Shown piece after piece: positions 1 to 64,000 of a DNA stretch of 64,000 nucleotides. This DNA comes from Saitoella complicata NRRL Y-17804. Lineage: Eukaryota > Ascomycota > Saitoellomycetes > Saitoellales > Saitoellaceae. The number at the start of each line of letters is the position of its first letter. Within the stretch, counting starts at the first letter, position 1. Position numbers and translations under genes: made by a program. Under the pieces are notes generated by a model. The model made no database searches. It had not been told where the DNA came from and was given only the letters and a program-made list of their open reading frames with translations. The DNA is taken from the NCBI RefSeq assembly GCF_001661265.1, contig NW_017566997.1, positions 434,001-498,000 of the forward strand. Reading direction: 5' to 3'.

Positions 1-77
1 ATGCCCACTTACGTTAAGAATAGTAGAAAACTTCCTGGTATACAACCCCAATGATCCATTATAATTCAAACTTCACT

Positions 78-586
78 CTAGTCCGATGACAACGGAGTGT
101 CAGAGAAATCGATTGAGGTGGGTCCGACAATCTCGCCCTCGCTGTCACCAGCGTCCGCCTCATCTTTTGTCACTTCATGACTCACGACGTCACTCTCCTG
201 CTCACCCGACGACAAGTCCTTAGCAGCTCCAGCCTTGCTTCTGGCTGTCATGGCGATCATCTCGTCCTGACACTCCCCGACAGACGCTTCACGGCCTTCA
301 ACATCATCTGGAGACGAGCGCCCAGCCTGAGTGTTATGCGTGCCACAGAAGTTAACATGGAGCTGAAGAGGCGTTCCATTTCTTCGACCTCAGCTTTATG
401 AAAGTCTTGATTGCTAGCATCGTTGAGCAGGGGTTCTGTACTGAGGGCTATGCGCTGTTCCCACGCCCGAATAAACACCCGAATCTTGCGTTTCGACAGC
501 GACAGCTTGGTGGGGGTTGTACGACCCAGAGTATAAATGAGGTGGCACAGAGGACAAGGATGGATTGACGTCCTTCGCTGATGCAT
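78..586 (-). CDS. Hypothetical protein, probably two exons
   Basis: I do not recognise this gene. Two minus-strand frames look coding. The upstream one (about 530 down to 350) encodes a basic, helical stretch containing KRKIRVFIRAWEQR. The downstream one (about 315 down to 78) encodes an acidic Ser/Glu/Asp-rich tail ending FSDTPLSSD and a TAG stop. They lie in different frames, so an intron is expected around 300-350. A splice acceptor ending in CCAG at about 313 fits the acidic frame, but I could not fix the donor. The start is also unresolved: the ATG at 586 is only one option. The upstream neighbour on the same strand is the MAK11 homologue. It could also be a chance pair of open frames. 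Confidence 0.3.
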
Positions 587-617
587 ATGGGGTGTACTCG
601 CCGGAGCTTCGTCGTGG

Positions 618-645
618 GTTCGGACCGTGCAGCTTGGTGCATACG
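618..645. repeat. Promoter-proximal repeat, copy 1
   Basis: This 28-bp stretch matches 2066-2093 at 24 of 28 positions, in the same orientation. Weaker similarity continues on both sides (AGAATT on one flank, ACGACNAA on the other), for about 55-60 bp in all. It lies just upstream of the hypothetical minus-strand gene. Confidence 0.5.
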
Positions 646-814
646 CAGAAGGGAAATTCTCCGGCTTCACTCACAGGGAAGCTATTCTGTTCGCAAGGTT
701 AGCTCTACGGAGTGTCGATGTTCGCCTTCGCATGACTCATTAGACCCGAGCAAGATGAGGCCAGAAAGTATTCTTGAATATGCTTGATCTGCTCCATACC
801 ACCGACAAGAGGAC

Positions 815-2005
815 CTACTCCTCATCCCCCTCCCCCTCCCCATCACTCTCAACCTCAGTCTTTACCACCTCCTCCTTCAACTTCTCCACATGCCCAACAT
901 CCGCAACCGTCAAACACGTAATCCTATTCCCACACTCAAAACTCCCAATCTCCTTTGTCTCCTCCACCTCTTCTCCTCCCTTGTTCTCCTCCCCCGTGAG
1001 TTCGGACCCAACTCGCCAGAGCTTGATCTCGCCGTCTGAGGAAGCGGTGACGAAGATATTGGTGTTAGGGGTGGGTGCGCGTTCGATGCACTTTACGCGT
1101 GCGCGGTGGCCTGTCCAGGCCTGGATCTCGATACCACGATGACGTTCAACGTCTTCGGTTTCGGGAGGTGCTATGGGATTCCATACACGGATCTTGGTGT
1201 CTTCGTGCCCAATCACAACCCGCTCCTCATCCAACCACGCAAAGCAATGCATCTTACTAACACACTGTGCTCCACCAACAACCGTCTGTGTCGCAGTCCC
1301 GTACACAACAAGATGTCTATCAAACATCACTGCGTATCTGTCGCCTGAGGGTGACCACGCAACACTGAGTGGATCGCCGAGTTTAGTTGGTTGGAGGGGG
1401 AGTTTGTTCACTGCGGCACGGCGGGCAGTCATGAGATTCCACAAAGTGACACGACGATCTTCACCGACCGAGAGCGCAATCTTCCCGGATGGGTGAGCAG
1501 CGAAAGATGTAATCCCTTTCTTACCGCCTTGTACCGAGGATTTCTGTTTCATCGTCGCCATATTTTCCCAATCCTTTGTTCTCCAGACAACAATCGTTCC
1601 AGTCGAATCAGACGACAATAAGTGCTGTTTTGTGGGGAAGGAGAGGTGTGTGATGGAGCCGTTGTGAGCATGTAGTGTGCCGAGATCTTTCCGGAGTTTG
1701 AGGTCGTAGAGTTTGATGATTTCGTCTGCCCCCCCCGAGGCCAAATACCTTCCTCCAACAGCGAGGGTCTTCATTGCAGCCATATGTGCCGGGAAGATAA
1801 AGACGGGCTCCATGTGTGCATCACTTCCCTTCCCAGCCGCCGAATCGAACATGGCGTCGAGGCCATACAGCACATGCTCATACGATCCTGCAATCACACG
1901 GAATGCTGCAGTCGAGGTGCTGGAAGGTACAGATGGGAGCAAGGGCGCGAGCTTGGCCTTCTTTGTGATGGTCCCTGAGGTCTTGGAAGCGGGTCTTTTG
2001 GACAT
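815..2005 (-). CDS. MAK11: WD40 ribosome-biogenesis protein, MAK11/PAK1IP1 family
   Basis: This is a 396-residue WD40 protein without introns. The family acts in the nucleolus and nucleus during 60S subunit assembly (yeast Mak11; human PAK1IP1). Family landmarks are visible. After a Lys/Ser/Thr-rich N-terminus comes VIAGSYEHVLYGLDA, then a repeat with LASGGADEIIKLYDLK, LGTLHAHNGSITHLSF and LLSSDSTGTIVVWRTKDWE. Later repeats include VGEDRRVTLWNL and TASSDGEIKLWRVG. The C-terminus is acidic (ESDGEGEGDEE). I chose the ATG at 2005 because the open frame continues upstream to 2134 through sequence that does not resemble the family; the start MSKRPASKTS is typical. A repeat shared with the preceding region lies 61-88 bp upstream of this start. 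Confidence 0.9.
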   Translation of the reverse strand: MSKRPASKTSGTITKKAKLAPLLPSVPSSTSTAAFRVIAGSYEHVLYGLDAMFDSAAGKGSDAHMEPVFIFPAHMAAMKTLAVGGRYLASGGADEIIKLYDLKLRKDLGTLHAHNGSITHLSFPTKQHLLSSDSTGTIVVWRTKDWENMATMKQKSSVQGGKKGITSFAAHPSGKIALSVGEDRRVTLWNLMTARRAAVNKLPLQPTKLGDPLSVAWSPSGDRYAVMFDRHLVVYGTATQTVVGGAQCVSKMHCFAWLDEERVVIGHEDTKIRVWNPIAPPETEDVERHRGIEIQAWTGHRARVKCIERAPTPNTNIFVTASSDGEIKLWRVGSELTGEENKGGEEVEETKEIGSFECGNRITCLTVADVGHVEKLKEEVVKTEVESDGEGEGDEE

Positions 2006-2065
2006 TATTGGGGTGCTTGAGGGTGTTGGGGTTCGTACGTAATTTGTCCTGTTTGGTCGTACGGT

Positions 2066-2093
2066 GTTCAAACCCTGCAGCTTCGTGCATACG
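2066..2093. repeat. Promoter-proximal repeat, copy 2
   Basis: This is the second copy of the element at 618-645. It lies 61-88 bp upstream of the MAK11 start codon. The shared core on the minus strand reads GTATGCAC, one variable base, then AAGCTGCA. Confidence 0.5.
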
Positions 2094-2230
2094 TATACGA
2101 CGAAGACAATTCTGTCACGGCTTGTATTACTCAAACTTCCCTAGGTATAGATTTGTGGACCAAACCCCCATCGTGATGCTCCAAATCAATGCAGATACCA
2201 GGTCCTATAGCTTACCCCATCCTTCCCTTT

Positions 2231-5200
2231 TCATACCCATCTCGGCACAACACTCTCCCATCTCCTCACAGGTCTCGTATTCTCCAAATCAACACAGTAC
2301 CACAAACAACTCTCCGCCTCCTCATGCTCCTCCAACTGCTCATAGATCTCCGCAAGATCAAACCATGCTTCGGGTATATCCCACCCGCGGAGTTTCGTTA
2401 CCACGTCCAACAAACCTTCTGCGCGATCGCGTGCGGCTGGTTGGTCAGCATGGGACAGCGCGAGAAGCGTTCGTGCGAGACAGGCATTCGCGACGGGATG
2501 ATCCATATCGACGGCAGTTGCGATCTCGAACGCAGTACATGCCGTCTCATACTCGCCTTGCTCATGATAAATCATCCCCAACTGCGCTAACGCATCCGGA
2601 TCCTCGTTCTTGATTCGTCTCGCTTCCCGTACAGCAGCATGTGCCTCCGTGAACTTACCCGCACGACGAAACATCCCAGCCGATGCGAGCCAAACACTCA
2701 GCAAACACCTCCCTAATGCCTCTTTCTCGTGCGTCTCAAGCAGTGAAGGTTTCTCTCCAGGGTATGTGGGATTAACCTGAACATTCGAAATGCTCGGGCT
2801 CTGATTCGGCAAAGGTAACTTCTCGTTCACCTCGTTATGCTTCGGTGGCGCTGTCTGCGGTCGCGGAATATCGAGACTCGGCTTCATCAGCGACGGGCTA
2901 TTCGACATCGATAACCGGTTCTTATTCTCACGCTTCCGACCAAGCATGGAGCGTATCGACCTCCGAGAACTCATGAGCGAAGCACGCTCAGTCGCATCCT
3001 GATCCACTACCGAACTCCCATTCAACTCTAACTTCGGTGGGGGGTTCAGCGGGGATGATGACTCCGTAGCCATAGCGTCTTGCACATTGACGGGCCCAGT
3101 AATCGACATCCTCGCACACAACTCAAACAGTTCACCCTGCCTCTCGATAGCAGCCTCGATACCATGCGCGGCTTCATACAACGCACACTCCGTGATCTTG
3201 AGCTGTGACAATGTTTCCTTCTCTTCATAGCCCAGACTCGCCGGGGTTTGCGTGTCATCCATAAGCTGGAAGGCAGTCTCACAAATTCGAAGGGCTTTCT
3301 CGTTCTCTTTCCGTGCAGAGAGGAGAAGAGCGAGGAGGTGCCATGCGGGCAAAAGGTGCTTATCGTGATGAAGTGCCTGCTTAACAGCAGTAATAGCTTC
3401 AGGTATAGCACGCGTCACTGCAAGCTGTAACGAAATATGGAAGAAAGTCTCAGCAGACTGCTCGTAGTCCAGAGACCGCTGCAACGCTTGGATGGCCTTC
3501 TGCTGCTGCACCGTACGTTCTTCAGATTCAATAGCTGCAAGTCAAGTCAGCAAAACCGAACATGGTCAGCTTTTTTGGCACACTTACTCTGTTCAGACCA
3601 CAGCCCATGCGCAACACCTAATACCCTCCACACCTTCGCCGCTAACGCCGCATCCCCCTCCAACCCCCACTTCTCGAGATACATCCGTGCTTTCTCTGCA
3701 TACATCAATGCATCCTTGCCCTGTCCATTTCCGTTAGCATTCATCTTCAGCTTATCTCGACGGAGGCTAACCTTTTGAAGATACTTCCCAACCATTCTCG
3801 CCCCATCTGCAACCGTCCCAACAATAACCTCCTTCGTATCCATATCCTCCCCCTCCCTCTCCCCTACCTCCCCACCAGCCGCTGTATCAACCCTCCCCAA
3901 CCCCATGGCCACCGCATCCGGATGCCTCTCCAACCCCTTCTCCACCAAATCCACATAAGCCTCCACCGCCCTCGCCCCCTCCTCCCACCTCCCCAATCTC
4001 TCAAGCATGACCCTCAACCACCTCAACACCCTAACACTCTGAAACGTCTTCCCCGTAGCTCTATAAAGCACCTCCACAATACCCTCCGCCTCCTCCACGC
4101 TCCCTGAATGCAACGACCAATTCGAGCACAATAGGTCTAGGTAGGAGAGGAGTGCGGTATTGGTGAAACCGGCGCGCGGGAATGTGGTTGTTTTGTGGAG
4201 GAGGTCTTCGTAGGTTGGGGACAGGAGGAGGAGGCGGGAGTATATTTGCTGGGCGGCGACGGTTGTTTTGCGTTTTATGCGGGGGCGGGTGGGGGGCAGG
4301 TGAGAGGTTGTTGGGGTTGGCGGGGTGATGTGGTGGACTACGGGCATCGCGGCAGATGTCGTGGGTGAGTAGGTACCGGTGCCGTGTGAAGTTGCGAGGC
4401 CGTTGCTATCGCCACCAGCAACGACCTCGTTCAGGACGAGATGCGGCGATACTCCGTTACCAAACCCATTTCCGTTCACCGCAGGTTGTTGTACAGGCGC
4501 TGGTGGTCCAAGTGGTGAATGGAAAGTTTCGGACACTGGTGATGCTGCGGCGCTTGCCGGGACAACCTCTGAATCTGCCTCCTCATCCTCAGCATACTCT
4601 TGTTGCAACATAGCAGAGAGATATTGATAGTAATGTCGATAAACATTCGCTCGTCGATTTAACCGGAATGTTTTGGGGCATGTCGTAGCCACAAACACGC
4701 GATAACGCTCGAATGACTGAATAACCGGTTCAGACTCTCTCGTCATTCGCTCCGTCAATAGTGCTTTCCGGTAAAGTATCGTCTCCATCACGCCGACCTC
4801 CATCACTGCTGGCTTCTCCGATACTGGAAGATGTTGGAGAGCACGCGTGTAGACCTCCAGTGCAACACTGTCCTCGCCCAGTCCCTCTTTCGCCATACCG
4901 TAAATGCCGTAACACTTCATAACCGAGACCATTCGATATCCTGAGAGTGACGCGACAGGAGTCTGAAGAAGCAATTCATGCTGACAAGCGCGTGCTGCGT
5001 CGGAGTACTGGCCAAGCGCAAGATATGCCTGAGCCAAAACAATACTCGCCTCATGCTTATCAGTCTCCGTCCCACTCTCCTCCATCGCGCCCTTCAATTG
5101 CTGAATAACCTCCTCCACCCCCCTCCCCGCAATCTTCTTCGACCCAATACTCTCACTACTCCCAATCCCCTGATGCCCACTTCCCTCCAACAACCCCTCC

Positions 5201-5367
5201 AAACTCGCTTCCGCAACCGCAGTCCTCGCTACACACACCCGCTTCGAATCATGTTTCTGCAACTTCCGGGCCAATTCCGCGATGCCTGTCCAATTGCCGC
5301 TACACCGCGCCGTCTCCAGTTGTTGGGCATACTGTACGGCCTTATGGTGATGGATCGCAGAGGCCAT
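2231..5367 (-). CDS. YPP1: TTC7/YPP1-family tetratricopeptide repeat protein
   Basis: Two exons (intron 3535-3587, 53 nt, GTAAGT...TTGCAG) give about 1027 residues. In this family Ypp1/TTC7 forms a plasma-membrane complex with Efr3 and the PI4-kinase Stt4/PI4KA. The C-terminal half carries the diagnostic TPR pattern, including LHHDKHLLPAWHLLALLLSA, the following ALRICETAF helix, and late repeats such as LAQLGMIYHEQGEYETACTA and AWFDLAEIYEQLEEHEEAES. Low-complexity linkers separate the TPR blocks. The frame is open up to an ATG at 5553, only 18 bp from the divergent SRPRB start. The ATG at 5367 (MASAIHHHKA) begins the conserved-looking part, so I prefer it. Confidence 0.85.
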
Positions 5368-5571
5368 ATCCGCGAGGGCCTTGTTCAATGATGACGGGGA
5401 GCCCCTTAACTGTGTGCTTGGCTGGTGAACCTTAATTGGCGATGCTTGGGACGAGTGCCTGCCCAATGTGAGTCGCCCAAAGTGCCGGCGCCAACCGAAC
5501 ACGAAACCCGGCCGCGTCGAGGACGTCGAAAGTCGCGACCGGGAAGAAAACACCGCGAGAACGTCGTAGGA

Positions 5572-6348
5572 ATGGCTTCGATTCTATTGATCATTGCGAC
5601 GATCGTGGTGGCGGGACTCGCTGCAGTCCTTGCTTACCTCCTCTCCTTCTCTGCCGCCTCCTCTCAGCCAACAATCCTCCTCGTTGGTCCATGCAACGGC
5701 GGTAAGACCGCACTCTTCACCTTGGTACGTCCACTCGAGAGTTCTTCCCTTGCCTTAAATTTATCTCTAACCTATCATTATTTGCAGCTGCAATTCGGCA
5801 AGAAATCCCCAACACACACCTCCCAACACCCAAACACCTCCACATCCCTCACCCTCACCCTCGCCGACCGCACAGCCCGCCTCGTCGATCTCCCCGGCCA
5901 CCCAAAACTGGCACACCTCTTCGAAGCCGAGCTGGCTCTCAACACACCCAAAGGCCTCGTCTTCGTCATCGACTCCGCTGCCCTTGCGCGTCCGGACGCG
6001 ATCCGTGCCGTGGCGGAACAACTGTACGCACTGCTTGTACGGTTGCAGAAGGTCAAGACCGCTGTGCCGGTGTTGATCGCCTGTAATAAATCAGACCTTT
6101 TCACTGCCCTCCCCGCTCCTCGCGTCAAAACCCTCTTGGAGGCCGAAATCGAGAAAATCCGCAAAGCCCGCTCCGCCGAAATCTCCCTCGCAGAAGGTGA
6201 GGACGACGAAGACAAAGAGCTCCTGGGATGGGAGGGGGAGGATTTCAAGTTTGCGATGCTGGAGGGTATGGAGGTTGATGTAGTGTCGGGGAGTGTGGAT
6301 AAGAATGATGTTCAGGCTTGGAAGGATTGGATGGCAGAGCGGGTATGA
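5572..6348 (+). CDS. SRP102: Signal recognition particle receptor subunit beta
   Basis: The protein has about 237 residues with one 63-nt intron (5725-5787, GTACGT...TTGCAG). It is the membrane-anchored GTPase that holds the SRP receptor alpha subunit at the ER. An N-terminal membrane segment (ILLIIATIVVAGLAAVLAYL) is followed by the P-loop GPCNGGKT, the switch-II-type motif DLPGHPKL, and NKSD for guanine recognition. The intron falls shortly after the P-loop, is a multiple of three and has no stop, so an unspliced transcript would add 21 residues without a frameshift. I chose the ATG at 5572 because the upstream open frame is basic and unlike the family. The gene diverges from the TTC7 gene. 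Confidence 0.9.
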   Translation: MASILLIIATIVVAGLAAVLAYLLSFSAASSQPTILLVGPCNGGKTALFTLVRPLESSSLALNLSLTYHYLQLQFGKKSPTHTSQHPNTSTSLTLTLADRTARLVDLPGHPKLAHLFEAELALNTPKGLVFVIDSAALARPDAIRAVAEQLYALLVRLQKVKTAVPVLIACNKSDLFTALPAPRVKTLLEAEIEKIRKARSAEISLAEGEDDEDKELLGWEGEDFKFAMLEGMEVDVVSGSVDKNDVQAWKDWMAERV

Positions 6349-6516
6349 GCAGCATAGGAATTTGCTTAAATATTATCGAAAACAAGATGTGTCTTCTAGA
6401 TTTGTGTCGAACCAGCGACGCGGTATACTCCGCAACACATGCGCCAACATGCCAAAAAAGTTCAAGCTCTTCCACCTCCTTCGTCTCTCTGGATTCTCTT
6501 CTAAGCAAACAGCAAA

Positions 6517-8869
6517 TCACGACTTCGCAGTCTTAAACTTCAATAACGGCGCCAAACTCGACAAACTACACGCCTTACCCAAGAAGGGATGCTTCAACAG
6601 CTCATTCGCAGTCGCACGACTCCTGACATCCACACACAAGCATACCGCCAAGAACTGCTTCAACTCCGCACTGAGCCTATCCGGCTTCTTCAGCGTCGGT
6701 GTACCATTCGTCGCGATGAGGTAGAGTGCCTTCAAGGGTTCTTCGTCGAGGTAGGGTGGCTCGTTCTCGATCATCTCGATGGCCATGATACCGAGCGACC
6801 AAATATCGACTTTTGCGCCGTATTCCTGTATGTCAAATTAGCATGGGAGTACAAGACTACCATCATAGTTTTCAGCGGCATACCTTCTGCTTCACAACCT
6901 CAGGAGCCATCCAATACGGCGTTCCAACCATCGTCGCCCTCTTATTCTTCTGATCCGTCAATTTCGCACAGAACCCAAAGTCCGTGATCTTCACATGACC
7001 TGCCGCATCCAACAAGACGTTATCACTCTTGATATCTCGGTGAATGATGTTTTGGGAGTGAAGGTGCTGCAAGCCCTTTGCCGTCTCCGCACAAATCGCC
7101 GCAATCTGGTCCTCCTCAAGGGTGTTGTTGTCGATGACATCAGTGAGAGCTCCACCCTCCATAAATTCCATAATAACCCACAACTCCGTCGAACCAACAA
7201 GGAAGGCATTGAGGAAGTTGACAATATTATCATGCCTACTCTCCTTCATCACCAAGATCTCGTTCACAATCAACTCCTTCCTAGGCTGATGCGCCAAATC
7301 CATCTGCTTGATCGCAACCTTATTCGAGCCTCCGGTCAACTGCTTCGCGACATACACACTTCCAGACGCACCCTGCCCAACCTTCTTGATCTTGCTGTAG
7401 AGCGTGTTGGGGTCGCCGGTACTAACCACACTCCTCAACTTCTCCATGATCTGACTCTCGCTCATAGCACTGATGCGCTTCTCACCGCCTTGACCAGGCT
7501 TCTTGACCTGAACCACAGGCGGCGGACTCGTCGGCTTCGAAGCGGGCTTCTGCGCGGGAACATTCAGCGGCTTAGTGAACTGCTGCGCAGCGGACGGCAT
7601 CGATCGAGCTGGAACTCGCTGGGGAGGCATCTGAGGTGCCGCACGCTGGGGAATGATATTCGGCCTGGGCATCTGTTGGGGCATGTGTGGACTTTGACCC
7701 ATAGCCTTACCCGCTGCCGCGGCAGCAGCATTCGCCATAGGGACCGGTGCATCAATCCTCTTTACCGGCAACGGGCTCGGAGTCTTCATAGGCGTAGGCA
7801 TACCATGAACGCCATTAGTCTGCTGAACGGGACCCAGCGGCGTTCTTGGTCGCACGTTCGGAGGCTGAATGGGGTGGTCGGGTGCTGGGCGTGGCTGGAC
7901 GCTCAAACCAACATTGTCCGTTTGCGTCCGCTGCATCTGGTACAATGGTCGCTGGACTTGAGGTGGTGCCGGTGCGGGTCTCTGCGGACTGGGTCCAGAC
8001 GGTCCAAGATTCATCCTGTTGAATGCTTCCTGAGGAACCCGTGGTGCAGGTGGTGCCGCCGCGGGCAGCTTGTTCTTCGGTACATCCTTGTGGGACATGC
8101 TCGCCCAAGCGTCATTCGCTCCAGGCTTAGCCGGGAATCCTGCAGGCTGCTGACGACCACCAAACTCTTCCTGCTCTTTCTTCCGGATATCAGAGTAAAA
8201 CTCGAGAACTTCGATAACTGCCTGAGGGTTTTTTGCGTAATCTTCCTTCGTGATGGCGGATGCTGTTAGGAGTTTCGCCCATTCGTCGGGAAGGCCGGTG
8301 AAGCCGCCAGAGATAGGATCGAAGCCGACATGGACCTGGTGAGTAAAGTTCGTAGGGTTTGAAACACCCATGAGTGGGCACCGCTGTATGTGAATGTGTC
8401 AGCACATTGTAGAAGAAAGGCTACTCTTTCGACGCACCGAATAAATCTCATCCATCCACGAATACAACTCTCCATCGCCCTTCAAACTGACCAACCACGT
8501 CCGTGCCTTCGTCTGAATTTCGAAACAATAAGGCTTGACCTCAACTCTCTGCACGCTGACCACATCCTTCAACAAAATCAACACGGTGGGCGCCGTACTC
8601 GTCTCGTTCTTGCACATCCCCAAACTCCCCTCTCTCAACACCAACCACTTCTTTGACCAAATCCACGCGCGGAGACCATCCTCCTTCACTGACGCCCAGC
8701 CAGATTTGAGCTCGCCGTTGCTACTTGCAGAACGCAAGGCAGGGCTCCGTGGGGATGAAGATGTCGAGTTCGAGTACGGCTTTGTCTGTGGTGGAGAGGG
8801 CGCTGCGCCTGGGTTCAAGAACCGCGAGGGATCCGGTGATGGAGGGTAAGCTGCCGTAAAGGAAGGCAT
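6517..8869 (-). CDS. CLA4: Cla4-type p21-activated kinase (PH, CRIB, kinase)
   Basis: Three exons (introns 8384-8437 and 6826-6883) give 746 residues. Domain order is a PH domain at about 52-144, a CRIB/PBD at about 149-180 with the Cla4 signature [19 protein letters not shown], a long Pro/Gln-rich linker, then a Ser/Thr kinase from about 473. Kinase motifs are [40 protein letters not shown] and [10 protein letters not shown]. The last exon supplies [19 protein letters not shown] plus CRIB plus kinase identifies Cla4 rather than Ste20, which lacks the PH domain. In fungi Cla4 is a Cdc42 effector in septin assembly and polarity. Joining the first two exons recreates the conserved [10 protein letters not shown] sequence, which supports that splice. 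Confidence 0.93.
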
Positions 8870-9429
8870 CTCGTTTGTCGTATATGTCGCGTAAATACAC
8901 GCTCGACCGCACTCAGCAGTGCTCGCGTGAAGAACAGGAAGGTCGTCCTCGGTCGTGAACGAGGTTTAGCACAAGAAATGTGAAAGAACGGTGTACCAGC
9001 AGCGTCCTCAATGATATCTCAAACAGTCGACTGCCTATATGCGGTCCCTTTCTGTCGAATTGGACTGGTAGGGGGGGGTGTTTGGGATAAAGAGGTATCT
9101 TCTACGGTTTGGGCAGTCAACTCCTGCGGGCGCCAATCCAGACGCGCGCCGCCGCGGCCGTGCCTAAAGTTGCCGCTCCTGGCATGAACCGGAAAATAGA
9201 GTTGGACAAGGGACAAAACCATGGAAGATGAGCATGTTTGAAGGAGGTTCCAATTTCTCTTGGATTTGAGTAACGAATAAAAGTGAAAAGACCAAGCGAA
9301 AGGATCCTGCCTCTTTCAGCTCGTCAGATGAAAATAGCTATAGTTAAAACCCTGGGAAAACATCCATGTCAATAACGCCAATATACCCGAAACAAAAATC
9401 ATCAATCGTACACATCATCCCAAACCGGC
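8870..9429. other. Intergenic, CLA4 upstream region
   Basis: No gene seen. It holds the CLA4 promoter and 5' leader, plus the 3' end of the coiled-coil gene, which is on the same strand. Short open frames here have no family features. Confidence 0.6.
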
Positions 9430-10191
9430 TCAGAGCTCTCCGTTCAAGAGCATGGCAACCTCGTCATTGACCTGCTCGAGCCTCTCAACCTCATTGTGCA
9501 ACATCTCGTTCTCCTTCCTCAACCGCATGATTTCCGACCTCAACTCCTGCTCATCCTCAACATCGGGAGAACCACCACGGGAACTTCCCTCGTAGCCAGA
9601 ATCCGCCCTTGCAATTCTGACACGAGCTGGGCTGGAAGCGGCAGATGAAGAGGCAGTAGATGGAGATCTCTCGATGCCCTCCACGCTCCAGGCGGAAAGG
9701 CGAGTAATCTCCTCCTGAGCCTGACCAAGCTCGTCGGTAAGGTGGACGATCTGGTTGCGGAAGGCCTTCTGGCCCTCCTTCAAGTCCTCAATCTGGTCCT
9801 CAGCTTGCTCAGCACGCTCCTCTGCCAGACGCAAACGGCGAGTCAACTCCTGGATGGTGGCCATAGCAGCAGTCTCTCCCTCCTCCAAAACACTAATCCT
9901 CTCCTCCCGAACCCTGACAATGTGCTCGGCCTTCTCGGCACGAGTGGTGAGTTCGCGGATAGACGTCAACGCAGACCGGAGAGAAGCTGTGCGAGAAATG
10001 TATAGTGCGTGCAACTTTTCGAAACGAGGGGTGATGGCGTTCGTGTTCGAGTCGTCCAAAGAAATCTCGTCAAACGCGGAAGTAGCGAGCATGTCGTTAT
10101 CGGCATCGAGCTCGTTGAGCGTGGGGAGCTGAGTCTCCTGAGTGGCCTTCTTGGAGAAGAATCCGAACATGGAAGATCGAGAGCGAGACAT
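9430..10191 (-). CDS. Coiled-coil protein of unknown function
   Basis: This is an intronless gene for 253 residues whose family I do not recognise. The N-terminus is basic and aromatic (MSRSRSSMFGFFSKK). Residues about 60-160 form a long heptad-rich helix rich in Arg/Glu, with ELTRRLRLAEERAEQAEDQ as an example. A Ser-rich linker (about 170-205) precedes a second leucine-zipper-like helix, LRKENEMLHNEVERLEQVN, near the C-terminus. There is no signal peptide or membrane segment. The composition suggests a dimeric structural or adaptor protein; that is inference only. Uninterrupted length and strong codon regularity support it as a real gene. Confidence 0.75.
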   Translation of the reverse strand: MSRSRSSMFGFFSKKATQETQLPTLNELDADNDMLATSAFDEISLDDSNTNAITPRFEKLHALYISRTASLRSALTSIRELTTRAEKAEHIVRVREERISVLEEGETAAMATIQELTRRLRLAEERAEQAEDQIEDLKEGQKAFRNQIVHLTDELGQAQEEITRLSAWSVEGIERSPSTASSSAASSPARVRIARADSGYEGSSRGGSPDVEDEQELRSEIMRLRKENEMLHNEVERLEQVNDEVAMLLNGEL

Positions 10192-10985
10192 GTTTTCGTG
10201 GAGTTAAACTTGTATTTGATCGATGATGAAGTGTCGAAATGTAGTGAAAGAACCGGTTGTAACTAGCAATCGGTTGTTCGTGAAAGAAAGAACGAAAGTC
10301 TTTATGTCGTAAAGAAGATGTCGAGTCGTCGAAGTGGTAGAGAGCCGAGACAAGGGAGCGGATACTGCGGTTTTATTGAAAGAGCGTTTGGAGTGGATTA
10401 CGTGTCGAATAGAGGACCTTGCTCAGAATGTGCGGGCCGGCACAATAAATTGGAGAGGGATAACGGACCGCCTCGCCGATCAAGCCCCCCTCGACGGTCT
10501 GTACCACCCACGCGGTTGCACAGGCACGCAGATACCCGCCATTCCAGCCGTTTTCCATATGGTCCGATCTTTCTGACACAGCTGATTCGGCGTTCATGCT
10601 GCTCTGTAGGTTGGTTGCGTTGTTTGGCTCTAACTCCATTCCTTTGTGTTAGAGCGCACCAGTCGAGGGGGCTGGCCTGTTTGGGGCAGGTAAGGCGCTC
10701 GAAAAGGAAAACAAGCATAACCCAACCCCCCGAATGCGGAGATATGGATACGCTTCAGAGACACCCATGACAACCGGTTGTATCGCTTTTTGTCCCTGGA
10801 GGCGTGTTGCCTGCACCCGGGCTGTCTGTGGAGAACGGAGGAGGAGGCAGAATGACGCCGGGCATAAACGCATGACGTCTCGACCTGAACGGATGAAGCC
10901 TGGAATGAGGTTTGCATTAAGATCTTTACTGTACTATATTCGTATTTTACTTTGCTTCCGTCGCCTCTTGACGCCCGGCCGCTCT
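10192..10985. other. Intergenic, 0.8 kb
   Basis: It holds the promoter of the coiled-coil gene and the 3' flank of the glycyl-tRNA synthetase gene. Overlapping open frames on both strands (for example 10318-10770 plus) are Arg/Cys/Pro-rich with no recognisable domain. I see no gene. Confidence 0.5.
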
Positions 10986-13098
10986 CTAATCGTCGAGCTG
11001 CTGGCCGGTGAACTCTCCGTACTTGGCAAGGACGTCCTCCCACTTGGCGTCGCCCTCAATAAGCTGCTCCATGACCTCAATAATCTCCTCCGGCGACGCA
11101 CGGATCTGCTTGGTAGAGTCACGCTCACGGAGGGTAATGCTAGATAGATCGTTAGCTTTATTCAGAAAGTGAAGATCGGGGAAACACTTACGATCCATCC
11201 TTAACGGTCTGGAAGTCAACCGTAATACCGAAAGGAGTACCCAACTCGTCGTTACGAGCGTACCTCCTTCCAATAGCAGCGCTAGAATCATCAACCTTGT
11301 TGGAGATACCAGCCTTACGGAGCTTGTATCCCAACTCCTTCACAATAGGCTTGAAGACCTCGTTACCAGAAAGGGGAACCAACAAACACTTCGTAGGCGC
11401 AATGATAGGAGGGAAAGACAAGACACCACGCTGGATGTCCTGAGGACGGGTCCAGAAGGAGTGCTCGACGAGGGAGTAGAGGATACGGCCGATACCGAAT
11501 GAGGGCTCGATGACGTTGGGGGTGTATTCCCGGGTGGAGATCTTGGTGGAGCGCTCCTCGATGGCGAGGATCAAGTCCTTCTCAACCTCGACCTGACCGA
11601 GTCCTTCAACAGTAACAGTGATTTTACCCTCCTTCTCGAGCTGCTCACCAAGAGCCTGCTTCTCCTCGTTTGACAACTTCTCAAGAGTGTCCTCGACAGC
11701 CTTGGCATCACGCTTGAACTTGGGTCCGAACTTCTTCTTGTTGGTCTCGACAATCCAGTCCTTCTGGATGTAAGGCTCGTCCAAAGCCTCACGGACGACG
11801 AGCTTCTCACCGGTAGCCTTAGAGTGCACAGTCAAGTCGTAAGCGGAACGGTCAGCGCATCCAACACACTCGATCCAGCCGTAGGAAGTCTGCAACTCAG
11901 CATCCCAGCAGTCACAGGCGTAGTGAGCCATTTCGTTGTCCATGTGCTGACGGAACCTCATGCGGGTAGGGTCAATACCGATCTTGGTCAAGAACAGGTA
12001 GATACGAGCCAAGAAGTATCCAAGGGTGGTGTTGTCGACCATACCCTTCTCAACGGCCTCACCAATGGTGATCTCAGTGATATCGGTCTTACCAGCAGAT
12101 TGAACATCCTTAGGCAAGAACTTCATCTTGATGTCCTTGACCTCGTTGAAGCGGGAGTGATCCTTCTTCAGAGGGTCGACGTAGTGCTCGATCTCAGCCA
12201 TCAAGAACTCACGGACACGGAGGAGACCAGCACGGGGAGAAATCTCGTTACGGAAGGACTTTCCGATGGAAGCAGATGCGAAGGGCATCTTGGCGTTGTT
12301 GTACTCGAGAAGCTTGTTGAAGTTCAAAAACTGACCCTGAGCAGTCTCGGGACGGAGGTAGCCCTTCAAGGCACCAGAGGGACCAATAGCGGTCTCGAAC
12401 ATGAGGTTGAAGGCGATGGGGGGAGTGAGCTCACCGTCGGTAGCAGGGTTGCGGATCTTGTACTTGGCGATCAACTCGCCCAACTGGGGTCCGTCGTAGT
12501 TGTCGATCTTGGCCAAAACTTCCTCGTACTCCTGCACAACAGCATCCTCCAACTTGACAGCCTTGATCTCCTTGACCTTCTTCTTCCTCTTGGCCTTCTT
12601 GTCATCCTCCTCTTTGGGAGCCTCTTCAGCAACACCACGAGCCTCCTTGTCACCCTTCAATCGTGCCTCAAGAACCTCCTCAACCAAGTGATCCGCACGG
12701 AAAATCTCTCCAGTCTTAGGGTCCTTGCACATCCAGTCGGCGAACTTGTCGACGTGACCAGAAGTCTTCAAGACGTTCTCGGGGGTCAACATGGTGGTAG
12801 AAACCTCGAGCATGTCATCCTCGAGAACAAAGTGCTTACGCCAGAGATCAGTAATGTTCGCCTCGATAGCACATCCCGGTGGTCCATAATCGTAGAGACC
12901 AGCAACACCGTTGTAGAGCTGGAAAGCGGGAGCGTAGAAGAACCTCTTCCTGAGGAGCTCCTCGAGCTGATTGCGGTCGAAGGGGGAGCCGGATTCGGGG
13001 TGGACCATAGCGGACAGAGAGCGAGAAAAAGTACGGATTTGATTACCAGTAAAGATCCTCGGTGAAAGCCTGCGAATGACTGTCTGGATTACAGGCAT
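10986..13098 (-). CDS. GRS1: Glycyl-tRNA synthetase, likely dual-targeted
   Basis: The protein has 686 residues with one intron (11140-11191). It charges tRNA-Gly in cytosol and mitochondria. Class II features are visible: FFYAPAFQLYNGVAGLYDYG, the motif-2 region FRNEISPRAGLLRVREF, EIEHYVDP, WIECVGCADRSAYDL, and the C-terminal anticodon-binding part with FPPIIAPTKCLLVPL. Residues 1-30 are Arg/Ser-rich without acidic residues (starting MPVIQTVIRRLSPRIF), as expected for a mitochondrial presequence. A second in-frame ATG at 13008 begins MVHPESGSPFDRNQ, where cytosolic enzymes usually start. A KKAKRKKK-containing insertion sits near residue 170. One gene could give both enzymes through alternative starts; that step is inference. 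Confidence 0.95.
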
Positions 13099-13299
13099 GC
13101 ACTTTCAGCACAAATGTCGAGCGTTGCGAAATGCTGCCGGCGCCGTACCTGACAGGCATACCTACCGGTCTCATAGAAGTTAAGGTTCTACCCGTTCTTA
13201 TGACAGGAATTCACGATGACAATTACGATGGACATTGGACAAAGGTACTTCAAAAGGTAATTTTTATTCTCCTCGCATATCCGGGGTTTTGCGAACCGT

Positions 13300-14009
13300 C
13301 TAGTAGAAGAAACCGAGAACCTTTCCGGCAACGTGCTTGCGACGAGCCTCTGCAAAGATTGTTAGCATCCGTTCTTTGTTTCTCCGAAGATGACAGTAAC
13401 ATACCCTCGTGGTCCATGATACCAGCAGAGGTGGTGAGAATCATGTAACCGAACTGACGGGAAGGAAGGAGCTGGGAAACCCACTTCTCCATGTCCGTCA
13501 AACGGACGTTGAAGCGGGGAGAGATGACACCGCACTTGTTAAGACGACCGTTCAACTGAACGACGATCTTGCCGGAACGGTGGTCGTCGATCTCCTCGAA
13601 CTCGCCGATGTAGCCTGGACATGAGACGTCAGAAGATGTGTCGAAGAAATAAACACCAAAACTCGTTAAAGGGTGTTGATGGTTCAACGCAAGCGTTGGC
13701 GTGTAAGTCTTCGCTGTAGGAAATAATCTTCCGGGACATTAAAGCTCGAGGGTCGTAGGTAGCGATCCCCCAAGTAGTTATCACCCGGTGAAACACGGGA
13801 AGCAAAGCGCAGCGAAGACAAACACCCAACCCACCAACGCCCCTTCAGAACGAGTTCTGGTTTTCAGGAATAAACGTACCGTGCTTCTGCATGACAGACA
13901 AGAACTTGATGATGACCTTGGAGGAAGGACGGATCAAGACCTGACGCTTTCCACGCTTCTCAGCGTTGTTGATGTTGTTCAAACAGTCGTTCAAGACGGA
14001 GGCACGCAT
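13300..14009 (-). CDS. RPS22: 40S ribosomal protein uS8 (RPS22/S15a)
   Basis: Three coding exons (introns 13615-13879, 265 nt, and 13350-13404, 55 nt) give 129 residues. uS8 binds the central domain of 18S rRNA. The assembled protein reads through [72 protein letters not shown] and ends GKVLGFFY. It starts MRASVLN, one residue shorter than the usual MVRASVL form. The first intron is about five times the local norm and can fold into a closed multi-stem structure (see the ncRNA entry). The 5' leader also looks spliced: a GTATGT donor at about 14457 and an AACAG acceptor near 14041 suggest an intron of about 0.4 kb in the 5' UTR. Confidence 0.95.
13615..13879 (-). ncRNA. Structured uS8 intron, candidate snoRNA host
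   Basis: The intron contains a perfect 10-bp stem (13707-13716 pairing with 13810-13819). It encloses two further helices: 13784-13790 with 13794-13799, and 13750-13755 with 13763-13769, each with one bulge. A separate AACACC/GGTGTT hairpin followed by ACA triplets lies toward the intron 3' end. In Saccharomyces the uS8 gene RPS22B hosts the H/ACA snoRNA snR44 in an intron, so a resident snoRNA is plausible. I did not find an unambiguous ANANNA H box or C/D boxes, and the RNA ends are unknown. Confidence 0.4.
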
Positions 14010-14693
14010 ATTGACTGATGTGGCGAGGAGATATTACCTGTTCAATCACAAAAAGTCAATATTCGACCCTTGGAGCGTTCGAGAGTGCCTCCGGAGAGGT
14101 TCAAGAAGCTCATAGCAAAAGCTGAACGTGCGTGGATGTGCATTCATGCCCGGTCAAAGACAGAGAGCAGGGATCCCTTTCGCGCGGTGTCATAGCTAGA
14201 TCCATCATCGACGTTCTCCAATTGGAGTCGGAGAACGCCATAGGATAACGTTATGATCGCGGAAAGCCTTTCACATGATATCAACATCTCAAAGCCCTCT
14301 CCTCGTCCCGCAACCATCTTCATCCCCACCGACCCCCAACGACGCATACACTCCCAACAGAACTCCGAAGACGGAGGAGAGAACCCCAAGACATCGATCA
14401 CAGAAAAACCATCACGCCAGGGTTTCGAAATGACAACTTGACGAGGTTCGCAACATACCTTAAAGTTGACTGGTCGACAAGCACGGAGGACTTTTCTTCG
14501 AGGTCGCGGAAATTCGCTGCGGTGGAGGGGGGATTTACTGCGGCTGATGCTGTGGCGGGGATAAGCCAATGAGTGGCAGGGCTCAGAAGACCCTAAGCGC
14601 GAGTTAAAGAATAAATGGAGGATATATCAGATATCAAGAAGCATCGAAAACCAAAAATAGCACTACCAATATAGTTTTAAGAATCAAATGAGC
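14010..14693. other. uS8 5' leader with probable UTR intron; Ldo-like gene 3' flank
   Basis: A donor (GTATGT, minus strand at about 14457) and an acceptor near 14041 suggest a long leader intron for uS8. The 141-codon open frame at 14144-14569 spans that donor and has no family features, so I do not call it a gene. Confidence 0.5.
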
Positions 14694-15820
14694 TCAAGCA
14701 GCCATAGGCTTCTGCTCCACTCCGTGCAACCCATCCACTCCAGGCATGAACCCCGGCAACACCGCACTTGGCTTCCCAGCGGCCCCAACCTCTGGCCCAA
14801 CCATCTCAATAATCAAGCCCATCCCATTACCGTGTCCCTTTTGCTGAGATCCATTGGCAGCAATACTGTAAGCAGGAAGTGTAGGAGCGGACGTGTTGGC
14901 ACCGCCCGCATGCTCCGGAACCATGTCTTGCATCAACATCGACCCCGTATGCTTGACATGCTCAGTAGCCGAGGCAGCAGCATTCCCAGCTCCATAAACC
15001 TTATTCTTCGCCCCTTCCGCGGTCCTTTCAACCGTATCCTTAACATTCTCCCTCGCCTCCCCCACCGTCTCCTTCGCCTTTCCCGCCGCGACCCCCGGCG
15101 CCTCCTTAACCGTCTGATAAGCTCTCTGCTGGTAGTGCTGGACACGAGTGCGGTCAGTCTGGGAGTATCCGAGGAAGCGCATAGTTCCGGCGATAGGTCC
15201 CATTTCGAGGTAGACGCAGCGGGCCCAGGAGATGAAGATGAAGGAGGAGAGGAGTGAGGCGTAGATGAAGAGGCCGACGAAGGAGGTTGCAGCGAGGGTG
15301 CCCAACAAGATAGCGCCTGTTCGACAGATGTCAGCATGACACTACATGTATGATAGAGGCAAAGGATGAGACTAACCAGCGACGACGGACCAGAACCCGA
15401 CAAATGCAGCGGCGGTAGCGGTTGCGCCGATGGTGAGCGCAAGGACGAAGCCGACGAAGATGGCAAGGGGAATAGCGGCAAGACTGGCCTCAACCGTAAG
15501 AAACGCCTGTATTACGAATGAGCCCACGTACATCATGCACTGGATCAGACTCATACCGTCACAAAAGGATGCTTCTCCCACAACTGCAAGTAATAAGCCC
15601 AGAATGTGGACGCGTAAGCCTTAGCCGTGTTCATCAACCTGTTGCACGACGTTAGCATGATTTCAAACGTCAATTTAAGGACGGTGCCGAACCTTTGACG
15701 ACTAGACGCGACACCATTTGCGGCAGCAGCAGTCTGTGATTGGAGGTAGCCATAGGTCTTGTCGTAGTCCGTCTTCACGACATTGACAGCCTTTTTGATT
15801 GCGTGTTCGGCGTTCGACAT
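14694..15820 (-). CDS. Promethin/Ldo-like lipid droplet membrane protein
   Basis: Four exons (introns 15639-15692, 15507-15556, 15317-15376) give 320 residues. A short amphipathic N-terminus (KAVNVVKTDYDKTYGYLQSQ) leads to a block of four hydrophobic segments at about 60-140. These include FLTVEASLAAIPLAIFVGF, LALTIGATATAAAFVGFW and SFVGLFIYASLLSSFIF. The long hydrophilic tail has amphipathic helices such as KAKETVGEARENVKDTVERT. The layout resembles the promethin family (yeast Ldo16/Ldo45, human LDAF1), which organises lipid droplet formation with seipin. Other hairpin-type ER membrane proteins, for example reticulon-like ones, are an alternative. The first intron has an atypical GTTCGG donor. 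A perfect CRE palindrome lies 87 bp upstream of the start. Confidence 0.6.
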
Positions 15821-16270
15821 GGTCGCAATTGATTGATCGGAACGAGTGGTGGTGTTGATGTTGGTTTTGGCGGAGAGGTTTGTCTCGAGAAGCAGGGTTC
15901 AGCGCATGACGTCAAAATCGTAATTGGGTCAGTCCGCGCGAGTTGCCGTGGGTGACCATGGTATACCCGGATGTCTGTCAAGGCTCCGAGGTTATTAGCT
16001 ATCTATTTCTTGGCGTACAACCAGATCCTGACCTTGCTTTGCTTGTAAGGACCGAGCCTTGGCCACCGGTGCCACGTTAAGTCCATGATATTCGTACGCA
16101 TTCGTTGCTGAATCACACATCGTTCCATTAGAAAATGCTCAAGCCCTAATCTCTACCAGTACTCCTTAGCAAACTCCACATCCTAGCACAGCTCAACCTG
16201 CGAGCTCACACGGCCTCTAACGCCATAGCAGCCGATAATCATACAATCCTCCAACACCATCTTCACACAT
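15821..16270. other. Intergenic, promoter of the Ldo-like gene
   Basis: It contains TGACGTCA at 15907-15914 and the 3' end of the upstream minus-strand gene. No coding sequence seen. Confidence 0.6.
15907..15914. promoter_or_regulatory. CRE palindrome TGACGTCA
   Basis: A perfect ATF/CREB-type bZIP site lies 87 bp upstream of the Ldo-like start codon. Function is inferred from the motif only. Confidence 0.4.
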
Positions 16271-17776
16271 TCACACCTTAACATAATCCTCCTTCTCATT
16301 CTCTTGCTCCTTCTCCCCCTCCCCACTTATCTCCTGCTTGACCGGGCCATGCATGACCATCCTAGACAAACTCCACCCAACCCCAAAATGCAACGGCAAA
16401 CTAACCACAAAATCGGCCCCAGGCCCGAAGAACATCCCAACAACAACCCTGCGATAATCGCTCCTATCAGCCACACTAACACGTCTCGTTAATTCCCAAC
16501 GATTGTCTTTGGTGAGGTGGACGGCGTAAAGCGGGGCTGGATTAGCTGTGTCATACGGATCCGCAAGTTGTTTGAGATCGGGCGCGAGCGTAAGTGCACG
16601 ATACCTCCTCCTCCCCGGCCCAGCTTCCGCAGACTGATAATCCAAGTCCAACGCCGACCATTCTTGATTGAAGGCCGCGAAAACCTCATCAGCACTGGCC
16701 TGTACCGCATCCCCAACCCTCCTCAAATTCTCCTCTCCCTTCTTGCTGTTCAGGTGTTTATCCCCATACACCATCCACTCCTCACTCTCCCCATTCACTA
16801 CACGTAATCCATCACGGTCTTCCTCGTCATGCATGTCCTTCGACAAGAAATTTGTCCAAAGGCCGCCGGAGAGGAGACGGCGTGGAGTGCGTAAGTGTCC
16901 AGCAGAGAATAGGTCTGTGAGGAAGTGTGCAGCGAAAGCTTCGTACGCATACGCCTGGCGGAGTTGTTCGATATTTGGAGGTGAGGCGCGGCCTGCGGAG
17001 GCGGCGATGGTGAGAGCGAGGGAGTGGCCGGTCTCGTAGGCGTGTACGGCTTCTTGTCCGAAATGATCATAGTTTGACCATGCGAGGCGGAGATACATAC
17101 CACGTGTCGCCAACGTATATTGCGTCGTCCATTTAGCGTCGTTCAAGGTCGCTGTGGTGGCGGGATCAACACCACGCTTGGTACCGTCGCGGATGGTTTG
17201 TTGTTGGGAGCGGAGGGCTGAGGTGATTTTGGAGAGGTACTTGTCTGTGTCTTGGAGCAGGCTTTCGACGTTTGAGGTGAACTGCTTGCGCCAGGAGTGC
17301 GGGTTTGGGCTTTCGACGATGGCTTCGGATGGGTCGCCGTAGAAGTCGCCTGCGAGGGCGATGATCTCGCCGTAGGAGAGCTTGGTGCCGCCAACACACT
17401 CGTACTCAAAGTCTGATCCGGAGACGCTTCCAGAACGGAGGTGTAGCCTGGTCGAATCCCCGATCTGCGTATGCTCAAACGCCTCGTACGTCGGATGAAC
17501 CTCCTTCTCGCTCACAGAAACGCCCTGCCCAATCTTCTTCGACGGCATTGTCGGCGGTTCATGAAAGCGCTCCATCTCCAAGATGATGGAGGTGTTGTTG
17601 GAGGTTTGCGGAATGACTCTTATCTGATCCGTTATCGCCACACTCGACCCCACACGCCACTCGCTGTACGAGCAGCCAACCACCAACACCTCCTCCTGTC
17701 CGCTCCAGCAACACCTGTCTGATATCTCTTCTCTTGCTTTCGTTAACCTAGCATACACCCTATGAACCGCTCTCAC
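16271..17776 (-). CDS. Conserved protein with HFLTDLFSAGH motif, function unknown
   Basis: This intronless gene encodes 501 residues from the ATG at 17776, or 434 from the ATG at 17575 (MERFHEPPTM). Landmarks are SYGEIIALAGDFYGDPSEA, YLRLAWSNYDHFG and AAHFLTDLFSAGHLRTPRR. I recall similar YGEIIALAGDFYG plus HFLTDxFSAGH patterns in uncharacterised bacterial proteins. The His/Asp spacing is reminiscent of zinc-dependent phospholipase C/P1-nuclease helical folds. I cannot assign an activity. No signal peptide is evident at either start. The C-terminus is a Glu/Lys-rich tail. Absence of introns and a possible bacterial relative would fit an old transfer, but this is inference. It diverges from the FHA-kinase gene, with only 21 bp between the longest start and the kinase ATG. 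Confidence 0.7.
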   Translation of the reverse strand: MRAVHRVYARLTKAREEISDRCCWSGQEEVLVVGCSYSEWRVGSSVAITDQIRVIPQTSNNTSIILEMERFHEPPTMPSKKIGQGVSVSEKEVHPTYEAFEHTQIGDSTRLHLRSGSVSGSDFEYECVGGTKLSYGEIIALAGDFYGDPSEAIVESPNPHSWRKQFTSNVESLLQDTDKYLSKITSALRSQQQTIRDGTKRGVDPATTATLNDAKWTTQYTLATRGMYLRLAWSNYDHFGQEAVHAYETGHSLALTIAASAGRASPPNIEQLRQAYAYEAFAAHFLTDLFSAGHLRTPRRLLSGGLWTNFLSKDMHDEEDRDGLRVVNGESEEWMVYGDKHLNSKKGEENLRRVGDAVQASADEVFAAFNQEWSALDLDYQSAEAGPGRRRYRALTLAPDLKQLADPYDTANPAPLYAVHLTKDNRWELTRRVSVADRSDYRRVVVGMFFGPGADFVVSLPLHFGVGWSLSRMVMHGPVKQEISGEGEKEQENEKEDYVKV

Positions 17777-17797
17777 TCAACCCAAATTCTCGCTTCA

Positions 17798-19751
17798 ATG
17801 GATGATGCTCCCTCTGTACAAAGTGTTGGCCATCATTTACATGCCAGGGGTCGTGTTGCGAGTTTGGTGTCGACGAGCTTGGAGGGGGATAAAGGTTTGT
17901 CATCATAACCCCATTGTATGCGTTGGGAAACTGAGATTCAAACAGTTCTGCCCATCGTCCTCAACAAGACGCATTTCGTCGGTCGGAAGTCTTCCTGGTA
18001 CGGGCCAAGGCTTCTTTGCCGGATATATGCTGATGGTTTCGTACAGCGACCTTGTCATCCCGCATCGGGCCGTTTCTTCAACCCATTTCAAAGTCTACAC
18101 GGTCCAATTCGACGCGGCTCACGACCCTTTAATCTACATTCAAGACCTGTCTCTCAACGGAACCTACCACAACGGCCACAAGCTCGGGAAGGACCAATGT
18201 GCTCTTCTAACCGATGGTGATGAACTGGAAGTGCGTCATGCAGCCACGTTTAAGTTCAATCAAAAGATGCACTACGAGAACAAGTTGGGGAAGATTGTCG
18301 AGGCGGATGCACGGGGGTTTGAGAGTGAGTGGAAGTTGACGAAGAGACTCCTCGGCACAGGGGGGTTTGCGAAGGTCCATGTGCTTCCTCAATGGGCGAA
18401 TTCTCGTACTAACAGAGCATTGGACAGATCTACATGGCAACTTCAACAACTACCCACCGTCAATACGCATGCAAAGTCATGGACCTCACCCATGCTCGCC
18501 AGAAGGGGATCAAGTACATCCAGGAGATCGAGATTCTCTCCTCACTCTGCCATCCCAATGTAGTCGGTGTGCATAAATGTTATATTACTTCGTCTCACAT
18601 TTACATCTTTGAGGACTTAGTCAGCGGCGGCGACTTGTTCTCCTGGTTCGCAGAGCGCGGTGTCGTCGGCGAAGTGGAGTGTATGTTTGTCATCTGGCAA
18701 GTGTTGAAAGCGTTGGAGTATTTGCATGAAAGGAATATTGCACATCGTGACTTAAAGGTGACTTGGTGTAAATTCCTCGCTATTTCTTCAGCGCTAATAG
18801 TTCAATCACAGTTGGAAAATATCCTTATCTCGAGTTCGGAGCCGGGGTTCAGAGTCGTGTTGACCGACTTTGGTGTTGCGAGGCAGTGGGAAGACGCTAG
18901 GAGGATGAGTACGATTGTTGGAACTGTATGTACGCCGTTCTCAGAGTCATTTTGTGGAGGTTGCTGATCACTGTGTACAGCCCGAGTATGCCGCTCCTGA
19001 GATGAGTCGTCGCGAGAAGGGGAAGCGCGGGTATGGGAAGGAGATTGATTTGTGGAGTTTGGGCGTGATTGTACATGTTCTCCTCTCAGGTGATGTTGAA
19101 CTTGCTTTGTTTCTTGGTTCAGCCATCTAACAGCGGGACATAACAGGTCATCAGCCCTTCTCCTCGACCTCTCAAACCGACTCTCGCTCCCAAATTGCTC
19201 AACGGATACAATCTACCGATCTCGATCTCAACTCTTGGGAATGGGAAGAGATTTCCCTCGAAGCGAAGGATTTCGTGCATCGACTCCTGGTCCGAAACCC
19301 GGCTTACCGAATGAGCGTCGAGGAAGCCTTCGAGCATCCCTGGTTAGCACGGTATAGAGCGGAGTTAGAGGCGTTGTACGATGAGAAGGTCATGAAAGGC
19401 TGGAACGCGTCTCCGAGTAACAAAAAATGGATTGAGACGAAGATGGTCGGCGGTGATGGTGATACAGAAATGAGCGAAGCAGACGGTTTCGTGAGTGGTG
19501 GTAAGATGGCACGGAAGGCGGCCGAAGACGAAGAGGCGGAGAGGGAGAGGAGGGAGAGGAAGAGGAGGATGAGTAAAGTTGGGGAGGCGAATGCTAGTTG
19601 GGGATTTGTTGGTGCCAATGTGGAACCGAAGGGGTTGGGACATGGTCCTTTGAGAGATGTTCCGGGCAAGAGGAGTAATCGGATAAGTCTGAGTGAGGAT
19701 AGGCAGGTTGGGGGTGGAGGGTATGTGAAGAGTGGGTATTTCGGGAAGTGA
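17798..19751 (+). CDS. FHA-domain Ser/Thr kinase, Chk2/Cds1/Mek1 family
   Basis: Seven exons (introns 17895-17945, 17998-18046, 18375-18427, 18758-18811, 18926-18980, 19090-19146) give 544 residues. An FHA domain at about 35-115 shows FVGRKSSCDLVI, SSTHFKVY and DLSLNGTYHNG. The kinase domain follows with LLGTGGFAKIYMA, YACKVMDL, HRDLKLENILI, LTDFGVARQW, the GTPEYAAPEM segment and DLWSLGVIVHVLLSG. The C-terminus is charged (RRERKRRMSK). The short N-terminus lacks an SQ/TQ cluster, unlike typical Rad53/Cds1, which makes the meiotic kinase Mek1 a reasonable alternative within the family. Each splice restores phase and conserved motifs. The third donor is GTCCAT, which is atypical. Confidence 0.88.
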
Positions 19752-20182
19752 GTGATTGTGGATGGTGGATATATATGATGGAACGGATTATCAATAGAGA
19801 CATTCGTCAAAGACAACACTTGCGCGTTTACACTGGTCGAAAAGCCCAGAAATGCAGAGTATGGGTTTGTCGTTGGCGTCCACGTCGACGTCGTGAGAAA
19901 TTGGGGATATAATGACAGACACAGCTGCAGTCCTACGAAACGATGAAGGTAGTAACACCAGAGCGCTTGGGGCAGATGATGAATCAAAACTCAACGTTTA
20001 CTACGTAAACCAACTCGTTGAAACCGGAGGAAGAAAAGCTCTAAACAAAGGGCAGCTCGTCCTTGCCCATGAACTCAAACCATAAGTTTGAATAGGAAAG
20101 GATGCTCTGCCCTTTGTCGAGGTCGCTTCTTGCTCAGGGTTCGGTGTGATTGGTGGGAGGGTTAGAAAAAGGCAGCAATAGT
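19752..20182. other. Intergenic between convergent genes
   Basis: 3' flanks of the FHA kinase (plus) and the zinc-finger gene (minus). No gene or notable repeat seen. Confidence 0.6.
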
Positions 20183-20831
20183 TTAGCAGCTATGTCCCAT
20201 GAGGAGCGCACCAGACTCCACCTCTTGGCCACAGGTGCGGCAGGTGATGCCCAACCTGTAGTTCTTGAGCGTGAGATAACGCTGAAGCTCAGAGATGTCA
20301 AAGGATATCATGGGGGTTAGCGGCTGCAGCAAGAGCGGGTTGCGCACTCCCACGCACGACGTTTGCGCCACTTCCTTGAGGGAGAGATGGCTGAATACCG
20401 ATCCGGGAGCCTGTGTGCTGATGCTGATGCATCGACTGCTCGTCGGGGAAGTACATCTTACAGCAATCCTTGTACCAGAACCCGTGGACAGCCGTAGCGC
20501 GGAGATGAGCCTCCAATGCCTCAAAAAAGCCGTACTTCCTCGAGCAGTATGGACACTTCGAAAAGGTCCTCATTTCGCGATTGAACCTCTGTAATTCATC
20601 CTGTCCAGCAAAGCCGCAGTTGGTATGCCTGTGGTGGAGTAAGTCGGCTTCCGTGCGAAAAAAGACGCTTTGCCCGGAGCAAGTACAATCGTAGCATTCG
20701 TGGCCCGGAGTGTTTCTGATGTGCGCATTCAAGGCTTCAAAAGAGGCATAACTCCTCAGCTTCAGGCAACAATACCCGTAGCTGCACCGGAGAGTGCTCT
20801 GTAGTTGTTCGTTGAAGTCGTTATGCTCCAT
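20183..20831 (-). CDS. Small C2H2-like zinc-finger protein
   Basis: Two exons (intron 20282-20357, 76 nt, GTGCGT donor, GCTAAC branch, CTTCAG acceptor) give about 190 residues. The protein is Cys/His-rich. One unit has paired Cys with ASFEALNAHIRNTPGHECYD, another has CPYCSRKYGFFEALEAHLRA followed by His. A C-terminal CRTCGQEVESGALLMGHSC segment is supplied by exon 2. These are degenerate C2H2 units that repeat the F-EAL-AH-R core. No transcription factor family is recognised. The splice is inferred: without it the first frame ends 16 residues later and the last CxxC unit is lost. A TATA-like element lies about 105 bp upstream. Confidence 0.65.
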
Positions 20832-21276
20832 GGCGATTGACGGTGTAACAGCAGGCTAGACGGCACTAGGAGCTACGTATATGTATAGGGCGAAGTCGGA
20901 CGGCGAGGTCATCGTCATGAGGGAAGCTTGGCACTTATATACCATTTGTTACACATATGGCCAGGATGTTTTGGCGGATTGCGATTGGTTCAGAGTGATG
21001 CGATGTTATGTGATATTGCTAAGCACACAAGCCTGTGTTTGATGATCACCGAACATGGGCTCATGCAGCATTTGGATAACGGCCCGAACGGCCCGGAATG
21101 CCCAACAAAAGCGTGAGGAGTTGATGGCTTATTGTATCTCTCCAATGACCCTCTGCGATACAACCGCAATGAATCATGAGATTCTTCGAGCTTAGCTGCA
21201 GCTGAAGGTAAACTTACACTGTAACGTATACGAAGAAAAGAAAAAAATCCCGACAAACCGACACCCGCGCGCACAC
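20832..21276. other. Intergenic, promoter of the zinc-finger gene
   Basis: It contains a TATA-like sequence at 20935-20941 and the 3' flank of the peroxygenase gene. No gene seen. Confidence 0.55.
20935..20941 (-). promoter_or_regulatory. TATA-like box of the zinc-finger gene
   Basis: The minus strand reads GGTATATAAGTG about 105 bp upstream of the ATG at 20831. Spacing is plausible for a core promoter. Confidence 0.4.
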
Positions 21277-22343
21277 TCACAAATCTTTCTCGCCAGACAA
21301 ACCATCACAAACAGGATCAAGCTTCTCGTAAAGTTGTTGAGTCCTGTTCCCCACCTTGCGAGGGACATTATCTGCAGCAGCCAACACCTTCTCTGTAGCT
21401 TTAGTGATCGCCGTAGTCTTGAACTCCTCTCCCGCCATCTCCTTCTCAGCCTTCGCCATTGCCACAGATACAGCAAACGCTTTGCTCCAGCTTCCGAGAA
21501 GACTCAAACTCTCTCCTGGTTTATTCGTGCGCAACAACTTCGGGACGTAGCCATTTGGGAACCTTTCCTCTGCCATGAAACTTTCCACAATATGTGTAGA
21601 AACTTTCTTGCCATCACCGAATACGTCGAGGAGAAGGGTGGGTTCGCCGTACGAGAGAATTCGGTGAGGTAGGTCGAGGGAGTAAGTTGGGTTGATCTCC
21701 TTCGAATGCCTCACACGTTCCACCCTGTACCTTCCAATGTCGTCGATCGTCAAATACTTCCCATCCTTACTGCAGCTGATGAATTTCTTCAGCAAGGCGG
21801 GATCAGCCTTCCTCTGATCTCCAAAACCGGAGTCAGGCCTGGTCAGAGAGGCATCGTGCTCAATCAGGTTGTGGCGACATAACGCGCCGAGATCAATGGT
21901 GCGGCCATCCCAAGAGCTTTGGAGGGCGCCGGACAACAAAGCCCAGCAGCTGGGAAAATTGGCGGAGTAGTAATCACGAAGTGCATGGTAGAGTTCGACT
22001 GGGCTGACTTTCTTGCCGTCATGAGGACTGCAAATCATTAGTGTCTGTGGTTAAAGAAGAACATGCTGGTGTAGACGTACATCACACCATGATTCGCCAA
22101 TGCGTTCAACCCAGGACAAGGGGTCCTATGGTCAAACTCACCAGGAGCTCTGTAGTATTCTGCACCAAGGCGAAGTTGTTCAAGCGGCTTAGGCTTGAAG
22201 GTATACTGCGCATAGAGAAGCGTGGGAAAAAGGTATATCATGTTGGAAACGACAGTGACGAGGTTGACAAGACCGCTGATGATTTGATAGGGAATGAGTA
22301 GGAGGCGTAGGGGAAAGAACTGGGCTCTGACTGTGTCGGACAT
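21277..22343 (-). CDS. Heme-thiolate peroxidase / peroxygenase with N-terminal membrane segment
   Basis: Two exons (intron 22028-22080) give 337 residues of the chloroperoxidase/unspecific peroxygenase family. These enzymes use a Cys-ligated heme and H2O2 to oxygenate or halogenate substrates. The proximal motif TPCPGLNALANHGV (Cys76) is followed across the splice by IPHDGKKVSP. The distal region has LIEHDASLTR, so the EHD-S pattern of short-type enzymes is present at about 144-148. Secreted relatives start with a cleavable signal peptide. Here residues about 12-48 (LLLIPYQIISGLVNLVTVVS, then IYLFPTLLYAQY) form a long hydrophobic stretch more like a membrane anchor. The substrate cannot be inferred. 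A TATA box sits about 85 bp upstream. Confidence 0.9.
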
Positions 22344-22955
22344 GCTTGTTAATCTTGTTACGTGCTACGATCGATTGTCGAAGATTGGGATTCTTGATAA
22401 TTCTTCTGAGGGTTTGGCCGTGGACTTATAAACAGTGATATACCGTGACGAATCTTTATCTGTGACATGATTGGTTCGTATGAACAGGTGTTACTGAATT
22501 GCCCCGTTTCCGAAAGAAGGTAACCCTAGGTACGTACGGTATACGGTAACATGTTTACAACACGCGCGTGCCGCTTCTGTTTCGGGTTGTAATGGTGGCC
22601 GTGACCTGAATTCCCTGCCGAGGCAATTAAGCTTTGATTGGTGAATAACTTGCAAGCATCGGCCTTGATATCGGACTTCATTGAGTTGCCAAGAGAATTT
22701 TTGGGTATACGAGACGCCAAGGCTTACTGATATCGACGTGCTACAGTGGCAGGAAACAATGACGCTGTCCATACCTTGGCTGACTGCTTGCGCTTGCAAT
22801 TGTTCTCCTGTTCAAATGGTGCGTGCCAATTGACCACAGGAATGACACGCCCTTACAAAGATGACACGCAAACACGTCTCGATCGCAGGCCGTGATAGTT
22901 CAGTTTCGACAAAAATGATTCATCCCAGTTTCACCCCTGACCTCCATTGGTCAGG
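22344..22955. other. Intergenic, peroxygenase promoter and mug113-like 3' flank
   Basis: Apart from the TATA box near 22426, I see no gene or repeat. Confidence 0.55.
22426..22432 (-). promoter_or_regulatory. TATA box of the peroxygenase gene
   Basis: TTTATAA on the minus strand, about 85 bp upstream of the ATG at 22343. Confidence 0.45.
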
Positions 22956-24221
22956 TTATGCCTCAACTTCTCCCCAGCCAACCTTCCCAAACTCGACCCA
23001 CTTCAAGATAACCGTCTTTATCCCCTCCCACCCCACTCTCCCCGTCTCAGCCTCAAACCACTCTCGATGAACCCTTCCACATGCCTCGCAGGCAGCCTTA
23101 TCCGATACAGGATGTTTATCGGCAAGCTCAATGTGAATTAGCCGTTCGACTCTGTGCGAGATAGAGACTTTGAGCGCAGAGGAGGCGGAAGAGGCGGGCG
23201 AGGGGTAGTACGCGACGAGGATGGGCTGAAGGGAGCATTGATTTGACCATTGATATAGCCGCCTCTGCAGGTTTGTTGTGCGTCCAATTTTGTACAGGGC
23301 ACGGCTCCCCTGAAAACCAGCCTCGATAGGGCTTTGTAACCGAAACACGTAGATATACCCTGGCTCTTCCCTTGCACTGATTGGTTTTTCAAGCTCTGAG
23401 AGTAGAGCGCGGCGAGTGGTCACGGAGAGTGTTGGGTCTATCCATTCGTTAGGAACGAGGAAAGCCCCGTGGCCGTCTGCTCCTGGGACGCGGATGGTGG
23501 TGCCGGGGAGTGAGGCGAGGGCCGAGAGAGGTAGTGTGACAGTTGATGAAGCCGATTGAATCGGTGCTGGTCTTCGTGGTTTCACCATATTTGGTTTATT
23601 GGCAGCACGTATCTCCGGCGTAGAGGAATGCAGAGGAACGTGCACTTCTGATGGTGGTCGAGGGTCGTGAAGACCAGGTCTCGGGGTTGGCGGCAGTGCT
23701 GTTTTCGCAGTAGGAGGGATAGAATTGAACGCAGAGTCCGACATACAACAGAGCTTTCTGAAAAAGCGACTGACCTTAGAATCTCTTTTTGGCGGTACCA
23801 TAGTCTGGTGCTGTGGTGTATTCTTTGGAGGCGGTAAGGGCTTGTTTGGCGGTATCGGTGGCTGTCCGGTTGTATGCGATTGTGAACGTATGTCAGAGTT
23901 TCCTGACATGGGCTGTAACGCTATTCTCGGCCCTCTGATGCCTTGTGCATTCCGCCTGCTCGCCGGAGCTGCACTCTTCGCATGATCTTTATGCTGAAAG
24001 CAATACTTGTCTTCTGGGGTCAACGAGGCACCGGACTTTACTACTGGCAACGCCCGTCGGCATGGCTTCCCACTCGACACGGCGACAGCATGGCAAGTGA
24101 GGGCTGGGTGCTTGCTGTCTTTCCGGCTGAGGCCACTGGCAAGATGTTCGGGCGAGGTTGCGAAGTGCAGCTTTCGAGTGCGGCCGTCAGATATCTCTTG
24201 CCGAGGTCTTCTCATTGTCAA
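22956..24221 (-). CDS. mug113: T5orf172/GIY-YIG-like domain protein, Mug113 family
   Basis: This intronless gene encodes 421 residues. The N-terminal half has a Cys/His unit (HPALTCHAVAVSSGKPCRR followed by YCFQHKDH) and a long Pro-rich linker. The C-terminal domain is the T5orf172 (DUF1766) fold related to GIY-YIG nucleases: GYIYVFRLQSP, ALYKIGRTTNLQRRLYQWSN, AYYPSP, RVERLIHIEL, then CEACGRVHREWFE. The fission-yeast relative is the meiotically up-regulated gene mug113. Whether the domain binds or cuts DNA here is unknown. It diverges from the mug190 homologue across 128 bp carrying a perfect CRE palindrome. Confidence 0.8.
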   Translation of the reverse strand: MTMRRPRQEISDGRTRKLHFATSPEHLASGLSRKDSKHPALTCHAVAVSSGKPCRRALPVVKSGASLTPEDKYCFQHKDHAKSAAPASRRNAQGIRGPRIALQPMSGNSDIRSQSHTTGQPPIPPNKPLPPPKNTPQHQTMVPPKRDSKVSRFFRKLCCMSDSAFNSIPPTAKTALPPTPRPGLHDPRPPSEVHVPLHSSTPEIRAANKPNMVKPRRPAPIQSASSTVTLPLSALASLPGTTIRVPGADGHGAFLVPNEWIDPTLSVTTRRALLSELEKPISAREEPGYIYVFRLQSPIEAGFQGSRALYKIGRTTNLQRRLYQWSNQCSLQPILVAYYPSPASSASSALKVSISHRVERLIHIELADKHPVSDKAACEACGRVHREWFEAETGRVGWEGIKTVILKWVEFGKVGWGEVEA

Positions 24222-24245
24222 AAACCATCGTCGTAGTTAATGCGA

Positions 24246-24253
24246 TGACGTCA
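24246..24253. promoter_or_regulatory. CRE palindrome in the shared mug113/mug190 promoter
   Basis: TGACGTCA, inside ATGACGTCAT, lies 25 bp from the mug113-like start and about 100 bp from the mug190-like start. In fission yeast Atf1-Pcr1 binds this site and has roles in meiosis. That it acts on these genes is inference. Confidence 0.45.
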
Positions 24254-24349
24254 TGGGGTATCCGGCCAAGCCCGCTGCACAGCCGCAACACCAAGAGACT
24301 GAACATCCGAAAGACCAGAGCAGGAGAAAGTTGCACGACAACGATAGCC

Positions 24350-27300
24350 ATGGCATACAACGGTCCCGCTCACCAGCATCGACCAACCGAAGGCTACGGC
24401 GCGAAAAACCCCGTTCCAACCGTCCAAAACTACTACAACCAGCGCAAAACCCAAGATGAAGGTAGTCACCCTCGTGAGGTTGTTGATCCCGTTACGCAGG
24501 AGCGTGTGGTGATTGAGGATATTACTGCGGATCATGATTATACTGTAGCGAAGGATAGGGTATGTTGAGGAGATCCGTGTGTGCGAGGATGAAGATTGAC
24601 TTTCAGGACATAGATTACTGTTCCAGCGGATGGTGCATTCGCAACGGGTGAGGAACCGCAGACAATTGAGCAGGCTGGGTCGCGCCTCACTCGTCTTGCT
24701 CGTCGCGATGCGAAGGAGAAGCGGGTTACGCCCAACGACAACTTCGTCGAACTCCCCGTCGAGCTGAACAACAAGACCAACATCCTCTACTACCCTCTGC
24801 CCCCTCCTGACTGGGAAAAGTACAATAAATGGGTCAAGGAGTGGCTGTTGCAGTTCGTTATTGCGGGTTTGGGTGTCGCGCTCGTTATGTTGCGAGCGGG
24901 GTGGAACCCTATGTGGGCCGTGTTATTGGTGTATGTCGGGTGGACACTCATGACAAAGAAGATCGATGAGGGGTATGATTTTACGACGATGGATACGGAG
25001 AGGCAGAGGGGCGAGGTGGCTAGTCAAGGACGTGTCCCGGAATCTGTCGAATGGTGTGAATGAATAAGCTGAATTCGGGTAGAGATTACCTCGGCTAACT
25101 TTTTCTCACAGGCTCAACTACCTTCTCCGAACTCTCTTCCCACTTATTGATCCTGAGATGTTCCGCTCCTCGACCGACCTCATCGAAGATGTCATGCAAG
25201 CCTCGATTCCCTCCATCATCCACGCCGTCAAGATTGCGGATCTTGGACAAGGATCTACTCCGATTCGCATTCTGTCGATGCGTACCCTCCCAGACAACGA
25301 GATGCTCCCCAACCTCCAGCCTAAGGCTCCTGATGAGAGTTCTGCCGGCGCCCCTAACGAAGAAGAGGAAGCAGGCGAATTCGTCAACATGGAAGTCGCG
25401 TTCGCGTATCGCGCCGAACCCTCTGGCGCGGACGCGGCGTCAAAAGCCAAGAACGTCCACTTGTTAATCCATTTCTATCTTGGTCTCAAGAACTTCTTTG
25501 GTATTCCGTTGCCCATTTGGGTTGAGATGAGGGGTGCCGTGGGAAAGGTTAGGTTAAGGATGCAATTCACGCCTGACCCTCCTTTCGTCAAAAACCTGAC
25601 GTTCTCGTTGATGGGTTTGCCGAAGATCGACGTGTCTGCTGTCCCCGTCACCCAGCGCTTCGTCAATGTCCTTAACTTGCCGTTGATCTCGACGTTTGTG
25701 CACTCGTCTATCAACGCCGCTGCGGCGGAGTACGTCGCTCCCAAGAGTATGACGCTTGACTTGGCAAAGATTTTGGTCGGTGAGGATGTTAAGAAGGATA
25801 CTGCGGCTATGGGAGTCATCTTCATCAAGATCCATGCGTGTGAGAACCTCGAGGGAGCGGATAGTGGAGGCAAGTCAGATCCGTATATCACGGTCGCATT
25901 GTCGAAGTACGCTAAGCCGTTGTTCTCGACGAGAGTCATTGAGGCCGATGTTAACCCTCGCTTCGAGGAGTGGACTACGCTCTTGGTGACGCCGGAGGAG
26001 GTCAAGGCCGGCGAAGCCGTCGCGTTGCAGTTGTGGGACAGTGACCGGATGAGTGCGGATGACATGCTCGGCCGTTGCGAAGTAGATGTACAAGAACTTA
26101 TGCGGCACCCCGGAAAATACGAGAAACGCGTCGACACTCTCGAAGGCTTCGACAAAGGTTCCAAGATGCGAGGGAAAATCCACTGGAGCGTTGGGTACTT
26201 CAAGAAATCCAAGTTCAGCGATGAGCAGCGCACTGATGGGGAGGATCAACGTCTTCCACCTGAGTTGAGGAGTCTGCCGGAGTTTAAGGCGCAGAGGGGG
26301 ATCGCGGACTCGAACGTAGAGGCAGATGCGTTGGTTTGTGTTCCCGACCCGAGCCAGCCGAGTGGTATTTTGAGTATTCAGATTCACCAGATTGTTGGAC
26401 TGGAGGTGCAGAATATCACTGGGTCGTATGGGAAGAAGAACCCTTTCCAAGCTGGGCAGAAAGCTGGAGAGTTGAGTGGTCAGCAGGCGGAGGATACCAA
26501 GCAAGCCCCGTCCGCGTATTGTAACATCATCCTGAACGATGACAAGGTTTATCAGACCCGCTCGAAGCCATTCACGACTGATCCTATTTTCAATGCGGGG
26601 ACGGAGAGGTTTATTGGAGATTGGAGGGAGACTGTGATTATGGTCGAGTGTTATGACAGTCGTGTTCGTGAGCATGATGCGTTGCTTGGTGTCGTTGTGC
26701 TCAAGTTGTCGGATATATTTGCTACTTCGTCGCAGGTTACAAAGTACTACCCCTTGGCTGGTGGACTCGGCTTCGGACGTGTGAGGATTTCTACTCTCTT
26801 CAGATCTGTCGAAGCCAAGTTGGATAAGAACTTGCTTGGGTGGAATGTGGGAACGTTGCAGATCACTTCTGATTCTATTCGCACGACGTTTGAGAATGGT
26901 GCGGATGCGGGTGGATACAGGTCTATGAAGCTCGCTCTGCAGACTGGGGAGTCATCGAGCAAGTTATCGAGCCGGCATGCGGAGACAAAGGATGGTGCGA
27001 TTGAGTGGAAGTTTAGTGACGAGAACGCGAAGCATCTTCCCATCCGGAGGAGGTATGGATCTGCGCTGCTTATCGAGCTCCGGAGTCGTGGCTTGTCGTT
27101 GAGGACCCACGCAACTGCTGTTGGTGTCCTTTGGCTCCACAAGATCATGGACAACGTTGATGAGAGTCATCGTGTTGCGTTGTTTGAGGGTGATGATCTG
27201 GAGACGATCAAGCAGAGCGTGGTGGAGAGCCATGAGGATATCGAGATGCGGAAGCTCGACGTCAAGCAGATTGGATGGGTGGAGTTCGACGCCGTTTTTA

Positions 27301-28139
27301 AAGCTGGAATGGACCGATTCCACGAGCGCTTTGGCGAGGCTGACCATGATGTTAGGCAGAGTTGGGACGGCTGGGAGTGTGCTGTGTCCATCGGCGAGCG
27401 TAACAGGACCGGTGATTTCCCGATCATGACGGAGGACGAAGCAGGTCATTCGAGTGAGGATGACGAGGACGAGACTGCTGTTGAGAAGAACGCTCGTCAG
27501 CAACCTGCGGCTGCGGCTGCTCTTGGTAAACAGGGACAGCGCCATAGCCAGGAGCCTAATGGGGGTCCGTCGCACCCTCGGAAGACCGTGGGACCGCGAG
27601 GTTACCATGTTCAAAGGCAGTTTGATGAGCGACTCCTCCTGAACAGCGAAATCATCGGTAACAAGAACACTGCTTTTGCCGGCATGGTCAACCGCGGCGG
27701 CAGCTCTGGTGCCGACGATTTCAACCAGGATTCTCACGGAGCCCAGGTCATGCCCCAGAACGCCTCCAAGAAGAAGAAGCACATCCAGACAATTGGTTCC
27801 GATATCCCCGAGAGCCACATCATCGGCGACGACGCCCATCATAACGTCGAGCAAAAACAGCAGAAACTCCGTCATGGTCGGAACCAAAGTGAGGACTGGC
27901 AGGATAGTGAGGACTCGGAAGAGGACGGCGATAGAGACGAACCTCATGGCTTGCGGGAACGGTACCACGCGTGGAGAGAAGACCAGAAAGAGCTTCACCG
28001 TCATCAGCGTGGAATTATGCAGTTCAAGCCTGCGAGGACTGCGGCGTGGGCGAAGGATGGGGCGAATACGCTTGTGGGGAAGACGAAGCGGAGGTTCTCG
28101 ATGAAGGCACGCAAGCCTGATGTCGAGACTGAGATCTGA
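24350..28139 (+). CDS. mug190: SMP/C2-domain membrane-contact protein, Mug190 family
   Basis: Three exons (introns 24560-24613 and 25054-25111) give 1225 residues. The order is a hydrophilic N-terminus, a membrane hairpin at about 146-185 (LLQFVIAGLGVALVMLRAG, then WAVLLVYVGWTLM), an SMP-type lipid-transfer region at about 215-440, and C2 domains at about 449-560 (GVIFIKIHACENLEGADSGG, KSDPYITVAL) and 634-770 (GILSIQIHQIVGLEVQNITG). A charged C-terminal tail follows. This is the tricalbin/extended-synaptotagmin layout, and the closest named relative is fission-yeast Mug190. Such proteins tether ER to plasma membrane and move lipids. The first acceptor (ACATAG) is forced by an in-frame TAG directly before it. 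Confidence 0.85.
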
Positions 28140-28320
28140 ATTGATCGTGGGGGTTCGTTTTGTAGTAGCACACTTGTACATAAGGTATGCTTATGGGTTG
28201 TACGATTAGCTATAGGGATGATAAGTCACGAGCGTTGCCGTAGTGGAATGTTCTAATGAATTGAAAAGCGCTTGATACCCACTACCTACACGGACACATT
28301 TTGCCCCTCTATCCCTACGC

Positions 28321-29466
28321 TTATCCGGTGAGCGCAGCGGGCTCTTCCTCCACCACCTTCGCATTGTACATCTTTCCTCTGAATCCCCAAACACCAAAGT
28401 TATTCTGCTCCAACTCAATCCCATCAGGACCCTCCGTGACATCGTACTTCCTCGACATGAACTCATTCTTTCCCGGCCTCAACAGAATATCGATCTCGTC
28501 GTCAGCTTGATCACGGAGCCAGGCTACATCGCGGTCCATGTCCTCTTGGGAATACCCCGTAACGAAAACACCACACTTTGTCTGCAACAACTGCGGGATC
28601 GTCGGAGCCCAGAGGTGGGAGGTGGCGGGGTATCCGATTCCAGGCGAAAACAGGAAAAACACGTCGCGATACGGATCGAAGGGTTGGAATTGTTGTTGTT
28701 CGTGAAGGGCGTGATAATACTCTGTATGCGTCTCAAACGTCATATTGGGATGATACAACTCCTTCTTCGGCGTTCCATTCGTCTGGGGTCCGAGGAGAGC
28801 CTCGGGACCGATGAAGTAGAGCTTAAATGTAGCTTGGGGGAAGAGGTAGGTGAGTTGGAGCCAGACGTGGCGGGGGAGTGTCGCGTCCGCGCGGGCACCG
28901 AGGATGAAGATTCGTCGGGGCTCGTCTTGGTAGGTTGTTAGCGCCTTTGAACGACCGACGGTTGGTTCGGGGTGAAGGCCCAGGCGGAGGGCGGTGAGGG
29001 TTTTGAGACCTTCGACGGTTAAGCGGCCGTTAGATGTGTTGTGTGGGGATAATTCGTGGAGGATGGAGGCGACGGTGACGGGGTATGTCAGCAATTTTGA
29101 CACATGACGGATCTGCTGCGCAGTCTTCACGTTCTGGTGGGAGCGACTGTAGATATACGTTTCCCAGTTTGTAAAGTTGTAGACTTGGTCGGAGGGTTGA
29201 TCGCCCGGGAAATCGAATTCGGGGAAGTTGCCGTTGGGACGTGTACGGAGGTCGAGTTCGTCGTCACGAGCTTGTTTGACCTTCTCGCGGAGGATGGGGT
29301 CATCGGGGAGTTTGCTAAGGTCTTCCTCGGTGGTTTCGGTGACTTGCTTTTTGAAGAGGGAGAAGAATGGTCGTCGTTGGGGGAGGAGAGACGGGCTGGG
29401 GCGGAGGGAGACAGCGGGACGAGCTGATCGGACTGCTGCCCGGACAGCTATTCTTGCTGACTGCAT
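28321..29466 (-). CDS. Mitochondrial protein with MSS51-type C-terminal domain
   Basis: This intronless gene encodes 381 residues. Residues 1-40 are an Arg/Ser/Ala presequence (MQSARIAVRAAVRSARPAVS). The core resembles the MSS51/ZMYND17 C-terminal region: IFILGARADATLP, FKLYFIGPEALLGP, FDPYRDVFFLFSPGIGYP, LLQTKCGVFVTGYSQEDMDRD, LLRPGKNEF and FGVWGFRGKMYN. Yeast Mss51 couples COX1 mRNA translation to cytochrome oxidase assembly and carries a Cys-rich zinc-finger region at its N-terminus. None is present here. It could therefore be a paralogue specialised for another mitochondrial role. The family assignment rests on recalled motifs. Confidence 0.7.
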   Translation of the reverse strand: MQSARIAVRAAVRSARPAVSLRPSPSLLPQRRPFFSLFKKQVTETTEEDLSKLPDDPILREKVKQARDDELDLRTRPNGNFPEFDFPGDQPSDQVYNFTNWETYIYSRSHQNVKTAQQIRHVSKLLTYPVTVASILHELSPHNTSNGRLTVEGLKTLTALRLGLHPEPTVGRSKALTTYQDEPRRIFILGARADATLPRHVWLQLTYLFPQATFKLYFIGPEALLGPQTNGTPKKELYHPNMTFETHTEYYHALHEQQQFQPFDPYRDVFFLFSPGIGYPATSHLWAPTIPQLLQTKCGVFVTGYSQEDMDRDVAWLRDQADDEIDILLRPGKNEFMSRKYDVTEGPDGIELEQNNFGVWGFRGKMYNAKVVEEEPAALTG

Positions 29467-29769
29467 TTCTGTGGATCAGATATTCCAACTGGGTTTATTC
29501 GAGGGTGTATCAAAAGTCATGACTTCAGACGTACGCGTATGCGACCACCAGGGACCCTTGAGAGCGACATAGACGGATCTGCCGAGAAAGAGTCTTGGTT
29601 TCATGAAGCAAAAAGGCGTTCTTTATCGGCGTCTGTTCGTAACCCTTCCGTGCACCATTGGCTTTCTCATCGTTATCCCATGTCAGGCTGCATGGGCCCG
29701 GACGCCGGTGGAGACCCCGCCGTATGCCAGCCTGTCAACCAGAACACCATTCCCCCCTCGACCATCCCA

Positions 29770-30993
29770 ATGGACAGCGGCGAAGGATCAAGCAATCCTA
29801 CAGACAGAAAAGTCTACATCAAAGTAACCTCCCCGACAACCCCCTGTCCCTCCGACCACATCTTCACCGTCGATGCCTCCCTCACAATCCTCGACCTAAA
29901 ACACGAGATCACGAGGATTATCGATGCGGGAGCAACAGTGGATCGGCAAAAGTTGATTTTTGGGGGGAGGGTGTTGGATGAGAGGTGGGTCTTGGGTGAC
30001 GTTATCAAGGCCGTAAGTACATGGGGTGTCAGTGGAGTGTGTGTGTGGCTGGGCGTGAACTGATGGACGTGTGTGTAGTATACGCCAGAAACGAAAGCGA
30101 CGGTACATCTTGTTGTTACGCCATCACCAACAGCTTCCACAACAACCGCAGCGACTCCAGCCCCTCATCAGACAACCTCCGAACCATCACAACCCACTCC
30201 GTCCCACGCCCCTCCTCCCCAACCTCCAACCCTACCAACAACCATTGCCTCCAGCATCCCCGGCATTCCCGATGGAACTCCTATCAGCATCGAAACTACT
30301 CCGCACACCTACCGTTACATCCTCCTCAACGGCGCCCCATACCTCCTCCAACTCCCGCCACGCACCCCAAACGTTATCCCAGTCGTCGGACCAGACGGTT
30401 CCTCATACCTCCTCCTATCCCCGGCGGCAACGGAGGCAGTAGAGTCTGGCTTCGTAAGGCTGGGACGTCGTCTCCGTGGATTGGGTATGAGGGGACTAGG
30501 AAGAGAAGCGGCTTGGCGACGCCTCAGAATCCACGCGGGACAAGTCTGGCTCGTTCTCCGCCTCGGGTTCATGTTGGCGTTGTTTTCGCAGGGCGCGGGG
30601 TGGGGAAAGTTCGTGACGTTGTTGTTGAGTGCTTGTGTTATATTCTTTTGGCAGACGGGGATTTTGGCGTATTTGAGGGGAGGAGGGCAAGGAGAGAATG
30701 GGGCTAGGCCGGTGGTTGCTGAGCATCGTGAACAGCCGGCTGGTCCAGCACCGGGGCCAGCAGCGCAACCACAGGAACATTCGAATCAAGCACAAACACC
30801 CGCACCAGGAGCAGCAGCAGCAGCAGCAACACCGACACCCACAGCACCCGCGGCCGTACCTGTCGCGCAAGGGCCAGTGACAATCTTCGAGATGCTGAAG
30901 CAGATCACGATACTGTTCTTCACAAGTCTGATACCTGGACCTGAGGTGGTGCCTCCGGGGTTTGTTGCAGAGCCTGTTGCGAGGGAAGCTTGA
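29770..30993 (+). CDS. HERP-like ubiquitin-like-domain ER membrane protein
   Basis: Two exons (intron 30013-30078) give 385 residues from the ATG at 29770; the ATG at 29680 would add 30. A ubiquitin-like domain covers about 15-95 (VYIKVTSP, LTILDLKHEITRII, DRQKLIFGGRVLDERW, ATVHLVV). A Thr/Pro-rich linker and a basic helix (RLGRRLRGLGMRGLGREAAW) precede two adjacent hydrophobic segments (VWLVLRLGFMLALFSQG, VTLLLSACVIFFWQTGILAY). An Ala/Pro/Gln-rich region and a last hydrophobic helix end the protein. UBL plus a membrane hairpin is the plan of HERPUD/Usa1-type ERAD scaffolds that assist the Hrd1 ligase. The domain plan is clear; the exact orthology is inference. Confidence 0.75.
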
Positions 30994-31391
30994 TCATGAG
31001 CTTGCTTGGGGCCATGACATAAGGCAGAAATGTACGCTATGAGAGGACCGCTGGTCTGAAATGGATGGGGCAGGGAGAAGGGGAGTTTCACTATCATTTG
31101 TTTTGCTATACCTAGGATTCATTCAATATCGGGATTTTTTGCCTTGTCTGCACATAATGCGTGTCTTACCGATATCCAGGTGCAGGACGTGACGTACGGA
31201 TGTTTTGCCACGGTAGAAGTTCAACATCAGCTGTAGAAGAGGAGCTCAGCACCATACTTTGGTTCAGCGGGACGAACAAATCTAAGGTTCAATGTGTGAT
31301 CAATGGAGTTTATCGCCGTATGGACGACTAATTGTTCTGTGAACAGGTTCGTTACCTCCTCCAGCTTTCCCGCCACCCACGCTCTCCCATC
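30994..31391. other. Intergenic, 0.4 kb
   Basis: 3' flank of the HERP-like gene and promoter of the LysM gene. No gene or clear motif seen. Confidence 0.55.
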
Positions 31392-32060
31392 ATGACATCC
31401 TCTCCCCCAAAATACACATGCAACACATGTGCCCGATTCCTCCCATTCAATACCTACCCACCCCTTCTCACCTCATGCTGCAAAACCTTCGTCTGCCCAT
31501 CCTGCACCAAGAAGAACCCACGATTCGCGAGTTATTGCATGCTGTGTCAATTACCTATCGACCCCTCCCTACAACCCTCTCCACCGGCGTACGAGAGTGA
31601 GTTACCGACATACGAAGTCGCCTTGACCCTACCACCCAGTGAAACCGCCCGAGTCACGAAGGCGAACGGGAAAGGGAAGGAGGAAGCAGGCGTGGTGCAC
31701 TATATCCGCCCAACCGATACCCTCATCTCCCTCTCTCTCGCCTACCACATCCCCCTCCCCCTCCTCCGTACCCACAACTCCCTTTTCAGCGACCACCTTC
31801 TCCCTGGCCGTCACACAATCCTCATCCCCTCATCCCACTACACCGGTCCCTCACTCTCGCCCTCGCCAGATCCGGACGCGGGGAGGAAGAGTATGGTGAA
31901 GAGGTTTCAGTGCAGGACGAAGTGTGTCGAGTGGGAGGTTGCGCGGTGGTATTTGGAGGGGAGTGGGTGGAGGGAGGAGGAGGCTGTGAGGAGGTGGCAG
32001 GAGGATGACGCGTGGGAAAGGGCGCATCCGAAGGAGGGGAGTGGGACGTTGATGAGATAA
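31392..32060 (+). CDS. LysM protein with N-terminal zinc-binding module
   Basis: This intronless gene encodes 222 residues. The first 60 carry Cys pairs that look zinc-binding (YTCNTCARFLPFN, CCKTFVCPSCTKKNPRF, YCMLCQLP). A LysM domain follows at about 105-155 (VHYIRPTDTLISLSLAYHIP, LPGRHTILIPSSHY). The C-terminus has FQCRTKCVEWEVARWYLEGS followed by an acidic amphipathic region. There is no signal peptide, so this is an intracellular LysM protein comparable to animal LYSMD proteins rather than a secreted chitin-binding effector. The ATG at 31392 is preferred over 31332 because the longer N-terminus looks like leader sequence. Confidence 0.8.
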   Translation: MTSSPPKYTCNTCARFLPFNTYPPLLTSCCKTFVCPSCTKKNPRFASYCMLCQLPIDPSLQPSPPAYESELPTYEVALTLPPSETARVTKANGKGKEEAGVVHYIRPTDTLISLSLAYHIPLPLLRTHNSLFSDHLLPGRHTILIPSSHYTGPSLSPSPDPDAGRKSMVKRFQCRTKCVEWEVARWYLEGSGWREEEAVRRWQEDDAWERAHPKEGSGTLMR

Positions 32061-32226
32061 ATCTGTGCTGTGCTGGGTTATAGGGTGGGCATGATGAACG
32101 CAAGCATGAACGCAGTTTAGATCCAGTCCTGACCGGATCTGGGTATATGAATAACCAGCGTGCCCTCTATCGTTGTACTCTACTAGTCTTTCCCTCCTCT
32201 TTTCTCGCTCTTTTGATGTATGCACC

Positions 32227-33175
32227 CTACAACTTACTCTCATCCTTCTCCTTCTCCGTCGCACTCGAGTTGGCACTCGGATCAGCATTTCTCTCAACCT
32301 CACTCGCATTCGCCGGCAATACCACCTCCGCCATCGCCGGATCGTTCGTATACACCGGAATATCCCCCTCAAACCACCAATTCCTCTCCTCCCCATGACT
32401 CAAATGCGAACAATCTCCATTTCTGACACGCTTCCAGTTCCCCACTCTCTCCTCGCCCTCTCCTCTAATATATTCTGAGATCGAGCATGTCGCGGCGTTG
32501 ACGTGTAGGTCGGGTTTGCCTGTTAGTCCACGCCCGATAGCGATGAGCGTTGCAGCATGAGAGCAAATCAAAATCGTCTTCAACCCCTCCGCATCAGCCC
32601 TCTCAATTAAGACATCAAGCGCCTTCCGACACCGTTCATGTACATCTGCCATACTCTCCCCCGTCGTCGACGGCACAAGACTCGGGGTATACCCCTCTAC
32701 CACCCTCGGGAAAAATCCCTTCATTACGCTCGCGGGGGCCGGGGAGGGATGCGTTGCGCGTGTGAGGCCGTACCATTCGCCGATACCGTTGTCGGTGTAA
32801 ATTGGGAGGGAGAGGAGCTCGGCGGTTGGGTCAATGGTTTGGACGCAGCGGTAGAAGGGAGAGGCGTAGATGCGGTCGATTTTGTAGGGGAGGGAGGAGA
32901 GATAGGTCGCCTGTAAGCAGGATGGGTTAGTCAGATAACCATAAGTTACCGCTACCTTTTGGCTTACCAGTTCTTTTGATTGGTCGACGCCGTGAGCGGA
33001 TAGTGAGGGGTCAGCTGGGATACCTGTCATTGCAGCCGTCGGTTAGTCATGCCTTTCGGACACAGGGACCGAGGAGGGTCCGGAGGGACATACCGGTCGG
33101 CGACATCTCCGGTAGCCATTCTGTGTCCCAGTTACTTCTGAAGCCGTGCCTCGTTACCAGGATTCTCTCTAACAT
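32227..33175 (-). CDS. Histidine phosphatase superfamily protein, Tfc7/Sfc7-like
   Basis: Three exons (introns 33024-33093 and 32911-32967) give 273 residues. The catalytic RHG motif is in ILVTRHGFRSNW at the N-terminus, a second conserved Arg is in ASPFYRCVQT, and the second His is in LICSHAATL. The motif NGIGEWYGL is typical of the subgroup that includes the tau55 subunit of TFIIIC (yeast Tfc7). A plain phosphoglycerate-mutase-like phosphatase is the alternative. Splicing out the second intron removes an unrelated read-through insert and joins SKEL to ATYLSSLPYKIDRIYASP, which matches family spacing. It diverges from the lipase gene across about 140 bp. Confidence 0.8.
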
Positions 33176-33316
33176 GGTGCTCGAGGAGGATTGTTTTTGG
33201 GTTTCTGGTGTTGAGGTTAGGTATCTAGAGCAGCGTGCGGCTTCCTGCACGATGTTCTCAGCGGTCGCAGCTTCCGTAACAGACGAACGACGAAGGTATA
33301 CAGTGGGCGTAGCGAA

Positions 33317-34380
33317 ATGACATTTACGAGAAGCCCGGATGAGATAGTGAGCGGTCTCTACCAGGAACTTCCAATTGGCAAAGACCCAACCTTCGGCCGC
33401 GCCTCTCTCCCTTTCACCCCCGCCGAAAACGAGTTCCGCTCGGCTAAGTACCAGTGGACGGAAGGCCGCGTACAAACCGCAGATGGATTCTCGGTTTATT
33501 ACCAAACGTGGCATGATACGAATGCGAAGTTGCAGCGCAACGCAGATGTGCTCTGGTGTCATGGGTTGAATGATTATGCTGGGAGATCAGCGGATGTGGT
33601 GAAGCAAATCCTCGATGCTGGGTTCCGGCTCATCATGCCCGACTTACCATCATTCGGGCGATCAAGCGGGCTACACGCCTACATGACCGATATATTCTCC
33701 CTCATCCGCGCCCTCAAAACCGTTGCGGACACCGTCCGTTCTCAGAATCCCACAAGCTCGGGGGAGAAACGCAAGTTCTTTGTCATGGGCGGAAGTCTCG
33801 GCGGCTGGTGTACCCTCGAATACGGGATCCACTTTCCCTCCGAAATCGACGGTCTCGTCATCCTCTGTCCAATGATCTACTCCGTCGGTGACGCAACACC
33901 CTCCGTCCTCATTCAATGGATCGCCCGCGTCCTCGTTCACTTCCTCGGCTGGTTGCCTGTGTCGCCGGCGAATCGGGGTTTGAGTTCAAGCATTGAGAAT
34001 GAGGATATCTTTTTGAGTGATCCACTAACATATCATGGGAAATTACGTATCGCGACGGGGTTGCAGTTGTTGAGGGGGATGGTTCATGCGCGTGAGAATT
34101 TAGGGAAGTTGGAGGTGCCGTTTTTGGTGATGCATGGGAGTGCGGATCGAGTTTGTGATGTATGTTCCCTTGGTGTCGATTTGTCGAATAAGCTTGAGAC
34201 AACGTGCTAACGATTGCGATGGAACAGATCAAAGGTGCGAAGCAGCTATACGAACAAGCACCGGCCAAGGATAAGGACATCGAGCTTTGGCCGGGTGCGA
34301 TGCATGATCTGATGCGTGAACCGAACACGCAGACGGAGATTCTGCCGAGTGCGGTTAAGTGGCTTGTTGAACATTGCTAG
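33317..34380 (+). CDS. YJU3: Monoacylglycerol lipase-like alpha/beta hydrolase
   Basis: Two exons (intron 34160-34227) give 331 residues. The alpha/beta-hydrolase triad can be placed: nucleophile Ser in VMGGSLGGWC, Asp in MHGSADRVCD just before the splice, and His in PGAMHDLM in exon 2. The oxyanion region VLWCHGLNDYAGR and the DLPSFGRSSG segment match the Yju3/MGL group, which hydrolyses monoacylglycerols on lipid droplets and ER. Substrate is inferred from family resemblance. The C-terminus ends VKWLVEHC. Confidence 0.82.
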
Positions 34381-34647
34381 ATGATGCGGCAAGATCGGAT
34401 ATACGGAGTTATATGCGACATCTATAAACGTTTGCCTTGTTTTTCTCGAGCGAGACTTGTTTTCAGTATACCATTATATTCCTACAAATACACAAGATGC
34501 AACGGTTTGTTTAATGCAATGCAATGGTATTGTGCCTTCAGGCCTATGCTAATCTCGTCATATGCCAAGTATCCAAAGGTATCCAAAACTTTTGTGTCCT
34601 CCACGGACCACGTCTATGCAATATTGATCAATCCATGGTAAGTCGAA

Positions 34648-36930
34648 TCACACCCGACTCGCTGCATACACCGCATCATCCAAATCAATATGGAAAAACG
34701 GATATCGTACAATGACAACACTCCCATCCTCACTCGTCCTCTGACTACTGGTACCACCGACACTTCCCCGGCTCCTGCCCTTCTCATTCGTCTCCACCCC
34801 TCCACTCTTTTCCAGATCGTTCATCTCGACGCCGAGTTGGGAGTAGGATGTACCACTCGATGAACCCACGTCGACGATTTGGCTGATCTCCTCTTCATCT
34901 GCTTCCCGCGCCGTGCGGGCATCGGGTTGTGGAACCGCAGAAGCGACTTCCTTGATTCTCTGGGTGACCACGTCCCCAAAGCCCGCCGCAATCAAAGCAC
35001 GCTTAATCCACGGCGACAGGATATTCGCAAAATGGAACTCCACACTCCTATCCGCATACTTGCTCAACTGCTTCCTCGTATCCACCAATGCCTGGACAGC
35101 AGTCGTATCAAGATGCGACACAGACGAGAAGTCAAGGCAGACTGCACGAAGGACGGCACGCATATCATCCTCGAAGGGGATATCCCCCTTCTTGGGCCCA
35201 GGGTCATTCCACGGTCTGTCACCCTTACGCGCGTACACGTTCGGCTTCCCACGCTTTGTATACTTTGTAGCGTGGTCCACGATTCGGTCAGTAACGACAC
35301 TTGCATTTGGGTACGTGAAGGACTCTTCCAGTCTGTATATCAGGACTCCCGGCGGCGGGGGCTCGACCTTAAGGGTTGGATGTTGAGGGGTGTTGTCCTC
35401 GCGAAGCGGAACGTAGACGTTACGTTGGTACTTGGCGTCATCATCGGAGGTGAGTGTGACACGGCCCAAGAAGGTACCACGAGGACGCGCGATACGGAAC
35501 AAGAGAAGCGCGACGGAGGCGCCGACGGCGGTGTAGATACCGTTCTCGATGGTGGAGAAGATAGATACGATGACGGCGGCTAAGAAAATGAGACACTCGA
35601 GTGGCTGGATCTTCCAGAATGTGAGGGCTTGTTTGGGGGAGACGATCAAATCTCCGACAGCGTGGATGATGAGCGCTGCGAGGGCTGCGTTCGGGATCCA
35701 GTAGAATGCGTCGGTGAGGGCGTAGAGGGCCATCACGACGACGGCACCCGTCACGACACCAGCCAAAGGGGTGCGTACACCAGACTTCGACTTGATTGCT
35801 GAACGGGAGAAGGATCCGGTTGCAGGGTAGGCCTGGAACAGGGTACCGATCATATTTGAGGCTCCGATAGCGATTAACTCTTGGTCAGGGTTGATCTTGT
35901 AATCATTCGCGCGTCCGAAGGATTTCGAGATAGCGATGTGCTCGAGGACGAGGATGATGACCGAGACGGGGAGTTTGGGTGCGATGTATCCGGCGAGCTC
36001 GGCGTCGATGAAGGGAGATCCGACGTGGGAGAAACCACGGGGGACGGTCTTGATGATGGCGATCGGGAAGTCCTTCTCGTCGTAGTTTCTGCAGATGAGC
36101 CACGAGATCAATGTTGCGAAGACAATGAGAACGGCGTTACGCAACACCAATCCACCGAAACACCACCGTCTGTACTTGGGGTACCGTGCCGAACCCCAGT
36201 TAAGTGCGAAGCGAATGGCGTAGAGGAAGAAGAGCGAGATGAGACCGAAGATCGCGTCGTGTTTGGTGTCGGGGAGGTGTTTGAGGGTGTTGATGATGAC
36301 TTTGTAGGTTGAGTCACGGGTGTTGAAGAGTTTTGAGGTACCCATGACAGACGGAACTTGACCAGCGATAATGTTGATCGCGGAACCAGTCATGAATCCA
36401 GCCACTGCGGGAGCAGGAATGAACTCGATGATGAAGCCCAACCGCAACAATCCAATTCCAAGCGAGATAGCACCACACAACAACGCCAACGCCGTAGCAA
36501 TAACGGGAGCGGAGTACTTATCCGTATGCTCCATAACATCCCCAATAACCTTCGCCGTCTCCAAACTCATCACGGCAACAGGCCCAATCGTAACATCCTT
36601 ACTCGTCGCAAAAAAGCAGTACAAGAAAACTCCAATGAAACTCGAATACAACCCATACTGCGGATCGAGGGTCGCGATTTTAGCGTATGACATACCCTGG
36701 GGTACGACGACCGCACCGACAGTGAGACCTGCGATGAGGTCGCCGAGGGCCCAGGTGAAGTTGTAGCGGGAGATCCATTGGAGGACTGGGAAGAGGGAGA
36801 TGAGGTAGGCTTTTGCGCGGGAGGAGAAGTTGTTCGTGTGGGATTTGAACCATTGGCGGGCGGAGGCTTCCTCGTCCAGATAGTATGCCGGCGGAGGGAC
36901 GTCGGTGAGGGTCCGTGGTGTTGATGTCAT
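34648..36930 (-). CDS. SUL1: SulP-family sulfate permease
   Basis: This intronless gene encodes 760 residues. It is a plasma-membrane sulfate transporter of the SLC26/SulP family. The signature region is DLIAGLTVGAVVVPQGMSYA, followed by YGLYSSFIGVFLYCFFAT and IGPVAVMSLET. Multiple membrane spans extend to about residue 480. A C-terminal STAS domain follows (LIYRLEESFTYPNAS, then VCLDFSSVSHLDTTAVQAL). The Ser/Glu-rich tail is likely cytosolic. The substrate could be another oxyanion, but sulfate is usual for fungal members. The gene converges with the lipase gene across 267 bp. Confidence 0.92.
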   Translation of the reverse strand: MTSTPRTLTDVPPPAYYLDEEASARQWFKSHTNNFSSRAKAYLISLFPVLQWISRYNFTWALGDLIAGLTVGAVVVPQGMSYAKIATLDPQYGLYSSFIGVFLYCFFATSKDVTIGPVAVMSLETAKVIGDVMEHTDKYSAPVIATALALLCGAISLGIGLLRLGFIIEFIPAPAVAGFMTGSAINIIAGQVPSVMGTSKLFNTRDSTYKVIINTLKHLPDTKHDAIFGLISLFFLYAIRFALNWGSARYPKYRRWCFGGLVLRNAVLIVFATLISWLICRNYDEKDFPIAIIKTVPRGFSHVGSPFIDAELAGYIAPKLPVSVIILVLEHIAISKSFGRANDYKINPDQELIAIGASNMIGTLFQAYPATGSFSRSAIKSKSGVRTPLAGVVTGAVVVMALYALTDAFYWIPNAALAALIIHAVGDLIVSPKQALTFWKIQPLECLIFLAAVIVSIFSTIENGIYTAVGASVALLLFRIARPRGTFLGRVTLTSDDDAKYQRNVYVPLREDNTPQHPTLKVEPPPPGVLIYRLEESFTYPNASVVTDRIVDHATKYTKRGKPNVYARKGDRPWNDPGPKKGDIPFEDDMRAVLRAVCLDFSSVSHLDTTAVQALVDTRKQLSKYADRSVEFHFANILSPWIKRALIAAGFGDVVTQRIKEVASAVPQPDARTAREADEEEISQIVDVGSSSGTSYSQLGVEMNDLEKSGGVETNEKGRSRGSVGGTSSQRTSEDGSVVIVRYPFFHIDLDDAVYAASRV

Positions 36931-37876
36931 CTTCGCACCGGTACCCTGGAGGTTTCGTTCGAGCTGATCCGACTACTAGGTGGACATGGTTTCCTTCTTA
37001 TTCTATCCTATAGTTATTGCTGACCTACTGTGTGGAGTACGTGCTATAGAATTGCGCAATTGAGGCTGTGTCTGAGTTCGATGGCGAATCTGGACTTAGC
37101 GCGAAGATTGTTCGGTGCGGAAGCGAGGCCTGTCCAGAACGTACGTTAAGGCTGCAGCGAGGGGAAGGAGGGTGCATCTTTTTGCTTTTGGAGGAGGATG
37201 GAGGTTGGTGGAGTTGGGTGGTGACAGCTGTCCATTTGATAAACGAGATGACCTTCGAAGAAGCGAAATACCTACGATCCATCTCGCTACTCTTTATATG
37301 ACCGAACTTCCGTCGATCTCCATCACGCAATTCCCAGTCCTCTTACGCTTCGGCTGTCATGAAACCGTACATCCCGAAGGTCCGATCACGACATGTACAT
37401 GTGCGTGGGCGCTTGAGAGACTTTTCATTTGTGTGATCGCGCAATCGCTGCAAGTGCGCGTCAAGTGCGAGGGGGAAGTTGGAAGGTTAAGACAAGAAAT
37501 TGAAGCCATGAAGCCTGACAGGTTTGTGATGTACGCTTGAGTAACTTTGGCGGCTCTATATTTGTGCGGGCGGTGTCTAGGTGTGGGCCGTTCGGTGTGA
37601 AGGAGGGTAGAGCCAAGGGATTGCCGGAGTAGCCGGTCGTCTAGATTTGCCAATTCCTCCTCGGAACAAGAGTCCCTCCAGCGGCCATTCAACCATTGCC
37701 AGTGAGCCTGCCGTCGATGGTGTACAGCACAAGCACTCGCGACGCTTAAGCTGAGCCCCGCGGCCAAAGCAACTGAGCTGACCCCCAGATTGCCCTGCAT
37801 CGTGCGACGGATGACTTGAACGCACAAAACTCCAACAGAACAGCATACATCCCAATTGACCAGCTGAGAAGCAGCC
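36931..37876. other. Intergenic between divergent genes, 0.95 kb
   Basis: It is flanked by the SulP gene (minus) and the UBA gene (plus), so it should hold both promoters. One short plus-strand frame, 37298-37540, is listed separately as a weak candidate. Nothing else seen. Confidence 0.5.
37298..37540 (+). CDS. Weak candidate small ORF
   Basis: The frame encodes 80 residues beginning MTELPSISITQFPVL. It is Cys-containing (TTCTCAWALERLF) with an amphipathic C-terminus (GEVGRLRQEIEAMK). No family is recognised. It sits in the 0.95-kb promoter region, and a TTTATATG sequence overlaps its ATG. It may be chance. Confidence 0.2.
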   Translation: MTELPSISITQFPVLLRFGCHETVHPEGPITTCTCAWALERLFICVIAQSLQVRVKCEGEVGRLRQEIEAMKPDRFVMYA

Positions 37877-40378
37877 ATGTCAGCATCCGATGACAATGTT
37901 GCGATGATGGTCGATATGGGCATCCCGCTCGAAGATGCCGCAGAGTGTCTAAGAGTATGTTCACGACCGCCAATGTTTCTGTTGAGGACGACGGCTAATC
38001 AAGCATACAGGAACGCGGTAACAACGTTGAGGGTGCACTGGAATACTACTTCAGTGGACGCTACGAAGAGGACAAACAAAGTAAAGCAACTGTCAGTGCT
38101 GTTTCAACATGGGAAAACAGTAATTGGGTTGATACCGACAGCATTGGGCCAACGGTACCGATTATCACTGAGAATGAGAAGCCGATATATGACCTCACAA
38201 TGGATTCCGGTTTGCCTCCCTTCCCTCCAATCTCTGCATGTGTGGATTGCTAATGATGCGGGGTGAACAGATGATAATGTGGAAAGAGCCTACAACGCAA
38301 TGCAAGACGTCCGCCCAACAACCCCTCAACAAGGCTTAGGCTGGACAACACCTACCACGAATGCTCACTTTGGCCCGGCCACCCGCAATTCATATCCAAC
38401 CGAGAACTGGAGTCTCGTCCCAACGACAACGCATGCGGACGCAGTTCACGAAATCTTCCCTGATCCATCCCCGCGGGACAGAAGACGCCATGGAACGGAT
38501 CCGGTAGCGCTAAAGCCTATCACGGGCACGAGTCTACCACCGCTTTTACTACTCATGCACTCCATCCCTCTCGCGCGGATCCTCCTCTCCGGTCCCATCC
38601 CCGCGCTCACAAACTACGGCTCTCCCGGCTCCCCCGACGACGCGGCGGGAACGTGGTGGAACGCCCAATGCGATGAGTTGCTAGGATCGCGAGTCTGTGG
38701 TGCCGAAGAAAGCGAAAGAGAAAAACGCGACCTAATCAATTTCGTGGCGGAGGTACAGCGCGTCATCGCCTTCTTGGGTGGTAGCGAGAGGGCGTACGGG
38801 AGTTGCGAGCATATTCTCCGTGGTCTCGAACGCTGCGCCCCTCGTCGCACAGATAGCGGGTTCTTGGGCGAGTTCTTCGGCGTTTGGGGACGGTCACGGA
38901 AGGTGTTATTTGATATGGCGGAGGACAAACCGGGGTATTATGATTTGTTGCCGGAGGTGTTTCAGGAGAGTATTGGGGATGGGGAGAGGAATCCGTTTGA
39001 GTCGGCTGCGTGTATGTTCTCGACTCCGAAAGGAGATGGTGAGGGTGAGGGGGGTAAGGTTGAGAGGTCGGAGAAGGAGAAGTTTAGCTTGTTGGAGTTG
39101 GAGATTAAGCCTGGGACGACATCTCTCTACACCGCTATCGACTCCCTCATCTGGCCTGCTTCCTCCGACTCCAACACCGATGACAAGCTCCAACAAGGCT
39201 GCTTTACGGATCTCGCCGAGGTACTCTGTTTACGACTCAAGTCTGCTTCCTCGCAAGGGGGAACGGGCTTGAGGTTGGAGAAGGAGTTGTTTCCGAAGAG
39301 GTGGATGGAGGACATAATGCCGGAGGTTAGGGAGAGGTTGAAGGAACGGAGGGAGTTGGAGGGGGAGAGGGCGAGGTTGGAGGAGAGGAGGGGCGATATA
39401 GATTTGGTTGAGGGAGGGTATAAGGCGGATGTGTTGTTCAATGAGGTGGCCGAGTATTTGAAGAAGCCGAGAGTGACGCTGCCGTCATTAGAGGATGATG
39501 ACGAAAGTGATATGGAGGGGACGGAACAACCGACGACACCCGCACCGGAGCTGACGCAAGATATCAATACGCTAATAACTGCACAGTTTGAAAAGATCAA
39601 AGCAGCCCACGAAGAAGTCATGAAACAAGGCACCATAGTCGTCGAACGCATCAATACCCTCCTAACCACCCTCCCCCCCAATGATACCGACTCCGCCCTC
39701 GAATACCGATACCTCCTCCGCGGAATCTCCCCAGATCCTTCGACGGCATACTTCCTCGCTCCGACCCCCGAAGCGCGTGATCTGATCTCGTTCGACGAGG
39801 ATGGGACGGGGAGGAGGGAGGGGAATGAGGAGTGGTGGTGTGTTACGTGGAATCCGGAATATGCCACTAACCCGTTCGGACTCGCCGGTACCAACACACC
39901 GATCTTTGGGCCGGGTGGGAATGGGGGGAGTCCGTGTACGGTGAGAAATGCGAGTGAGGAGGAGGTTCTGGGGGTTGCGGAGTTCAAGGGCGGCGGTGGG
40001 GATGGGATGTTGGTTGTCTATGCGAGGGATTGGGCGTGTGAGAATGTTACTGTGCCGGTGTTGGATGGTGCCCTGAAGGTATCTCCTCATCGTTTGGGCA
40101 TTGTTAAGATGGGTGATGCTAACGAAGTTGGGGTACAGGAATTCATTCAACGCGATACCGAGCTGTTTAAGGAGGAACTCGCCCACGCGACAGAACCTGC
40201 TTCACCACTTATTCTACCCAGTGCAGGTCCGGGTCCGGGTCTGGGTGGTAACGTCAATCACGAGGTTCCGGAAACGCCGCCGCCGTTGTATGAGACGACG
40301 GTAGAGTTGAAGGAACGCGATCCGGATGATAGTGATGATGATCATATGGGGAGTATGCATGTGGAATATAGTCAGTGA
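37877..40378 (+). CDS. UBA-domain protein, USP-like without visible catalytic core
   Basis: Three exons (introns 37955-38010 and 38210-38270) give 794 residues. An N-terminal UBA-type helix pair (NVAMMVDMGIPLEDAAECLR, then GNNVEGALEYYF) spans the first splice. A short acidic segment with DDNVERAYNAMQ could be a ubiquitin-interacting motif. A long globular region follows, with LPPLLLLMHSIPLARILL, VQRVIAFLGGSERAYGS and a coiled-coil region rich in Arg/Glu. The tail is Pro/Glu/Asp-rich. The pattern resembles fungal ubiquitin-interaction proteins related to the USP25/28 arrangement. I see no USP Cys box (GLxNxxxxCY/F) or HY box, so it looks non-catalytic. Function is inferred to be ubiquitin binding. 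Confidence 0.7.
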
Positions 40379-40789
40379 AGGAAGAGGGGTGAGGTCGGAG
40401 GATATCTGTGATACCGTAGGTACTGGGGGGAAATACGCATTGCTAGATCATCGTCAATGAGCAATGACTGTCCAATGGCGACTTCCAGACTACCATGAAC
40501 GCTCCTGTCAATGACCACTTCCGCATATGTGATTCGAGGCAAACTGGTCTTTGATTCTATGACTCAATCTAACCCTCGCCAATAAGCATGCCATATAAAA
40601 AACGAAACCTCAATGCCACAACAAAGGAAAAGAAAAAAGAACTCTCAACGAGCGGTATAAGAACGTCGCGAAAAAGAATGAACGAAAGCACCCAGCAAAC
40701 CAAAATATGTCAAAAAACACCGTTAACCGAAAGTCACCCTAGAGCTCGCCGTATGTAAACCACCTCATCATGGTATGAAGGAGAATGGT
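40379..40789. other. Intergenic between convergent genes
   Basis: 3' flanks of the UBA gene and the Spo12-like gene. AT/purine-rich, no gene seen. Confidence 0.55.
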
Positions 40790-41263
40790 TTACTGCGAGG
40801 GAGGCTGGTTCTCGTTCAACCCGGCCTTGGCGAAGGCGCCGGCGAGGGAGACGGGCTTGCCCCTATGGAGAATGTTAGTGGTGAGGTGAGATGGTCGAGG
40901 GGAGGAGACGTACTTGGCAAAGTGCTTCTTCTTGTGGGCCTGAAGTTTGGCGGTACAAGGAGACATAAGGTTGTCAGTGGGGGAAGCGAAGGAGGAACCA
41001 GCACTGCCATCAACTGTTACTCATCGGATCCAACGGCATGAATGCTCTCTTCATGTCATGGGACCAGCCATCGATCTACCGTCTTCGAGGCAGCTTGATC
41101 CATAGCTGCTCATGGATGATGTTCAAACATGGAACAGGAAGCTAGTCACGTACTTTTGCTGCAACTTCTTCGCCAACAACTGCCTCTGAAGATCAAGATG
41201 GCTCATGCCGGAAGCAGCCCCAGCAGCGAGGTTCTGGTCGATAGAGTTGAAAGGAGCAGACAT
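40790..41263 (-). CDS. Spo12-family small protein
   Basis: Three exons (introns 41004-41153, 150 nt, and 40863-40913, 51 nt) give 90 residues. An N-terminal [11 protein letters not shown] and helical [12 protein letters not shown] are joined by splicing to [18 protein letters not shown], then [12 protein letters not shown] and [15 protein letters not shown]. The SP-x-x-LMSPxTxKL core with a following basic stretch matches my recollection of the Spo12 family, which acts in mitotic exit and meiosis and carries CDK-type SP/TP sites. The acceptor GATGGCAG at 41004 was chosen because it keeps phase and brings the SP motifs in frame. The gene was not visible as one open frame. Confidence 0.6.
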
Positions 41264-41908
41264 CGTATAAAGTCGTTTGTTTTGTAGTTTGCAAGAGAGC
41301 GAAGGATTGAGGACTGTTTGGAGTCTTGGTGGTGTGGAGTACTTGGTTATCGAGGCGAGCGGAGCATTCGTAATAGTGGTGCAGCTCGCGGCGATAAACA
41401 AACCGTTGCTAGGAAATATGCGCCCCTGGCAACCGCGACATATCACGACCTTCCAAAAGGAGGCACATGATTAAGGAGATTCAAAAAGAAATCACGTTCG
41501 GGCGGCTACAATGGCTGGGCTGAAGAATGGCCGTGTGGGAGGTACATATAGGTATGCCCTGGATAAGGTCAATTGCATTGTTCGGGCCTGATTGGATGTG
41601 CACCAGGTAGATGAGCCTGATATCTTTTTAGATTCAAAAAAGGTGGAACCTCTACGTTCCCTATAGCTATAGCTATCTAACTCTAACCTAGCTACATCTC
41701 AAGAAATTTAAAGTGTAAATCATCAACACGAGTCAAACGCCCGTAACGAAAAAGCAATGCGTCCAGGTGTCCAGCACCCATCCACATTCCTCAAAACCAA
41801 ATCCTCACCCATCAAGAGCAGAAGATCCAGCCAAAAATCGAGCCCATCCCAGAGCTTCATCGAAAAAAGTAGTCGATATAAAAAGAAAATCAATCAGGTA
41901 ACGAACGT
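41264..41908. other. Intergenic, Spo12-like promoter and glucanase 3' flank
   Basis: It contains a short TATAGC direct repeat (41671-41684) and AT-rich 3' flank sequence. No gene seen. Confidence 0.5.
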
Positions 41909-43675
41909 TTAGGACCTGCCATAACGTCCCCTCTTCACGCGCCTATAGTAAGCAGTGGTAGTGGCGGTAGTCCACTCAGTGGTATAGTACTCCGTCTGCG
42001 TAGTAGTGTAGTCCATCCCCAAGTTAACGATACCATCGGTGTTAGTCGCTGCTGCGTCACCGGTGAAGGTGTAGTAGTTGGTAACGGTGTAGGTGTAGTC
42101 ACCACCAGCGGGGGCAGCAGTCGTCTCAGCGGCGGCAGGAGCAGCGGTGGTGTAGGTGACAACAGTGGTAGGGGAAGCAGCGGCATCAGTGGACGTGGGA
42201 GCGACGTACTCGGAAGTAGAAGTCCAGGCGTCGGAGGTGGTCGCCGCAACGGTCCAAGCATCCGAAGTAGTAGTCGCCTCAGCAGATGTCCAAGCATCAG
42301 TCGCGGTGGCCTCAGCAGTCGAAGTAGCCTCAGTCCAGGCCTCAGTAGAGCTCGTCTCCTCGTACACGGTCAAAGAAACAACCTCAGTCGAGCTCACAGC
42401 AGAAGAAGACGCAGGAGAATCAGTGAAGTACTGGTCAACAGTGTATCCACACTGTCCCGGGAACTGCCTATCACTCAACGGCTGCGGAATCCACCCATTC
42501 TGAGCACCCTTCATGAAGTCCCAAGCAGGCGCATGCTCAGTCTTGAAGTTCCAGAAGAAGTATCCAGAGGTAGTCTCCTCCCAGACATCCATCTGCGCTT
42601 CGTTGAATCTCCTCAATTGCGCGATCAAACCGGCGGACCAGGTACGGGAATCAGCGGATTCGCATTGACAGCCGTCTTCGGAGCAGGAGGTTCCGGCGAT
42701 GGTGGAGCCGTCGGCGAGGAGACAGATGTTAGTTGAACCGGACCATTCACCGGTGAAGACGGGGACGATGGCGTTGGCGGCAGCGAGGAGGTCTCCCTTC
42801 GAACAAGCGAGCGCGACGTGTCCGTCTTGGTTGAGGGTGTTGTCGGATTCAGCGAAGACCTGGTAGATGTGCGTATCGATACCCAAGTTACCAGCAGCAG
42901 GGGGACCCTGGAAGTTGGTCCAGTCGGAGAGAGGAAGGAAGTTATCGTGGATCACGACCATCATGTTTCCATTCTCGATCTCCGCCCAAACGTTACCGTA
43001 CCCGTCGTTGTAGAAATCACGAGTAATGTCGTTGGAGTTGTTACCCCACGACGCAGGCTCATTCACGAGTTGGATACCGATGACAACGTCAGCGTAGCTG
43101 GAGGCACCGTATTTCTTTGCGATGGTTTTCAGGACGGAGTGGGTGCGTGCGATGTTGCCGTCGACGGTTTGCCAGTCCATAGGGCCGGAGCGGCCAGAGT
43201 TGTCGAATCCGTTCTGGGAACCGGGGACACCGTGGAGGTCGACCCAGACGTACAAACCCTCCTCGCGGGCCCACTCGATAGCGGTGTCGAGCCAATCCTG
43301 CGCGCCCCAGACGTACGGCTCACCATCCTGCAAATCGAAAGACCAGTATCCAACAGGGATTCTGAGCGCGTTGATTCCCATTCCCTTCAACGAAACGACA
43401 TCATCCTTGGTGAACCACGAAGACCAATGAGACTGAAGAGCGGTGTACGCAGCGTCCTTGCCGAGCGTCTCGGTGAATGTCCATTCGTCGACCGCACTGG
43501 AGGCGTAGGTGTCGAAGAGGGAGGGACACATCCATTTCTCGAGGACCAGCCACGAGCCGATGTTTACTCCGCGGATCATTTCGCGGTTGTAGCCGGGCGC
43601 CAGGGTCTTTGCCTGGACAAAAACCATAGCGGCCAACAATGTTGATAAGAGTGTCGTGAAGTGAGTGAATCGCAT
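41909..43675 (-). CDS. EXG1: Secreted exo-beta-1,3-glucanase (GH5)
   Basis: This intronless gene encodes 588 residues. A signal peptide (about 1-22, FTTLLSTLLAAMVFVQA) precedes a GH5 catalytic domain with RGVNIGSWLVLEKWM and YVWVDLHGVPGSQNGFDNSG. The acid/base Glu is in QLVNEPASW (about residue 207) and the nucleophile Glu is in VFTGEWSGS (about 308). GYFFWNFKTEHAPAWDF follows. It trims beta-1,3-glucan in the cell wall. After about residue 420 there is an unusual Ser/Thr/Ala-rich tail with repeated DAWT units and Tyr/Thr blocks. It ends RRVKRGRYGRS instead of a hydrophobic GPI signal, so a Kex2-type cut after KR is possible. Confidence 0.92.
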   Translation of the reverse strand: MRFTHFTTLLSTLLAAMVFVQAKTLAPGYNREMIRGVNIGSWLVLEKWMCPSLFDTYASSAVDEWTFTETLGKDAAYTALQSHWSSWFTKDDVVSLKGMGINALRIPVGYWSFDLQDGEPYVWGAQDWLDTAIEWAREEGLYVWVDLHGVPGSQNGFDNSGRSGPMDWQTVDGNIARTHSVLKTIAKKYGASSYADVVIGIQLVNEPASWGNNSNDITRDFYNDGYGNVWAEIENGNMMVVIHDNFLPLSDWTNFQGPPAAGNLGIDTHIYQVFAESDNTLNQDGHVALACSKGDLLAAANAIVPVFTGEWSGSTNICLLADGSTIAGTSCSEDGCQCESADSRTWSAGLIAQLRRFNEAQMDVWEETTSGYFFWNFKTEHAPAWDFMKGAQNGWIPQPLSDRQFPGQCGYTVDQYFTDSPASSSAVSSTEVVSLTVYEETSSTEAWTEATSTAEATATDAWTSAEATTTSDAWTVAATTSDAWTSTSEYVAPTSTDAAASPTTVVTYTTAAPAAAETTAAPAGGDYTYTVTNYYTFTGDAAATNTDGIVNLGMDYTTTQTEYYTTEWTTATTTAYYRRVKRGRYGRS

Positions 43676-45085
43676 CCTGGCGATTGTTGTAGAAAAAGAG
43701 GGTAAGTGTTGTGAGAACGAAAGTTGATAAGTTGGTGAGTGATGAAAGAAAGAATGTGAATTGAACAGCGATCAACACTGAATCAACAAAAGAATGTACT
43801 TTACCACGAGGGTAAAAGCGTCGAAAAGAAGCTCTGGTGAGGGAGGAGGATGGTGGTCAATTGCTACAGCTGGGGGAGGGATCAAGGTATTTATCCTCCC
43901 CGACTAGGCTTGGCATAACAGACCATGGGGTGGTCGGACGCGGCGGTGGCTCGGACATCGATATTTCATGTGTTACATCCAAAGGAAGAGCGAGAAGTCG
44001 CGTTTCGGACTTCTAGCGCACGGACCCTCGAGAGTTCCAGCCACGCACCAGCCACGGGAGGTGATATAGCCCACATGTCCAACGAGCACAACAATCGATA
44101 GGCTGGTTATGAAGAGGCTGGAAAATTGAGCGGGACGGTCGTGAGATGGCCGTTGGCTGGACTGGGCTGGGCTGTGCAAAACGGGAGAGGTTGTTCGGGA
44201 GGTTTGTTCCGATCAGCGTGAGGGGCGATGGGCGATGGGCGGCGGGTATGGGAAGGTTGTACGGGGTGGCAATTGACTCATGAAAGATTGTAAAGTTTGC
44301 TTGTTCTGGTAAATGATTGTACGGCGGGAGCTGCCGGGCCCTCGATAGGCTGGCGAGGATCGCTGAGGCTGTGCTCCATGTGGTAACCTGTCGCACGGCG
44401 GGAGTGGAGATGACGATAGCGAATGCGCTCATTTGACCTTATGGAGTGAAAGGTTGTATGACTGAACGTGTCTTTACCGTCGATAGGCTAGTTAAGCTTG
44501 CGTTACCTGTGATTCACACTGCGGTAGCTTGCCCGGTGGGATCAAGACATTCAAGCGCCAATCGCCCCGGGTGATCCTTCCCGAACTCCTCGATGGCTGG
44601 TAGAATGAATCTTCACTAGTTTTCGTGACCTTCCCGTTGTCTAAGGCGCCGGAAAGGGCCCTTCCTGTCTTGATAGGCTTGCCAGAGTAACGTCTACTAT
44701 GGCCGCCGGATGGCTCGATAAGCTCCTCGGTCCGAAACGTAGTCAATGACACCCCTGCGTGCTCTTGCTGGCATAGCACCAACTTCCTAATCGTAGCCAC
44801 ACTCTATTCGTATTCACCTAGTTGGAACGCACAGGCACCACCGATGATTGTTGACCGACCTTTCCATGGCCAGGTCAGGGTTGCGGAGCTCGGGATTTGT
44901 ATCCGCCTGCAGCTGGTCATGAACGGTGAAAAAGCAAGAGACTGTGCCTTGACATACGGATTCCATTCTACTCACCTTGGCACATCGCTGTCCTGAGCGC
45001 GACCGCTTGCAGCAAACTCCCACGCTGGCGCAGGTTCAATGACCTCGGATCACGTGACACGTCAACGTTACCTCCCCCAACCCCG
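43676..45085. other. Long intergenic region upstream of EXG1
   Basis: 1.4 kb between the divergent EXG1 and LDAH genes. It contains a TATA-like GATAAATACC on the minus strand near 43890, four copies of a (T)GATAGGCT motif (about 44095, 44342, 44478, 44672), a short GGGCGAT tandem near 44224, and TCACGTGA at 45049-45056. Open frames here lack family features. Confidence 0.5.
45049..45056. promoter_or_regulatory. E-box palindrome TCACGTGA
   Basis: CACGTG-type site (bHLH: Cbf1, Pho4 or SREBP-like factors) about 30 bp upstream of the first LDAH ATG. Motif evidence only. Confidence 0.3.
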
Positions 45086-46144
45086 ATGCGGCACCTCCTC
45101 CACGCTCCCCTCCGTCGTTCCATCACAACCATGTCCCTCCCCTCCCTCCTCCAACCACCCCTAAAATCAACCCTCTCCGACCCTCTTCCAACCGAATGCC
45201 ACTTCTACCCCTCCCTTCCCGCCGACGAGCCCCCGGAAGCTTTGATCTATTTCATCCCCGGGAACCCAGGTTTCGTGAGTTACTACACCGACTTCTTCGA
45301 TGAGGCGTGGGAGAGAATGGGAAAGAGAGTCGCTATTTTGGGGGTGTCGCATGCTGGGTTTCCGCCTGCGCTGCCGCTGGGGGAGCCATTGGATGTGAGG
45401 GGGCAGGTTGCGCATAAGGTTAGGATATTGGACCGGGTTCTGGAGGAAATGGATATGAAGAACAAGGGAGGGAAGAGAACAAAGATTGTGTTGGTGGGGC
45501 ATAGTGTTGGGAGTACATCTTCACCGCACCGGGCTCCGTAACTCGAAGATTGACGAAAGTGCTCCGTAGGTTTCATCGCATGCGAAGTCCTGAAAGAACG
45601 ACCCGACATCGTCGACGCAGCGATCCTCCTCTTCCCGACCCTATCGCACATCGCACTCTCCCCGCAAGGTAAAATCCTCACCCGATGCCTTTCAATCCCC
45701 GGTTTCGCACGCGGAATCTCATACCTCCCAGCTATCCTCCGCACCCTCCTCCCCTCGCCCATTCTCAACACACTCGTCAAATCAGTAACCGGGTTACCGG
45801 AAGCTGGGTTGAGAACAACTGTTGACGAACTCCTCAACTCCTCCTCCGTCTACTCGGCCCTAAGCCTTGCCGCCTCCGAACTCCTTCTCATCCGCGACCT
45901 TGATCCGAACTTCTTCGCTACACACGCATCGAAATTGATATGTTACTACGCAGCCACAGATGCATGGGTCGCCGAGTGGGCGAGGGAGGAGGTTCGAAGT
46001 ATGGGTGAAGAGAAGGGACTGAAGTTTTATTTGTGTGCGGAGGGGGTGCCGCATGCGTTTTGTTTGAGGCATGGGAGGCTTATGGGGGAGAAGGTTGCGG
46101 GGTGGGTGCAGGAGCTGATTAGAGCTGATGAGCTGAAAAACTGA
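45086..46144 (+). CDS. Lipid droplet-associated hydrolase (LDAH family)
   Basis: Two exons (intron 45513-45569) give 333 residues from the ATG at 45086. An internal ATG at 45131 (MSLPSLLQPP) would remove a basic presequence-like start (MRHLLHAPLRRSITT). LDAH-type features are ALIYFIPGNPGFVSYYTDFF, the nucleophile elbow VLVGHSVGSFIACEVL rebuilt across the splice, LLFPTLSHIALSPQGK, and the C-terminal catalytic His in GVPHAFCLRHG. The family covers human LDAH and yeast Ypr147c, which are linked to lipid droplets and neutral lipid. The intron cuts directly behind the catalytic Ser motif. Without splicing the frame ends 10 codons later. Confidence 0.85.
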
Positions 46145-46432
46145 ACCAAACAACGGCATAGGCATGGGCAAGAATAGAAAGACGTTGCGCGAAGAGCAGG
46201 GCACTCTAGAGCCTCATTCAAAACAAGCCCCGGCCCAAAGGAAGCCGAATTGGTCACAACTCGTACACACAGGCTGTGGTCACTGGTCCAGAGTTACATC
46301 AGTCCTGCTTTGCCAAGCTATCTGGACAACGAGAGTAGATATGGCAACTGAATTTGTGCTATTGTTCTCGGCTGGTTTTGTCGCATTCATAGTGTACTGG
46401 ACCCTCTGGATAGGTTGATCGTTCCGCATTAC

Positions 46433-46750
46433 ATGTTGTCCCAGGGAACACCTTCTCAGAAAATTACTCCTGTTATCGTGGTCGTTTCAGGCGGTCCCAG
46501 CCAGCCATCTGACAAAGCGTACATCACCGTTCCATTCATCCCGGGCACCTAGCAGTTCTTTTGGCGTCAATTATGGGACAATGACCTAGGCGTGGCGGAA
46601 CAGAGGCTATTTCTGGTCGCTCTCAAGAGTGCCCTTCACCGTCTGCCTGAGGACGCATCACGCCTTAGCGTGGTTGCAGGCCTAGGGGTGGCACGAGGCC
46701 CCCTACGAGACCCCCAAATTCTACCAAACACGATTATAAAACCCGAATAA
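46433..46750 (+). pseudogene. Coding-like tract, interrupted or unresolved
   Basis: From the ATG at 46433 a protein-like frame runs MLSQGTPSQKITPVIVVVSG to FIPGT and meets a TAG. It then continues as FFWRQLWDNDLGVAEQRLF, VALKSALHRLPEDASRL and VVAGLGVARGPLRDP, and ends at TAA near 46750. The TAG lies in CACCTAG, which could also be a splice acceptor, so it may be an exon boundary rather than a lesion. No family is recognised. It is either an orphan gene or a decayed host gene; chance is possible. Confidence 0.25.
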
Positions 46751-47084
46751 AATTACCCAGTATCACGAATAGAGTTATTGGAGTTAGTGGGATATTCTGG
46801 GCACAATCTGCATTGTTAATTCGTCTTGAAAGTAGAATTTTTTATACGATTTACCAACACTACACTGTTATATTATTCTACCTCATGACTGCACACTGCA
46901 CAGATGTGACACTAGTTGGTACCATCTATCACAGGTCATGAAAATCTAGGTCCATTGATATTATTGAAACTTAAACAAGACCCGAAAATTTCAGAAGTCC
47001 AACCTTGCCTCAATTCCCACTGTCAACACACATATGCATACCATGACGCTTCCTCTCATCTCTCTTTTGTCCACTCAGTCGAAA

Positions 47085-47165
47085 CAAGCTCATCGTCTTC
47101 ATCGTCTTCATCATCATCGTCAACATCATCATCGTCATTGCCATCATCCCATCATCGTCAACATC
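47085..47165. repeat. ATC/GAT trinucleotide-rich stretch
   Basis: An imperfect microsatellite of TCA/TCG triplets. On the minus strand it encodes mixed Asp/Glu or Met runs depending on frame, following a basic stretch (KVRGRKQPGKKTLRTSG). Confidence 0.7.
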
Positions 47166-47756
47166 AAACTCCGGATCATCTTGGAAACTGCGATTGGACG
47201 TATATCGATTTGATGCCCCTGAAGTGCGCAAGGTCTTCTTTCCAGGCTGTTTCCTACCGCGAACCTTCATTGCCATTGGGTCAGGGCGGGTTAGTAAAAC
47301 CTGATGAGTAGTCGTTTTACTGTTGCTGTCAACAAAGTGCGGGACTCACCCGAATAAGAGGAGACATCAAGCAAGAGTGTCGAGATTAAACAACCATCAT
47401 GTTAACCTTTCAGCAACAGCGATCATGTGCCCAGTTTGGGTTGAGACGATACAAGCCATAGCATCGGGAGAACAGATGGGAGAGGACCAGGGAGGCGTAG
47501 GATTCGATGCTTGCGTCAATCAGTTGTGAGACACCCAGGACATTGAGACATTGATGGTGGTGGGTTCCTGGTTGGTGCTAAGGACTTGGTGAAATTTGCC
47601 AGCGCATCAGCGCATCAGCGCTTGTGCTCACACGTCACTCTCGAGAGGCGCAGGCCTAAGAACCGTGACCAAAGACCATTGATCTTCGAAGACCCTCCTC
47701 CCTCGAAGACCCTCGACCATCCCACAATGGATCCTCAATCTCGTTTTTATTGATGT

Positions 47757-47970
47757 GGGATATCTTATTCTCCTGGAACGAATATCATTCCAGGTCAAAT
47801 AAGGTATTTGTGTACCATGAATTGGAATTCCACTCTACTTGAATACTTTCCCACTTTATTCGTGTTTTTCATACAATCGAATGACTTATTCGAGTGCTTT
47901 TGCTGAAAGTGGAATATGTTATTCCATATTTGTGCAATCACGAATCAGGCATTCGTGACAGTCGAATTCG
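47757..47970. repeat. Cluster of short GAATA/TATTC palindromes
   Basis: Consecutive inverted repeats within about 215 bp: CCTGGAA/TTCCAGG (47772-47794), CAAATA/TATTTG (47796-47810), TGGAATTCCA (47823-47832), GAATA/TATTC (47841-47861), TCGAAT/ATTCGA (47877-47893), TGGAATA/TATTCCA (47910-47926), TCACGAAT/ATTCGTGA (47938-47958) and CGAATTCG (47963-47970). An imperfect one begins at 47757. Arms differ in their outer bases yet stay complementary, and most share a GAAT...ATTC core. Nature unknown. Confidence 0.75.
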
Positions 47971-49236
47971 GGGGGCTAGTAGGGGCCGCCGCCAAATCGT
48001 GCAGCACACAGACAAACAGGACAATGTCGAAAGGGAAACGACGGCACAAAGGTCTCCACCCTGTTTCGCAATGGTAGCGGCGGCCAATTGAAGCCATGAA
48101 GTTATTGTCTCAAGCGGTACATCGGTCCCCTCGTTATGGTCGGTGGCGAGGGCCGCACGGAGCGTACCAGGCGTGGGATGAAAGGATCAATGCTGGTATC
48201 GATCCCATCTGGAGAGTCGCAGATCGTTGCTGTACCCCATTGTATCACACTGGTTAGCTTTTTCACATCAGCGCTGCTGCCCACTCACTGCTACGTTGTG
48301 GTTTGGTGAAGGAGTGTGAGGGGCGTGTGACTCCTCTTGTATAACGACCAGTTTCGGACATGAAAAGCGGGGCTGTCTGTCACATGTTCCCCACGGAGTT
48401 TCCAGAGAAAGACTGAGGGCCGACGCTGCATGTTGTCATGCTCATGCACAGCGGCGGGCACGGTCCGAACGCGAACGCATCAATTGGGCGCAGGCCTGGC
48501 TCGCATATGGAACAACAGATACGTTCATGACGATCCGTCTCCAGAAGTCATTGTATAGGGGTCGAAGAATTTTGTTTTCCAATGTTGCTAGGACTTACGC
48601 TCTGACAAATGGTACGCTTCAAATTTCCCACGCGTCTGAATTCATCAAGCCGTGCGCTTGCAATTGAGCAGGCCACTTTCTTCTCCCGATGAAGTACAAG
48701 AACACAATTGCATCAAGAGAAGGCAAACATGGTAAAGAACTCCTCAAAGATGTGTTACCTGTCTCCGGGCCTCAGTTTTACATCTGCTTACATTGACTAC
48801 AGGCTTCTACATTAGTTGGCTCGTGACGAGCAGCACACTCCCAACGCGCAAGCATGGACAGGTTAAAAAGGCCTACATGTGTTTCTTCAATCAAGCCGGG
48901 CCAAAATAAACTCCTGACCACGGCTTGGTAGATGGCTAATGTTGCTTTCGCGCCGGTCCGCGACATAAACCTCAAGTGACTCGCCAATTAAGCGGCCCGT
49001 AACTTAAGCGAAAGCGACATCTCGCCTCAAAGGTATGAAAAACACATGCCGCAGCGTCTTCAGTCGCAGATCGAAACAGGTCAGGAGGTCGATATTCACT
49101 TAATCCAGGCTACGACTTCCAGTTAAAGTCCTGGCCAGGGAAAGGCCCTGAGGTCGTGTGATCCCAAGAGGAGGCTTAGCATGAAGAGATCTGGCAACGA
49201 CGAGAGAGCCTTGGTTTTCGTGTTCACCGGCAGGCG

Positions 49237-49244
49237 TATATAAA
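49237..49244 (+). promoter_or_regulatory. TATA box of the cupin gene
   Basis: TATATAAA, 87 bp upstream of the ATG at 49324; classical spacing for a core promoter. Confidence 0.55.
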
Positions 49245-49323
49245 CCTTGTTTACCTTGCAGTCAAACGATATATCACCGAAACCTTCCATCCGCCCATCG
49301 CTAAGCGAAACACCACTACAGTC

Positions 49324-49856
49324 ATGCCCGAAGCCTCCAACCTCGTCAAACCCGAAGAGATCCGCATCGACGGCGAAAAAGACACCACCTGGGTTCCCTG
49401 GGCCAACATCCACTTCAAACCCCTTCGTTTCGAACCCCGTACTGGCCTCGTCGTCGCCATCCTTAAAGCCGGTCCCGACTCCTCCCCCAACACTGAGAGC
49501 GTCCCGAAGCACAGGCACCGTGGTCCTGTGACGGCTTTTGGTCTTAAGGGAGAGTTCGAGTATCTCGAGCGCGGATGGAAAGGCAAAGCGGGCGATTACG
49601 TTGTCGAGAGCCACGGTGCGGTGCATACGTTGTTTATGCACCCGGGTACGGAGGTGTTGGTTACGGTTATGGGATCAATTGAGTGAGTGAATCCATCTCA
49701 TGCTGCGTAGGGTTGCGGTGTGCTGACGGGAAGTGTAGATATTTGAATGAAGAAGGGGAAGTTGCGAATACGATTGATGTGGGTACTTTCATGGGGTTGT
49801 ACAAGGAGTTTTGTGAGAAGGAGGGGATTGAGTTTAATGAAAGTTTGATCTTTTGA
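49324..49856 (+). CDS. Cupin protein, dihydroxyacetophenone dioxygenase-like
   Basis: Two exons (intron 49683-49738) give 158 residues. A single cupin domain shows WVPWANIHFKPLRFEPRTGL, the metal-binding pair in PKHRHRGPVTAFGLKGEF, YLERGWKGKAGDYVVES and HGAVHTLFMHP. It ends YLNEEGEVANTIDVG and a short helix. The arrangement resembles 2,4'-dihydroxyacetophenone dioxygenase, an iron enzyme that cleaves a carbon-carbon bond next to an aryl ketone. The real substrate is unknown. The gene stands alone beside the gene-poor island and has its own TATA box, so inducible expression is plausible. Confidence 0.8.
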
Positions 49857-50718
49857 TATGTTGTTATCATCTCGGGTTGGTTGTGAGGTCTGTCATTTAC
49901 TCTAGCGATATGGGGCGTGTTTTCGTTTGCGAGGAGTGTTGAGGAGGTTAAGCAACGTGAAGCGGCGCTGCCGATCCGTACAATCTTTAATTTGCGCAGT
50001 GAGCGGCCGTGAGGGTAGTGATGCTTCTGTACTTTCCATGAAACTATCTAATCTACTTCGATTACGTTTCGCCTACCGTCGCAATGTTCATGCATGTGAG
50101 TCGCTAAGCGGGTCTTATCAAGACCCTAGGCCTCGAGCTCGACGCGAGTACCGACAGCGCGACATCCGTTATGCCAAACGCCTAGGCCTAGCCCAATCGT
50201 CATCCAACACTACTCGTGGCATATATTATCTTATCACCCTTCCTCCGATATCGCGATCGCCTTTCTCACGAGTTTTATCCGGAACGGAAGCATGCACGCC
50301 ATCGCTTCATACCTGCCGTCGATCCACCGAAGAAGCTGCAGCCGTGGCTGATCTTGGGATATGGATACCAGATTTGAAGGAGTTGGGGGAATTGGGGGGG
50401 TCGCTGATCCGTTTCTTCGCCGCTGCTGTCGATTGTTAAGGATCTTGTCGATTCTGGTCAAATCACTCGTCGTAACCCAGCTGATCAGGCGAATTGACTT
50501 TGAGTTTCACCGGTGCACCTCCCAGTCTCAAATGGCGCCCCTCCCGTAAAAGGTGCAGCACGCTCGCATCGCGCGCCAAAATCGAGAAAGTGGAGAAACA
50601 GCTGGACGAGAACTGGCCGACCCGACGATCTGATAGCGTTGTCATTGGAAGGCCTTAAGCTTGGGTATCCCGTCACTTCTCGATAGCTACAACCAACACT
50701 ACAGAACAGAAGATCAAG
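49857..50718. other. Intergenic, cyanase upstream region
   Basis: 0.86 kb. It contains the palindrome CTAGGCCTAG near 50183 and a related CCTAGGCCT near 50133. The 170-codon plus frame at 49927-50439 is Arg/Ser/Cys-rich without family features, so I do not call it a gene. Confidence 0.5.
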
Positions 50719-51337
50719 ATGGCTCCGGATGTGAGTTCTCTCCTCCATGGCAGTTGGTCCGCTTCACCGGATCAATTGCTCGTGCTTCAATTACTAACCC
50801 CCAATCCTACCCCAGAAAACCCTTCAATCCCGCCTTCCACCCCTCGCCCCCTCCCTCTTTGACGCCAAGAAGAAGAAGGGCTACACCTTTGCCGATATCG
50901 CCTCCAAACTCGGCAACCGTGACGAAGTCTGGGTTGCTGCCCTGTTCTACGGACAAGCGAAGCCGGACAATGAGGATATCAAGAAGTTGGCGGAGGTGTT
51001 GGATGTCAGGGAGAGTTATTTGGTTGAGGAGTATGGTGAGGATTTCTGTATGTGCCCTTCCACCCTCGTGCAAGTGGAGCACTGACGCTATGTGATCACA
51101 GTCCCCGACAAGGGCAAGCTCGTCGACATGCCCCCCCGCGACCCTCTGATCTACCGTCTCTACGAAATGGTCTCCATCTACGGCTACGCTTACAAAGCCA
51201 TCATCCATGAGAAGTTCGGTGATGGGATCATGTCTGCGATTTCTTTTTCTACGAAGATTGAGAAGGAGGTCGATGAGGCCGGGACTTGGGTTAAGATTAC
51301 GCAGAGGGGTAAGTTCTTGCCGTATACTAAGTTCTAG
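50719..51337 (+). CDS. CYN1: Cyanate hydratase (cyanase)
   Basis: Three exons (introns 50731-50815 and 51048-51101) give 159 residues, the usual fungal length. The first coding exon is only 12 nt (MAPD). Cyanase converts cyanate and bicarbonate to ammonia and CO2 through carbamate. The N-terminal helical domain has [20 protein letters not shown] and [20 protein letters not shown]. The C-terminal catalytic domain has [20 protein letters not shown] and [11 protein letters not shown], holding the Arg, Glu and Ser active-site residues of the family. It ends [10 protein letters not shown], the standard terminus. Confidence 0.95.
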
Positions 51338-51730
51338 GTCAAGGGCAAGGACGGGAAGAACGGGATGGAGGTGGTGACCAGTCGTAAGATATGGAGATGT
51401 GTGTATGTTAGGTTTATGTAACGGCTTGTTGGATTGTTTGAATTGAGTGCGGTTTCGGAACAACCTCGCCCGTTGATTACGTCTGCTCGTGCATTCGACA
51501 TTCCCAACATTCCTTCCAAATTGCAATTGTGCCTTCAATCGACTTCTTGATTACCATTCCCATTCTCATCGATCTCATACAAACTGCGTCATTCACCAGT
51601 CCCTGAATCTGTGCCTGCCAGGCTGTCGTACACGTCGTACACCCAAGTCGCGCGCTCAGTCCTCGAGGGAACAAAGCCGCATACACTCCCTAAACTTCGC
51701 AAACACACGACCAGGTCAACCGCAGTTGCA
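51338..51730. other. Intergenic, LHS1 promoter
   Basis: 3' flank of cyanase and LHS1 leader. The LHS1 frame is open back to an ATG at 51611, but that extension is not signal-peptide-like. No other gene seen. Confidence 0.55.
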
Positions 51731-54349
51731 ATGGTTGCCGTTCTATCCCGGCTATCCCGAAACCTCTACCTAACCCTCGCCCTCTTCACCCTCCTCTGCA
51801 CCATCGCCAACGCCGCCGTCCTCGCAATCGATTACGGCCAAGAATGGACGAAAGCAGCGCTTGTGAAGCCTGGTGTGCCGATGGAGATCGTACTGACGCG
51901 GGATTCGAAGAGGAAGGAGATGAGTGTTGTGGGGTTCAAGGGGGATGAGAGGTTATATGGACAAGATGCGTTTAACTTGGCGGCGAGGAAGCCGGAGTCG
52001 GTATATCCGGGGTTAAAGAGCATTATGGGACAGTTCTCGGAGTCGGAGATCGTTGAGGAATACCTCGCGCTCCACCCCGCGAACGTTCTGATCCCCTCCG
52101 ACCGCTCCACCGTCACCTTCAAGCAAAAGAAGGACGACTACACACTCGAAGAGCTCCTAGCGATGCAATTTGCAAACATGAAATCCCAAGCCGAAGCAAT
52201 GGCCAACGGCGAACCAATCCGCGACACAATCATCACAACCCCACCATACCTAACCCAGTCCGAGCGACTCGCACTCATCGATGCCGCGGAAATCGCGGGA
52301 TTGAGGGTATTGGAACTAATGAGTGATGGTGTGGCGATTGGGGTTAATTATGCTACGGGACGGAACTTTGGGGAGGAAGTGCAGTGGCATGTTGTGTATG
52401 ATATGGGGGCTGGGAGTACGACTGCGAGTGTTGTCTCCTTCCGCTCAGCCAGCGTGAAGGATGTCGGACGATACAACAAGACGGTCACGCAGGTCAATGT
52501 TGAGGGAGTTGGTTATGACCGTTCCTTGGGCGGCAACGCATTCAATACCCGTCTCGTGGAGCACTTCACCGACGTCTGGGAACAAGGCCCCGGAAAGAAA
52601 GCCGGATCATCGATTCGGGGGAATGGACGCGCGATGGCGAAGTTAGCAAAGGAAGCGGTGAGGGTGAAACAAGTCCTCAGCGCAAACACCGAGGCACGCC
52701 TGTCCATCGAGTCCTTCCACGAAGACATCGACTTCCGCGCCCGCATCACCCGCGCAGAGTTCGAATCTCTCACCGCTGACCTCGCTGCTCGTGTCACCCT
52801 CCCCGTTCAAACCGCCCTCGATCAAGCCGGTCTCTCCATCTCCCAAATTGAATCCGTTATCTTGGCCGGAGGGAATAACCGTATCCCAGCTGTCCAGCGC
52901 GCGTTGGAGAATGAGGTAGGCGCGGAGAAAATTGCGAAGAATGTCAATGCGGACGAGGCGGCTGTCATGGGGGCTGTGTTCAGAGGGGCGGGGTTGAGTG
53001 GGTTGTTTAAGGTGAAGGAGATTCAGGTTGGGGATGTTGCGTTGCATCCGGTGAAGGTTGGGAAGGAGGAGTTGTTTGGGGTTGGAGCACCCGTTGGATC
53101 TGCGAAGAACGTTACCTTCAAAGAGAGTGGTGACTTCAAGGTCGACGTGATGTACGCTTCCCAGGCTTCCTTGCCAACTGGTATGCCATGCGAGATCTTT
53201 GCTGTCAACGTCGGCGGTTTGAAAGATGCCCTCGCCAAGGTCTCATGTTCTGATCCGGCTGTCAAGGTCACATTCGAGATTGATAACTCGGGGTTGGTCG
53301 GTGTGCAGCGGGCGTTTGTGGAGTGTGAGGTCGATAAAAAGAATTTGGCGGGGAAGTTGAAGGGGTTGTTTGGTGGTAAAGAAGACAGCACTTCTTCCGA
53401 TTCTTCCGCGTCCGCGTCGGCGTCTGCAACGCCTGATGCTGAGGTGGGGAAGAAGAGCGAGTTTGTGCCGTTGACGTTCGATGTTGAGTATACCGGTGTC
53501 AAGCCTTACGGTGCCGCCGAAAAAGCCGCTTCGCTTAAGAAGTTGCAGAGTCTTGATCAGCTCGACCGGAAGCGTCATGCCCGCGAGGAAGCACGAAATG
53601 GACTCGAGGCATACATCTACGGTACTCGTGACCAACTCGATTCCGAGGACTTCGACGCCGCGTCAAGCGACTCTGACAAGAAGGTGCTCCAGAGTGTTTT
53701 GGATGAGGTCACTGAGTCCCTCTACGAAGATGGGGATACGGCTACGAGGGAGGAGTTGTTGGAGAGAATGAGGAGGTTAGAGAAAGTTGCTAAACCGATC
53801 AGCGAGAGGGTGAAGGAACATCGGTCGAGGCCGGAGAAAGTCGCGGCGTTGGAGAAGGTTGTGGAAAACTTTAAGAGATTTGTGGAGGGTGTGAAGGAGC
53901 AGATCCAATCTGCGACTGCGAGTGCATCGATCACGAGGTTGAGTGAGGATCAGCTGCTGGAGGAGGAGGGGTCTTCAAGCCCTGCCGCCTCGGCTCCTGC
54001 TGAGGTCGTCCCGCCATTGTTCAGTGCCGAGGAGTTGGAGAGGATCTCCAACACGGTGACTGAAGTCGAGAAGTGGTTGACGAAGAACAAGGCCGCTCAG
54101 GCTGCCTTGAAGATCTGGGATACACCAGCGTTCTTGGTGCACCAGGTCGAGGAGAAGGCAAAACAGTTGCAGGATGAGTTGACGAAGATGCTGAACAGGA
54201 AGCCTCCGAAGGCGAAGAAGAACGGGAATGAGAAGAAGAACAGCGCGACGAGGACGGCGTCGGCGTCGGCGTCGGCGTCGAGTAGCTCTACTTCTGATAC
54301 GGCGAAAGCGAGTACGAGTGCTGCACTGGAGACTCATGATGAGCTCTGA
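51731..54349 (+). CDS. LHS1: ER Hsp70-like chaperone LHS1/GRP170
   Basis: This intronless gene encodes 872 residues. A signal peptide (hydrophobic LYLTLALFTLLCTIANA) is followed by the Hsp70 nucleotide-binding domain: VLAIDYGQEWTKAALVKPG, SVYPGLKSIMGQ, VYDMGAGSTTASVVSF and ILAGGNNRIPAVQRAL. An Ala/Ser-rich loop and long helical C-terminal region complete the Hsp110/GRP170 plan. It ends in HDEL, the ER-retrieval signal. LHS1 is the nucleotide-exchange partner of Kar2/BiP and aids protein entry and folding. The ATG at 51731 gives the signal peptide at the N-terminus, whereas the upstream in-frame ATG at 51611 would bury it. Poly Ala/Ser runs near the C-terminus come from GCGTCG repeats. Confidence 0.93.
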   Translation: MVAVLSRLSRNLYLTLALFTLLCTIANAAVLAIDYGQEWTKAALVKPGVPMEIVLTRDSKRKEMSVVGFKGDERLYGQDAFNLAARKPESVYPGLKSIMGQFSESEIVEEYLALHPANVLIPSDRSTVTFKQKKDDYTLEELLAMQFANMKSQAEAMANGEPIRDTIITTPPYLTQSERLALIDAAEIAGLRVLELMSDGVAIGVNYATGRNFGEEVQWHVVYDMGAGSTTASVVSFRSASVKDVGRYNKTVTQVNVEGVGYDRSLGGNAFNTRLVEHFTDVWEQGPGKKAGSSIRGNGRAMAKLAKEAVRVKQVLSANTEARLSIESFHEDIDFRARITRAEFESLTADLAARVTLPVQTALDQAGLSISQIESVILAGGNNRIPAVQRALENEVGAEKIAKNVNADEAAVMGAVFRGAGLSGLFKVKEIQVGDVALHPVKVGKEELFGVGAPVGSAKNVTFKESGDFKVDVMYASQASLPTGMPCEIFAVNVGGLKDALAKVSCSDPAVKVTFEIDNSGLVGVQRAFVECEVDKKNLAGKLKGLFGGKEDSTSSDSSASASASATPDAEVGKKSEFVPLTFDVEYTGVKPYGAAEKAASLKKLQSLDQLDRKRHAREEARNGLEAYIYGTRDQLDSEDFDAASSDSDKKVLQSVLDEVTESLYEDGDTATREELLERMRRLEKVAKPISERVKEHRSRPEKVAALEKVVENFKRFVEGVKEQIQSATASASITRLSEDQLLEEEGSSSPAASAPAEVVPPLFSAEELERISNTVTEVEKWLTKNKAAQAALKIWDTPAFLVHQVEEKAKQLQDELTKMLNRKPPKAKKNGNEKKNSATRTASASASASSSSTSDTAKASTSAALETHDEL

Positions 54350-54743
54350 ACAAAAGATTTATGGATTGTTTTAGCCTAGCACATTGAAGCCTGATTTGAA
54401 GTAGAATTATCTAGATAGCATCAAAGCATTGGATCACGAAACTATTTTCGTATGGTTGTGCTTCAGACATCAAAGACTGGCCGCGTCTGTCAAGGTTTGC
54501 AGCGATCTGTGTGGGATCCGGATCCGGCCGCCAGCGTGCGAATTCGGCCTTCACCAAGCGTGGGGCATGGTTCAAGGAGGACCGGGGTTTTCATTGCTAT
54601 GTGGTCCGCTAGGTCTATGCTTAGCAAAGTACGAATTTAGAGCGGGCAACAACTGTTCTCACACCCAACCTTTTCATGGGGCAGAACCCAATCCCGGCCT
54701 CCCCATCCCAGCAGCTCCCTGCACCGACACACACGCACACATA
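54350..54743. other. Intergenic between convergent genes
   Basis: 3' flanks of LHS1 and the DENND11-like gene. No gene seen. Confidence 0.55.
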
Positions 54744-56369
54744 TTAAACCCAAACAAAAAAATCCCAGCATTTTCTCTCAAATGATATCCGTTTCCCAAA
54801 ATATATCTCCGCCAACCTCGACAAGAATTCTCGATCCTCTTTACATCCCGGTACCAGCCCGAATCGATTTCGCATATCGTCGTATGTGATCGTGACTGCG
54901 CCCGTCATGTCCTCTTCCCCTGCTTCTAGAATGAGTGCGAGGTTGCTGAATACGCGTTTTGTTACCCGCTCGAAGTAGCCTTTTAGACCGTGTTCTTCGG
55001 TTCCTTGGGTACCGGGTTGTACACTCCTCGTCGTATCCCCCGACGTCTCCGAAAAGAAACTCGGCGAAGGCGAGATGGTAGACGTTAGCGGTACCATATC
55101 ATCGAATGCATCCCATCGTTTTCCTGAACCGGCACTGTCGGGTTGTTCCAGCTTCCCCCACTTGCCAGACGACGTAGTATAGAGGATCACCTGCCACCAG
55201 TTTAAGACCCAAGACCACCATGCGGCGAAGATGGACGTTTCTCGACGGTCGAAGAGGGGGTCGAAACGCATGTGTCGGAGCATGAGTTGGTATACGCGCA
55301 CGTCTCGGAGGGAGGGCTTGAGTGTTTGCCCGTTGGAAAGGTCAAGTGCTTTCACGATTTCGGCATCGTGTTTTGGTACGTTTACGTGGATGTCGTACAG
55401 CTGAGGTTTTGATGATATGATCCGGTCAGTCGTACACGCCAACCAACCCCGTTCACGGTCTTCACTCCCCAGCCGCGAGGGATGCGCCTCGAGTCGGGGG
55501 ATGTCGCTCACGCCGACGCAGAAGAGTAGTTTAGATTGGTCGACGGCGATATCGAGTTGTGAACCAACTTTGCGAGGTATTGATGCGAGGTGCTGGATGT
55601 TGTAGACCATATCGCACATGCGTCGGACGGGTGGGTCGCCGGATAGGAGGATTCGTCGTTGAGTCAGAGCAGCGCGGTAGAGACGGAATAGAAGCGGCCC
55701 AAAGGTTAACTGCAGGTCACGCAGTGCTTCTGATGGGTAATTGTCCGGTGTTGGCCTGGATGCCTGCTCTAAGATTGAGGTATCCTTTCGTTTCGCGTGC
55801 TCGGTGTAGTACGTCTCCAGCTCAGTCGATGCTGCTGAAGGGTCGGAGAGATGCTTTCTGTGATAAGCGTCAGCGTGAATCCTGTGGAAGAAAGTGTCGG
55901 AAATCATCACCTGGCTAAGTGCTTCAGAGCTCTCGAATGCTCATGCAGCGTCCCAATCGCTTCCTGACTTTCTCTGACCAGTAACCCAACAGATGCGGAT
56001 CTGGAACCCCGCTCCTCCGCAGAATCTGTCGCAATGCTGGCGAAAGCGGAGATACCGACATAACCGTCTTGATGAGTGAAGTGACTGTTCGAAGTCAGCG
56101 ATGGTTGTTGTCGTGATGTCCAAGGTGACTTACATCAGATCATCATCAACAGCGTGCAAACCGCTTGGCAAGGCAGAGAACTCAACCCCACTCAAATCAA
56201 GATCGGAGTTATGCTTCTGCCAGACTATCGAGTAACCTTGCCTAACATCGAACGTAGCTACGAAGAGGGCAGCGATGGGCAGCATCGAGGAATACTTGTC
56301 GTGTTTGTCGGTTGACGTAAAGCTGCGGTGTACGGTATCGGGACTGGCGCCAGCTGGCGTGCAGCGCAC
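54744..56369 (-). CDS. DENND11/LCHN-like protein (DUF4484)
   Basis: Three exons (introns 56085-56133 and 55858-55910) give 507 residues. Its first domain matches the LCHN/DENND11 start: LPIAALFVATFDVRQGYSIV, SGVEFSALPSGLHAVDDDLI, then HFTHQDGYVGISAFASI across the first splice and SVGLLVRESQEAIG. Later come LTFGPLLFRLYRAALTQRRI, WLACTTDRIIS and YDIHVNVP, as in the fungal DUF4484 branch. DENN proteins usually act as Rab GEFs; for this branch the target is unknown. The start at 56369 is tentative, since the conserved part begins near residue 20, and a 5' intron cannot be excluded. Confidence 0.8.
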
Positions 56370-56489
56370 TAAACTCTAATTCAGACGGACAAGTTTTCAC
56401 AGTCCAGTCCAGGACGGCCGCGGAGGTCAAGAAGCAGTAGGTAAAACGAAAAATCTTATGATAAACGAGTGTATGATATGCTAAATAAT

Positions 56490-59400
56490 CTATGTCAAAA
56501 ACTTCTGCAAGCTCTCTCCAAGGTAGCTCTCAATCTTCACAATCAAAGCCTGAGTAGCACGCTCCACATTCTCATCCTCGTCCTCCATAGCCTCAGCAAT
56601 GAACGGCACAGTCTGGGGCAACATCGTCAACCACTCCTCACCGACACGGCCGTACAACGCGGTCTCGGCCTTGACGGCGGTGAGACGGACATTGGCGTTG
56701 TCAGAGCGCATGTGCTGGAGAACCTGGGTGTTGATGCTCTTGAAGTGGTCGTCAGACGGGGAAGCAGCGGCCAGCTCGACAATGGCAGGGATCAACCTGC
56801 TCTTGGGGCTGACAGCATCAGCGAAGGTTGCCTGAGCGATCAACGCAGGGGCGACCTTATCGAAGTAAGCAGCATTCTGCCAGTATCCCTCCTCCGCATG
56901 AGCGAAGCACTTCTCAAGAGCACCGACAGCAGCGTGCCAGAGGTCAGGAGTAGTGGCCTTGCCTTCGGTGAACTGGCCGAGCAACTCGACGGTGTGGTCA
57001 ACAACAGGGCCAATGTATCCACTGACGACAGACTTGAAGGTGTCCATGAAAGTAGCCAAGAACCTGTAGTAGAAGATCTGACGAGCAAGGGCACCCTGAG
57101 TGTCGTTCTTCTCCTGCAACTCACCAAAGACCCAGTCGACGAGACGCAAGTACAAAGGCCTGAAGGTAGTGTCGTTCAGCTTCATGACCATCTGAATGAA
57201 AACATCGATAGCGCGGCTCTCCAAAACCTGAAGAACCTTACCCTGGAAAAGCTCATCCTTCCTCATATCGAAAGCGGAAAGGAAGAACTTCATCAAAATA
57301 GCAGCCTGGGTACCAATGATGGCACGAGAAGCAACACGCATGACCTCCTCAAGAACATCGAACAAGTCCAAAACAGCGACCTTGCCCAACTTGAAGACAG
57401 TAGTCCAGGTGTCGAAAAGGGCAGCAAGGACAGTCTTGGCAGCAACGCGCTCAGCGATAGCGAAGAGCAACGCACGACGAACCTCAACGATCTCATCACC
57501 CTTGTCGGTCTGAGCAGCAGAGGTGAAGCAGACAATGAAAGTCTTCTTCATGTAAGGACCAAGGAAGGAAGGAATGACCTTGACGAGACCCTCAAGCAAG
57601 GAGTAAGAAGCGAGCTCGACCAAGTCCAGAGACTCGTCCTTGACGGCCTCGTCCAACATGTTCAAGACAGGCGGAACAATCTTGGGCAGAGAAGGCACCA
57701 AGCGAGGACCGAGGGTAGCGCTCATGATCGAAAGACAGACCAAAGCAGACACGCGGACATCAACGTTCTCGTGCAGCAAACCACCGTCACCGATGATAGG
57801 CTCGACAACCTTCGCGAAAGCACCAGCCTCACGCTTACCGTACTTGCCAGCCATAGACCCAATACAGTCGAACACGATCTGGATAGTCTCGCCATCGCTC
57901 TGGGGAGTAACGCTCTCCACCAACAACGGCAAAAGCGCAACAGTAGCCTGCTGAGCCTCGGGGTCCATAGGGGACTCCTTCTCGACGCGGGAACGAACAA
58001 TAGCGATCGACTTGCGGCGAAGAGAAATATCGGAGTGAACGACGAGTTTCTCCATGGTGGCGGTGAAAGCGGGCATGGGCAAGAGCAAAAGAGTCTTGTC
58101 CAAAGCTTTGTACAAGGCGTCGGTGACGACGGCAACCTTGGCAGTACCGAGCATGGCAAGCAACTTCTCGACAACGGAAGCGAGACGGTCTTGGAAGGGA
58201 GCCTCGACACCGGCGGCACGGGCGTAGCTGGCGAGATCAACCCTGAACTGCTTAGATCCAAGGATCAAGGAGGCGAGGTTCAAAACATCCTCCTTGAGAC
58301 GAGCAAACCTCTCATCGGTGTAGGTAGTGAAGTTAAACAAGTACTCTCCCTTCTTGTCGACATTCGCCGCACGCAGAGGAAGATCCCTAGCCAGATCAAT
58401 AAGCTTCTCAACAGCAATAAGCTCAGTCTCAACACCGAACGAACGGCCAAGGGACAAGCAGAAGTCATCAAGGTACTCCAGCTCAGAATCCTTGTTCTTG
58501 CCCTTCACATCCATCCTCTTCTCCGCCAACAAAGCCAAGATACCGTGCAAGAACTCCTCCGCACCAAGAGTCTGGACCAAAACGAGGAACAACTTCAAGC
58601 GGCGGTGGACGGGGATGTGGCTAAACGCGTTGACGAAGCTGGAGAGAACACCAGCGGCGTCGACAACGACGTTGGATCCGTTCTTGCGGTACATGTTGAC
58701 CAAGGGAGGAACGACACGCTCAATCGTCTGCTGGATGACATGAGCAGAGTAGCTGTCATCCTGACGAAGAACGTTAGCACCCATGAAGGTGAAGATGGGC
58801 ATAACGCTGTGCAACACAGTCTCAGGCGCAACATCACTCAACGCAGAAACAAGCAAAAGCGCACGGTTATGGACCTGCGGGTTAACAGAGTTGCGGATAC
58901 AGTTGACAAGCGTGTCAATCCGCACAACCTTCGCATCCAACGCACCAGTGTAGTTCTCGACCATGGGAGTCATGGTTGACAACACCAACTGCTGAGGGTA
59001 AGAGATGGCCATCTTGAGGTCAATCTCGACAGTCAACAAGTCACCCAAGATACCGAAGAACTGGCCAAGGAGCTCGGGGTACTTTTCCGCGCCCTTACGT
59101 TCGACGAGTTCAAGGAGAGCGGTGAGTTGCTGGATGGCGTGCTGCAAAGAAGAGGCAGTAGCCTCCGCAGCGGCTTTTCCGCCCTTCTGTCTCTTCGCGG
59201 GAGTGGCATCCTGCGCCGGGGCCTTCAACTGCACCTCAGCAATGAGCTGCGACAGAACGGCGGCATCGATAGAAACCTCGTCCAAAGCGGCAGTAGCAGT
59301 AGCAACGACATCCTTCGCCCCATCCGCAGCAACCTGCAACAAAGTCTTGACCAACTCAAGCTTACTCTCATCCTTGATCGTCTCCCAAATCGCCTTGGCG

Positions 59401-61715
59401 CGCTCAATAGCAACAACAGCCAAACCACCCTTCGCCTTCGAAATAACGGCGCGAAGGACGGATGTCGAAGCCTCCTTTCCATCCTCAACGATCTTGACCA
59501 ACTCCTGCTCCATCTCGACGACGGGGACAGAGGCGGCGTTACAAGCGGACCTCAACTCGTCGTGCTTGGTAGCGTACTTCTCGAGAACAGTCAGGAGGTT
59601 CTTACCCTTCAAGCTCGCAGCACCATCGACACCGTTCAACACGCTCAAAACCCGGAACTTTGTCACCATCAACGGGCAAGCGATAACATGCGAAGCCAAA
59701 GCAGCATAAACCGAAGTCTTCCACGTATTCTCCTTACCCTTCTTTCCAGCACCAGACAACCCACCTCCAACGGCCTTGACAACAAACTTCTCATCCTGAA
59801 CGCATTCCTCCATCTTCAGGCCCACGACCTCGACAAGGAGTTTAGTTGTTTCGGCCCACTTTAATAACTCGACCTCTGCGTCGCCCTGAGGGGAAGTGTA
59901 GATAACGTCCTGAGCCCACACCACACTCTTCTTTCCCTCTTGCTTCTCGTATACCTTCTGGAGAGCCTTCAATGCGTCCGCGGCTGCCTGACGAACAGCA
60001 GCGGACATATCAGCGAGAGCACCGATGAGGTGCGGGACGAGGAGCTGGTAGTCGACCTTTTCCTGAGTGAAGGCGAGTGCGTTAATAGCAGCCACACGCG
60101 AGATCTCACGAGCGGAGCGAGTCCATGCGTATACGAGGAAGGTGATAATCGCGACATCACCCTTCAAGGACCCCAGAATCGGGGCAACGTCCTTCTCGTT
60201 CGCGAGTGCATCGTCCCAGAGCCGCAACAATGCCTTACCAGACGCGGGTTCCTCCGCAGCCAAGAAAGACTTCTCGTCCTCGAGCTTGATGGACGCGAGC
60301 TTATCCTCGAGGGAGGGCTCGGCGGACTCAACAGGGGGGGCGGCCTCGATCATGGGGACGTCGTTGGCGACTTCGGCGGTGAGGGTCATGGTGAGCTTCA
60401 TCTCCAACTGTTTGACCTTGTTCGGGCCCAAGCCGTTGGTGAACTCGGTCCATGCCTCGGCAAGAGAAGTGGTGGAGCGGATATCCTCGAGAACGGCACT
60501 GACTTTCTGCACGACCTCCGTATCAACTTTCTTGCCACCAGCGGCGTGCGCAGCGGTCTTCAAAATCGTAGCGACCTGGTTACTGGACAACTTCCCAGTC
60601 TTGACGAAGGCCAAGACCTTGTCTAACGCGGCGGGGTTCTCGTGGACATTCTCAATGATGTCCAAGCAGTACGCAGTCCACAACTTATCGACACGGTACT
60701 TATCACCCATCTCGAGCAAAGTGCCCTCTCCTCCCTCCAAGTTCTCCATTGCCTTGAGCGTGGTACGCGGCAACGATGGCGTCCCCTCCCTCATCTGCGC
60801 CAACTGCGCCAAACAAATCAACCCACAACGACGAGCCGAAGCCTGCGATCCCCAAGAGATGGCAACAGCGTCCATGAGTGCCTTAATGACCACGTCGTCG
60901 AGTGTCGCACGCGACGCAAGTGCCGTAATAATCATATAATTCGCAATCTGAAACTCGGGTGCATGTTTGAACTTCATCCCATCCGCAACCCCCGGCAAAA
61001 CCCTCTCCACGATCTTTTCCTCATCGACACCCGTGGTCCTCATGAACGTAATGGCCTCGACCGCGTACGCGGCCCAGAAGGACGCAAGGGCGTGGTATGT
61101 CCTCTTTTTCTGGACGGCGGAGATGAGGAAGTCGGAGAGCAGGGTGTAGTGGGGCGCGGTGGGGTGTGCGAGTTGTTTTACGATTGAGGCTTTGGTTGGG
61201 GATTGGCGAGCTTTTCGCCATTGGGAGAGGAAGGACCACTCTTCTGGTAGTGTGAGGATAGAGAGGAGGCGGGCGAAGAGGGGGTGGGTGTGGTAGGGGA
61301 GGAACGCCATGATGAGAGCTGCGGCATTCTTCTCGTGGGCCTTGAATCGACGGATGAGCCACTCCAATGCTTTTGATGCTGAACGCAGGAGGAAGTGTGG
61401 TGCGAGAAGCTGGACGAAAGACACAATCGCCACATCCAAATCCTCATTCTCCTTCGCGTTCATGTTATCACGATTCACGCCCTTCGAACTCTCCGAAAAC
61501 AACCCCTTCTCAAAAACATCGAAGCGGTGATCCAAGGAACGGAGCTCGACGTATCCATTAACCGCAATCGCAAATACCGTCTCATAATCCTGATCCGCGG
61601 CCTCGGCTTGGTCGAAGAGAAGTGATTTGATGTTCCGGACATGCTTTTTTCTGTCGAGGGTGTTGACGCTCTGCTGGCTGATCGCAGCGAGCTGGGACGC
61701 GAGCGTTGAGGCCAT
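56490..61715 (-). CDS. UTP10: U3 snoRNP / SSU processome protein UTP10 (HEATR1)
   Basis: This single uninterrupted frame encodes 1741 residues, the usual length of the family. UTP10 is a HEAT-repeat scaffold of the t-UTP module, needed for pre-18S rRNA processing and rDNA transcription. The N-terminus MASTLASQLAAISQQSVNTL is typical. Further landmarks are LEWLIRRFKAHEKNAAALIM, VDTLVNCIRNSVNPQVHNRA-like HEAT units in the middle, FTFMGANVLRQDDSYSAHVI and, near the end, FYRFLATFMDTFKSVVSGYI. The whole chain is alpha-helical. It diverges from SEC72 across about 150 bp. Large antisense open frames here are shadows of its codon bias. Confidence 0.95.
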   Translation of the reverse strand: MASTLASQLAAISQQSVNTLDRKKHVRNIKSLLFDQAEAADQDYETVFAIAVNGYVELRSLDHRFDVFEKGLFSESSKGVNRDNMNAKENEDLDVAIVSFVQLLAPHFLLRSASKALEWLIRRFKAHEKNAAALIMAFLPYHTHPLFARLLSILTLPEEWSFLSQWRKARQSPTKASIVKQLAHPTAPHYTLLSDFLISAVQKKRTYHALASFWAAYAVEAITFMRTTGVDEEKIVERVLPGVADGMKFKHAPEFQIANYMIITALASRATLDDVVIKALMDAVAISWGSQASARRCGLICLAQLAQMREGTPSLPRTTLKAMENLEGGEGTLLEMGDKYRVDKLWTAYCLDIIENVHENPAALDKVLAFVKTGKLSSNQVATILKTAAHAAGGKKVDTEVVQKVSAVLEDIRSTTSLAEAWTEFTNGLGPNKVKQLEMKLTMTLTAEVANDVPMIEAAPPVESAEPSLEDKLASIKLEDEKSFLAAEEPASGKALLRLWDDALANEKDVAPILGSLKGDVAIITFLVYAWTRSAREISRVAAINALAFTQEKVDYQLLVPHLIGALADMSAAVRQAAADALKALQKVYEKQEGKKSVVWAQDVIYTSPQGDAEVELLKWAETTKLLVEVVGLKMEECVQDEKFVVKAVGGGLSGAGKKGKENTWKTSVYAALASHVIACPLMVTKFRVLSVLNGVDGAASLKGKNLLTVLEKYATKHDELRSACNAASVPVVEMEQELVKIVEDGKEASTSVLRAVISKAKGGLAVVAIERAKAIWETIKDESKLELVKTLLQVAADGAKDVVATATAALDEVSIDAAVLSQLIAEVQLKAPAQDATPAKRQKGGKAAAEATASSLQHAIQQLTALLELVERKGAEKYPELLGQFFGILGDLLTVEIDLKMAISYPQQLVLSTMTPMVENYTGALDAKVVRIDTLVNCIRNSVNPQVHNRALLLVSALSDVAPETVLHSVMPIFTFMGANVLRQDDSYSAHVIQQTIERVVPPLVNMYRKNGSNVVVDAAGVLSSFVNAFSHIPVHRRLKLFLVLVQTLGAEEFLHGILALLAEKRMDVKGKNKDSELEYLDDFCLSLGRSFGVETELIAVEKLIDLARDLPLRAANVDKKGEYLFNFTTYTDERFARLKEDVLNLASLILGSKQFRVDLASYARAAGVEAPFQDRLASVVEKLLAMLGTAKVAVVTDALYKALDKTLLLLPMPAFTATMEKLVVHSDISLRRKSIAIVRSRVEKESPMDPEAQQATVALLPLLVESVTPQSDGETIQIVFDCIGSMAGKYGKREAGAFAKVVEPIIGDGGLLHENVDVRVSALVCLSIMSATLGPRLVPSLPKIVPPVLNMLDEAVKDESLDLVELASYSLLEGLVKVIPSFLGPYMKKTFIVCFTSAAQTDKGDEIVEVRRALLFAIAERVAAKTVLAALFDTWTTVFKLGKVAVLDLFDVLEEVMRVASRAIIGTQAAILMKFFLSAFDMRKDELFQGKVLQVLESRAIDVFIQMVMKLNDTTFRPLYLRLVDWVFGELQEKNDTQGALARQIFYYRFLATFMDTFKSVVSGYIGPVVDHTVELLGQFTEGKATTPDLWHAAVGALEKCFAHAEEGYWQNAAYFDKVAPALIAQATFADAVSPKSRLIPAIVELAAASPSDDHFKSINTQVLQHMRSDNANVRLTAVKAETALYGRVGEEWLTMLPQTVPFIAEAMEDEDENVERATQALIVKIESYLGESLQKFLT

Positions 61716-61866
61716 GAGTGTTGTTTGACCTTCATAGGATGCAGCTGGTCGAGGATAAGGTTACCACTTTTTTGGTGGGCGCGGGTGGCGGAGCAGGGGC
61801 CGAATCGATACCGGTACGGGGGGGGTAACCACCAAGAACCATACACCCAGCATACACCCCGTCAAG

Positions 61867-62562
61867 ATGTCAATGGCAGATACATTCAACGGTCCGTCCA
61901 TCAACAACTGCTGGTTTCAATGCTGACGACGCTCGTCCACAGAGATTCCCCTGGAGATCAATGAGGAGAAGAAACTCGTCACCTCCTCCGACCCCTCGAT
62001 AGACCTCACCAACGTTCGTCCCACCCCTTCCCACCCCCCTCTTCCATACATGGTATCTAACCCTGTCACCTAGCTAAACTCCCTCTACCGCCACATGTCC
62101 GCCCTCACAATCCCCGTCCCACCCCCACCAAACCAAATCCACCCCGCCCGGTCAACCCACATCCAACGCCTCAAAGACTCCGGCAACGCCGCCTTCAAAG
62201 CTTCCCCACCCGACTACGCCTCCGCCCACAAATTCTACACCATAGCAATCTCGATGGCATTGGACCGCGCACCCTGGGAACACCACAACATCGCGAGAGA
62301 AGAGATGGCGATCATGTACGCTAACCGCGCCGCTGCCAATTTGGGAGCAGAGAGGTGGCCGGAGGCATTGGCGGATTCGTGTGCGGTGATTGAGTTGAAG
62401 AAGCTGTGGACAAAGGGACATTTTAGGAAGGGGAAGGCGTTGGAGGAGATGGGGAGGTGGAAGGAGGCTAGGGAGGCGTATGCGTTTGGGTTGCAGTTTG
62501 AGCCTGAGTCGGAGGAGTTGAAGAATGCACTGAAAGAACTGGAAAAGAAGGAAAAGAAGTGA
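61867..62562 (+). CDS. SEC72: Sec62/63 complex TPR subunit SEC72
   Basis: Three exons (introns 61892-61942 and 62014-62073) give 194 residues, matching the size of yeast Sec72. A short N-terminal domain (TFNEIPLEINEEKKLVTSSD, then DLTNLNSLYRHMSALTIPVP) precedes a TPR domain: LKDSGNAAFKASPPDYASAH, MYANRAAANLGAERWPEALA and GHFRKGKALEEMGRWKEARE. The protein sits on the cytosolic face of the ER as part of the post-translational translocation complex, where its TPR docks chaperones. The first donor is GTCCGT and the second GTTCGT, both atypical but phase-correct. Confidence 0.85.
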
Positions 62563-62629
62563 AGTGATACGTGTGGAACGATATGATATGATATGATATT
62601 TTGGAATAAGTAGGGGCGAACACGATTGA

Positions 62630-63913
62630 TTATCGCTTCGCCATGATACGCTTCCTCACCTCCGGGAACTCCGGCGGACATTTCAGAACAGCCCTCTTGT
62701 AATTCCTCGCCTCCGCCTTCGAGATGTTAAGCGCAACCCTCTGCGTCTCCGTACATCCCATAACCTTACACCCCAACGTCCTAAATAACTCCTGCGTCCT
62801 CGCCGCCTTGAGCGATAAATCCGCCGCCAACATATTCATGTCGACGGAGAAGTTGTCGAGGTGGAGACATACGACAAAGAGGTAACACAGCACTTTGTCG
62901 AGGCGTTTTGCGGTTACGACGGGGCGGGCGTCGCCGCCGGGTTGTTCGGTGTAGCGGGAGATGAACCCGTCGACGAGGATTTGGGGTGGAGAGCCGAGTT
63001 TGGTGGAGAGGATGTCCTTCTTGCCCGCGACGCGGTGGTTCACGTAGAATGCCATCAACAGCGACGCATAATACAACAACTTGAGACGATGCGTATCCTT
63101 CTTCTCCGCATTCGAAGACAAGATCTTGGTGAGGCGGTCGGTGACGTAAGTCGATTGTCGGTATGGCAACAACCCTTCCCGCTTCTTCTTGTCGGTTGCG
63201 AGGTCGGGTGCGAGGAAGGGTTTGACGTTGATGATGGAGAGTTCGGCGGGGGAGATGACGGTGTCCAGGGGGTATACACCCGCCGGGGTTTCTGACTCCA
63301 CGTTGGGGGTGGGAATGGGTCTGTCCTCTTCTTGTTCACGCTTCATGTCTTCCTTAGTGGGCATGTTCTTTGTGGCGGCTTTGACGTCGCTAACGATTGC
63401 GTCCGCGACATTATCCAACGTGCTCGCCTCGACCTTGTTCGCGTCCTGAGACTTGATCGCTTGTTTCGCCTTCTTGGTACCGAAGGCTTCTCCGAGTGCG
63501 TTACGCGCTTCGCGGTATTGTTGACGGCCTTTGTCGTCTCTGGAGATGTTCTTGAGGGCTTTGACGGTACGGGTGACGTGTACGTGGGGAGCTGGGACGA
63601 TCTCGACCTTGTTGGTGGATTTATCGTAGATACCGACGTAGTAATCGCACAACCCCTCCTCTCCGTGTCCGAAATTCTGCGCGTCGAATTCGATACGGTC
63701 GGTGGAGCCGTGGAGGACGACATCCTTCGCCTCCGAAGACTTCTTTGGCTTCTTGCGTTTGTAGGCGTCGAAGGTGAGGTTCTGGGGTGCAGTTACGCCG
63801 GGGAAGGTCGCGATGTAGGGCGTCCGTGCATCCTCTCCCGACCGGACTTTGACGGCGATGGACGCGGGGGCCTCGGTGGACGATGGAGCCTTTCTCTTCT
63901 TGTCGGAAGACAT
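62630..63913 (-). CDS. RPA49: RNA polymerase I subunit RPA49
   Basis: This intronless gene encodes 427 residues. Rpa49 forms the A49/A34.5 heterodimer of Pol I and helps initiation and elongation on rDNA. The N-terminal dimerisation part has YIATFPGVTAPQNLTFDAYK, IEFDAQNFG and YYVGIYDKSTNKVEIVPAPH. The C-terminal tandem winged-helix part has PYRQSTYVTDRLTKILSSN, LKLLYYASLLMAFYVNHRV and LLVDGF-like segments, ending PEFPEVRKRIMAKR. It converges with SEC72, 67 bp apart, and is close to UTP10, another rRNA-production gene. Confidence 0.93.
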   Translation of the reverse strand: MSSDKKRKAPSSTEAPASIAVKVRSGEDARTPYIATFPGVTAPQNLTFDAYKRKKPKKSSEAKDVVLHGSTDRIEFDAQNFGHGEEGLCDYYVGIYDKSTNKVEIVPAPHVHVTRTVKALKNISRDDKGRQQYREARNALGEAFGTKKAKQAIKSQDANKVEASTLDNVADAIVSDVKAATKNMPTKEDMKREQEEDRPIPTPNVESETPAGVYPLDTVISPAELSIINVKPFLAPDLATDKKKREGLLPYRQSTYVTDRLTKILSSNAEKKDTHRLKLLYYASLLMAFYVNHRVAGKKDILSTKLGSPPQILVDGFISRYTEQPGGDARPVVTAKRLDKVLCYLFVVCLHLDNFSVDMNMLAADLSLKAARTQELFRTLGCKVMGCTETQRVALNISKAEARNYKRAVLKCPPEFPEVRKRIMAKR

Positions 63914-64000
63914 TTTTTATTTGTGGAGGATTCTTGTGAGTTTACGCGGTACCCAACTTTTTCTGGGTTGCAGGGCCAGGCACGGCGCCCTGTGCCACAC

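Follow-up and report, generated by a model that had tools for sequence, protein, structure and literature searches.

A dense array of GAAT/ATTC palindromes and a putative terminal-inverted-repeat element surrounding it

The palindromes described here lie in intergenic DNA within a 64-kb stretch that was analysed as a whole (hereafter the window) and whose DNA is eukaryotic and ascomycete-like. For example, a 1755-aa frame at 56490-61757 is a Utp10 protein, with its best solved relative being 5jpq chain G (E 2.6e-221), the Chaetomium thermophilum protein. The putative element that surrounds the palindromes has a lipid-droplet hydrolase gene on one side and a cupin gene on the other, and the features of this region are collected in Table 1. 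A short minus-strand frame inside the putative element has a codon score of 6.3 bits, as compared with a 95% point of -1.5 for intergenic sequence and with values from -4.0 to 27.9 (5-95%) for coding sequences. This frame reads KVRGRKQPGKKTLRTSGASNRYTSNRSFQDDPEFDVDDDG and has no Pfam family above cut-off, and intron-like signals were seen by eye upstream of it. Its first ATG may be that at 47367, and it may belong to a host gene, with the palindromes lying upstream of that gene. The frame at 47013-47345 has a single, sub-cut-off Pfam match, to Gag_p12 at E 0.11.

Table 1. Features in and around the palindrome array, in window positions.
Feature	Position	Strand	Description	Basis
Lipid-droplet hydrolase	frames within 44930-46141		neighbour of array	
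Putative non-autonomous or decayed TIR element	46698-47987		1.29 kb, holds the palindrome array	inverted terminal match, AT-rich blocks, interpretation
Left terminal inverted repeat	46700-46724	+	CCCCTACGAGACCCCCAAATTCTAC	21/25 ungapped inverted match to 47961-47985
Left AT-rich subterminal block	46716-47000		GAATA-type half-sites, no palindrome excess; AT segment 46716-47214	
Coding-like short frame inside element	47145-47275	-	frame changes at adjacent GAT-type repeat	codon score
Right AT-rich subterminal block	47726-47945		most of array; holds the window's most AT-rich 200 bp	
Degenerate extra unit	47755-47770	+	GTGGGATATCTTATTC, resembles GTGGAATATGTTATTC at 47909-47924	direct-repeat family D1
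Palindrome 1	47772-47794		arm 7, loop 9	script stem listing
Palindrome 2	47796-47810		arm 6, loop 3; AAATA/TATTT, without GAAT core	script stem listing
Palindrome 3	47823-47832		arm 5, loop 0; TGGAATTCCA	script stem listing
Palindrome 4	47841-47861		arm 5, loop 11; GAATA/TATTC	script stem listing
Palindrome 5	47877-47893		arm 6, loop 5; TCGAAT-N5-ATTCGA	script listing and pattern search
Palindrome 6	47910-47926		arm 7, loop 3; TGGAATA-N3-TATTCCA	script listing and pattern search
Palindrome 7	47938-47958		arm 8, loop 5; TCACGAAT-N5-ATTCGTGA	script listing and pattern search
Right terminal inverted repeat	47961-47985	-	CCCCTACTAGCCCCCCGAATTCGAC (minus strand)	21/25 match to 46700-46724
Palindrome 8	47963-47970		arm 4; CGAATTCG; within right terminal repeat	read from sequence
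ChrR-type cupin	frame 49180-49683		ATG 49324; neighbour of array	
Cyanate hydratase gene, putative	from 50720			by-eye reading
Hsp70-family gene	51551-54346			

A preliminary description had counted eight consecutive palindromes within about 215 bp (47757-47970), and all eight were located in their places, seven by script and the eighth by reading the sequence; its count of four with arms of 6-8 bp and loops of 3-5 nt also holds. The span 47757-47971 contains six perfect stems with arms of at least 6 bp and loops of at most 12 nt, against a mean of 0.79 and a maximum of 5 in 2000 dinucleotide shuffles. With arms of at least 5 bp there are 11 stems, where 2.95 are expected and the maximum in 2000 shuffles is 10. 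The whole window holds 121 stems with arms of at least 6 bp and loops of at most 12 nt, and away from the array none of its 215-bp spans contains more than three stems with arms of at least 6 bp. GAAT and ATTC together occur 16 times in the array (shuffle mean 4.2, maximum 13, 2000 shuffles). The exact pattern GAATN5ATTC is found three times in the 64 kb, always within 47879-47954; this total is unremarkable in itself (1.22 expected, at least three in 8 of 100 shuffles) and only the crowding into 76 bp is remarkable. With one mismatch allowed, its count in the 64-kb window shows no excess (23 found, 26.6 expected), and the feature is therefore local within the 64 kb. A tandem-repeat search found no array of a single unit in 47744-47970. 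Overall, the palindrome array is a real, non-random and local feature.

The core common to seven of the dyads is GAAT/ATTC, which is shorter than the GAATA/TATTC core first proposed, and the palindrome at 47796-47810 does not share it. The spacers inside the seven GAAT..ATTC dyads are, in order, 3, -2, 13, 5, 5, 5 and -2, a variation that does not suit one rigid dimer, and the three dyads with an N5 spacer have their centres 33 and 30 bp apart. Of the 15 steps from one GAAT half-site to the next, 14 switch orientation (binomial P 0.0005), with two GAATTC words among them alternating by construction. The outer arm bases had been described as varying between units while staying complementary, as if pairing itself were kept. 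This is so for some dyads, as positions -1 and -2 are both paired in four of the seven and -1 alone in one, but neither is paired in the other two. A total pairing run as large as that observed was reached in 4.7% of 5000 permutations in which right flanks were re-paired among dyads, and as many -1/-2 pairs were reached in 16.5% of 5000 flank permutations among dyads. With frequencies no lower than these, the permutations speak only faintly for pairing that may have been maintained while the sequence changed. Two families of known sites were also sought in 47757-47970 and set aside: CATTCY, the AbaA/TEA motif, is present just once (47786), so an array of AbaA/TEA-domain sites was rejected, and the heat-shock unit, GAAnnTTC or TTCnnGAA, has no occurrence.

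The surroundings of the array may point to a larger structure. The sequence at its right edge recurs in inverted orientation, as read on the minus strand, 1.26 kb away, and terminal inverted repeats, by which a TIR DNA transposon is recognized, are thus present with 21 of 25 positions matching and with no more than moderate significance. The window has four inverted pairs, this one included, that are separated by 300-2500 bp and reach at least its ungapped score. In a BLAST search of the window the terminal match had E values of only 0.05-0.28, depending on the query, and a gapped alignment of both ends scored 38 as compared with a best score of 39 in 300 mononucleotide shuffles. The terminal match has no second copy within the 64-kb window, and for shorter terminal patterns that allow mismatches there is no excess (4 found and 6.5 expected; 7 found and 4.7 expected). 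Ranked by AT content, the top two 200-bp stretches in the 64 kb are 47731-47930 and 46792-46991, and they lie just inside the repeats, one next to each copy. Such bracketing, assessed with the 15 best inverted pairs and the 12 best AT-rich segments, arose in 586 of 63,800 circular shifts (0.9%) in a test that was framed post hoc, while a looser count of inverted pairs touching an AT-rich segment on either side was uninformative (1 observed, 0.44 expected).

The two AT-rich blocks also resemble each other in their short words. They have 66 6-mers in common where 41.1 are expected (reached in 1 of 1000 shuffles) and 26 7-mers where 12.6 are expected (5 of 1000 shuffles), the blocks as compared including the terminal repeats, which are the source of 1 of the 26 common 7-mers; the counts of common 8-mers and 9-mers were not significant, being reached in 130 and 247 of 1000 shuffles. 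When windows overlapping the array are excluded, 46701-47000 ties with 21501-21800 for the most 7-mers in common with the array (23 each). Stems with arms of at least 6 bp are absent from the left block (0.89 expected). As regards a target duplication, CG, TA and GCC match exactly in register at the ends, and longer G+C-rich near-matches carry mismatches. The TA is in register at 46704-46705 and 47980-47981, where a chance TA is often expected, and TTAA is absent from 46681-46730 and 47956-48005. Of the 22 stop-to-stop frames of at least 40 aa that overlap the putative element, 13 were searched, and none of these matched a transposase family at E<=1. The dinucleotide ratios of the putative element (0.54, 1.31) carry no clear signature of repeat-induced point mutation when set beside those of the flanks (0.80, 1.24 and 0.67, 1.24) and of the window (0.63, 1.12). 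Two further repeats were observed near the ends, namely a near-tandem 12-bp repeat at 46693-46715 (CGAGGCCCCCTA / CGAGACCCCCAA) on the left and, at the right end and just beyond it, a perfect 9-bp inverted repeat at 47984-47992 and 48077-48085 (GGCCGCCGC / GCGGCGGCC).

We tentatively read the array as the subterminal part, on the right, of a TIR DNA transposon that is old and either non-autonomous or decayed and that would occupy approximately 46698-47987; this reading is plausible rather than established. A single TIR element, to which no superfamily is assigned, is the simplest account covering both the array and its surroundings and is our leading one. In its favour are the inverted repeat, the AT-rich blocks just inside it, the 6-mers and 7-mers that these blocks have in common and the alternating half-sites. 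Several results count against it, namely that no transposase turned up in the 13 frames, that no target duplication is decisive, that the window holds no second copy, that the left block is not enriched in stems and that a coding-like minus-strand frame lies inside. The 1.29 kb would then be one inserted unit that once moved. The GAAT..ATTC dyads could serve as repeated putative binding sites for a transposase dimer of the element, which would gather on the right end and join it to the left end, and the paired ends might then undergo cut-and-paste movement. It is also conceivable, though highly improbable, that this is a nuclear fungal element with an end consisting of numerous small hairpin dyads, each evolving on its own, that are kept by pairing itself and recognized as hairpins, in ssDNA or RNA, and not as a fixed duplex site.

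The main rival is a host regulatory region, in which the array would be a set of dimeric transcription-factor sites upstream of either the minus-strand gene (approximately 390-600 bp from its possible first ATG at 47367) or the cupin gene (approximately 1.35 kb from 49324). Such a region would be intergenic, as the array is, and the half-site enrichment, the alternating orientation, the three dyads with the same N5 spacer and centres 33 and 30 bp apart, and the coding-like minus-strand frame downstream are all consistent with it. However, it does not readily accommodate dyad spacers ranging from -2 to 13 and it leaves the flanking inverted repeat and the second AT-rich block unexplained, and we consider it possible but unlikely. 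The array may alternatively be a functionless by-product of mutation, with template switching at hairpins having perfected inverted repeats in an AT-rich intergenic tract and the terminal match being due to chance. The variation in loops and arms, the degeneracy of the units and a bracketing test that reaches only about 1%, and that post hoc, would all agree with this origin, which is nonetheless rather improbable in view of a GAAT core common to seven dyads and of related motifs 1 kb away.

Three readings had been offered for the array beforehand, namely a stem-loop RNA, an array bound by a dimeric protein and a family of tiny mobile palindromes. The array of dyad sites fits best, but most likely as one part of a larger, putative TIR-bounded element that had gone unnoticed. 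A structured RNA of consecutive hairpins, either a non-coding transcript or a 5' leader, draws on exceptional RNA fold z-scores (-3.45 on the plus strand and -5.81 on the minus strand) and on the slight surplus of paired bases outside the core. On the other hand, the fold energies are near-identical on the two strands (-65.0 and -64.5 kcal/mol) and the DNA folds of the array are equally exceptional (z -5.27 and -5.81), as DNA palindromes would give; this is the result expected from symmetry at the DNA level. No Rfam match reached the gathering score in the 64-kb window and a tRNA search of it returned nothing at threshold. Seven weak Rfam matches in 47000-48600, with E values up to 5, are all far below their cut-offs, and the only one to overlap the array scores 19.2 bits, its cut-off being 80 (E 4.3). 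A structured RNA is quite unlikely. As to a family of tiny mobile palindromes of REP-like, dispersed kind, the exact and one-mismatch counts given above reveal neither dispersed copies nor any excess elsewhere in the 64 kb. In a variant of this idea, selfish or organelle-derived palindromic DNA would have multiplied at one nuclear locus, for which related but non-identical hairpins lying side by side at low G+C would be suitable material. Palindromic organelle repeats with nuclear copies, described for Volvox (PMC2670323), are a precedent. Here too the terminal repeat is left unexplained, and we regard this origin as very unlikely. Should the reading as a TIR element fail, the array would still be strongly non-random, as a regulatory or RNA feature without an explanation.

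Searches beyond the window were carried out with the region and with its patterns. A distant DNA search of plasmids and phages with 47500-48300 gave short matches at chance level only (3 and 4 records, best E 0.8). The terminal-repeat pattern was found in no viral contig and in one stretch of the prokaryote genomes (L010), where by our own estimate approximately one chance match is expected; the first 600 of the 5980 bases of this stretch look like ordinary bacterial DNA and contain no AT-rich palindrome block. The triple GAATN5ATTC pattern occurs in nine stretches of viral contigs. The one inspected (L003, 7620-8506) is a long simple repeat of CTGAAT-like words, a match driven by composition alone. 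Among the matches listed in a literature search of limited breadth there was no fungal nuclear element of such form.

The putative TIR element can be compared with several known systems, each of which it resembles in part. Small Tc1/mariner-type fungal MITEs such as mimp are similar by description only, as small TIR elements with a possible TA duplication. The short palindromic repeats of Volvox organelles belong to families of hairpins, 10-100 nt long, that have their cores in common (PMC2670323), whereas the array is found at one locus in nuclear-type DNA with no dispersed copies in 64 kb. The Foldback or Mutator-like Tm1 elements of root-knot nematodes are described as having composite, repeat-built ends around variable cargo (PMC3169594). 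However, in place of an exact 9-bp duplication the present putative element has one 9-bp near-match with 2 mismatches, and its two ends do not form long inverted duplicates. P element ends also combine terminal inverted repeats with internal transposase sites and subterminal inverted repeats (PMC7776569), but here there is no exact 8-bp target duplication, the terminal repeat is shorter and imperfect, and no transposase was detected in the 13 of 22 frames. The likeness to piggyBat and piggyBac lies in imperfect palindromes near one transposon end, which are bound there by a transposase dimer; the present element differs in having no TTAA at either end and no transposase in the same 13 of 22 frames. 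The left end of piggyBat carries three imperfect palindromes and its right end has no counterpart (PMC11707139), as opposed to eight dyads here, and piggyBat thereby provides a precedent for a one-sided dyad array. If the reading as a TIR element is true, the locus would add to the transposons of fungi a small one whose dyad array is one-sided and unusually dense, and it could help to find out if arrays of this kind favour or hinder movement, a question raised for piggyBat (PMC11707139).
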